NCBI GenBank assembly: GCA_018814825.1
Contig: JAHIYJ010000055.1
Span: 1 to 34,779, forward strand
DNA: 34,779 nucleotides
Reading direction: 5' to 3'
DNA from: Candidatus Omnitrophota bacterium
GTDB lineage: Bacteria > Omnitrophota > Gorgyraeia > Gorgyraeales > Gorgyraeaceae
The notes beneath the pieces were generated by a model. The model was not told the DNA's origin. It did no database searches and saw nothing but the letters and a program-made list of their open reading frames with translations. Positions 1 through 34,779 of this stretch are shown here, one piece after another. Within the stretch, counting starts at the first letter, position 1; the number at the start of each line of letters is the position of its first letter. Position numbers and translations under genes: made by a program.

Positions 1-105
1 CTTGTATCCATTCTCTCTCAAAAATTCCACCAAGAGTTTTGAATGCGTGGTCTTGCCGCTGCCCTCCGGCCCCTCAAACGTAATAAACAACCCTCTTTTA
101 GGCAT
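1..105 (-). CDS. tmk: Thymidylate kinase, N-terminal 35 residues (cut by window edge)
   Basis: Phosphorylates dTMP to dTDP for DNA synthesis in the cytoplasm. The 35 codons visible begin [31 protein letters not shown] is the P-loop with the TMK-type FEG(x)EGxGKTT signature, which is diagnostic even in so short a piece. The rest of the gene lies beyond base 1. It follows cysS by 94 bp in the same direction and is probably the last visible gene of the lysS-clpC-ispD run. The gap contains an imperfect hairpin. Confidence 0.85.
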
Positions 106-129
106 AGTTTTTAGATGCTGGTTTATGGG

Positions 130-198
130 TGTAGAAGCTGGTTAAGAAGCTAGATGTGGAAACTGGAAGCTTGTGTAAATTCCAGCATCTAGCTTCCA
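130..198. repeat. Imperfect inverted repeat with heptamer-like units between cysS and tmk
   Basis: Arms AAGCTAGATGTGGAA (near 147-161) and the complement of TTCCAGCATCTAGCTT (180-195) match except for one inserted C. The words AGATGCTGG and AGAAGCTGG recur in the left flank at spacings close to multiples of 7. It resembles the other head-to-head heptamer arrays of this window but is more decayed. There is no T-run after the stem, so I do not call it a terminator. Confidence 0.5.
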
Positions 199-199
199 C

Positions 200-1669
200 T
201 TATCTTACTCGCCAAACTGTTCCATCCTTAGTATCTTCTAGTATAATCCCTTTCTTATCTAAATCCTGTCTGATCCTGTCCGCTTCCTTAAAATCTTTTT
301 TCTCCCTGGCCTTTTTTCTTAATAGGATCAATTCCTCGATTTCCTTTTTTGATATCGGCGCCTTTTTCTCTTCAAACGCCAAACCAAAAACAGAAAACAT
401 CTCTTCCATCGCTTCCGCGGTATGACGCAGTATAAAATTCTTTGATTCATCTTTGCTTTCCAGCAATATATTACATCTATTGACCATGTCAAAAAGGACC
501 GCCAGCCCTTTAGGAGCGTTGAAATCGTCATCCATGGCCTCTTCGAATCGCTTTTTAAAAGAATCCTCTAGGCTAGAGACTGTAGGCTGTAGGGATTTTT
601 TCACCTTGAGCCTTGAGCCTTGAGTCTTGAGTCTGTTTAATCTTTCTATTAATATATTTATGCGGTCATATACCTTTTTTGCCTCTTCCATCTTCTCCCA
701 CGAAAAATCGACCGGATGGGAATAATGCGTCTGTAAAAATAAGATTTTCAGGACATCAGCCGGATAGCTCTTCAAGACCTCCTCTATCGTGACAAAGTTC
801 CCCAGTGATTTAGCCATTTTCTCTTTATCTATGGTCAAAAGCCCGTTGTGTATCCAAAAACGGGCGAACTTCTTGCCCGCGCCCTCTGACTGCGCGAGCT
901 CATTTTCGTGGTGCGGGAAAATAAGGTCTATCCCGCCGCCGTGTATGTCAAACTCATCTCCAAGGATATCCGAACTCATCACCGAACATTCTATATGCCA
1001 GCCGGGTCTGCCGGGCCCCCAGGGGCTGGGCCACGAGATTTCGCCTTCCTTTGCCGATTTCCACAGAGCGAAGTCAAGAGGATCTTTTTTGTTTTCTCCA
1101 GGAGAAACTCTTGACCCGTACGAAATCTCTGATTTTCGTACGGGCCTTGCCCCGGATTCCAGCATCTCAAGGCTTTGATTAGAAAGTTTTCCGTAATCCC
1201 TGGCCTTCTTTACGTCAAAATACACGTCCCCGCCTGATTCATAAGCCGCACCCCGCTCAATCAATATGCCTATAAAATCCTGCATCTTTTTTATATATTC
1301 CGTAGCCTTTGGCTCCTCATCAGGACGCAAGATACCCATTTCATCCATGCGCTTATGATAAACATCCAGGTATTTTTTGGAAACCTTCGCCACGGCTAAA
1401 GTTATGTCCTCATCCTTAAATTCCTCTCTGGCCTTATTTATTATCTTATCATCCACGTCAGTAACATTACGGACAAATCTTATCTTATATCCTTTATCTC
1501 TGTATTTGTATAAAAAATACCTGCGGATCACGTCAAACACATAGGCGCTTCTCACGTGGCCTATATGAGGGACATCATAGACCGTGGGGCCGCACACGTA
1601 CATGCTGATTGCCTTCCCGTCCGGCCTAAAGTCTTCTTTTTTCCTTGTAAGGGTATTATATATCTTCAT
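200..1669 (-). CDS. cysS: Cysteinyl-tRNA synthetase with repeat-derived insertions
   Basis: Class I aminoacyl-tRNA synthetase that charges tRNA-Cys. Signatures are in order: YVCGPTVYD with zinc-ligand Cys26, HIGH at 35-38, WHIECS, GGGIDLIFPHHENE, KMAKS (the KMSKS loop) and EAMDDDFNAPK. Its 489 residues are slightly longer than usual. Two stretches look foreign: residues about 176-187, encoded by a palindrome at 1110-1149, interrupt the GAR-V-xPGENKKDPLDF region; a linker before EAMDDDFN is encoded by heptamer arrays at 568-634. Both leave the frame intact and avoid catalytic motifs, so the enzyme is probably active. It starts 14 bp after ispF, as part of the B. subtilis-like yacL-ispD-ispF-...-cysS order. 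Confidence 0.95.
   Translation of the reverse strand: MKIYNTLTRKKEDFRPDGKAISMYVCGPTVYDVPHIGHVRSAYVFDVIRRYFLYKYRDKGYKIRFVRNVTDVDDKIINKAREEFKDEDITLAVAKVSKKYLDVYHKRMDEMGILRPDEEPKATEYIKKMQDFIGILIERGAAYESGGDVYFDVKKARDYGKLSNQSLEMLESGARPVRKSEISYGSRVSPGENKKDPLDFALWKSAKEGEISWPSPWGPGRPGWHIECSVMSSDILGDEFDIHGGGIDLIFPHHENELAQSEGAGKKFARFWIHNGLLTIDKEKMAKSLGNFVTIEEVLKSYPADVLKILFLQTHYSHPVDFSWEKMEEAKKVYDRINILIERLNRLKTQGSRLKVKKSLQPTVSSLEDSFKKRFEEAMDDDFNAPKGLAVLFDMVNRCNILLESKDESKNFILRHTAEAMEEMFSVFGLAFEEKKAPISKKEIEELILLRKKAREKKDFKEADRIRQDLDKKGIILEDTKDGTVWRVR
568..634. repeat. Two heptameric tandem arrays inside cysS
   Basis: 568-595 reads CTAGGCT AGAGACT GTAGGCT GTAGGGA, and 604-631 reads CCTTGAG three times then TCTTGAG. 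Both have a strict 7-bp period and differ in unit sequence. They encode part of the linker TQGSRLKVKKSLQPTVSS, ahead of the conserved EAMDDDFN block of CysRS, a region of variable length in the family. Confidence 0.8.
1110..1149. repeat. In-frame palindromic insertion in cysS with 4-bp flanking duplication
   Basis: Perfect 11-bp arms CCCGTACGAAA (1115-1125) and TTTCGTACGGG (1134-1144) enclose an 8-bp loop. The palindrome lies between two copies of CTTG (1110-1113 and 1146-1149), so one unit is 36 bp, or 12 codons. Deleting one unit gives ESGARVSPGENKKDPLDF, the ordinary CysRS sequence. The inserted peptide is about PVRKSEISYGSR. Confidence 0.85.
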
Positions 1670-1683
1670 CAGGATTTAACATA

Positions 1684-2151
1684 TTAAACTAAACACGCAA
1701 TCGCATACGCGGCAATCGCTTCTCCTCTCCCTATGGCGCCTATGCCTTCCTGTGTGGTCGCCTTTATGCTGATTCTATCTTTATCCACGCCAAGCGCCAT
1801 AGCTATCTCCTGTCTCATGCTGTCCTTGAAAGGCGCTATCTTTGGCTCCTCCAGTATAATAACGGAATCCACGTAATCCACCCTTAAATCTTTTTTCTTT
1901 ATCATATCGCTGATTATCTTCAAGAGTTCCGCGCTGGCTATACCCGCGTAAGCATCATCAGCCACGGGAAACTGATGGCCTATATCATCCATGCCGGCCG
2001 CGCCTAATATAGCGTCGCATATAGCGTGCATAAGCGCGTCGCCGTCTGAATGCCCCTCGAGGCCTTTTATATGCGGGATTTCGATCCCACCGAGCATGAG
2101 AGGGCGCTCATCCACGAATCTGTGTATATCATAACCTATGCCGACTCTCAT
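1684..2151 (-). CDS. ispF: 2-C-methyl-D-erythritol 2,4-cyclodiphosphate synthase
   Basis: Fifth enzyme of the MEP isoprenoid pathway: it cyclises CDP-ME 2-phosphate to MEcPP. The protein has 155 residues, the normal size. The N-terminus MRVGIGYDIHRF carries the metal ligands Asp and His. LEGHSDGDALMHAICDAILGA is the second conserved block, and the C-terminal TTQEGIGAIGRGEAIAA matches the substrate-binding loop (GxxGRxEGIA type). The ribosome site GAGAGGTG lies just upstream of ATG. It sits 130 bp after ispD, a gap filled by repeats, and 14 bp before cysS. Confidence 0.95.
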   Translation of the reverse strand: MRVGIGYDIHRFVDERPLMLGGIEIPHIKGLEGHSDGDALMHAICDAILGAAGMDDIGHQFPVADDAYAGIASAELLKIISDMIKKKDLRVDYVDSVIILEEPKIAPFKDSMRQEIAMALGVDKDRISIKATTQEGIGAIGRGEAIAAYAIACLV

Positions 2152-2169
2152 ATAACACCTCTCTGTTTA

Positions 2170-2317
2170 ATGACAAATGACAAATTTCAAATGACAAAAT
2201 AAATCCAATCCTTCGACTACGCTCAGGATTGGCCCTGAGCAAAGTCGAAGGGCTAAAATGCTAAATATTAAACTATTGGTCTTATTTTTTTGAATTTTGG
2301 ATTTTGTCATTTGGATT
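2170..2317. repeat. Head-to-head heptamer arrays flanking a palindrome, reaching into ispD
   Basis: Left array 2170-2197: ATGACAA twice, ATTTCAA, ATGACAA. Right array 2290-2317: TTGAATT, TTGGATT, TTGTCAT, TTGGATT, the reverse-complement family of the left. The right array is coding: it supplies residues about 226-234 of IspD (PNDKIQNS), just before the stop. The centre holds a separate palindrome at 2210-2251. Confidence 0.75.
2210..2251. repeat. REP-like palindrome in the ispD-ispF gap
   Basis: Arms CCTTCGACTACGCTCAGG (2210-2227) and CCTGAGCAAAGTCGAAGG (2234-2251) pair over 18 bp with two mismatches around a 6-bp loop. An alternative stem CCAATCC/GGATTGG (2205-2211 with 2226-2232) overlaps it. 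The CCTTCGAC...CTCAGG palindrome type is, as I recall, widespread in bacterial intergenic regions. No transposase is nearby. Confidence 0.75.
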
Positions 2318-2992
2318 TTTAAGTAGTAATTTTGCCAATTCTAAATCTTCTCTTGTCGTGATCTTTATATTACTATACGAACCCATAATAATCTTGGGCC
2401 TTATTCCCATCATCTCAACAAGCATGGAATCATCTGTTATATTAATATCTCTTTTGTAGAATTTCTTATAGGCCTTCTCTATTAAATCCCTTTTGAATAC
2501 CTGGGGTGTCTGAGCCTCCCAGAAATCCCTCCTGTCAGGCGTATGATTAATGCGGCCGTCTTTCCCGGTTATCTTCAAGGTCGGCTTTACGGGTACACCG
2601 GCTACCGCCGCCCCGAATTTCATCGCGGCTTTCAGGCAGGCGTTTATCAAAGCATCGTCTATAAATGGCCTGATCCCGTCATGTATCAACACATAGCCTA
2701 TGTCGGGCGACACGCTTTCAAGCGCCCTGGCTACAGAGTCTATTCTTTCTTTCCCGCCCCTGACGACCTTTGCGTTTCTTATACCGTACCTATTTATTAT
2801 GTCTCGCTGGGCGCGGCGCACCCTGTTAGGGCTCACAGCGATTATTATTTCTTTTATATTGCTGTTGTGCGAAAGACGCAATAAAGTCCTGGCAAGGATA
2901 GGCTTGCCATTAATCTTTATATAAGGCTTTTCTATTCTTGATTTTATCCTTGTACCCTTACCTGCGGAAGGAACGATAGCGGCTACTCGCAT
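2282..2992 (-). CDS. ispD: 2-C-methyl-D-erythritol 4-phosphate cytidylyltransferase
   Basis: Third MEP-pathway enzyme: it forms CDP-ME from MEP and CTP. The N-terminal VAAIVPSAGKGTRIKS is the CTP-binding glycine-rich loop (AAGxGxR type), with GKPILARTL following; VLIHDGIRPF and WEAQTPQVFK are the other conserved blocks. The start chosen is the ATG at 2990-2992, giving [11 protein letters not shown] (236 residues). It overlaps the yacL stop as TGATG, which indicates translational coupling; the TTG one codon upstream is less likely. The last 11 residues (NPNDKIQNSKK) extend past the usual fold and come from a heptamer array. Confidence 0.93.
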   Translation of the reverse strand: MRVAAIVPSAGKGTRIKSRIEKPYIKINGKPILARTLLRLSHNSNIKEIIIAVSPNRVRRAQRDIINRYGIRNAKVVRGGKERIDSVARALESVSPDIGYVLIHDGIRPFIDDALINACLKAAMKFGAAVAGVPVKPTLKITGKDGRINHTPDRRDFWEAQTPQVFKRDLIEKAYKKFYKRDINITDDSMLVEMMGIRPKIIMGSYSNIKITTREDLELAKLLLKNPNDKIQNSKK

Positions 2993-4011
2993 CAATTTCT
3001 TTTATTCTTATTTAAATCCGCCGGTAACTTACCGAATATCATCCTGCCGGCTGCGGTTTGGAGTACGCTTCCCACGACCACGCGCACATTCTGCCCTATA
3101 AGTCTCCTGCCGTTATCCACCACCACCATGGTGCCGTCCTCAAGATACCCTACCCCCTGATTGTACTCCTTGCCTTCTTTTATCAATCTTATGTCAAGTG
3201 TCTCTCCGGGGAGCACCACAGGCCTTAAGGCATTGGCCAGTTCATTCACGTTTAATACGCTCACGCCCTGTATCTCGGCTATTTTATTGAGATTAAAATC
3301 GTTGGTAAAGACCTTCGCGCCCAGGACCTTCGCCAGCTTGACTATTTTTGCGTCCACCTCTTTTAAATCAGCAAAATCCTCATTGTGTATCTTTATGTCT
3401 ATATTAGGATTTTTCTGGAGTTTCCCTAGTATGTCCAGGCCACGTCTCCCGCGCGCACGTTTTAAAGAATCGCTGGAGTCCGCTATCTGCTGCAGTTCCT
3501 TTAGCACAAAACGCGGGACAATGAACTTGCCGTCCAAAAATTTAGTACTGCATATATCGGCTATGCGGCCGTCTATGATAACGCTCGTGTCAAGGACAAC
3601 CAGCTCGTCCTTCTGGTCCTGCCTTGAAAACTTCACATACGGGACAATGATGTTAAACTCGTCTCTCCCGCGTATAGCCACTATCATACCGAGATAACAA
3701 AATACCAGCGTAAGCGCCACGCGCAATGAGTAAAAGACAGTTTCATCAATATGAATGAGCGCTAGAGTATCTGAAACCAGTTTCGCCATTATAAGACCGA
3801 ATATCAGACCGAACACAGCTGATGAAAGGCCCCTTACCGAGACCTTTCTCATTATAAACTCAAATAATATTATTATCGCGGCCGCCACAAAGCCTATCAC
3901 TCCGCCCAGCCTGCTGAAATCAGCGTTATCTATATGGACAAATGAGCCTATCTGGTTGCCCACAACCACGCTGAGTATGATGAAAAAAACACGTATAAAT
4001 ATTAACGTCAT
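2992..4011 (-). CDS. yacL: YacL-type membrane-anchored PIN-TRAM domain protein
   Basis: 339 residues. The N-terminal third has about four hydrophobic helices (residues about 1-110), starting [23 protein letters not shown] nuclease domain follows, beginning [17 protein letters not shown] (acidic residues in DTSxxIDGR), with [20 protein letters not shown] and later [15 protein letters not shown]. The C-terminal TRAM domain includes [17 protein letters not shown]. The family is B. subtilis YacL, whose exact role is unsettled; PIN domains are usually Mg-dependent ribonucleases. In B. subtilis yacL likewise precedes ispD and ispF. It starts 4 bp after mlaD and overlaps ispD by one base. Confidence 0.88.
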
Positions 4012-4015
4012 GCAT

Positions 4016-4738
4016 TTACCTCCTGTTCTTGCTTTCTTTTGGCCTGTATAACAATTTCCATGGATGCTGTTTTATATCAAGTATCATCTCGTCGATATGC
4101 TTGTATAAGCTATCGTCGGACAGGAGCTTGCCGACAGTGCCCTTGCCCTCTTTCGCGGTCCTGATAAAATCCTGAAGGTTTAGTGTCAGGGATTCAAGAT
4201 TGGAAACTGTGTTTTTAACAGAGCTCCTGAACGTCTCGTCCCCTACTATCTTATCTATGGACTCTATCATATTCTCTATCTTAAGGAGCGTTTCCTGGGT
4301 ATTCCTTGTGAGCTCCTCTGTTGAAACAGGGTCCTGGCCCATGAGGGTATCGTCTTTCCCGAGTAACCGCGTCTCTCTTGAGCCGGGAGCTATCTCCAGA
4401 TATTTTTCACCCAATAGGCCAAGGGTGTTGATAGTCGCGGCCGCGTCCTCATTGATCCAGGTATTCTGCGCCACCCATATAAGAATCTTTACCATGGGCC
4501 TGTTTTCCTTCTCGTCAAAATAGACAGTTATATCCTGGACCTCACCCACTTCCACTCCGGCATACCGCACGGGAGCGCCCATGCTTATGCCATTGGCAAA
4601 ACTGAAAAGCACATTCAGGGTGTATCCGCGCTTGACGCTGTAAAAATTACCGATGGAGAATACTATTACCGACAGGATGATTACTCCTATAAAAATAAAT
4701 ATGCCGACCTTCAGCTCAAAACTTGACCTGGTAAACAT
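4016..4738 (-). CDS. mlaD: MlaD/MCE-family phospholipid-transport protein
   Basis: Single-pass inner-membrane protein with a periplasmic MCE domain; MCE proteins form hexameric rings that move phospholipids between membranes. One N-terminal transmembrane helix (residues about 10-31, [20 protein letters not shown]) is followed by the MCE core [18 protein letters not shown] and [13 protein letters not shown] long predicted helix after residue 140 resembles the C-terminal helix of MCE proteins. Its 240 residues exceed E. coli MlaD (183), so it is an MlaD-like rather than strict orthologue. It is 2 bp from mlaF and forms mlaE-mlaF-mlaD with it. No MlaB or MlaC homologue is visible. Confidence 0.9.
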
Positions 4739-4740
4739 CT

Positions 4741-5493
4741 CTAGCCTCCGTTTTCTGTAATAGGCCCTTTTGAGGCGCCCGTGATAAACTGTCTCACGAC
4801 AGGATCCTGAGAATTTTTTATCTCTTCCGGGGTCCCGACAGCTATGATCCTGCCCTTATATAACATGGCGATCCTGGTGGCTATCTTATAGGCACTTACC
4901 ATATCATGGGTAACCACGATAGAAGTAACCTTCAATTTATGATTCAGGTCTATTATAAGCTCATTTACCGCGTCCGCCATAACAGGATCGACCCCTGTTG
5001 TCGGCTCATCATACAAAATAATCTTAGGGTTATTACATATGGCCCTGGCCAGGCCGACACGTTTTCTCATGCCCCCGGAGAGTTCGGCGGGCGTCAGGTC
5101 CTCTATGCCCTTAAGCCCGACCATGCCCAGGGCCTCGGCCACTTTCTCCCTGAGGAGATCCTCTTTCATGTCAGTATGCTCCCTTAATGCGAACCCCACA
5201 TTCTCGCCTACTGTCATGGAGTCGAACAAGGCGGCTCCCTGGAAAAGCATGCCAAATCTTAACCTCAACTCATCCAGATTTTTGTAATCCATCTTTGCTA
5301 TGTCGTTTCCGTCCATCAATACCTGACCTGAATCAGGTCTCAAGAGGCCTATTATGTGTTTCAAAAGCACGCTCTTCCCGCACCCGGAACGGCCTATTAT
5401 GACCATTGCCTCGTCGGAATTGATGGTAAGGTTCAGGTTGTCTAGAACCTTGCTGTCGCCGAATGATTTTGAGAGGTTTATTATCTCTATCAT
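4741..5493 (-). CDS. mlaF: MlaF-type ABC transporter ATPase
   Basis: Cytoplasmic ATPase powering the Mla lipid transporter. Its 250 residues include Walker A GRSGCGKS, Q-loop FQGAALFDSMTVGENVGF, signature LSGGMRKRVGLARAI, Walker B IILYDEPTTGVDP and H-loop VVTHDM. GRSGCGKSVLLKHIIGL and FQGAALFDSM are typical of the MlaF/MCE-associated branch. It lies 12 bp after mlaE and 2 bp before mlaD, so the three are almost certainly co-translated as one complex. Confidence 0.95.
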   Translation of the reverse strand: MIEIINLSKSFGDSKVLDNLNLTINSDEAMVIIGRSGCGKSVLLKHIIGLLRPDSGQVLMDGNDIAKMDYKNLDELRLRFGMLFQGAALFDSMTVGENVGFALREHTDMKEDLLREKVAEALGMVGLKGIEDLTPAELSGGMRKRVGLARAICNNPKIILYDEPTTGVDPVMADAVNELIIDLNHKLKVTSIVVTHDMVSAYKIATRIAMLYKGRIIAVGTPEEIKNSQDPVVRQFITGASKGPITENGG

Positions 5494-5505
5494 AATTAAA
5501 CTATT

Positions 5506-6288
5506 TTACGGGAATACAAAGTAAAACAAAGCCGTAAACAGACAATCCGCCATTATGATCATTATAAAGGACGTCACGACGGACAGCGTGGTAGCCCTAC
5601 CCACCCCTTCGGCGCCGCCTTCTGTCCTGAATCCCTCATAACAGGAAATAATACAGATGATGATGGCAAAAACAAATGACTTTAGAAGACCCGTAAACAG
5701 GTCTTTGAATAACAACGGGTCGAATGTCATTTTTATGTATATCGTGTGGCCTATAAGTAACTTATAAACGCCTATCAGGTAGCCGCCTATTATACCCAGG
5801 AAATCAGCGTAGACCGTCAATATCGGAAGCATTACACAGAGTGCGATAAATCTCGGGACAACAAGATATTTAACGGGGTTAACCGCCAGTGTCTCCAGAG
5901 CATCTATCTGTTCGGTTACTTTCATGGTCCCGAGCTCGGCCGTGATACTCGCGCCTACCCTGCCCGCTATTACAAGAGCTGTCAGAACAGGGCCCAGCTC
6001 CCTTACCATGGAAAGAGCCACAAGGCTCGATATATAGATCTGAGCGTTCATCTTCGTGAGCTGGTAAGCGCTCTGGAGCGCAAGCACCATGCCAGTAAAA
6101 AACGCTACCAGGAATACAATAGGGAAGCTGAGCACCCCGACCTTGTACATCTGCGTGAATATCTCTTTTCTGCGTAAAGGTGGTACAACTAACTGAAAGA
6201 GCGTGCTTATCAGAAGATGGAAAATCCCTCCTATGTAAATAAAAAAGTTCACCGTCCTCTGGCCAAGCTTTTTTATCATGTCCCTCAT
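5506..6288 (-). CDS. mlaE: MlaE-type ABC transporter permease
   Basis: Inner-membrane permease of the Mla phospholipid transporter (MlaE/TTG2B/YrbE family). The protein has 260 residues with five to six hydrophobic helices. Family landmarks include FFTGMVLALQSAYQL, REIGP-like VRELGPVLTALVIAGRVGASITAELG, then MKVTEQIDALETLAVNPVKYL and the C-terminal TEGGAEGVGRATTLSVV motif. It starts 15 bp after the AsmA-like gene. An upstream in-frame Met is used; MIKKLG three residues later is an alternative start. Confidence 0.95.
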   Translation of the reverse strand: MRDMIKKLGQRTVNFFIYIGGIFHLLISTLFQLVVPPLRRKEIFTQMYKVGVLSFPIVFLVAFFTGMVLALQSAYQLTKMNAQIYISSLVALSMVRELGPVLTALVIAGRVGASITAELGTMKVTEQIDALETLAVNPVKYLVVPRFIALCVMLPILTVYADFLGIIGGYLIGVYKLLIGHTIYIKMTFDPLLFKDLFTGLLKSFVFAIIICIISCYEGFRTEGGAEGVGRATTLSVVTSFIMIIMADCLFTALFYFVFP

Positions 6289-6303
6289 ACCATCGCCTTT
6301 TTG

Positions 6304-7410
6304 TCAGAATTTAACGCTGTGCTCCACTCCGAAAAATTCCTCATTTTCCTTAAGCTTCATTTTTAGGTATTCCTGCGCGCCTACCTTATACTCAAGGCTC
6401 ATTTCCTCAGGATTTTCTCTGTCCCTGTAAGGGGTCAGAGGTTCCCTGGCAAAGGCCTTAAAACCCACCCGCATATTGTCGCTTATATCCTTTGTCATGC
6501 TCAACGCGTCCTTGCCCTTCTGGTCTATGTCCCATCCGTCCCATACTATGGTCTTCATGTCAGACTTAACGCGCAGGCCTTCGGACAGGGACCTTTTCCC
6601 GATATTTCTTAAGTCTATATATCCGTCTATTGTCAAAAGGCTCTTTCCCCACCTCGCCCTTGAATCAACGATATTTATTATCGGCCCAAACCCTTCTATC
6701 CTTATGGTGGCCACGTCGTATTCTATCCTGCCGACCCTACCGTTCCTGCTCTCAAGTATGCCGTTTGAGTAAATATTCGACAGCGCGCCTTTAATGTAAA
6801 AGACGCCGTTCATCATCCCAAGAGCGATGCCAGGGTTCTTTGGGCTTACTACCGCGACAAGGTCTCTTATGTCCGCTCTCTCGACATCAAAGCGCAAATC
6901 AGTTTCAAATGGCGGAATAAGGCCTATTTCCCCTTTTAACTTGTAAGCCTTACCGAGGCGCAGAGACTTAATCTTCATTGTGTTTCCGGCTATTTCAAAA
7001 GACCCTCTTATGGACACAAAAGGCCTTGAGTCAACACACATGTCGCCTGAAGATAATTTTCCTGAAAACTTCCTGGGATCTCTGTCTTTAGTATCGATAA
7101 ACCGGCCTTTTAAAAAAACATTGCCTGATATCAAGTGGCCTTTTAGTTCCAACCCCTCTATATGCAGCTCCGAGAAGACATACCCTTTATCTAAAAAACT
7201 AATATCCAGGGACACGGCCCTGTTAATATCTTCCTCCTTTAAAAATCCCGGGGCTCTCAAGCACCACGGGGCAGGTCCTGGACCCACGAGATCCTCTTGA
7301 TCTATAAAAACCCTGCAATACAGCCAGGGCGCGATAGACGCGGCCGCGGCGACCAATAGCATCACGAGAAGTATTGCCCTGGCTTTTCTCCTGAGGATCA
7401 AGTACCGCAT
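6304..7410 (-). CDS. Membrane-anchored periplasmic AsmA/TamB-like protein of unknown function
   Basis: I do not recognise a named family. The 368 residues begin [19 protein letters not shown]: a positively charged N-terminus and one signal-anchor helix (residues about 10-32). The rest is predicted beta-rich and soluble, with alternating short strands such as GLELKGHLISGNVFLKGRF and LRLGKAYKLKGEIGLIPP, reminiscent of AsmA/TamB/DUF748-type lipid-groove proteins. It overlaps the clpC stop (TAATG) and sits 15 bp before mlaE, so I infer a part in the Mla-type lipid pathway, possibly as the periplasmic bridge where MlaC is missing. A structure prediction showing a beta-groove would support this. 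Confidence 0.5.
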   Translation of the reverse strand: MRYLILRRKARAILLVMLLVAAAASIAPWLYCRVFIDQEDLVGPGPAPWCLRAPGFLKEEDINRAVSLDISFLDKGYVFSELHIEGLELKGHLISGNVFLKGRFIDTKDRDPRKFSGKLSSGDMCVDSRPFVSIRGSFEIAGNTMKIKSLRLGKAYKLKGEIGLIPPFETDLRFDVERADIRDLVAVVSPKNPGIALGMMNGVFYIKGALSNIYSNGILESRNGRVGRIEYDVATIRIEGFGPIINIVDSRARWGKSLLTIDGYIDLRNIGKRSLSEGLRVKSDMKTIVWDGWDIDQKGKDALSMTKDISDNMRVGFKAFAREPLTPYRDRENPEEMSLEYKVGAQEYLKMKLKENEEFFGVEHSVKF

Positions 7411-9860
7411 TATTTAAACACAATCTTGCCGTTCTTCTCAGTTACCTTGATCGGCTGGCTCTTTTCAAAATTCTTGGCTATGATTTCTTCCGCCAGAGGG
7501 TCTTCCAGCAATTTCTGTATAGTGCGTTTTAGAGGCCTTGCCCCGAACATAGGATCGAAACCTTTTTCTATAAGGATATCTTTGACTTTTTTATCCACCT
7601 CTATGACTATGTCTTGTTCCTTTAGCCTGTTCTTTACCTCGGCCAGCTCTATATCCACTATCTTGTACAGGTGTTCTTTAGTGAGTCCGTGAAAGACAAT
7701 GATATCGTCTATCCTGTTCAGGAACTCAGGTTTGAATGTCTTCTTCACCTGCTCAAGGAGCCTCTCCTTTGTGTCCTTGTAGGTAACCTCTCCTTTTTCG
7801 GGTTTAAAGCCTATGGAACCTTGTTTCCTGAAAATCTCGGCGCCGACATTCGAGGTCATTATCAGTATGGTATTCCTGAAATCCACCTTTCTCCCAAAGC
7901 TATCCGTCAGCCGGCCATCCTCCAGGACCTGAAGCAGTATATTAAAAACATCAGGGTGCGCCTTTTCTATTTCATCCAGCAATACCACGGAATACGGCCT
8001 GCGCCTTACTTTTTCGGTAAGCTGTCCCCCTTCCTCATACCCCACGTATCCGGGCGGCGCGCCTACCAGACGGGATACGTTGAACTTTTCCATGTATTCT
8101 GACATGTCAAGTTGTATAAGCGCGTTCTCGTCTCCGAACATAAATTCCGCTAGTACGCGGCCAAGGTGAGTCTTGCCGACTCCAGTTGGCCCCAGGAACA
8201 CAAACGAGCCTATCGGCCGTTTAGGATTCTTTATTCCGGCCCGCGAACGCCTGATGGCATTGGCAATGGCGGTTATCGCCTCATCCTGGCCCACGATCCT
8301 TTCATGTAGCTCATCTTCCATCTTTAAAAGACGAGCTGATTCTTTCTGCTCCAGCCTGACAATCGGGATGCCTGTCCACTTCGAGACAATATAGGCTATC
8401 AATTCCTCGTCTACCTTAGGTCTTGCCTCCATCCTTGATTTTTTCCATTCCTGCCTTATCTGTTCCAGTTTTTTGCGGGCCTCTTTTTCCTGGTCCCTGA
8501 GATGAGCGGCCTTCTCAAAGTCCTGGTTTTTTATCGCCACTTCCTTTTCTTTGCGTATATTTTCTGTCTCGGCTTCCACGTCTTTTATCTCCTGCGGCGC
8601 AGTCATTATCGAAAGTCGCGCCTTTGCGCCCGCTTCGTCTATCAGGTCAATGGCCTTGTCAGGCAGGAACCTGCCGGCTATGTACCTGTCAGAAAACTTA
8701 CTGGCCGCTTCCAGGGCCTCGTCCGTTATCTCCACCTTGTGATGCGCCTCATACCTGTCTCTTAACCCCTTCAATATTTCTATCGTCTGCTCCACCGTTG
8801 GGGGGTCCACCATTATTGTCTGAAAACGCCTCTCAAGCGCGGCGTCCTTCTCGATGTATTTTCTATATTCGTCAAACGTGGTAGCCCCTATGCACTGTAT
8901 CTCGCCCCTGGAAAGAGCAGGCTTTAGAATATTTGAGGCGTCTATCGCGCCTTCCGCGCCACCCGCGCCCACAAGCGTATGCAGTTCATCCACGAACATG
9001 ATAACGTTCTCAGACCTCTTTATCTCGTCCATTATAGCCTTTATCCTCTCCTCGAACTGCCCCCTGTATTTTGTCCCGGCGACCATGAGAGCCAAGTCCA
9101 GAATAATGACCTTCTTGTCTTTAAGCAGTTCGGGTATGTCTCCCTTTACTATCTTCTGCGCTAGCCCTTCCACTATTGCTGTCTTCCCCACTCCCGCCTC
9201 TCCTAACAGGACCGGGTTGTTTTTAGTGCGCCTAGACAGGGTCTGTATAACACGTTCTATCTCATTCTGACGTCCTATTACAGGGTCTAATTTATTTTCG
9301 CGCGCCAGCTGCGTGAGGTTCCTGCCGAAAGCGTCGAGCGCCGGAGTCTTTGAGCTTGTTTTGGCGGTATGGCTATAGCCTGCGCCTGACTGGGGCACAG
9401 ACCCGCCCGTAAAGCCCGGCGTGGCTGACCCTAAAAGCTCCACTATTTCTTTCCTGACATTATCAAGGTCAAGGCCCAGATTTAACAATACCTGAGAGGC
9501 GACTCCTTCCCCCTCTTTAATAAGACCCAGAAGGATATGTTCAGTGCCGATATAATTATGTCCAATCGCCCTTGCCTCTTCGCCAGAAAGTTCTATGGCC
9601 TTTTTGGCCTTTGGCGTAAAAGGTATATCTCCTGATATTACAGTGCTTGGCCCCGGCTTCACTATCTTCTCGATCTCCAGCCTTATCTGCTGTAAGCCCA
9701 GGCCTATTTTCTGGAGGATAACCGCGGCCACCCCCTCGCCCTCGCGTATCAGACCAAGCAGAATATGTTCAGTTCCGATATAATCGTGGTTAAACCTCTT
9801 CGCCTCTTCTTTCGCCAGTAAAATCACTTTTCTCGCACGTTCCGTAAAACGATTCAACAT
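7410..9860 (-). CDS. clpC: ClpC AAA+ unfoldase of the Clp protease
   Basis: Hexameric unfoldase feeding ClpP, 816 residues. Two Clp-N repeats occupy about residues 1-145. The first AAA module has Walker A GEAGVGKT (220-227) and Walker B VIMFVDE (296-302). A UVR-containing middle domain spans about 425-465 ([20 protein letters not shown]), diagnostic of ClpC rather than ClpB or ClpA. The second AAA module has Walker A GPTGVGKT (557-564). IGF at 683-685 is the expected ClpP-docking tripeptide. A strong ribosome site AAAGGAGGT precedes the ATG. It directly follows mcsA-mcsB, which in B. subtilis mark substrates with phosphoarginine for ClpC. No ctsR is visible. Confidence 0.96.
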
Positions 9861-9875
9861 TGGTCAGACCTCCTT

Positions 9876-10934
9876 TTAATCGTGATTCTGCACAAGCTTG
9901 TTCCTCACTATATCCGCCCTTTTGATATCGCGTTCGTTAGGGTTCAGCCTTTTTTTCTCTATCTTCTGTAAATGAGCGGGCTGCGTTATAATAAATAACT
10001 CATTTATCAGGGCACGGTCCACTGATTTTATCAGATTCAGGTCAACGCCAAGCCTTACGAGAGACAATAGATCTATGGTTTCGCTGCTTGTTATGATATG
10101 CGCACTCCTCAGGGTCCCGTACGCGCGGAAGATCCTGTCTTCCAGTACCGCCCTGTTCTGCGATAGCAGGACTTCTCTCGCGCTCTGCTCGTGATCTATA
10201 ATCTGCTTGATTATCCTTTCTATATTGTCCATGATATCCTCTTCCCTGTGCCCCAAGGAAACCTGGTTGGAGATCTGAAAGAAATTACCGCTGGCCTCCG
10301 TTCCCTCACCGTAAAGCCCTCTGGCTGTAAGGCTGAGCTTTGTGATGGCCTGCAGGACTTTTCCGATCTGTTTTGTCATTACCAGGGAAGGCAGATGCAG
10401 CATAACAGACGCCCTTATGCCGGTGCCGGCATTTGTAGGGCACGCCGTCAGGTAACCAAAATCAGGCGAATACGCGTATAAAAGCAGGTTGCTCACCTCA
10501 TCGTCAAGGGTATCTATTATATGCCATGCGTCCTTAAGGTCAAAACCTGATCTCATTACCTGCATCCTCAGGTGGTCTTCCTCGTTAATCATTATACTTA
10601 TGACCTCCCTGTCGCTTATGCACAGGCCTTTTGATTCTGAATCCATGGAATGTTCCTTGCTCATCAGGTGCCTCTCCACCAGAAACTGCCTGTCTATGGA
10701 ATCCAGTTTTCCTATGTCAAGGCATAAAGCTGTTTTCATCTTTTTAGAGGACCCTATCGCGTCTTTGACCATCGCAAGGATCTCCTGCTGTTCTTTCTTG
10801 CTTGCCCAGTGGGAAAAAGGGTATTTCGCCAGATTCCTGGCGAGCCTTATTCGCGAAGACATGACTATGTCGGCATGGGGGCCTGTTGATCTTAACCACT
10901 CCCCCTTATCCCTTAACAAATCCTCTAGATTCAT
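9876..10934 (-). CDS. mcsB: McsB protein-arginine kinase
   Basis: Phosphagen-kinase-fold enzyme that phosphorylates protein arginines, tagging clients for ClpC-ClpP. The protein has 352 residues. DIVMSSRIRLARNL is the nucleotide-binding block, and LTACPTNAGTGIRASVMLHL is the conserved catalytic-domain signature. The C-terminus carries RDIKRA (335-340), matching the RDxxRA allosteric phosphoarginine site that separates McsB from creatine and arginine kinases. AGGAGG lies 8 bases before the ATG. It is 15 bp upstream of clpC and 177 bp downstream of mcsA, a gap filled by a heptamer hairpin. Finding it beside outer-membrane genes is unusual, since the best studied cases are Gram-positive. Confidence 0.95.
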   Translation of the reverse strand: MNLEDLLRDKGEWLRSTGPHADIVMSSRIRLARNLAKYPFSHWASKKEQQEILAMVKDAIGSSKKMKTALCLDIGKLDSIDRQFLVERHLMSKEHSMDSESKGLCISDREVISIMINEEDHLRMQVMRSGFDLKDAWHIIDTLDDEVSNLLLYAYSPDFGYLTACPTNAGTGIRASVMLHLPSLVMTKQIGKVLQAITKLSLTARGLYGEGTEASGNFFQISNQVSLGHREEDIMDNIERIIKQIIDHEQSAREVLLSQNRAVLEDRIFRAYGTLRSAHIITSSETIDLLSLVRLGVDLNLIKSVDRALINELFIITQPAHLQKIEKKRLNPNERDIKRADIVRNKLVQNHD

Positions 10935-10951
10935 AGAAAAGCCTCCTGATC

Positions 10952-11088
10952 ATTAAACACTAAACTCTAAATCCTAAACTCTAAACAAACTCTAAATTCA
11001 AAATCACAAATCCAAAACTTCATGTTTGAAGATTGGTATTTATGATTTGGGATTTGTTTAGTGTTTAGGGTTTCGGATTTAGGATTTA
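10952..11088. repeat. Large head-to-head heptamer array between mcsA and mcsB
   Basis: Left arm 10952-11018: ATTAAAC ACTAAAC TCTAAAT CCTAAAC TCTAAAC, a 4-bp slip, then TCTAAAT TCAAAAT CACAAAT CCAAAAC. Right arm, to 11088, holds the complementary family (ATTTATG, ATTTGGG, ATTTGTT, TAGTGTT, TAGGGTT, TCGGATT, TAGGATT). Together they could form an imperfect hairpin of roughly 60-bp arms that fills nearly the whole gap between two genes that normally abut. Confidence 0.8.
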
Positions 11089-11111
11089 TCATATTGTTTC
11101 TGATCTCGAAT

Positions 11112-11642
11112 TTATTTTTTATTCTTTTTTTCCATCTCTCTTATCATGTCACGCAGTTTTGCCGCTTCCTCGAATTCTTCCTTCTGGATTGCCTGCTGAA
11201 GCCTGTCTTTCAGTTCCTGTAGCCCCTCTTTTTTCTCTTTCGCCGCCTTTGGAGACTTCAGAACCTTAGGGAGCTTCGCGAGTTTCTTAGGAGACTTGCC
11301 GTAATGCTGGGTGGAGCCGTGTATCCTTTTCAATAAAGGCAAGAGGCCCTCTTTAAACGCGGTGTAGCATTCCCCGCATCCAAGACGGCCCACCTTTTTA
11401 AAATCCTCGTAAGTCAAGCCGCAGCGCACACATTTTATCTTTGTCTCTTTTTTTGTTGTGGCGAACTGGCCTCCCAGGTCAGCCAGCCCGGCGAGTAAAT
11501 CAGCCAATCCGAAATGGCTTTCCATCTGGGCGCCTTTTTTCTGGGCGCATTCCTCGCACAGATGCAGTTCCGTCATCTTGTCGTCTATGATCTCCGTGAG
11601 ATGGACCGTAGCCTGGGCCTTCGCGCAAATATCACATAGCAT
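11112..11642 (-). CDS. mcsA: McsA zinc-finger activator of McsB
   Basis: Partner that activates the arginine kinase McsB. In 176 residues there are two treble-clef-like zinc sites: CxxC at 3-6 with CxxC at 29-32, and CxxC at 71-74 with CxxC at 89-92. The C-terminal UVR motif LKDRLQQAIQKEEFEEAAKLRDMIREM matches that of ClpC and presumably mediates contact. Ribosome site TGGAGG precedes the ATG. A 39-bp palindrome lies between ilvE and this gene. In B. subtilis the order is ctsR-mcsA-mcsB-clpC; here ilvE and lol genes take the place of ctsR. Confidence 0.93.
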   Translation of the reverse strand: MLCDICAKAQATVHLTEIIDDKMTELHLCEECAQKKGAQMESHFGLADLLAGLADLGGQFATTKKETKIKCVRCGLTYEDFKKVGRLGCGECYTAFKEGLLPLLKRIHGSTQHYGKSPKKLAKLPKVLKSPKAAKEKKEGLQELKDRLQQAIQKEEFEEAAKLRDMIREMEKKNKK

Positions 11643-11663
11643 GTTATGCCTCCACTATCCAAA

Positions 11664-11702
11664 AGGTTACCTGAAGTTGCTTTTCGCAACCTCAGGTAAC
11701 CT
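11664..11702. repeat. 39-bp palindrome between ilvE and mcsA
   Basis: AGGTTACCTGA, one unpaired position, then GTTGC pairs with GCAAC and TCAGGTAACCT around a TTTTC loop: 16 of 17 positions pair. On the minus strand it lies 4 bases after the ilvE stop and is followed by TTTTGG, so it could attenuate read-through into mcsA, or be another inserted palindrome. The T-run is too short for a confident terminator. Confidence 0.75.
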
Positions 11703-11706
11703 CTGT

Positions 11707-12579
11707 TTAATACTTCACTCCATCTTTTTTGGTCAATTCCCTGAACTCCTTCATGATCTTCAGGGTGGTCTTTCCGGGTTTCCCGCTCCCCACAATCCTT
11801 TTCTCTATACTCACCACCGGGACGATCTCCGCCGCGGTGCCGGTAAGAAAACACTCGTCAGCCGTAAAAAGATTATGGCGCGTCAGGACTTCCTCCTTCA
11901 CGTCAAGCCCCAGTTTCTTCCCGATATCCATGGCCGCGGCCCGCGTGATTCCCTTTAAAATCCCGAGATACGCGGGAGGGGTTACCAGAGAGTTGCCTTT
12001 CACTATAAAAATATTATCTCCCGTACATTCCGCCACATATCCGGAAGCGGTAAACATCAACGCCTCCTCATAACCGCTATTGATGGCCTCTATCTTCGCA
12101 AGGATATTGTTCAGGTAATTCAGTGATTTTATCTGAGGATTCAATGCCTCAGGGATATTCCTCGGGGTCGGGACCGTGATAATGCTCAACCCATCTTTAT
12201 ATAACTTCTCGGGATAGAGCTGTATCTTGTCCGTGATAATGATGATCGAGGCATCCTTGCATTTTCTCGGGTCAAGCCCAAGGTCGCCTATCCCCCTGGT
12301 CACAATCAGCCTGATATAGGCGTCATCGAGTTCGTTCAGCTTCAATGTTTCAATAACGGCCTTCGCCATCTCTTTCCTGGATATCGCGATATTAAGCATG
12401 ATACCGTGTGCAGACTCGTAGAGCCTGTCGATATGCTGATCGAGCCTGAAGACAAGCCTGTTGTAGGACCTGATGCCCTCGAAGACGCCGTCCCCGTAAA
12501 GAAGACCATGATCAAAGACAGAAATTTTCGCTTCCTGCTTGTCAAAATACTCACCATTGATATAGACTTGTCGTCCCAT
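11707..12579 (-). CDS. ilvE: Branched-chain amino acid aminotransferase
   Basis: PLP-dependent class IV (fold-type IV) aminotransferase making valine, leucine and isoleucine from their 2-oxo acids. It has 290 residues. The N-terminal VFDHGLLYGDGVFEGIRSY is the class IV signature. The Schiff-base Lys is in PQIKSLNYLNNILAKIEA, and AECTGDNIFIVK with ECFLTGTAAEIVPV completes the BCAT pattern. Close relatives include D-amino acid aminotransferase and aminodeoxychorismate lyase; the EGxRxY-like N-terminus favours IlvE. It sits 14 bp after lolD with no obvious functional link to its neighbours. Confidence 0.85.
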   Translation of the reverse strand: MGRQVYINGEYFDKQEAKISVFDHGLLYGDGVFEGIRSYNRLVFRLDQHIDRLYESAHGIMLNIAISRKEMAKAVIETLKLNELDDAYIRLIVTRGIGDLGLDPRKCKDASIIIITDKIQLYPEKLYKDGLSIITVPTPRNIPEALNPQIKSLNYLNNILAKIEAINSGYEEALMFTASGYVAECTGDNIFIVKGNSLVTPPAYLGILKGITRAAAMDIGKKLGLDVKEEVLTRHNLFTADECFLTGTAAEIVPVVSIEKRIVGSGKPGKTTLKIMKEFRELTKKDGVKY

Positions 12580-12593
12580 AAGACCTCCGAGTT

Positions 12594-13268
12594 TTAAACT
12601 AACATACCATCGCGCATCTCTATGACCCTGCCTGATCTCTTCGCGATTTCCCTGTCATGAGTCACGATAATCACTGTCATATTATTATTCCTGTTCAGAT
12701 CGAACAAGATATTCAGTATCTCTTCCCCCATACCCGAATCCAGATTGCCGGTGGGTTCGTCGCATAACAGGAGCTCAGGACCGTTTATAAGTGCTCTCGC
12801 TATGGCCACCCTCTGCTGTTCGCCGCCTGAAAGTTCGCCGGGCCTGTGCCTTAACCTCTCCCCAAGCCCGAACTTCCTTAATAAATCCTCGGCCTTCTTT
12901 CTCGCGCCCCCGAGCTTTACTCTCCACCCCTCACCCTTAACAAGCGCAGGCATAAGCGTGTTCTCCAGGGCGGTAAATTCAGGCAATAAATGATAGAACT
13001 GGAACACAAAACCTATTTTATTATTCCTTACCCAGGCCCTTTTCTTATCAGACAATCTGTACAGGTCTTTATTGTCCAATAATACTCTGCCCCTGCTCGG
13101 TTTATCCAACCCTCCCATTATATGTAAAAGCGTGGACTTTCCCGCGCCGGACGGCCCGACTATGGCAAGGGTCTCGTTTTTTTTGATTTCCAGATCTATG
13201 CCGTGTAATATCCGCAGCTCTCTCCCGCCTTTTTTGTACACCTTATGGATTCCCTGCGCTAGCAACAT
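12594..13268 (-). CDS. lolD: LolD lipoprotein-release ABC ATPase
   Basis: ATPase of the inner-membrane complex that extracts outer-membrane lipoproteins. The 224 residues include Walker [30 protein letters not shown] (the LolD/MacB-type Q-loop region), signature [15 protein letters not shown], Walker [13 protein letters not shown] and switch VTHDRE. The stretch [16 protein letters not shown] is a few residues longer than in E. coli LolD and contains a weakly 7-periodic G-rich DNA word. It starts 3 bp after lolC, forming a lolC-lolD pair. Confidence 0.93.
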
Positions 13269-13271
13269 ATT

Positions 13272-14453
13272 TTATTCATATCTAAGCGCGTCCACAGGCT
13301 GAAGCCTGGCTGCCTGCCACGCCGGGTAAACAGTGGAGATCAAGGTAATGATCATCGCCGATACTATCACGGTTACCGCGTCATTGACATTGAGGTTAAC
13401 GGGCAACCTGTCTATATAATAAATATCTCTCGGCAGCTTTATAAACTGATATGTCTTGAGCAGATGACATAAGACAAAACCGCACGCCCCTCCGATTGTC
13501 GTACCCAGAAACCCTATAAGGAACCCGTTAAGAATAAAGATATTCTTTACGCTGGAATTTGTAGCGCCGATCGATTTTAAAATACCTATATCCTTTGTCT
13601 TTTCCATCACCATCATTATGAGAGTAGAGACTATGTTAAAACACGCCACCAGCACTATCAGTGCCAGTATTATAAACATAGTCATTTTCTCCAGTTTCAG
13701 AGCGCTGAATAAACTCTTGTTCAGGTCTGACCAGCTCCTGACCCAGTAATCAAAGCCTATTTCTTCCTGTATGATGTCTTTTATCTGGTCCGCCTTGTAC
13801 GCGTCAGCCACCCTTACGCCTATGCCTCCCGCTGTGTCCCCGACATCATAGAATCCTTGAGCGCCCTCGATACTGGTAAAGACCAGGTTCATATCATAGT
13901 CGAACATGCCTGACTTAAAGATACCTGACACTATGAACTCTTTCGGTTTTGGGCTTACAGCTGATATCAGGGAAATCCTGTCACCTATCTTGAAATTCAA
14001 TCTCCACGCGAGCTCAGCGCCTATCAGCACGCTGTCCTTATCGAGAGAAAGCGTGCCTTCCTGTAAATAATCGCCGATCTTTGTGACTTCTTTTTCTCTT
14101 CCCGGATCTATACCCCTGAATATAACGCCAAGGACCTCTTTCTGGGTCTTGATCAGCGCCTGGCCGTTTACGAAAGGCGAACTGGCCACGACATCCGGCA
14201 TATTATCGAGTCTTTTAACAAGTGAGTCGTAATTCTCGATCCCCCCCTCTTTTTCAATCACTATATGGGAATTCGTGCCCACTATCTTATCGCGCAGATC
14301 ATTGTCAAACCCGCTCATCACGGCCAGGACCACAATAAGGGCGGCTACCCCAACCGCCACGCCCATTATCGAGATAAAGCTTATTATTGAAATAAACTTT
14401 TCCCTGCGTTTTGAGACCAAGTACCTGAAACTAATCCACAATTCGCATATCAT
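13272..14453 (-). CDS. lolC: LolC/LolE-type lipoprotein-release permease
   Basis: Inner-membrane subunit with the FtsX/MacB_PCD topology: one N-terminal helix, a large periplasmic domain, then three C-terminal helices. Its 393 residues begin MICELWISFRYLVSKRREKFISIISFISIMGVAVGVAALI, the LolC/E hallmark. The C-terminal membrane part includes KTKDIGILKSIGATNSSVKNIF. Only one permease gene is present, so the complex may be a homodimer, as in organisms with a single LolF. Its ATG overlaps the lysS stop by four bases. Confidence 0.92.
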   Translation of the reverse strand: MICELWISFRYLVSKRREKFISIISFISIMGVAVGVAALIVVLAVMSGFDNDLRDKIVGTNSHIVIEKEGGIENYDSLVKRLDNMPDVVASSPFVNGQALIKTQKEVLGVIFRGIDPGREKEVTKIGDYLQEGTLSLDKDSVLIGAELAWRLNFKIGDRISLISAVSPKPKEFIVSGIFKSGMFDYDMNLVFTSIEGAQGFYDVGDTAGGIGVRVADAYKADQIKDIIQEEIGFDYWVRSWSDLNKSLFSALKLEKMTMFIILALIVLVACFNIVSTLIMMVMEKTKDIGILKSIGATNSSVKNIFILNGFLIGFLGTTIGGACGFVLCHLLKTYQFIKLPRDIYYIDRLPVNLNVNDAVTVIVSAMIITLISTVYPAWQAARLQPVDALRYE

Positions 14454-15895
14454 GTTTGTTCCGGCTTCAACTGCGGAAATAAAACCACGTCCCTTATCGA
14501 CGGCTGGTTCGCCAGAAGCATCACGAGCCTGTCTATGCCTATGCCCAACCCTCCCGCCGGAGGCATGCCGTATTCCAGCGCCCTCACAAAATCCTCGTCA
14601 ATCTTTTTAACGCCGTCCTGTCCTACCAGCTGCTCCTCGAATCTCTTTTTCTGCTCTATAGGGTCATTAAGCTCAGAATATGCATTCGCTATTTCCATGC
14701 CCCCTATAAAAAGCTCGAACCTGTCGGTCAACAGGGGATTGCCTTTCTTCTTTTTAGCCAGAGGGCAGAGTTCCGCGAAAAGGTCAACCACGAATATCGG
14801 CTTATCCTTTGTTTCCGGCTCGAGCATCTCTGATATTATGTTGACTATCTGCGAGCGCGTAATATCATTGCCTTTAAAATCAATGCCTTTGACCTTAAGC
14901 TTTTTAATCCATACCTTTGAATCGTCGTCCGGGTTTATGTCAAACTTTTTCTTGATCTCCTCAGCGAATGACCATCTTGGCCACGGCGTGGTTAAATCAA
15001 TCTCCTGGTCCTTGAATTTAATCCTCAACGACCCTAAAGATTCCCGGGCAACGTACGCGAACAACTCTTCCGTGAGCCGCATCATGCCCTCACAGTCAGA
15101 ATACGCCTCGTATATCTCCACCATGGTGAACTCAGGATTATGCCTTGCGGAGATCCCCTCATTTCTGAAATTCCTGTTTAATTCATACACCTTGTCAAAG
15201 CCGCCCACCAGTAGTCTCTTTAAATGCAGCTCCGGCGCCAGCCGCAGGAATAAATCTATGTCCAGGGCATTATGATGAGTCTTGAATGGCTCGCCCGAGG
15301 CGCCTCCTGCGAGAGAGTGCATCATGGGAGTCTCTACCTCTAAAAAGCCTCTCTCATCAAGGAACCGCCTGATCTTCGAGATGATCGAACTGCGGAGATG
15401 GAAAACCTTCCGCACGTCCTCGTTCACTATAAGGTCCACGTATCTCTGTCGGTACCTTATCTCAACGTCTTTCAGGCCGTGCCATTTCTCAGGAAGAGGC
15501 CTCAGGCCTTTTGCCAGCACCGTAATCTCCTCGGCATTCACGGTAATCTCGCCTGTCCTTGTCTTGAAAAGCTGTCCTTTAACCCCTAATATATCCCCAA
15601 TATCTAATTTTTTAAATATATTATTATAGACATCCTCTCCTACTGACCCGGATTTAACATAGACCTGCACCCTGCCGGTAGAATCACGTAAATCAAGAAA
15701 ACTGCTCTTGCCGTGTTCTCTTAAAGCTGTAATCCTGCCTGCTGTCTCGACCCTGGACCCCTCCTGAAAATTCTTCACAAGACCATCTATGGCGGAAGTC
15801 TTGTTAAACTTCATACCATAAGCATCAATGCCTATCTCCTTGAGGGCATTTAACTTATCAATTCTTTGCTGGACAAATTCATTCATCTCCTGCAT
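14450..15895 (-). CDS. lysS: Lysyl-tRNA synthetase, class II
   Basis: Charges tRNA-Lys. An N-terminal OB-fold (RVETAGRITALREHGKSSFLDLRDSTGRVQVYV) precedes the class II catalytic core: motif 2 in NRNFRNEGISARHNPEFTMVE and motif 3 in PAGGLGIGIDRLVML. I choose the ATG at 15893-15895 (MQEMNEF, 481 residues) because AAGGAG at 15904-15909 is 8 bases upstream. A GTG three codons earlier would overlap that site. A perfect promoter ends only about 20 bases upstream, giving a very short leader. It is the first gene of the long operon. Confidence 0.95.
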   Translation of the reverse strand: MQEMNEFVQQRIDKLNALKEIGIDAYGMKFNKTSAIDGLVKNFQEGSRVETAGRITALREHGKSSFLDLRDSTGRVQVYVKSGSVGEDVYNNIFKKLDIGDILGVKGQLFKTRTGEITVNAEEITVLAKGLRPLPEKWHGLKDVEIRYRQRYVDLIVNEDVRKVFHLRSSIISKIRRFLDERGFLEVETPMMHSLAGGASGEPFKTHHNALDIDLFLRLAPELHLKRLLVGGFDKVYELNRNFRNEGISARHNPEFTMVEIYEAYSDCEGMMRLTEELFAYVARESLGSLRIKFKDQEIDLTTPWPRWSFAEEIKKKFDINPDDDSKVWIKKLKVKGIDFKGNDITRSQIVNIISEMLEPETKDKPIFVVDLFAELCPLAKKKKGNPLLTDRFELFIGGMEIANAYSELNDPIEQKKRFEEQLVGQDGVKKIDEDFVRALEYGMPPAGGLGIGIDRLVMLLANQPSIRDVVLFPQLKPEQT

Positions 15896-15916
15896 GGTAA
15901 ACACTCCTTGTGTGCG

Positions 15917-15945
15917 ATTATATCCTATATATGATATAGTGTCAA
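15917..15945 (-). promoter_or_regulatory. Consensus sigma70-type promoter of the lysS operon
   Basis: On the minus strand TTGACA (15945-15940), exactly 17 bp, then TATAAT (15922-15917): both hexamers are perfect matches. The expected start near 15910 places the AAGGAG ribosome site at the very 5' end of the transcript. Confidence 0.88.
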
Positions 15946-16318
15946 TAAAAATAGGGTTGGCTGTCTTTTCGCTCTGTCAGGGCCTACTAAAAGACCAATA
16001 TGTAACAAGGTATCTATCTAAGCGCATAACCAGTCCTGCTCGCTCAGTCGAAGATTTGCCCCCGCTTGTTCCAAAACTACCTGGGGCCGCCTTTTATACA
16101 GCATTTTGTCGGGGGCGAGAAAACTTACCCCACACCAACTGCCTTTGGCAGAAGGTGTGGGGTTCGGACAGTTCTCGTCCTTTTAGAAACCGCCAAAATA
16201 CTGCCTAAAAGCCTAAATCTTCAATTCGCGATCAGGACTGGTTATGCGCTTATCTTATCGGTCTTTTCGCTCTACCACGGCCTTCGAAAAGACTGGCGAA
16301 GTAGTGTCGGACGATTTT
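15946..16318. other. 373-bp gene-free stretch with a nested inverted-repeat element
   Basis: No credible gene. Two diverged halves face each other. Each starts with a small hairpin GTCTTTT...AAAAGAC (15963-15995 and 16261-16293). Next comes a perfect 20-bp inverted repeat TAAGCGCATAACCAGTCCTG (16019-16038, complement at 16233-16252) and a shared GAAGATTT. Inside are GCCCCC/GGGGGC (16058-16063 with 16111-16116) and a compact hairpin with arms CCCCACACC (16128-16136) and GGTGTGGGG (16154-16162), continued by CTGCC/GGCAG across a 2x2 AA/AA internal loop. It could be a non-autonomous mobile element or a structured RNA. I found no motif of tmRNA, SRP RNA or RNase P RNA. A T6 run at 16315-16320 follows the right half on the plus strand. 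Confidence 0.7.
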
Positions 16319-17683
16319 TTAATTTAAGCTTACTCTGGAGGTTTTGTAGCCGGTGACAAACAGGTGCGTATTGCCTTCGCTGACAGAGTCATGGATCCTG
16401 CCTTTTGAGTCTATGAAGCAGGAATAGCCGGTGTTCGCGCATCTTACGACAGGTACCCTGTTCTCTATAGCCCTGAAGACCGAACACGCGGCGTGCTGGT
16501 ATGGCGCACCGCTTTTGCCATACCAGGCATCGTTGGTGATGACCACCAGGAATCTTGCGCCATTCCTGACAAACTCTCTAGCAAGAGATGGAAAGATATC
16601 TTCGAAACAAATTAATGTGCCAAACTTAATGTTTCGGCTGAAAGCTGAAGGCTGAAAGCTGAAGGCTTTATATTCCTTTCCTGGAGTGAATTCCCCCAGT
16701 TCTCCCAGGACTAACCTGTGCAGAATAGGAAGATTATCCGAAAACGGCACATATTCGCCGAATGGGACGAGATGGATCTTGTTGTACTCCGCTTCTACCT
16801 CCCCTCTCGGGGAAACCAAAACAGCGCTGTTATAAGTATCTAAACCCCTGGTTGTGTTAGCCCCTATCAGCGTCGGTATCATTATTTCTTTTACCATTTT
16901 CAGGACACGGTTTGTCTCTTCCTTGTCTTCCATGAAAAATCCCGGGAAAGAAGTTTCCGGCCATATTATCAGGTCAGGGTTCTGGAAAGCCACAAGCCTT
17001 GTGAGATTTATGTATTTTTTTATTATATCATCCGCGGCCGCGGGGTCCCATTTGACCTCCTGCGGGATATTGCCCTGGATAACCGAGACTCTTATATCCT
17101 GACCTTCTTTCGTCTCATTAACTCTCATCATCCCGTATCCAAACACCATTGCCAGCATGAGTCCGGCTATCACCAATTCCCTGAGAGACCTTCTGAAAAA
17201 TTTATAGACAGCCACGTTCACCGTCATTATCACAAAGGAAACCCCATATACTCCCGAGAAGTCAGCGACCTGTATAAGGAGATGGTTTTTGTATTGCGAA
17301 TAACCTAATAGCGACCAGCCGAATCCTGTAAAGAGACGCGCCTTGACCCATTCAAGAGATATCCATATAAGGGGAATTAAAAATATAGCGTATAGCGTGC
17401 AGCGTTTAGCGTATAAATTAAAAAATAGGGCAAAGATGCCAAAATATAACGCTAAATACAGACACAGAATAATTAACCCAATAACAGTCACATGATAAAG
17501 CCAGTATAGGACTCCCAGGTAAAATAAAAACCCGGAGATATATGAGATCAGAAATGCCTTCCTGGGAGATTTATTTTGTATCGCGAAAAAAAGCGGGACA
17601 AAACCTACAAAAGCAAGATAGCTGAGATTGAAATCAGGGAAGGCTAGGATTAATAGTATCGCTGAAAATATCGCAAGGAGCAT
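16319..17683 (-). CDS. lnt: Apolipoprotein N-acyltransferase
   Basis: Inner-membrane enzyme adding the third acyl chain to lipoproteins, a prerequisite for Lol sorting. The protein has 454 residues. An N-terminal bundle of several transmembrane helices fills residues 1-180, followed by a nitrilase-fold domain. Catalytic Glu243 (WPETSFPG), Lys302 (YNKIHLVPFGEY) and Cys359 (LICFEDIFP) are all present. Two heptamer arrays are read as protein: residues about 339-349 (KAFSFQPSAFS) and about 94-101 (RCTLYAIF). The ATG abuts a TATCAGC array, so no Shine-Dalgarno sequence is visible. Confidence 0.94.
   Translation of the reverse strand: MLLAIFSAILLILAFPDFNLSYLAFVGFVPLFFAIQNKSPRKAFLISYISGFLFYLGVLYWLYHVTVIGLIILCLYLALYFGIFALFFNLYAKRCTLYAIFLIPLIWISLEWVKARLFTGFGWSLLGYSQYKNHLLIQVADFSGVYGVSFVIMTVNVAVYKFFRRSLRELVIAGLMLAMVFGYGMMRVNETKEGQDIRVSVIQGNIPQEVKWDPAAADDIIKKYINLTRLVAFQNPDLIIWPETSFPGFFMEDKEETNRVLKMVKEIMIPTLIGANTTRGLDTYNSAVLVSPRGEVEAEYNKIHLVPFGEYVPFSDNLPILHRLVLGELGEFTPGKEYKAFSFQPSAFSRNIKFGTLICFEDIFPSLAREFVRNGARFLVVITNDAWYGKSGAPYQHAACSVFRAIENRVPVVRCANTGYSCFIDSKGRIHDSVSEGNTHLFVTGYKTSRVSLN
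16636..16670. repeat. Heptamer array in the lnt nitrilase domain
   Basis: GGCTGAA AGCTGAA GGCTGAA AGCTGAA GGCTTTA, five units of 7 bp, encoding KAFSFQPSAFS on the minus strand. It lies between the active-site lysine and cysteine blocks of Lnt, at a place where a surface loop is expected. Confidence 0.85.
17385..17412. repeat. Heptamer array in the lnt membrane domain
   Basis: ATAGCGT ATAGCGT GCAGCGT TTAGCGT, 7-bp period, encoding part of LYAKRCTLYAIF between two hydrophobic helices. The unit is the same as that in lptE (26704-26762), 9 kb away. Confidence 0.8.
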
Positions 17684-17685
17684 AT

Positions 17686-17763
17686 TATCAGCTATCAGCT
17701 ATCAGCTATCAGCTATCAGCAAAACATTTAAAACTGATAGCTGAAGACTGAAAGCTGAAAGCT
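17686..17763. repeat. Head-to-head heptamer hairpin between secA and lnt
   Basis: Five perfect TATCAGC units (17686-17720), an A-rich spacer, then the complementary family ACTGATA GCTGAAG ACTGAAA GCTGAAA GCT (17733-17763). The two arms can fold on each other. The array fills the whole 83-bp gap, starting 2 bp from the lnt ATG and ending 3 bp before the secA stop. Confidence 0.88.
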
Positions 17764-17766
17764 CCT

Positions 17767-20532
17767 CTATTTTCCGCAGCATTTTTTGTATTTTTTGCCG
17801 CTGCCGCACGGACATGGGTCATTACGGCCGACCTTTGGCTCTTCGCGCCTGTATGGCCTCGACTCAGACTGGTTACCTGAGTCTTCTATGTCTGCCGGTC
17901 CCGCGGAAGAACCGGACATACTGGACATGGGCACGGCCTCACTGTGCTCAAATTTCTTTGGCAGGACCTGAAATACGCCCCGCGGGCGGCCTTCCTCGCG
18001 CATGGCCTGCACCTTGAACAAAAATTCTACTGTCTCGTCTTTTATGGAGTCTATCATCGCCATGAACATATCATAACCCTCGTGCTGATACTCAACCAAT
18101 GGGTCGCGCTGGCCATATGCCCTTAGGCCAATACCTTCTCTGAGATTATCCATGGCGTGCAGATGGTCTTTCCACTTTGTGTCAATCACCTGGAGCATGA
18201 CCATTTTCTCCATGTGTCTTACGAGCTCAGGGCCCATCCTTTTTTCTTTTTCCTCATAATACGACTTTACCGTCCCGACCAGCTCATCAAGTATAGCGTC
18301 CCTGTCCTTCCCCTCCACCATGTCTTCCAGGCCTTCGAGTCTGATATTGAACTTTGACCAGAACCATTCCGTAAACTCTGTGTATTTCCAGTCCGACTTA
18401 TGCTGGTCAGGATTAAGATATAAACCTATGGCACTGTCTATCAACTCCTCTATTATCTCATAGAGATGTTCCTTTATATTCTCCCCCAGCAGTATCTTTT
18501 TTCTCTCCTCGTATATGACTTCCCTCTGCTTATTCATCACGTTATCGTACTCAAGGACATGCTTTCGTATGTCGAAATTATGCTGCTCCACCCTTTTCTG
18601 GGCAACCTCTATAGCCCTTGTTATAAGAGGGTGCTGTATGTCCTGCCCTTCCTCTATGCCGAGCCTGTTATATATGGCCGATATCTTACCCGAACCAAAG
18701 AGACGCATAAGATCGTCTTCAAGCGATATGTAAAATCTGGAAGAACCCGGGTCTCCCTGTCTGCCCTGCCGGCCGCGCAGCTGGTTATCTATGCGCCTGG
18801 ATTCATGTCGTTCAGTGCCTATCACGTGCAAACCGCCCAGCTGCACAACTTTCTCGTGCTCATCTTTCACCTTAGCCTTCGCCTCTTCAAGCAAACTGTC
18901 CATTTCTTCTTTTGTCACATTTTTAGGCCCCAGGCCTTTCGCCTTAAGCCAGTCACTGACCATCAATTCAGGATTACCTCCCAGCAGAATATCAGTGCCT
19001 CTACCCGCCATATTTGTTGCTATGGTCATGGCGCCCAGCCTGCCGGCCTGGGCGATAATCGTGGCTTCCATCTCGTGATACTTAGCGTTCAGGACATTGT
19101 GCGGTATCCCGCGGCGGCTCAAAAAAGAACTGATACGCTCTGACTTTTCTATCGAAATAGTGCCCACAAGGGCAGGCCTTCCTTTTCTATATAATTCCTC
19201 GATCTCGTTACAGGCGGCGTCAAACTTCTCTTTCTCGGTTTTATAGATCACGTCGGGATAGTTTGTCCTTATTAGCGGTTTATTAGTGGGAATGGATGCC
19301 GTGTCCAGCTTGTAGATATGGCTGAATTCCTGGGCCTCTGTCATGGCGGTGCCTGTCATTCCGGAAAGCTTTTGATACATCTTAAAATAATTCTGGAACG
19401 TAATGGTGGCTAACGTTTGGTTTTCCCGCGCTATCTTAAAGCCCTCTTTCGCCTCGATCGCCTGATGCAATCCGTCTGACCACCTGCGGCCCGGCATCAG
19501 GCGGCCCGTAAATTCATCGACGATAATCACCTCGCCGTCCTTCGCCACGTAATCAACGTCTCTTTCAAAAAGGTTGTGGGCCTTAAGGGCCTGTATGATA
19601 TGGTGCCTGTATTCCATGGTGCTTATGTCATGCATGTTATCAATCCCGAGCATCTCGGAAACCCTGGCCTCTCCGTCCTCTGTCAGGTGCGCGGTATGCG
19701 CCTTTTCGTCAACAATATATTCATAGCCTTTTGAAAGGTCTATGCCTTTGAACTTGGCGTCGATCTCGTCTTTTTCCAATATTATCCTGCCTTTTAAGTG
19801 CGGCACTATCTTATTGCATATGTAATACTTTTCGGTAGATTCCTCCGAGGGGCCAGAAATAATAAGCGGGGTCCGCGCCTCGTCAATAAGTATACTGTCC
19901 ACCTCATCGACAATAGCGTAGTTTAATTCCCTCTGTACCCTGTCTTCTTTTCTGACCACCATATTGTCGCGCAGATAGTCAAAGCCGAACTCATTGTTGG
20001 TCCCGTAAGTAATGTCGCTGCCGTAAGCCATCTGCCTGAGTTCCGGACCCATGTCATGCTGTATCACGCCTACCGTAAGCCCCAGGAACTCAAAAACAGG
20101 GCCCATCCAGTCCCTATCTCTCCTGGCCAGATAATCATTGACCGTTACGATATGGACGCCTTTCCCGCTAAACGCATTCAAATAAGCGGCCAGCGTCGCG
20201 ACAAGCGTCTTTCCTTCGCCAGTCGTCATCTCGGCGATCTTACCCTGATGCAGGACAATGCCTCCCATAAGCTGCACGTCAAAGTGTCTCATCCTTATCG
20301 TGCGCCAGGCCGCCTCCCGCACCACACTAAACGCCTCAGGCATGATATCATCCAGGGTCTCATCCTTTGAGATACGGGCCTTAAACTCATCAGTCTTTCT
20401 ACTCAGCTCATCATTGCTGAGCTTCTTTATCTCAGACTCAAGGGAGTTTATTTTATCGACCAGAGGCTTTAGCCTCCTGATCTCCCTCTGATTCTGCGAC
20501 CCTATGATTTTTCTTAATATCCAAGTAAACAT
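17767..20532 (-). CDS. secA: SecA preprotein translocase ATPase
   Basis: Motor driving protein export through SecYEG. The 921 residues contain Walker A TTGEGKT in [40 protein letters not shown] (Walker B), [22 protein letters not shown] and [15 protein letters not shown]. The C-terminus carries [16 protein letters not shown], the zinc-binding SecB/ribosome-contact motif, with a flexible linker before it. It is flanked on both sides by heptamer hairpins; the upstream array supplies AAGG, 7 bases before the ATG, as its only ribosome site. Confidence 0.97.
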
Positions 20533-20534
20533 AA

Positions 20535-20600
20535 TTCAGCCTTCAGCCTTCAGCCTTCAGCCTTCAGCAGCTGATAGCTGAAAGCTGATAACCGAAAGCT
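20535..20600. repeat. Head-to-head heptamer hairpin between prfB and secA
   Basis: TTCAGCC four times then TTCAGCA (20535-20569), followed by GCTGATA GCTGAAA GCTGATA ACCGAAA GCT (20570-20600), the opposite-strand family. On the minus strand the unit reads GGCTGAA and its AAGG words lie just before the secA ATG. Confidence 0.88.
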
Positions 20601-20607
20601 TACTATT

Positions 20608-21705
20608 TTACTTCCTCGCCTTCCATTTCAAAAAAGCCTCTATAAACTCGTCTATGTCACCGTCCATAATAGCGTTGACATTGGACGTTTCATGGCTAGT
20701 CCTGTGGTCCTTTACCATTGAATAAGGGTGCATCACGTATGAGCGTATCTGACTCCCCCATTCGATCTTCTGTTTCTTGGCGTATTCCGCCTCCAGCTCC
20801 TTTTTTCTCTCTTCCATCTTTAATTCGTAAAGCTTGGCCTTTAACACCTTCATGGCCGTGGCTTTGTTCTTGTGTTGAGACCTCTCGTTCTGACATTGGA
20901 CCACGATGTTCGTGGGTATATGCGTAATCCTTACGGCGGAATCAGTTACATTTACATGCTGCCCTCCGGCGCCGCTCGAGCGATAGGTGTCGATCCGCAG
21001 GTCAGACTCATTCACTTCTATCTCTATGTCGTCCTCGATTTCCGGTATCACGTCCACTGACGCGAAAGACGTGTGACGCCTTTTATTGGAATCAAAAGGT
21101 GATATCCTGACGAGCCTGTGGACACCTCTCTCCGACTTAAGATACCCGTAGGCATATGGGCCCTCTATAATCATGACAACGCTTTTTACGCCGGCCTCTT
21201 CCCCTGACAGCATATCTATTATCTCTGTTCTATAGTTATTGCTGTCAGCCCACATGGAATACATCCTTAAAAGCATGCTGGCCCAATCGCATGATTCTGT
21301 CCCGCCGGCTCCGGCATGTATGCTGATAATAGCGCTGTTTTTATCCGTTTCGCCGTTCATCAGGCTCTTGAATTCAAGAGAACCTATATCTTTTTCCAGT
21401 TTACGTAGAAAAGATTCTATCTCTTTCGCGTCCTCTTCGTCCTTTTCGTCGACGATAACAAGAAACTCGCCCAGCTCGTCAAACTCTTTCCTGCATTGAA
21501 AATAAGGGTCTATTACAGCCCTTACTGTCTTTAATTCCTGGATAACCGGCCTTGCCTTTTCCTGGTTATCCCAAAATCCGGGGCTAGCCATGCTCGCCTC
21601 GAGCTCCTTAAGCCTGGCTTCGTTTTTATCAATATCCAGATAATTACGCAGCTCATCCAGCTTACTGTCCAATTCCTTCAATTTTAACTGAATTTCTGAT
21701 AACAT
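20608..21705 (-). CDS. prfB: Peptide chain release factor 2
   Basis: Terminates translation at UGA and UAA. The GGQ loop is present in YRSSGAGGQHVNVTDSAVRITH, and the class-specific SHETSNVNAIMDGD-type C-terminus is intact. I choose the ATG at 21703-21705 (MLSEIQLKLKE, 365 residues, the standard RF2 length) with GAAGG 5 bases upstream. The region equivalent to the E. coli frameshift site (LRNYLD here) is continuous in one frame, without CTTTGA or an internal Shine-Dalgarno, so autoregulatory frameshifting is absent. Its start lies 44 bp inside the end of ogt. Confidence 0.95.
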   Translation of the reverse strand: MLSEIQLKLKELDSKLDELRNYLDIDKNEARLKELEASMASPGFWDNQEKARPVIQELKTVRAVIDPYFQCRKEFDELGEFLVIVDEKDEEDAKEIESFLRKLEKDIGSLEFKSLMNGETDKNSAIISIHAGAGGTESCDWASMLLRMYSMWADSNNYRTEIIDMLSGEEAGVKSVVMIIEGPYAYGYLKSERGVHRLVRISPFDSNKRRHTSFASVDVIPEIEDDIEIEVNESDLRIDTYRSSGAGGQHVNVTDSAVRITHIPTNIVVQCQNERSQHKNKATAMKVLKAKLYELKMEERKKELEAEYAKKQKIEWGSQIRSYVMHPYSMVKDHRTSHETSNVNAIMDGDIDEFIEAFLKWKARK

Positions 21706-21997
21706 AATATCCTTCAAACACTTTTCTGTCATTTATAGCTGATAATTCTATATCCAGCAATTTCTTTTTCAAACCAGAGCCAAACGCATACCCGCCTAAA
21801 GAACCATCTGAAGATACTACTCTGTGACACGGAACTATAATAGTAAAGGGGTTTTTATTAAGCGCGTTTCCCACTGCCCTGGCCGAGCGCGGCTTCTTAA
21901 GCCTCCTGGCTATCCAAGCATATGTCCTAACCTGGCCGGCTGGAATTTGCTTTACAACAGTATATACCCTTTTCTCAAACGAAGTCAACGGTTTCAT
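21662..21997 (-). CDS. ogt: Methylated-DNA--protein-cysteine methyltransferase (short form)
   Basis: Repairs O6-alkylguanine by moving the alkyl group to its own cysteine. The 111 residues cover only the DNA-binding domain: FEKRVYTVVKQIPAGQVRTYAWIA, ARAVGNALNKNP (arginine-finger helix) and the active site IVPCHRVVSSDGSLGGYAFG with the acceptor Cys. Because PCHRV is intact it should be a true transferase, not an alkyltransferase-like protein, where this Cys is Trp or Ala. It begins 2 bp after uvrC and overlaps prfB, forming a compact DNA-repair pair. Confidence 0.9.
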   Translation of the reverse strand: MKPLTSFEKRVYTVVKQIPAGQVRTYAWIARRLKKPRSARAVGNALNKNPFTIIVPCHRVVSSDGSLGGYAFGSGLKKKLLDIELSAINDRKVFEGYYVIRNSVKIEGIGQ

Positions 21998-21999
21998 CT

Positions 22000-23250
22000 T
22001 TAATGAGGTACCAGTATCTTTTTCTCCCTCAGCTTATGATGGTACTTCAACGCAAACCTATGCGCCTCGTCCCTTATCTGCTGTATAAAATGTACTATCT
22101 CGGAATCCCTGTTTATGTCCAGGGGCGTTTTTGAGCCCAGCGTATATATCTTCTCGTGCTCCTTGGCGATTGATATAACAGGTATCCGCCTTAGGTTCAA
22201 TCCCAACAATTCCTCATAAGCGGCGCGCAGATGCCCTTTGCCGCCGTCTATTATGACAAGGTCCGGAAATTTAGCTTTCTCTTCCTTTAGTCTCGCGTAC
22301 CTGCGTTTCACTATCTCACGGATCATCGCGTAATCATCTATGTCCTTTACGCCTTTTATCTTGAATTTCCTGTAATTCGACTTGTCCGGCCTGCCGTTGA
22401 GAAAATACACCATGGAACCAGTCGCCTCTCTGCCGGCTATATTCGACACATCGAAGGCCTCTATCCTCAGAGGAAGCCATGGGAGCCTGAGCAGGCGCTT
22501 TAACTTCACGGCCACCTCTCCCCACCCGCTGTAATCGCTGAATCTCCTTCCGGGCACTTCTGAAAGCGCCGCAATCCTGTTTCTTATTATAGCGGCCTCC
22601 TCGAAATTCCGCGCCAGCGCCAGGCTGTTCATCTTTTTAGTCAATTCATCCAGGAGCTGTGTCTTCCTGCCTTCCAGAAAAAGTATAAGCTGTCGGACAA
22701 TCTCTCTGTATTTCTTTTGATCTATCTTTCCCGCGCACGGCCCGGCGCATTGACCTATGCGATAAGACAGGCAGACCTGGAAAGACATCTTCGCGCACGT
22801 CCTTAAAGGAAAAATGGCCTTCATTATGGACAGGGCCTTACGCAAGAGCTTAACGCGCGCGTACGGCCCAAAATACCTGGCCCCGTTATCCTTCCTTTTT
22901 CTTGTTATCAAGAGCCTGGGAAATTTTTCGTTTAATGTTAATTTTAAATAAGGAAAGCTCTTGTCATCCTTTAGATCGACGTTGTACCTGGGCCTTTTTT
23001 CCTTGACTAGGCCGGCCTCGTATATAAGAGCCTCCTCTTCCGAGGAGGTGACTATAAAATCCAGGTCTTTTACGTGTTCCAGAAGAGCTGTCTCTTTTGC
23101 CGTCCTGGGCCTGGATTTCTGAAAATAACTCGGCACCCTCTTCGAGAGGTCCTTCGCCTTACCTATGTAAAGGACCTCGCCTTTACCGTCTTTCATCAGA
23201 TAGACGCCCGGTGCCTTCGGTATGTCTTTTAATTTATCCTTAACGCCCAC
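22000..23250 (-). CDS. uvrC: UvrC excinuclease subunit lacking the C-terminal (HhH)2 domain
   Basis: Dual nuclease of nucleotide excision repair. The GIY-YIG domain (residues about 10-90, APGVYLMKDGKGEVLYIGKAKDLSKR), a Cys-rich segment (CAKMSFQVCLSYRIGQCAGPC) and a UVR motif (near 205-237) are present. The RNase H-like domain has IEAFDVSNIAG and VIIDGGKGHL. The protein stops at RDEAHRFALKYHHKLREKKILVPH, exactly where other UvrCs continue into the helix-hairpin-helix pair; 416 residues against about 600. No remnant follows: ogt starts 2 bp later. The GTG start is preceded by AAGGAG and overlaps murJ by 22 bp. Confidence 0.93.
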   Translation of the reverse strand: MGVKDKLKDIPKAPGVYLMKDGKGEVLYIGKAKDLSKRVPSYFQKSRPRTAKETALLEHVKDLDFIVTSSEEEALIYEAGLVKEKRPRYNVDLKDDKSFPYLKLTLNEKFPRLLITRKRKDNGARYFGPYARVKLLRKALSIMKAIFPLRTCAKMSFQVCLSYRIGQCAGPCAGKIDQKKYREIVRQLILFLEGRKTQLLDELTKKMNSLALARNFEEAAIIRNRIAALSEVPGRRFSDYSGWGEVAVKLKRLLRLPWLPLRIEAFDVSNIAGREATGSMVYFLNGRPDKSNYRKFKIKGVKDIDDYAMIREIVKRRYARLKEEKAKFPDLVIIDGGKGHLRAAYEELLGLNLRRIPVISIAKEHEKIYTLGSKTPLDINRDSEIVHFIQQIRDEAHRFALKYHHKLREKKILVPH

Positions 23251-24806
23251 TTTAAAAACTCCTTGGCCTCTTTTACGTCAAAGATAACGGCCGCCAATCC
23301 ATAACTTAACATGCCCAGGGATATAACGATAAAAAGATTCAGCTTTATCTTAAAAATAGAGACGTAAATAACCGCTGCCATTACTATGCTCGCCATAAAC
23401 ACTTTCAGGAATGAACGCAGTATCTTAGCCCCGTCAATAGCCCCTATTTTTTTTCTCAATATAAAAAACAAAAGAAAGAAATTGAACGTCCCCGAAAGTG
23501 ATGTGGCCAGCGCCAGCCCGCTTATCTTCAGGGGAAACATGAAAATTATACTAAGTATTATATTAAGTATCAGGGAAGCGCTTGCCACCTTTACGGGGGC
23601 AAGTGTATCCTTCAAAGAATAAAAACACGACACCAGAATCTTTATGCCTGCGTAGCTGAAAAGGCCTATGGAATATAACGAAAGCGCCCGCGCCGTAATA
23701 AAGGTCGAGTAACGGTCGAACATGCCCCTTTCAAACAACATGCTCGTTATGGGCTCTGAGAGCACTATGAGTCCCACTGACGCCGGAAGCATGATAAAAT
23801 TCACAGCCCTGAGAGAGAAAGAAAGCGTCTTTTTTAAATTACCGAGTCCAGCTTCAAGCGCCTCTCTTGACATGGTTGGCAGGGCCGCCTGCGCCAGAGC
23901 TATGCCGAATATCGCCAGCGGGAACTGAAAGATCCTGTTCGCGTAATAGAGCGCCGCCACGCCGCCTTCGCCCACTATGGACGAAAGAGACGCCAGCAAG
24001 GTATTTATAAAAATGTTTATCTGGTACACGCATGAACCCAAAACCCTGGGCGCGAGCAACCTGCCTATCTTTTTTACGGCCGGGTGATAAATGCCGCTTA
24101 AAAAATTAAACCCATGCCCCGTTCCAAACTTCTGCTCTCCTTTTATCAATCTTGATGTTTGGAATGGGGAGAACCCCCTGGCCGTTAAAAAAGGCACCTG
24201 GACAACGAGCTGTATAACCCCTCCTATCAAGACACCCGTGGCAAGCGCCCTGACGCTGCCCTGCCGCACCAGGGCGCATATTATTACGGAAAGGTTCAGT
24301 ATGGCCGGAGCGAAAGCAGGCGCTGAAAAATGTTTCAGGGAATTGAGGATGCCCATACAGTACGCCAAAAGCCCCACAAGCAACACATAAGGAAAAAGAA
24401 GCCTGGTCAGATATACCGTAACCCTGAATTTTTCGGGGTCATCTACAAACCCTGGAGCTATAAGGCGGATTATTACCGGAGCAAAGGCCACTCCCAGTAA
24501 AGTCACAAGGGCCAGGATGATTAACATAGCGTTCAGGAGCGCGTTTGCCAGATGCCAGAATTCTTCTTTCTTCCTGGTCTCTGAGTACTCGCTGAGGATA
24601 GGTACAAACGCCGCGTTCATGGCCCCTTCCCCTATTAAATCTCTCAGCATATTAGGTATACGGAACGCCACAACGAATGCCTGGGCGTATTTCGCGGTGC
24701 CGAAAAACTTGGCTATCAGGATATCGCGCAAAAACCCAAGCACCCTGCTTATGACAGTGGCAAACCCTATAGTGCCTGCTGATTTAAGGATGTGTTTTTT
24801 TGACAT
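23229..24806 (-). CDS. murJ: MurJ lipid II flippase
   Basis: MOP-superfamily flippase moving lipid II across the inner membrane for peptidoglycan synthesis. The 525 residues span about 14 hydrophobic helices. The N-terminus has TIGFATVISRVLGFLRDILIAKFFG and FRIPNMLRDLIGEGAMNAAFVPI, hallmark MurJ sequences. Residues about 213-230 (PFQTSRLIKGEQKFGTGH) are an in-frame palindrome insertion between ARGF and NFLSGIYHPAVKKIGRLL. It heads the murJ-uvrC-ogt-prfB-secA-lnt run and is divergent from rpsT, 142 bp away. A possible extended -10 (TGATAAAAT) near 24835-24850 is too weak to call. Confidence 0.95.
   Translation of the reverse strand: MSKKHILKSAGTIGFATVISRVLGFLRDILIAKFFGTAKYAQAFVVAFRIPNMLRDLIGEGAMNAAFVPILSEYSETRKKEEFWHLANALLNAMLIILALVTLLGVAFAPVIIRLIAPGFVDDPEKFRVTVYLTRLLFPYVLLVGLLAYCMGILNSLKHFSAPAFAPAILNLSVIICALVRQGSVRALATGVLIGGVIQLVVQVPFLTARGFSPFQTSRLIKGEQKFGTGHGFNFLSGIYHPAVKKIGRLLAPRVLGSCVYQINIFINTLLASLSSIVGEGGVAALYYANRIFQFPLAIFGIALAQAALPTMSREALEAGLGNLKKTLSFSLRAVNFIMLPASVGLIVLSEPITSMLFERGMFDRYSTFITARALSLYSIGLFSYAGIKILVSCFYSLKDTLAPVKVASASLILNIILSIIFMFPLKISGLALATSLSGTFNFFLLFFILRKKIGAIDGAKILRSFLKVFMASIVMAAVIYVSIFKIKLNLFIVISLGMLSYGLAAVIFDVKEAKEFLKWALRIN
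24109..24176. repeat. In-frame palindromic insertion in murJ with 5-bp flanking duplication
   Basis: Arms CCCCGTTCCAAAC (24117-24129) and GTTTGGAATGGGG (24157-24169) pair over 13 bp with one G-T. AACCC occurs on both sides (24109-24113 and 24172-24176), 63 bp apart, so one unit equals 21 codons. Removing it leaves ARGFNFLSGIYHPAVKKI, ordinary MurJ sequence. Confidence 0.82.
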
Positions 24807-24815
24807 ATTTAAGCC

Positions 24816-24844
24816 TTGACATGCTTAAAAACATATGTTATTTT
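24816..24844 (+). promoter_or_regulatory. Promoter of rpsT
   Basis: TTGACA (24816-24821), 17-bp spacer, TATTTT (24839-24844). A perfect -35 and a 4/6 -10 at ideal spacing predict a start near 24851 and a leader of about 100 nt, in which a hairpin covers the ribosome site. Confidence 0.75.
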
Positions 24845-24905
24845 ATCATTCACCATATTAATACGGAGCATTAATCCCCTCGCCGCCAAACAACAAAACC
24901 AGGGC

Positions 24906-24942
24906 AGCTCGGGATCAAATTTGCTTCGCAAATTTGAGGAGC
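24906..24942 (+). promoter_or_regulatory. Hairpin over the rpsT ribosome-binding site
   Basis: CAAATTTGC (24916-24924), loop TTC, GCAAATTTG (24928-24936): a perfect 9-bp stem. An outer pairing GCTC (24906-24909) with GAGC (24939-24942) would trap the GAGGAG ribosome site (24936-24941). It may be a translational control element, as S20 autoregulates in E. coli, or simply another inserted palindrome. Confidence 0.55.
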
Positions 24943-24948
24943 AATATT

Positions 24949-25221
24949 ATGCCAATATTACATGCATCTTACAAGAGTATAAAGGTAATCAAAAGAAGAA
25001 CGGAACACAATCTTCCCGTAAAGTCCCTGCTCAAAACAGAGACTAAAAAATTTATAGAGCTCCTGGCCTCTAAAAAACTGGATGAAGCGAAAAAACAGCT
25101 TATTAAGGTCTCCTCAGAGCTCGATAAGGCCTGCTCAAAGGGCGTAATACACAAGAACACGGCGTCCCGTAAAAAATCCCGCCTGGCAAAGAAACTTAAT
25201 TCCGCAAAAATAAACGCCTAG
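24949..25221 (+). CDS. rpsT: Ribosomal protein S20
   Basis: Small-subunit protein binding 16S rRNA during assembly. I choose the ATG at 24949 (MPILHASYKSIKVIKRR, 90 residues), 7 bases after GAGGAG; an upstream TTG in frame would overlap that site. It is highly basic with the S20 C-terminal pattern KACSKGVIHKNTASRKKSRLAKKLN. It is the only plus-strand gene of the window, divergent from murJ and ending 10 bp from the convergent holA, with no clear terminator between them. Confidence 0.93.
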   Translation: MPILHASYKSIKVIKRRTEHNLPVKSLLKTETKKFIELLASKKLDEAKKQLIKVSSELDKACSKGVIHKNTASRKKSRLAKKLNSAKINA

Positions 25222-25231
25222 GGCGTATTAT

Positions 25232-26194
25232 CTATACGGCGCACATCTTTACTATCAATCGCTCTATGGCGTCACGGGGAGGCGTGCCTGATTTAATATC
25301 CAGATCAGCCGATAATATTTCTTTCAATAAAGCCAGGATATCCTTTTTCTTAAACCTCGCCGCGTGGGCCGCGATTTTATCAAATCTCCCCGGGCTTAGA
25401 CTGAGATCCCGGCATATCTCCGTTTTATTCTTTATCCTCATAAGTTCCTTGACCCTTAAAAGCATCCTTGCGTTCCACGCTAAAAGCCCTAACAGTTCCG
25501 TCTCTCTTTTCTTGTCTTTTTTCAGAGCTGAAAATATACGCAAAGCCCTCGCTGCATCTTTCCTCTCTATCGTATTCATAAGATCAAATGCCGTGTGGGA
25601 CGGGTTCACGCCTATGACCTTTTCGACATCTGACTTGGTTATGACCGGCCTATTGCCGATATATAATATAATATTATCCATGCCGGAGTTAAGCACCCTA
25701 AGTTCTCCTGCAAGGCTTTCCTTTATCTCGTTTATCGCGTCAGAAGCTATCTTTTTACCGGAAAGCTCCGCCTTTTTAACGAGCCAGGCGCTTATTCCTG
25801 AATCCGTCAGCCGTCTGAAATAAGAAAGATTGGCCAGGCCGGACGCCTTTAAAAGAAATCCCCCCTTTATTACGAGAGAAGGGCTTTCGATCACAAATAT
25901 CGTGCTTTCTCTTGGGTTCTGGAGGTAAGAAATGACTGATTCCTTAAAAGACGCCTGCATAGAGTCAGCGTCTTTTAACACAACCAACCTCTTCTTTGAG
26001 AGAAATGGCGTGGTATTCATGGTGCCCAGCATCTCTTTGATGTTGAAATTTTTCTCTTTAGCGTAAAACACACTGTAATTTAGCTCCAGGGAAACACCTG
26101 ACAGGAACTTGGATTTTAGCCTGCTAATCTCTTCTTCCTTTAAGAAATCTTCCTCTCCTAAGAAAAGATATGCGGGAAAAATTTTGGCGGGCAT
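25232..26194 (-). CDS. holA: DNA polymerase III delta subunit
   Basis: Clamp-loader subunit that opens the sliding clamp. The 320 residues begin with PAYLFLGEEDFLKEEEISRLK, the delta N-terminal pattern (lacking a working Walker A). NTTPFLSKKRLVVLKDAD follows, and the C-terminal collar domain has FDLMNTIERKDAARALRIFSAL and LLAWNARMLLRVKELM. It starts 10 bp after lptE; the lptE-holA pair is a common arrangement in Gram-negative bacteria and supports both calls. Confidence 0.9.
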   Translation of the reverse strand: MPAKIFPAYLFLGEEDFLKEEEISRLKSKFLSGVSLELNYSVFYAKEKNFNIKEMLGTMNTTPFLSKKRLVVLKDADSMQASFKESVISYLQNPRESTIFVIESPSLVIKGGFLLKASGLANLSYFRRLTDSGISAWLVKKAELSGKKIASDAINEIKESLAGELRVLNSGMDNIILYIGNRPVITKSDVEKVIGVNPSHTAFDLMNTIERKDAARALRIFSALKKDKKRETELLGLLAWNARMLLRVKELMRIKNKTEICRDLSLSPGRFDKIAAHAARFKKKDILALLKEILSADLDIKSGTPPRDAIERLIVKMCAV

Positions 26195-26204
26195 AGTAAA
26201 AGGG

Positions 26205-26789
26205 TCACCAGTTTTCTACGATGCTGTTTACTATCCTTCTGGCCAGATCTGAGGCGGCATCCGTCAATGCCTGATTCTCGCTTTTTTGCAATGACCCTGT
26301 GGTGAAATACGTGGTGTCCCCCGTTATATTCTCAAGTTCTAACAGGACGCTTGAGTCATCCGCGTCCCTCAACACTATATCGCACACAAGACTTATCCTG
26401 TACTCCCTGACTTCTTCGTCCTGGTATCTCAGGGGGTCTTTTCTGTATTGAATTATCTCGCCCTCCAGGATAGCATCAGCCTGGTCCATAGCGGCTACCC
26501 TGAGATGGCCGTCTAAAAATATCCTGTTCACGATAGCGTCCCTCAGATCAACCTCCAGGTTCGGCCTGTAAACCTCGTATTTATCTTTAGCACTTACCTC
26601 TTTTACTATATCCACATTGTTCTTGAATAGCTGCACGTGGATAGTCTTCATGTCCGGAGGCAGGATCACGCTTCTTGTCGCATAGCCACAGCCGGATAAT
26701 AGAATAGCGTATAGCGTACCCCATACCACAAGGGTACGGGGCAGGTAGCGTATAGCGTATAGAAAAAGTTTATTTCTTTGCGATCTCAT
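26205..26789 (-). CDS. lptE: LptE-like LPS-assembly lipoprotein with a repeat-derived signal peptide
   Basis: In E. coli, LptE plugs the LptD barrel that inserts LPS in the outer membrane. The 194 residues begin MRSQRNKLFLYAIRYLPRTL; the lipobox LLSGC places the lipidated Cys at residue 34, followed by GYATRSVILPPDMKTIHV, the LptE pattern of a CGYxL-like start. The remainder (EVDLRDAIVNRIFLDGHLRVA and DAILEGEI) fits the family. Residues about 10-29, nearly all the hydrophobic core of the signal, are encoded by heptamers and a palindrome. The ATG at 26787-26789, with GGAGAG upstream, overlaps bamD by 20 bp. Confidence 0.82.
   Translation of the reverse strand: MRSQRNKLFLYAIRYLPRTLVVWGTLYAILLSGCGYATRSVILPPDMKTIHVQLFKNNVDIVKEVSAKDKYEVYRPNLEVDLRDAIVNRIFLDGHLRVAAMDQADAILEGEIIQYRKDPLRYQDEEVREYRISLVCDIVLRDADDSSVLLELENITGDTTYFTTGSLQKSENQALTDAASDLARRIVNSIVENW
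26704..26762. repeat. Heptamers plus palindrome forming the lptE signal peptide
   Basis: ATAGCGT twice (26704-26717), then arms CCCCATACC (26719-26727) and GGTACGGGG (26733-26741), then GTAGCGT ATAGCGT (26745-26758) and ATAG. The palindrome has split a heptamer array; GTA lies at both junctions. The whole block is coding on the minus strand. Confidence 0.85.
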
Positions 26790-27714
26790 CCAATCTCTCC
26801 TGGGCCTTTTCCGCCCATTTAGTATCAGGATAATTCTGGATTATATCCCTGTAATATACCGCGGCGCTGGCCGGCATCCTGCGTTCTTCGTAGAACTGGC
26901 CTATGTTGTACGCGTTTTCGGATTCCCTGTTCTTGAGTTTTTCTATAATCTTTTTGGCGTCAGACGCCATTTCGCTTTCAGGGTGTTTTTCTATGAACTC
27001 CTCGAATTCCTCGCGCGCGACTTCAGTGGGAGTCTGGTCATACTCAGCCTTAAGGGACAGAAGCTTCGAGCATTCCGCCAGTTGGTACCTTGCCTTGTCA
27101 ATAAGTTCGGAATTCGGGTATTTATCGATCAGGCCCTTGAACATCAGGATCGCGTTGTCATAATCTAAGATATCCTTATAGGTCAGCCCCGCTTTGTACA
27201 TGGACATGTCAGCATACTTCCCGTAAGGGGCGTTATCAGCCACTTTCTTGAATATCTCTATGGCTTTATCTTTAGCCGGCATCCTTATCGGCCCTAGCAC
27301 GTTTATCTTATGTCCTGAGAAAAATAACTCGCCTATCCTGTATTCCCTTTCGATTACGTCATCAACCAGCTCCGTGTACGGATAGAGATCTATGACCTTC
27401 TGCAAGGCCTTAAACGCGTCATAGTACTTACCCGTGTCCTGCATTATACGGCCGATATAGTACTGAGCCGTAGGGGCTTCCTTTGAGAGAGGATAATATT
27501 TTATCAGCTTCTTAAATTCTTTAAGGGCCAACTTAAAATTGCCCTGTTTATAGGCATCTTGGGAATAAGTAAGCTGTTCCTCGGGTGTATCCTTGGCGGC
27601 GTATTTCGGGTTCTCCCATTTGCCGCTTTCAGGGGTCCACACCCAGTAAGCGTACGCGGGCTGTATGGCTAGGCCTATTATCAATATCAATGCTATATAT
27701 ATTCTATAAATCAT
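26770..27714 (-). CDS. bamD: BamD-like TPR outer-membrane assembly protein
   Basis: BamD/YfiO family, essential for assembling outer-membrane barrels. The 314 residues carry an N-terminal signal (MIYRIYIALILIIGLAIQPAYA, likely cleaved after AYA) and then TPR-like repeats from about residue 49 (YSQDAYKQGNFKLALKEFKK) to the end (AAVYYRDIIQNYPDTKWAEKAQ). Unlike E. coli BamD there is no lipobox cysteine, so it would be soluble or held by partners. A promoter ends 8 bp upstream of the ATG, implying an almost leaderless mRNA; no Shine-Dalgarno is visible. It is followed by lptE and holA. Confidence 0.8.
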   Translation of the reverse strand: MIYRIYIALILIIGLAIQPAYAYWVWTPESGKWENPKYAAKDTPEEQLTYSQDAYKQGNFKLALKEFKKLIKYYPLSKEAPTAQYYIGRIMQDTGKYYDAFKALQKVIDLYPYTELVDDVIEREYRIGELFFSGHKINVLGPIRMPAKDKAIEIFKKVADNAPYGKYADMSMYKAGLTYKDILDYDNAILMFKGLIDKYPNSELIDKARYQLAECSKLLSLKAEYDQTPTEVAREEFEEFIEKHPESEMASDAKKIIEKLKNRESENAYNIGQFYEERRMPASAAVYYRDIIQNYPDTKWAEKAQERLDEIAKK

Positions 27715-27721
27715 GTCTTAA

Positions 27722-27750
27722 ATCTTATCACACCCCGCTTGCCGTGTCAA
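27722..27750 (-). promoter_or_regulatory. Promoter of bamD-lptE-holA
   Basis: Minus strand: TTGACA (27750-27745), 17 bp, TAAGAT (27727-27722), with TGA before the -10 (extended -10). The predicted start is at 27715 or 27716, at or within a base or two of the bamD ATG (27714). Confidence 0.82.
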
Positions 27751-27789
27751 CTCACTTCAGGAGGGATTACGGGAGTGGTTAATTATCCT

Positions 27790-29418
27790 TCATATGTAAA
27801 AATGACCGAATTTGAGGCCGGCGAAGAAATCTGCCAGGGCGAAAATAACATTGCAGCACAAATTATTCGCCGACACCAGCACCCCTGCCGCAAAGTCCAT
27901 CCATCCAAACAAAAGAAAGACCAGGCCGGATATCAGCGATACGAACAAAGCGGGTATTATCAAAAGGTTGGCTATAACGGCGACTGGCGTAACTATCTTG
28001 AAATAGTACACTATTAATGGCGAAGTCCCGATCCAGGCGGCCAGAGAGACAGCGAACGGCGCAAGGAAGAATCTGTTTATAATAAAATTTTTCTCCGTCT
28101 TTATCAGGTTCAAAAATAAAGGGGCTAAAAATATTATTGATAACACGGCGACAAACGAAAGCTGAAAACCCACATTGAATACGTCATGAGGATTCCTTAT
28201 CAATATAAAAAGTGCCGCCATGGCGACAGAATTACTTATGTCTATCTTCTTGCCCAGTAAACGTCCTATAAAAAAGAGCACTACCATGACTGTCGCCCTG
28301 ACTACCGAAGGGCGGGATAGGGCGAGCATGGCGAAAAACACAATGAATAATATGGTCAGGATATAAGCGGCCTCTCTTTTCATCCTGAAAAACCTGAATA
28401 GATACAGGAGGGCCGCGGCGACAAGCCCCACATGCAAACCGCTTATAGCCATAATATGATAAACCCCGCAGTTTTTGAAGGCGGTTTGTAGATGCTTTGG
28501 TAATTCAGAGCGATCTCCGAGAAGAATAGCACTCAAAAACGCTCCACTCTCAAGAGGCATTTTTTCAAGGATTTGGTTCTTGAGTTTCTCTCGGATTAAA
28601 TATGTATATTTTAGAATAGGATTTGATCTGTAGTTATGCGATAAAAGTGTTATGTTGTTTTCTTTTGTGTTTATAACTGCAAATATATTCTGTCGCTCAA
28701 GGTATTCACGGTAGTTGAAATCGCCTTTGCGCAACCTAAACCCCGTACCAAATTTTACAACTTCAAAGATTTGGTACGGGGTAAAGGTTGCGGCTACCTT
28801 ATCATCATTGGTTGCGGAAACATCACCATTATCGGTAGCCGCAGGCTTTAGCCTGCGAGAAATGGGCCTCTTTACCGTCCCCCTCACAACCAACCTATCC
28901 CCATACCCATAATCTTTTTCTGTCTGGATCCTGATCTGAGCTAAACCCTTTACATCCCGCCAATCGTCTTCTTCCTTTATCGCCTCTATCTCAAATAGAT
29001 ACATAGAATTAATCTTCCCATAATAGGGTTTCCGAGTCAAAACAGGACTCTTTATAACTCCGACTATACCTGTCTTAAGTTTTTCTTCTCCCAGAAAATG
29101 GCTAATATGATGTTTGGGGAATATATTGGAATTAATATATAGAAGTGCTGCAAATGAACTAACCGATAAAACCAGGAAAATATTGGCTATCTTTTCCCGC
29201 ATTGTAGGGGTTCGATTCATCAAACCCGAAACCTCTGGTTCGGACGCGATACCCTTGCGGGCATAAGTAAATCGCGCCCCTACAATAAAGGAAGAAAGGA
29301 TAAAAACTAACGTGATTATGGATATATGAAGGAATTTAATTGAATCAGGAAGAAATCGAACTAAGATTATCCCTAATATAAAGAAAATGGCGATTACTGC
29401 AAGCGGTCTTTTATCCAT
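27790..29418 (-). CDS. comEC: ComEC/Rec2 DNA-uptake channel protein without the metallo-beta-lactamase domain
   Basis: Inner-membrane channel for single-stranded DNA in natural transformation. The 542 residues comprise N-terminal helices with a DUF4131/OB-like segment, then the Competence domain: ILLGDRSELPKHLQTAFKNCGVYHI and AISGLHVGLVAAALLYLF, with many helices to the end. The usual C-terminal metallo-beta-lactamase domain is absent. Residues about 44-73 and 188-229 derive from palindromic elements read in frame; around them RPISRR and RKGDFNYREYLERQNIFAVI are normal family sequence. It lies 171 bp from the giant upstream gene and 75 bp from bamD. Confidence 0.9.
   Translation of the reverse strand: MDKRPLAVIAIFFILGIILVRFLPDSIKFLHISIITLVFILSSFIVGARFTYARKGIASEPEVSGLMNRTPTMREKIANIFLVLSVSSFAALLYINSNIFPKHHISHFLGEEKLKTGIVGVIKSPVLTRKPYYGKINSMYLFEIEAIKEEDDWRDVKGLAQIRIQTEKDYGYGDRLVVRGTVKRPISRRLKPAATDNGDVSATNDDKVAATFTPYQIFEVVKFGTGFRLRKGDFNYREYLERQNIFAVINTKENNITLLSHNYRSNPILKYTYLIREKLKNQILEKMPLESGAFLSAILLGDRSELPKHLQTAFKNCGVYHIMAISGLHVGLVAAALLYLFRFFRMKREAAYILTILFIVFFAMLALSRPSVVRATVMVVLFFIGRLLGKKIDISNSVAMAALFILIRNPHDVFNVGFQLSFVAVLSIIFLAPLFLNLIKTEKNFIINRFFLAPFAVSLAAWIGTSPLIVYYFKIVTPVAVIANLLIIPALFVSLISGLVFLLFGWMDFAAGVLVSANNLCCNVIFALADFFAGLKFGHFYI
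28454..28840. repeat. 387-bp segment duplicated at 34393-34779
   Basis: Bases 28454-28566 (113 bp) equal 34393-34505 exactly, and 28730-28840 (111 bp) equal 34669-34779 exactly. The 163 bp between them differ at many positions, mostly conservatively (for example AVINTKENNI versus ALINTRENNV), with no indel. The right identical block is the palindrome cluster and ends at the last base of the window. Confidence 0.9.
28731..28857. repeat. Cluster of three palindromes inside comEC
   Basis: 28731-28791: inner arms CCCCGTACCAAAT and ATTTGGTACGGGG extended outward by CAACCT/AGGTTG. 28791-28841: CGGCTACC and GGTAGCCG. 28840-28857: CGCAGGCTTTAGCCTGCG, a perfect palindrome apart from its centre. All are read as protein (residues about 188-229), a low-complexity stretch containing AATDNGDVSATNDDKVAA that typical ComEC proteins lack. 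Confidence 0.85.
29201..29286. repeat. Palindromic insertion near the comEC N-terminus
   Basis: Outer arms ATTGTAGGGG (29201-29210) and CCCCTACAAT (29277-29286) are perfect. An inner pairing of GACGCGAT (29243-29250) with ATCGCG(CC) (29271-29278) exists. It encodes about 28 hydrophilic residues (including ARKGIASEPEVSG) between two hydrophobic segments. Confidence 0.78.
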
Positions 29419-29487
29419 ATTCTTTAGATATTTTTACATCTAAAGGATGTTTTGTCTATAAAAAATATTTTTGCTCTTGAGGAAATT

Positions 29488-29536
29488 ACAAAAAACAAGG
29501 CCTTTTGTACAGTTATAACTACACAACAAAAGACCT
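29488..29536 (-). terminator. Rho-independent terminator of the 1419-residue gene
   Basis: Minus strand: AGGTCTTTTGT (29536-29526), 17-nt loop, ACAAAAGGCCT (29508-29498), then TGTTTTTTG. The 11-bp stem has one G-U pair. It is placed 54 bp after the stop at 29590. Confidence 0.75.
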
Positions 29537-29589
29537 CTCATGGAATTATAACATCGAATATGATATTGGTGTATTCTAGGTACTTAATA

Positions 29590-32500
29590 TTATACGCCCC
29601 TCGATAAATCATCTTCTACTTCTTTTTGTCTGTCTATTAGTTCACTCAAACTATCTAAATCTATTCCATTTGCCTCATAATAGGTAGTAAGTTCAAAAAA
29701 TAATTTATTGAGCTGGGTCTCGGACAAATCCTTAATTATCTGGGTTGGTTTCAAACCAAGCCCATCCACTCTCTCTCCTTCTCCATGTATAACCCTACCA
29801 AATTCATCCACTCCTTTTCCTTCTCCATATACCACCTTTATATGAACCCTTTCGTCATATTCAAGATATTCAACATCTCTATATTCCGCTGGATTCCTGG
29901 CAATTATTACTACTGTTTCATCTGCATCTAATTTCGTCACAAGCCAGGTGGCAAATCTACTTCTGCCTTTATTTACTACACTTTGCGCAGCCCAAACAAT
30001 AATTTTACTTCGCGCTTCTTCTACATCACGATCTTCACTAGAAGCAGCTTCGATAACTCGTTTCTCAGGAACCTTAGCTAACTCAATACCAACTTCTTTT
30101 TGTAAACCCTCTCTTATCTCTGCCCTCTCTTCTGTCCTCACTCTTCCCATATCTAATTTTGTCCTTAAATCTCTAATCCCTTGTGAAGGCTCTTCTGGAA
30201 CTAAGGCTTGTAATCTCTCACTTGTAGCACCTGCAAGCACTTCATACTCATCCTTTCCATCTTCGTTCTTCCCTATACGTCTCACTAACCCAATATCTTC
30301 AGCATCTCTCAATTCTCTCCGAACTGTAGTTTCAGAATATTGACGAGTTTCATCTGGAGTACCATCTTCATGTTCGTAAAATCTGTTTTCATGAACCTTG
30401 CTTACAGTTACTGTAGCACCTTCTTCGAACTTACCCATTCTCGCAAGGGTCTTCATAAGACCGACTGTGGAACCCCTGCTTTTCAATTGTGTTTCAGGAC
30501 TCTGTCTTGGCCCAGATAATCCAAGTGTAAGGAATTGTCTTCGATCTATCTTTGGAGGGTCATGCAGTGAATTTGATAATACACCCATTGCAACTACTGC
30601 AGCACCTAGCCCTTCTATTGCTGGGATAGCACTATCTTGTTGCATTAAACCTAACTCAATAAGATAATTTCTTGCTCTTTGTGCTATCTCAGGATTAACA
30701 TCATTCACAAGTTCCCTCAAAGAACGAATAGCAGCATTACTTAAATAGGGGTCTTCTTCTCTTGCAATTTGATATACATAATCGACTCTCTCCGGAGTTG
30801 TTACTCCAACTATAACGCTGGGAATAGGCTCTTCGTCAAAGACACCAGATTCCAATGCTATAATATGGAAAAGTGGGAAATCAGCATTTCTTAAGTCATC
30901 GGTCAATAATGCATTTGTAATATTCTGGATAGTAGGTGAAAAAGGGAAATTTGTTATTATCATCCAAAGGAAAAAATCTGGGCCAAACTGCTCTACGGCA
31001 TAATTATCATAATTTTCATAAATCCAACTACCTCTTAGTAAGTCTTCAAAACTAGGGGCTAAAGGCATACTAGCCCTTTCGCCTTGCTCCTGGAGTTCAA
31101 TCTGTCTATCGATCTCCTGTCGTAAAGCAGCAACACCTGCTTCTATAGCTAGATAAGGATTAGTTAAAAGCATCTGATTTATTTCTCTATTAGATAAATT
31201 TGACGCATCTATACCTAGTCGTTTCCAAAGCCCATGTGTTTTTACGTTTCTTTCTTCAGGAAATTCTTTGACAGGGCCTGCACGTACCTGCATAAGCCCT
31301 GAGGTCGGAGAAGTATTTGCAGCCGAACCCAACCTGTCAGCTATACTATCTTGTAACTTCATATCTGTTGGTAAAATACCTGCCAACATATCATAAAAAG
31401 GATATCCAGTTTGTCCGGATCTCGCTTCATCTATACCAACATCATCAGGCAACATATCATGGTGCCAGAAAAACATCCCTAATCCCTCCTTAAGATCATA
31501 GGTAGGAAAACGATCTTTTATCATCTTGTTATATAAAATAAAAGTTGCAACAATGTCTGGAGGTATATTATGTGCTTCTGCAATTTCCTGTATATCTGCT
31601 TTTAACGGCAAAAGTATTTCCCTTGCTTTTCTTACTGCCTCAACGTTTTCAATAGCCACCGGTCTCCTTGGTCCATGCTGCAATTGTCGATAGTATTCAA
31701 CTCTCTCGCCAAACATCTCTTCAGAATAAACAGGGGGCTTTCTATATGCAAGATCATCTATATCTCTGCGATGAGGCAACCCTCTCGATTCTATATCTCT
31801 TTTTTCTCCTTCTATTCTTTCTCGAATTTGTCCTAGCAAAATTAAAGCATCTGCATCCTCAGGGTAATCGCGTTCAATAGCCTGAAAAATGGACTCAAGT
31901 CTTTCTATGTTCAAAACTCGTAAGCGATATGTATCAGCTAAAGATAGGAATTGACTCGGAAACTCCTCCCCAAGCTCTAGAGCTCTTGTAAAATCAAAGG
32001 GTGTATCTATGAATTCTTCTATATACTTAATAAACTCTATAACATTAAAATCATCTTCTCTTGTCTTACCATAATACTCATAAAAGTAGTATCTATCATT
32101 TACATAAATCTCTAACAACAAGATTCTCAAATCTGCAGCTGCCCATTGTGATTGCCAATCAGGAAATCTATCTGGTCTTAATTCCGAAATTAGCATATTT
32201 ACATATTCTAATTCTTCGGCAGTTGACATGCTCATTAAATTAGGTGTTCTATCGTATTCATCATAGTCTCCGAAATAGCTATCGTATTTTGGTCTATATT
32301 GATCTACAATCTCTATTAACCTTTCGATTTTTTCTTCATTAATCTCTTTCTCAAGTTCCAATCCTCTTAGTTCATCTATAAATACTGCTTGATGTAGCGC
32401 CCTAATAACTTTTATCTTACCTATACCATCTACTATTATTGGTGGTGGGGTAATATTAAAATTTGCAGGCCCTAGTTGTGGTGTAGAAACCGGTAAAGAT

Positions 32501-33849
32501 TCTGTTCCCACAGGTCTTACTCTTGCGATTTCATCAATATTAAGATAACCATATTTCCAACTTTTAAAACTTCTATCTCGTGAAAATATATATAAAAGAT
32601 TAACTCCCGATAGATTCGCAATAAAAGTTGCTAATCCAGCACCTAAACTAGCACGTAAAAAAGTCCGTCTACTCCATTTTTTCGATTTCGAACCTTCTTT
32701 ATGTCCCGCTGACAGTTTAGATGATCTTACTAATCGAAATTCATATAAAATAAATCCTCCCATTATGATAACAGCAGGTAATAAAAGCGGTAGAAAAGGT
32801 TTTATAGCTATAGCAATATGTTCTTTATCATTAAATACTACAAATACTATCAAAGTTGCAACAAAAGATAATGTTGAAAAAATTGTAAACTTTTTCCTTT
32901 TGATTTTAGAAATAGTAGTTTCTCTAACCTCTGTCTCCTTATAGCCTAAATCAGCCGAGGGAGAAATATCTCCCTTTTGTGCTCCAGCATCCCCTCTTGC
33001 ATCACCTATATCACCAATAATTAAAGTCCTTTCTATCCGCTCTCCTGCAGTAGGTTCTTCAGCAGAAGAAGGCGATCCCTTACCCTCCTCCTTACTAACT
33101 TTTGTCACCCTATGAATCCTCTTACCTTCTCCCTTTCTATCTTTAATCACCCCTTCCTCTTGTATTTTAGCTACAATTTTACTCTTTTCTTTTAAGTCAA
33201 AGAAATACTTAAAGAAATTTGCATATTCATCACCTTCTGGTCTTAGTATAGGCATCATTATTGCAAGAAACGCTCTTTCTTCTTGTGTAAGATCTGATTG
33301 ATCGACTAAATCCTCTGTGATATATAAAAGTTCAAAGGCTTGGGAGATTATATCATTAAAGAGTCTATTTTGATTTTGATGTGCTGGTTCATGATGAGGT
33401 AATGCATAATACAAAGTCATAATATCTGGATTGTGTAGAACTTGTTCCATTATTCTTTCATATCTGCCTCGATGAAGAACTTGCATCCTTTGCATCAGGA
33501 GTTCATAATCTTCATGTGTAATATATCGAATCAATCTGAGATCATCATCATAAACTTCCTGATCTACTACGTATATGCCATTTCGACGAATTAAGGCTTG
33601 TGTACCTTCTTCATTCAAACGGTCTCGATTTTCTCCTATATGTCCTGCAACACTTATATTCCTACTTTCTCTATGCATATCAGCTATCATTTTTCTTCTA
33701 GTTTCAGGAAAATATTTAGATACGATAGGCGGTCTTAGGTGGGAATTATTAGAAAAATCTAGCCCATAAGCTATGGTAGTGATACAGAAAGTAATAGCTG
33801 TAACAAATGATACCACCTTCAAATTATAACCTTTTTTAAACATCATCAT
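29590..33849 (-). CDS. Large mosaic exported protein with SLT-like and winged-helix-like segments
   Basis: Function unknown. A signal-like helix (9-29) precedes NNSHLRPP. HHEPAH lies near 152-157. After a charged low-complexity linker (about 235-315) come two transmembrane helices (about 321-340, 347-371). A Tat-like motif SRRTFLR (393-399) with a hydrophobic stretch follows. Residues about 745-915 resemble a lytic transglycosylase: NIPPDIVATFILYN and TSPTSGLMQV (GLMQ at 851-854), but Lys775 appears to stand where the catalytic Glu is expected. A HEAT-like stretch (about 1030-1072), a second Tat-like DRRQFLTLG (1102-1110) and a winged-helix-like part (about 1128-1205) complete it. It is clearly more A+T-rich than clpC or lysS. 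It starts with three consecutive ATGs. Confidence 0.7.
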   Translation of the reverse strand: MMMFKKGYNLKVVSFVTAITFCITTIAYGLDFSNNSHLRPPIVSKYFPETRRKMIADMHRESRNISVAGHIGENRDRLNEEGTQALIRRNGIYVVDQEVYDDDLRLIRYITHEDYELLMQRMQVLHRGRYERIMEQVLHNPDIMTLYYALPHHEPAHQNQNRLFNDIISQAFELLYITEDLVDQSDLTQEERAFLAIMMPILRPEGDEYANFFKYFFDLKEKSKIVAKIQEEGVIKDRKGEGKRIHRVTKVSKEEGKGSPSSAEEPTAGERIERTLIIGDIGDARGDAGAQKGDISPSADLGYKETEVRETTISKIKRKKFTIFSTLSFVATLIVFVVFNDKEHIAIAIKPFLPLLLPAVIIMGGFILYEFRLVRSSKLSAGHKEGSKSKKWSRRTFLRASLGAGLATFIANLSGVNLLYIFSRDRSFKSWKYGYLNIDEIARVRPVGTESLPVSTPQLGPANFNITPPPIIVDGIGKIKVIRALHQAVFIDELRGLELEKEINEEKIERLIEIVDQYRPKYDSYFGDYDEYDRTPNLMSMSTAEELEYVNMLISELRPDRFPDWQSQWAAADLRILLLEIYVNDRYYFYEYYGKTREDDFNVIEFIKYIEEFIDTPFDFTRALELGEEFPSQFLSLADTYRLRVLNIERLESIFQAIERDYPEDADALILLGQIRERIEGEKRDIESRGLPHRRDIDDLAYRKPPVYSEEMFGERVEYYRQLQHGPRRPVAIENVEAVRKAREILLPLKADIQEIAEAHNIPPDIVATFILYNKMIKDRFPTYDLKEGLGMFFWHHDMLPDDVGIDEARSGQTGYPFYDMLAGILPTDMKLQDSIADRLGSAANTSPTSGLMQVRAGPVKEFPEERNVKTHGLWKRLGIDASNLSNREINQMLLTNPYLAIEAGVAALRQEIDRQIELQEQGERASMPLAPSFEDLLRGSWIYENYDNYAVEQFGPDFFLWMIITNFPFSPTIQNITNALLTDDLRNADFPLFHIIALESGVFDEEPIPSVIVGVTTPERVDYVYQIAREEDPYLSNAAIRSLRELVNDVNPEIAQRARNYLIELGLMQQDSAIPAIEGLGAAVVAMGVLSNSLHDPPKIDRRQFLTLGLSGPRQSPETQLKSRGSTVGLMKTLARMGKFEEGATVTVSKVHENRFYEHEDGTPDETRQYSETTVRRELRDAEDIGLVRRIGKNEDGKDEYEVLAGATSERLQALVPEEPSQGIRDLRTKLDMGRVRTEERAEIREGLQKEVGIELAKVPEKRVIEAASSEDRDVEEARSKIIVWAAQSVVNKGRSRFATWLVTKLDADETVVIIARNPAEYRDVEYLEYDERVHIKVVYGEGKGVDEFGRVIHGEGERVDGLGLKPTQIIKDLSETQLNKLFFELTTYYEANGIDLDSLSELIDRQKEVEDDLSRGV

Positions 33850-33858
33850 AATCTTGGC

Positions 33859-33893
33859 AAAAAAATAGCCTCTCCTTCTCCCTGAAAAGCTAT
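33859..33893 (-). promoter_or_regulatory. Leader hairpin with T-run before the giant gene (possible attenuator)
   Basis: Minus strand: ATAGCTTTTC (33893-33884), loop AGGGAGAAG, GAGAGGCTAT (33874-33865), then seven T. The 10-bp RNA stem has two G-U pairs. It starts about 10 nt after the predicted transcription start. The only purine-rich ribosome-site candidate (AAGGAGAGG) is partly inside the stem and about 18 nt from the ATG. Confidence 0.6.
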
Positions 33894-33908
33894 GTTAGCC
33901 CAACTATA

Positions 33909-33937
33909 ATATTAAGTATACCACATATATGGCTCAA
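33909..33937 (-). promoter_or_regulatory. Promoter of the giant mosaic gene
   Basis: Minus strand: TTGAGC (33937-33932), 17 bp, TAATAT (33914-33909). An overlapping alternative -10, TATACT, lies 4 bp upstream. The expected start is near 33902, giving a 53-nt leader. Confidence 0.6.
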
Positions 33938-34000
33938 TAAGAAAGATTTTCGCAGGAATTTTTCGCAGATTTTCCGGATTTTTATAGAACCTGCAAGGAG

Positions 34001-34348
34001 TCAAAACCTCTTAACCGCCCCTCTCGCCAACTCTGATATCTTCCTGCCTGTTTTTTCCGCTATTTCTCTCAGCCTTCTATCCTGCTCTATGGTTATGGTT
34101 CTCGGTAAAACCTTCATACCAAGGGGCGAGATTTTTCTGTATGGTTCAAATGACAAGCCTCTAGTTTCAATGCTCTTTAAGTAAGCATCGAGCACCTGTC
34201 TTAATGCCCCAGATTCAGATTTTCTATGCTTTTTGGCTAAATTCCTGAGCTTTTGGGCTTGTTTTGGGGTTAGGCTGACGTATAGGGTTGTATAATTCCT
34301 GCACGGCTTATTTGCCTTAACTAATTGATTTGTATAGGGTAAGGTCAC
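34001..34348 (-). CDS. Tandem ribbon-helix-helix DNA-binding protein
   Basis: Probable transcription regulator or antitoxin-like protein, target unknown. Two ribbon-helix-helix units lie in one chain: TTLYVSLTPKQAQKLRNLAK...SESGALRQVLDAYL, and PRTITIEQDRRLREIAEKTG with KISELARGAVKRF at the C-terminus. Single-unit proteins normally dimerise to make one DNA-binding sheet; two units could do so within one chain. No ATG is available; I use the GTG at 34346-34348 (115 residues), without a clear ribosome site. The open frame continues upstream into the comEC duplicate, so the 5' end may have been replaced when that copy was fused here. No toxin partner is visible. Confidence 0.6.
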   Translation of the reverse strand: MTLPYTNQLVKANKPCRNYTTLYVSLTPKQAQKLRNLAKKHRKSESGALRQVLDAYLKSIETRGLSFEPYRKISPLGMKVLPRTITIEQDRRLREIAEKTGRKISELARGAVKRF

Positions 34349-34779
34349 TTTTAAGTGAATAATTAAGTTTTTTCGTGTTTTGTACTGGCAAGATATGATA
34401 AACCCCGCAGTTTTTGAAGGCGGTTTGTAGATGCTTTGGTAATTCAGAGCGATCTCCGAGAAGAATAGCACTCAAAAACGCTCCACTCTCAAGAGGCATT
34501 TTTTCTAAAATCTGATTTTTCAATTTCGCTCGGACTGAGTAAATATATCTCAGGAGAGGATTTGATTTGTAATTGTGGGATAAAAGCGTTACATTGTTCT
34601 CTCTTGTATTTATAAGAGCAAATATATTCTGCCGTTCGAGGTATTCCCTGTAGTTAAAATCGCTTTTACGCAACCTAAACCCCGTACCAAATTTTACAAC
34701 TTCAAAGATTTGGTACGGGGTAAAGGTTGCGGCTACCTTATCATCATTGGTTGCGGAAACATCACCATTATCGGTAGCC
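34317..34779 (-). pseudogene. comEC: Truncated second comEC copy (cut by window edge)
   Basis: Reads from the window end through the same palindrome cluster, then RKSDFNYREYLERQNIFALI to AFKNCGVYHI, in the comEC frame. After GVYHI the similarity ends abruptly (base 34393) and 18-20 unrelated residues (LPVQNTKKLNY...) lead to a stop, so the channel domain is lost. Alignment to comEC is gap-free at an offset of 5939 bp. It is a partial duplication, or a fragment of a strain variant joined in assembly. Confidence 0.8.

Follow-up and report, generated by a model that had tools for sequence, protein, structure and literature searches.

The window analysed here, i.e. the whole stretch of 34,779 nucleotides of a Candidatus Omnitrophota genome (the source genome, G000), contains two genes, cysS and comEC, that carry in-frame members of one family of palindromic elements. 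The features concerned are given below by their positions in the window.

200-1669, minus strand: cysS, cysteinyl-tRNA synthetase (CysRS), 489 aa, interrupted in frame by a palindromic element
605-634, minus strand: heptamer array (CTTGAGY)n, CTTGAGCCTTGAGCCTTGAGTCTTGAGTC, in frame in cysS, in a loop at about residues 345-355
1110-1113, plus strand: left copy (CTTG) of the target-site duplication
1114-1145, minus strand: 32-bp palindromic element ACCCGTACGAAATCTCTGATTTTCGTACGGGC, with one CTTG adding 12 residues
1146-1149, plus strand: right copy (CTTG) of the target-site duplication
27790-29418, minus strand: comEC, 542 aa, likewise carrying a family copy in frame
28741-28781, minus strand: 41-bp family member CCCCGTACCAAATTTT...AAGATTTGGTACGGGG in comEC, nested in the palindrome CGCAACCTTTAGGTTGCG
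34680-34720, minus strand: identical 41-bp copy in a second, partial comEC at the contig end, flanked by TAAA at 34676-34679 and 34721-34724

The product of the cysS open reading frame matched the Pfam model tRNA-synt_1e (1.4e-119), its catalytic core (the HIGH-like PHIGH, KMAKS and the Zn ligands) is preserved in the sequence, and a genome-wide search of G000 for CysRS returned the window gene as the single strong match. A sequence-only reading of this DNA had described a hairpin with perfect 11-bp arms between two CTTG copies, forming a 36-bp unit of 12 codons. Both its coordinates and the complementarity of its arms were confirmed: positions 1110-1149 read CTTG-ACCCGTACGAAATCTCTGATTTTCGTACGGGC-CTTG, with the arms CCCGTACGAAA and TTTCGTACGGG at 1115-1125 and 1134-1144 enclosing an 8-nt loop. 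The element and one CTTG add residues about 176-187 of CysRS (RPVRKSEISYGS), and deletion of these 12 residues gives GARVSPGENKKDPLDF, the standard CysRS sequence, as the same reading had proposed. Exactly these 12 residues are missing at the insert in all 29 aligned CysRS relatives (48-68% identity over the aligned region), and the solved CysRS 8qhp has a 12-residue gap at this position too. The closest relatives (e.g. G007 and G005) have GGGGCAAGG with a single CAAG (plus-strand CTTG), where G000 has CAAG-element-CAAG. The additional claim that an essential gene carries a palindrome read as peptide holds in so far as cysS is single-copy and the element lies in frame, while translation itself is inferred. 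The cysS hairpin is thus an insertion, probably of a mobile element, and seems to be read as a loop of 12 residues that does the enzyme no harm, its neutrality being likewise inferred in the absence of transcript or protein data.

An 11-bp inverted repeat is by itself unremarkable, and it is the copy number that makes this one significant. While the 30-bp hairpin of cysS occurs once in the window, allowing for up to three mismatches, the similar palindromes anticipated elsewhere in the genome were found: the core pattern GTACSAAA..TTTSGTAC has 15 matches in G000 as opposed to one for the reversed control, and two further matches to it lie inside the window at 28742-28780 and 34681-34719. In-frame copies were identified in cysS, comEC, valS, purL, aroA and two minor pilin genes of G000, as well as in tsaD, leuS and waaA of G005. 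The 41-bp copy in comEC is flanked by TAAA (coding strand TTTA) at 28737-28740 and 28782-28785; the arrangement is CGCAACC-TTTA-element-TTTA-GGTTGCG, and its reconstructed empty form CGCAACCTTTAGGTTGCG is a perfect palindrome. Judged from its sequence, this copy is a nested insertion in an older palindrome. The second comEC copy, with the same nested repeat, is truncated at the contig end (34001-34779), which might reflect a duplication or an assembly effect. On contig 6 of G000 (L259, 952-1992), two adjacent minor pilin genes are each interrupted in frame by a member of the family right at the prepilin motif, a 65-bp copy with duplicated TTTA in the first gene and a 104-bp copy with flanks TTCG/TTCA in the second, where the N_methyl model match follows the insert. 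In the first pilin (KLGF-TPFQ...GMGF-TLLELMIG) the duplication regenerates GF before TLLEL, and we infer that the pilin insert would be cut away together with the leader by prepilin peptidase.

The family is defined by terminal inverted repeats with CCCCGTWCSAAAT at both ends (CCCC..GGGG ends), and its members span 29 to 105 bp according to half-site searches and the stretches retrieved, the 29-bp ones being little more than two abutting termini. A sibling class has a uniform length of exactly 100 bp in several genera; none of its six frames is free of stops, and its tandem arrays have a period of exactly 104, i.e. 100 + 4. The census of copies rests on pattern searches and retrieved stretches. 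Most copies are in G000, G003, G005 and G006, which belong to one GTDB family, and the named carriers are Candidatus Omnitrophota MAGs. A search with a 14-base terminus across the class gave single matches elsewhere, and single elements with duplications were present in one Nomurabacteria contig as well as in G027 and G029, genomes of other families. A strict pattern, which overlooks some variants, among them the G003 and CGTTCC ones, matched 2 of 384 Omnitrophota genomes. When 84,980 species genomes were scanned for the exact pattern, matches besides two Omnitrophota genomes were excluded from the statistics except for the Nomurabacteria contig; those in Mycobacterium, a Planctomycetota, Anaerobiospirillum and Ornatilinea looked unrelated. 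The Nomurabacteria contig (MFVS01000022.1, L075) holds similar elements at 1732-1767 and 3657-3734, the latter, of 78 bp, with a TCTA duplication. No publication on such elements in Omnitrophota was found in a literature search that did not cover subscription journals.

Flanking sequences were compared for 65 non-redundant elements, namely those outside the CCTTGTC heptamer context, with the nested 41-bp copies collapsed to one; these are not fully independent, as some have flanks in common. The flanking 4-mers were identical in 24 elements and unequal in 41, as compared with a mean of 2.15 identical pairs (maximum 8) when the right flanks were permuted in 10,000 trials. All 24 duplicated 4-mers, comprising 13 different sequences, fit YNNR. 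The identity of the flanks is a target-site duplication, and of the flanking repeats of 4-5 bp that had been expected only the 4-bp length was met, identity reaching 5 bp in none of the 65 elements. The expectation of 3n lengths was borne out for copies inside genes but does not always hold outside them (33, 42, 100 bp).

In G003 a unit CCTTGTC..CCTG-CCCCGTACGAAATCTTTGATTTTCGTATGGGG-TCCCTTGTC, heptamer repeats included, is present in about 27 copies. Two of these (L155, L243) lie outside recognisable genes, and 25 are genic and occupy 21 sites in a total of 18 conserved genes assigned by Pfam: waaA, genes for a 4Fe-4S protein, HlyD and a SPOR protein, polA, tsaD, a HypF-like gene, tgt, fabD, ligA, an aconitase-family gene, a gltD-like gene, valS, hisH, aroA, pyrD, an ETF subunit gene and leuS. 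Every one of the 25 genic copies is in frame without stops, and finding all 21 sites in frame has a probability of about 1e-10 under random frame. One and the same strand of the unit is used throughout, the genic copies (loci L119-L159) being uniform in orientation, with CCTG invariably at one end of the element, and it is read in all three frames, as DPIRKSKISYGAG in 12 copies, TPYENQRFRTGQ in six and GPHTKIKDFVRGRQ in seven. The opposite strand has a stop in one of its three frames, and this, together with the hydrophilic peptide encoded by the strand in use, may account for the bias, although this is an inference. With its flanking heptamers included, the unit shows no 4-bp duplication and may have spread by another mechanism.

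Structural models were used to locate the inserted peptides. The AlphaFold2 model of CysRS (29 sequences) had a mean pLDDT of 88, with values below 50 only at 177-188, the palindrome peptide, and at 352-355, the heptamer-array peptide. In the AlphaFold2 model of AroA, the three inserts (143-157, 312-339 and 420-448) all scored below 50 and were predicted as loops of an otherwise well-predicted fold. PDB homologues of AroA, TGT and ValRS have gaps at the insert positions; for LigA the alignment of the insert to its PDB homologue was less clean. According to these models, the peptides of these genic inserts fall in disordered surface loops. Furthermore, the same loop holds different repeats in different genera, as seen between G003 and G005 in tsaD, waaA and, twice, leuS, and between G000 and G003 in aroA (twice), valS and comEC. 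The tsaD loop at the insertion is variable in all relatives, and permissive loops therefore collect insertions. The same hot-spot pattern was reported for the Rickettsia palindromic elements (RPE) RPE-4/6/7 (PMC3767692).

The insertion relative to homologues, the 4-bp duplications, the multi-copy family and the in-frame state in many core genes are direct observations, as is the loop placement within the models. On this basis we consider it likely, with a probability of roughly 0.7, that the hairpin in cysS represents a MITE-like element, non-autonomous and very short, that duplicates a 4-bp YNNR target, is moved in trans and is translated as a loop in its genic copies, where the transposase, translation and neutrality are inferred. 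An element with CCCCGTWCSAAAT terminal inverted repeats and no gene of its own would most likely depend for its movement on a transposase acting in trans, one whose 4-bp staggered cuts duplicate the YNNR target. Insertions in genes would persist only where insert and duplication together keep the frame, bring in no stop and leave the fold intact, and a hairpin in a disordered surface loop would then be translated as a protein segment. Staggered cutting by a transposase characteristically leaves a duplication of fixed length, here 4 bp, and such an enzyme is favoured chiefly on that ground, although it was not found. Nor was there an inverted CCCCGTWCSAAAT pair 0.5-5 kb apart, as sought for an autonomous element, among the matches listed from seven draft genomes. 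As a caveat on cut-and-paste, 29-33 bp is very short for a double-strand mechanism; the short forms may have arisen by internal deletion or may move by another route.

Such deletion could also have taken place within cysS. An element of about 100 bp would have inserted there and lost its interior, selection keeping the deletions that restored an open frame, so that 32 bp would not be the size at insertion. The 100-bp elements are indeed abundant in G000, G003, G005 and G006, with the same termini, duplications and stops in all frames, and intermediates of 38-78 bp occur. However, short copies of different genes and genomes have the specific core AAATC-NNN-GATTT in common, and the approximately 27 near-identical 32-bp copies of G003 suggest spread at the short size, and we therefore regard shrinkage in situ as unlikely, without dismissing it. 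Less still speaks for REP-like hairpins moved as single strands by a tyrosine transposase of the IS200/RAYT type (Y1) that recognises the hairpin and a tag (CCTG). The family resembles REP sequences (20-40 bp) in consisting of short dispersed hairpins that are sometimes tagged at one end: CCTG/CAGG is found there in 16 of the 65 elements, only one of which has the duplication, and in nearly all G003 copies. Moreover, Y1_Tnp genes were present in 35 of 39 genomes searched, and a degenerate hairpin of the element type lies about 100 bp from a RAYT gene of G003 (L068), a weak association. Unlike REP sequences, the elements carry no GTAG or CGTC tag, RAYT genes are generally not flanked by hairpins (19 of 20 loci have none of this kind nearby), and an exact 4-bp duplication flanks 24 copies, whereas to our knowledge Y1 single-strand transposases do not duplicate their target. 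Mobilisation by such an enzyme is thus improbable.

Two further explanations would deprive the insert of its place in the protein or of its mobility. Hairpin bypassing elements have been described for some yeast mitochondria, and small hairpins in essential genes are their typical setting, so that the cysS insert might be removed from the RNA or skipped by the ribosome and be absent from the protein. Bypassing would lift selection on the frame, yet none of the genic G003 copies is out of frame or carries a stop; a search of Rfam with the element gave no match either, and this possibility appears very remote. To a purely local origin of the cysS palindrome by slippage or template switching, its likeness to the other copies being due to chance, we give next to no credence. 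Chance 11-bp inverted repeats do occur in 35 kb, the window holding three perfect pairs besides the cysS hairpin, but the excess of the core pattern over its control and a near-identical palindrome in the same reading frame in tsaD of another genus argue against it.

The MITE-like element favoured here has the terminal inverted repeats of bacterial MITEs (CCCCGTWCSAAAT at both ends) and a target duplication of fixed length (exactly 4 bp in 24/65), lacks a gene of its own and is sometimes found in frame in genes. It differs from Correia/NEMIS, RUP and ERIC, which typically measure 100-200 bp and end in 5'-TA-3' (PMC2229807), in its CCCC..GGGG ends, its 4-bp YNNR target and its length down to 29-32 bp. 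Palindromic elements of Rickettsia and Wolbachia are multi-copy, inserted in frame in housekeeping genes at non-structured segments, and orthologous sites can hold different repeat groups (PMC3767692, PMC2229807, PMC10969869, PMC2996958). The comparison with these elements drawn in the sequence-only reading stands for behaviour, both being palindromes in frame within conserved protein genes, and fails for membership. RPE are about 100-150 bp long, while the Omnitrophota genic copies are mostly 29-68 bp (32 bp in cysS, with the 104-bp pilin copy of G000 as an exception); the CGTC tag of some RPE, RPE-4 and RPE-6 (PMC3733652), is absent from the listed flanks of the Omnitrophota elements; RPE belong to Rickettsiales, and Table 1 of PMC2229807 gives their target duplication as unknown, in contrast to the 4-bp duplication demonstrated here. 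The Omnitrophota element works like an RPE but is not one, as judged by length, tag and lineage without a comparison of RPE sequences. Outside Rickettsiales, Methanocaldococcus jannaschii has palindromic repeats with coding potential (Suyama et al. 2005, cited in PMC2996958 and PMC2229807), which are reported to be likewise fused in frame into protein genes, albeit in an archaeon.

The protein-coding palindromes known so far are those of Rickettsia and Wolbachia and the M. jannaschii repeat (PMC2229807, PMC10969869, PMC2996958), mostly from host-bound organisms and with their mode of insertion left open. Short mobile DNA apparently builds protein segments in Omnitrophota as well, as described earlier in Rickettsia; new are the shorter length in most genes, the lack of a CGTC tag, the host phylum and the demonstrated 4-bp duplication. 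In a probably unrelated phylum the same outcome is accompanied by a clear 4-bp duplication, and relatives show both empty and filled sites; therefore the insertion mechanism, and the notion of mobile palindromes as a source of new protein segments, become directly testable. Tentatively, and short of even confidence, we propose that the protein-coding mobile palindromes of one Omnitrophota family, in which they are widespread, form a class of their own, with transposition that creates a 4-bp YNNR duplication, sizes down to about 30 bp, recurrent loop extension of essential proteins and, in G003, a heptamer-joined unit that uses all three frames of a single strand. For annotators and structure modellers, repeat-derived loops in core enzymes of these genomes call for caution. 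Other repeats were noted in passing. Hairpins CCCCATACC...GGTACGGGG abut the apparent 5' end of a tRNA gene on contigs 68 (L129, 1038-1087) and 49 (L135) of G000, and between two genes of the window, at 17688-17763, the heptamer array CAGCTATCAGCTATC is accompanied by a large imperfect inverted repeat.

Follow-up and report, generated by a model that had tools for sequence, protein, structure and literature searches.

Opposed heptamer arrays at the secA-lnt junction of an Omnitrophota genome as a probable dispersed palindromic element

The gap between secA and lnt in the Omnitrophota genome studied here is filled by two short arrays of heptamers that face each other, which raises the question of whether this structure serves lnt as a start signal or is one copy of something that also occurs elsewhere. 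The window, that is, the whole 34,779-nt stretch of DNA that was analyzed, is contig C4 of a 1.30-Mb genome assembled into 103 contigs and 92% complete. The named relatives found through SecA are nearly all Candidatus Omnitrophota metagenome-assembled genomes (MAGs). Statistics for the genome itself were obtained from a 542-kb sample of this 1.3-Mb MAG, with all-N loci removed. Some stretches of the sample were picked for holding matches, and the subset picked by contig number gave the same densities.

The secA-lnt junction and its hairpin

The junction lies between secA (17767..20532, minus strand; SecA Pfam domains; stop codon at 17767-17769) and the downstream gene lnt (16319..17683, minus strand; Pfam domains LNT_N and CN_hydrolase; ATG at 17681-17683), and secA is itself preceded by prfB, identified by its PCRF and RF-1 Pfam domains. 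As the first-pass annotation had described, five exact copies of TATCAGC (17686..17720) stand opposite about four units of the complementary family (17733..17763), and together they occupy the 83-nt gap from the secA stop to the lnt start. The right arm is degenerate and of the GCTGA type, with the units ACTGATA, GCTGAAG, ACTGAAA, GCTGAAA, and GCT; on the plus strand, the sequence 3' of the loop up to 17763 is ACTGATAGCTGAAGACTGAAAGCTGAAAGCT. In the 12-nt loop AAAACATTTAAA (17721..17732), the stretch CAGCAAAA with the T-rich run and AA behind it is similar to TCAGC-family loops in the genomes G020, G064, and G119. In transcript sense, the gap is predicted to form a near-complete RNA hairpin of -42.6 kcal/mol, which is lower than in 200 of 200 shuffled sequences (z of -6.8 to -7.9, about -7 for this hairpin). 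It is followed directly by AUAAU and the AUG and thus lacks the U-tract of an intrinsic terminator. An Rfam scan covering the window and five loci from this genome matched only rRNA and no other RNA family.

The lnt ATG has no canonical Shine-Dalgarno sequence just upstream, which agrees with the first-pass annotation, and the array had been proposed to have displaced or become the ribosome entry region. This proposal was not supported. None of the lnt orthologues examined has a Shine-Dalgarno sequence, whether a heptamer hairpin or another palindrome precedes the gene, about 5 nt separate it from secA, or the two genes overlap by 16 nt, and in the same test only about 40% of the genes of this genome have one. 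A lost ribosome entry site is therefore not implied, and displacement by the array was rejected. Shine-Dalgarno sequences are rarer where 12 nt or less separate the start from the end of an inverted repeat (20% of 25) than where the distance is greater (53% of 40), which may simply reflect tight, coupled junctions. Seen from lnt, an AGGAG is present beyond the hairpin, right behind the secA stop. That folding carries it to the lnt ATG was considered and rejected; since no AGGAG was seen at those other gap-filling TCAGC elements that had their junctions inspected, the one at secA-lnt is treated as incidental.

The same gap was compared among 13 genomes of the family. Heptamer hairpins of three unit types are present in G000, G004, G014, and G003, and palindromes without heptamers are present in G002, G006, and G008. 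No palindrome was found in G007, G011, G012, and G018, in which lnt begins a few bases on or overlaps secA by 16 nt, and the gap was not judgeable in G009 and G010. Genus g3 alone includes junctions with a heptamer palindrome, a non-heptamer palindrome, or none. The gaps without hairpins are tiny, which fits hairpins being insertions into a tight junction. The evidence points to a dispersed palindromic element inserted in a tight gap rather than to an lnt-specific leader.

Opposed heptamer arrays in the window and the genome

Fold-back pairs recur in the window. The prfB-secA gap contains TTCAGCC repeated 4.9 times (20535..20568) and the right arm AGCTGATAGCTGAAAGCTGATAACCGAAAGCT (20569..20600). 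A CTAAANN/TTTAGNN palindrome has its outer arms at 10951..10986 and 11055..11088 and an internal phase break. In a composite site, a degenerate AATGACA array (2169..2198) faces a degenerate right arm (2288..2319). The first-pass annotation had listed these three sites as the same layout built from unrelated units. The recurrence stands at 20535-20600 and 10951-11088 and, in more degenerate form, at 2169-2319, but the units are not all unrelated, as TTCAGCC belongs to the TCAGC family of the secA-lnt array. The composite site also needs correction: its arms are opposed, but a different palindrome, CCTTCGACT...AGTCGAAGG (2210..2251), is nested between them, and the right arm extends over the 3' end of the neighboring ORF. 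A one-armed CCTTGAG heptamer array is located at 604-634 within the minus-strand ORF 200-1669.

Seven is the only enriched tandem period in the 542-kb sample, with 5.2 arrays per 100 kb versus at most 0.7 for the other periods from 4 to 12; counting only the window and the contigs picked by number gave 5.0 per 100 kb. Within the first 356 kb of the sample, an opposed partner at a distance of up to 150 nt was found for 16 of 23 intergenic arrays versus 1 of 10 in-gene arrays, and a direct partner was found for only 1 of 33 arrays. The opposed-partner scores were at least 12, compared with about 6 at random places. The genome scan suggested in the first-pass annotation thus showed opposed 7-bp arrays to be neither rare nor near chance level, which their pairing far exceeds. 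Of 192 codirectional gaps of 20 to 400 nt, 69 contain an inverted repeat with a score of at least 12, versus 0.4 expected from shuffles. The heptamer hairpins are a subset of these repeats, and the remainder represents other palindrome families. Sampled stretches of other genomes have such palindromes in 6% (G022 and G043) to 65% (G014) of their gaps, and Escherichia coli K-12 has them in 12%. A preference for codirectional gaps was rejected, the per-gap frequencies being alike (20/311 for codirectional and 2/32 for other gaps). A small, streamlined Omnitrophota genome thus carries palindromes in about one-third of its gene gaps of 20 to 400 nt, a sizeable part of which are heptamers of several unrelated sequences with fixed polarity.

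The arm units in this genome belong to the families TCAGCNN, TAGCGNN, ACCGTTN, TTTAGNN (as CTAAA/TTTAG), CTGTGAA, TTCGTGA, and GTAGTGA, and where sampling is best, a unit has about five constant and two variable bases. Most heptamer hairpins are 35 to 100 bp long, some reach 150 to 175 bp, and the lengths of loop-free TCAGC elements follow 7-bp steps (35, 42, 49, 56, 63, and 70 bp). Since several unit families form fold-back pairs, also at the secA-lnt junction of other genera, it is the architecture that recurs rather than one sequence, as had been suggested from the window.

Arrays are also found inside genes. In lnt itself, a TTTCAGC-family array (16637..16667, minus strand; amino acids 339-349) and a CGCTATA-family array (17384..17415, minus strand; amino acids 90-100) are in frame in variable loops, and in several species, variable Lnt loops likewise contain heptamers or palindromes of other kinds. 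The in-gene arrays whose frame was checked read without stops, a pattern probably to be expected if insertions have been under purifying selection. The lnt of G007 (locus L113) contains an in-frame opposed heptamer pair, GAGGTCA/CTGTCCT, and that of G014 (locus L042) contains in-frame palindromic inserts read as CHCEERSDEAI...RLLRFARNDK and SFPLPEGERVRVRG. Annotators should not take gaps of this kind for leaders and should regard peptides like KAFSFQPSAFS or SEVRGQKSEVRSQ within conserved proteins as element derived.

The polarity of the hairpins is fixed. Of 147 genomes of the class, 13 have TCAGC...GCTGA hairpins and none has the opposite arrangement; of 99 genomes, 6 have TAGCG...CGCTA hairpins and again none has the opposite one. 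An inverted repeat is the same from both strands, so the polarity belongs to the element, and arrays that arose independently would yield both arrangements. In G027, whole TAGCG elements are located at unrelated loci in both orientations, and the best pairs share 82 to 90% identity over 80 to 140 bp, loop included. TCAGC elements occupy different gene junctions in different genomes, among them junctions that, from reading the flanking protein sequences, we take to be rpmF-plsX and alr-tsaB. The phase break CTAAACAAA of the CTAAA/TTTAG palindrome in the window is also found in a second copy in the same genome and in G003, G157, and G166; the last belongs to another class, so the phase break is common to two classes.

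Origin of the elements

The features actually observed, namely arms built of heptads, a fixed polarity, dispersal, turnover at one junction, and occurrence within coding loops, support a reading in which the secA-lnt array is probably one instance of a non-autonomous palindrome (REP-, RPE-, or MITE-like) that is dispersed and has heptamer arrays as its arms. Elements of this type resemble small parasites inserted into the genome, not a new start signal for lnt. They would spread as whole units, both arms together with the loop, through transposition by a presumed enzyme, would land or survive mostly in short intergenic gaps, and would be transcribed as intercistronic hairpins. Their unit number may later change in 7-bp steps by slippage within one arm, which would explain five identical TATCAGC units opposite a heterogeneous right arm. 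If folded in vivo, the hairpin would hold the stop of the first gene near the start of the second, and it may be tolerated, perhaps neutrally, because harm to coupled translation is thereby limited. With similar per-gap frequencies in codirectional and other gaps, tolerance rather than a function in operons is the simplest reason for the position. Some features count against this reading. Target-site duplication, a trait of MITEs, was not detected, as 27 elements gave no signal (mean flank repeat of 1.30 versus 0.98, with a standard deviation of 0.24), no transposase could be tied to the heptamer hairpins, and some one-armed in-gene arrays can be explained by whole-element insertion only with arm loss or local expansion. 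As a mobile-element question, the dominance of 7-bp tandem repeats in many bacteria, an old puzzle, becomes testable.

Opposed arms could also originate locally if polymerase slippage in 7-nt steps, combined with template switching over a small palindrome, made them de novo with nothing moving. The dominance of period 7, the homogeneity of one arm only, and the one-armed arrays in genes are consistent with such an origin, and a 7-nt polymerase effect was proposed by Mrazek et al., as cited in PMC4679880. However, it accounts poorly for the fixed polarity, for near-identical whole elements at unrelated loci, and for unit families and a phase break common to distant genomes, and we regard it as unlikely. 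A little less likely still is a distinct class of mobile palindromes with machinery that reads or writes DNA in 7-nt steps, which would produce unrelated elements with heptad arms, fixed polarity, and replacement of units in step in both arms. A hint of such machinery is that the units in the prfB-secA and secA-lnt gaps are AGCYNTC in G000 and AGCYNTA in G004 and G014; genome-wide, G000 has 36 AGCYNTC and no AGCYNTA units, and G014 has no AGCYNTC and 41 AGCYNTA units.

A selected RNA structure whose sequence is free to vary, stabilizing the mRNA or coupling the translation of secA and lnt, would suit the great stability of the hairpins, some of which bring stop and start together, and the finding that most judgeable genomes of the family have a palindrome in the prfB-secA gap, the secA-lnt gap, or both. 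Four of those genomes nevertheless lack one at secA-lnt, no preference for a gap type is seen, and the opposing units of the element at locus L203 do not covary in register, which makes this function improbable. The paired layout on opposite strands has been reported in Geobacter metallireducens (PMC2700814), and by analogy the arrays might be paired sites for an IHF/HU-like nucleoid protein as proposed there, but the unit sequences differ so widely within one genome that no single motif could be recognized, and such a role is very improbable. Intrinsic terminators would likewise be stem-loops between genes, yet a T-rich tract follows only 2 of 65 intercistronic inverted repeats and only one of nine convergent gaps has such a repeat, so termination as their role is scarcely credible.

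Relation to known repeats and neighboring elements

A dispersed palindrome with heptad arms has partial counterparts in four known systems. In G. metallireducens, paired heptanucleotide sites (class 3, MTYCTGA; class 2, TCTCCGTS) are predicted to bind regulators (PMC2700814). Like the elements described here, they are tandem 7- to 8-mers, mostly in opposite-strand pairs, and dispersed genome-wide; however, they are the predicted regulator-binding sites of one species, whereas the present elements comprise many unit families in tight intercistronic positions across the phylum and also in coding loops. The TAACTGA arrays of Beggiatoaceae, cyanobacteria, and Bacteroidetes consist of heptamers that end just before start codons, where Shine-Dalgarno sequences are rare (PMC4679880). 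These and STRR arrays share tandem 7-mers in intergenic DNA with the present elements, and TAACTGA is one base off the TAGCTGA units found here. The TAACTGA arrays are direct, with one inverted case in 170 (PMC4679880), whereas 16 of the 23 intergenic arrays here have opposed arms. Rickettsia palindromic elements (RPE), which are 105 to 146 bp long, occur between genes and in frame within conserved genes (reviewed in PMC2229807). The resemblance is in the mode of occurrence only, and no heptad structure is described for RPE in that review. REP elements with RAYT transposases are short, dispersed intercistronic palindromes in species-specific families (PMC2817692), as are the short dispersed palindromes here in their placement, and this genome has two RAYT genes with palindromes of their own. 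Unlike REP, the present elements have heptad arms and no common GTAG/GTGG head; the TCAGC elements listed start with AGC(T/C) or AGT, and the TAGCG elements start with TAGCG. The present elements therefore combine traits of the Geobacter, TAACTGA, RPE, and REP systems and correspond to the full definition of none of them. No paper on repeats of this kind in Omnitrophica came up in a limited literature search.

The two RAYT-type (Y1_Tnp) genes of this genome, at L193 2505-3997 and L194 1293-2388, adjoin palindrome families of their own (AATAGGGGACAGCGACC... and TTAACTTGACAAAACTTACA..., families B and C). Mobilization of the heptamer hairpins by RAYT was rejected, as the RAYT genes are flanked by these other palindromes instead, and 12 further RAYT loci that were checked had no opposed heptamer hairpin.

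Another intergenic element with several stems was observed in the same genome. Its consensus is AAGTGAGGACAT, a hairpin, TGTCCGAACTTACCCCGCACC, GGTGCGGGGT, and often TGCTCATT, and the sample contains seven copies with an exact core (L156 12308, L156 10877, L206 16512, L159 17867, L196 6205, L207 5416, and L160 3054), the others being variants. It had no Rfam match in the loci scanned and is possibly a structured RNA or else an attC-like site. In G129, positions 5-58 of contig C16 form a contig end of TTTAGGG repeats that resembles a plant telomere, and it is possibly a contaminant contig or an extreme heptamer array.
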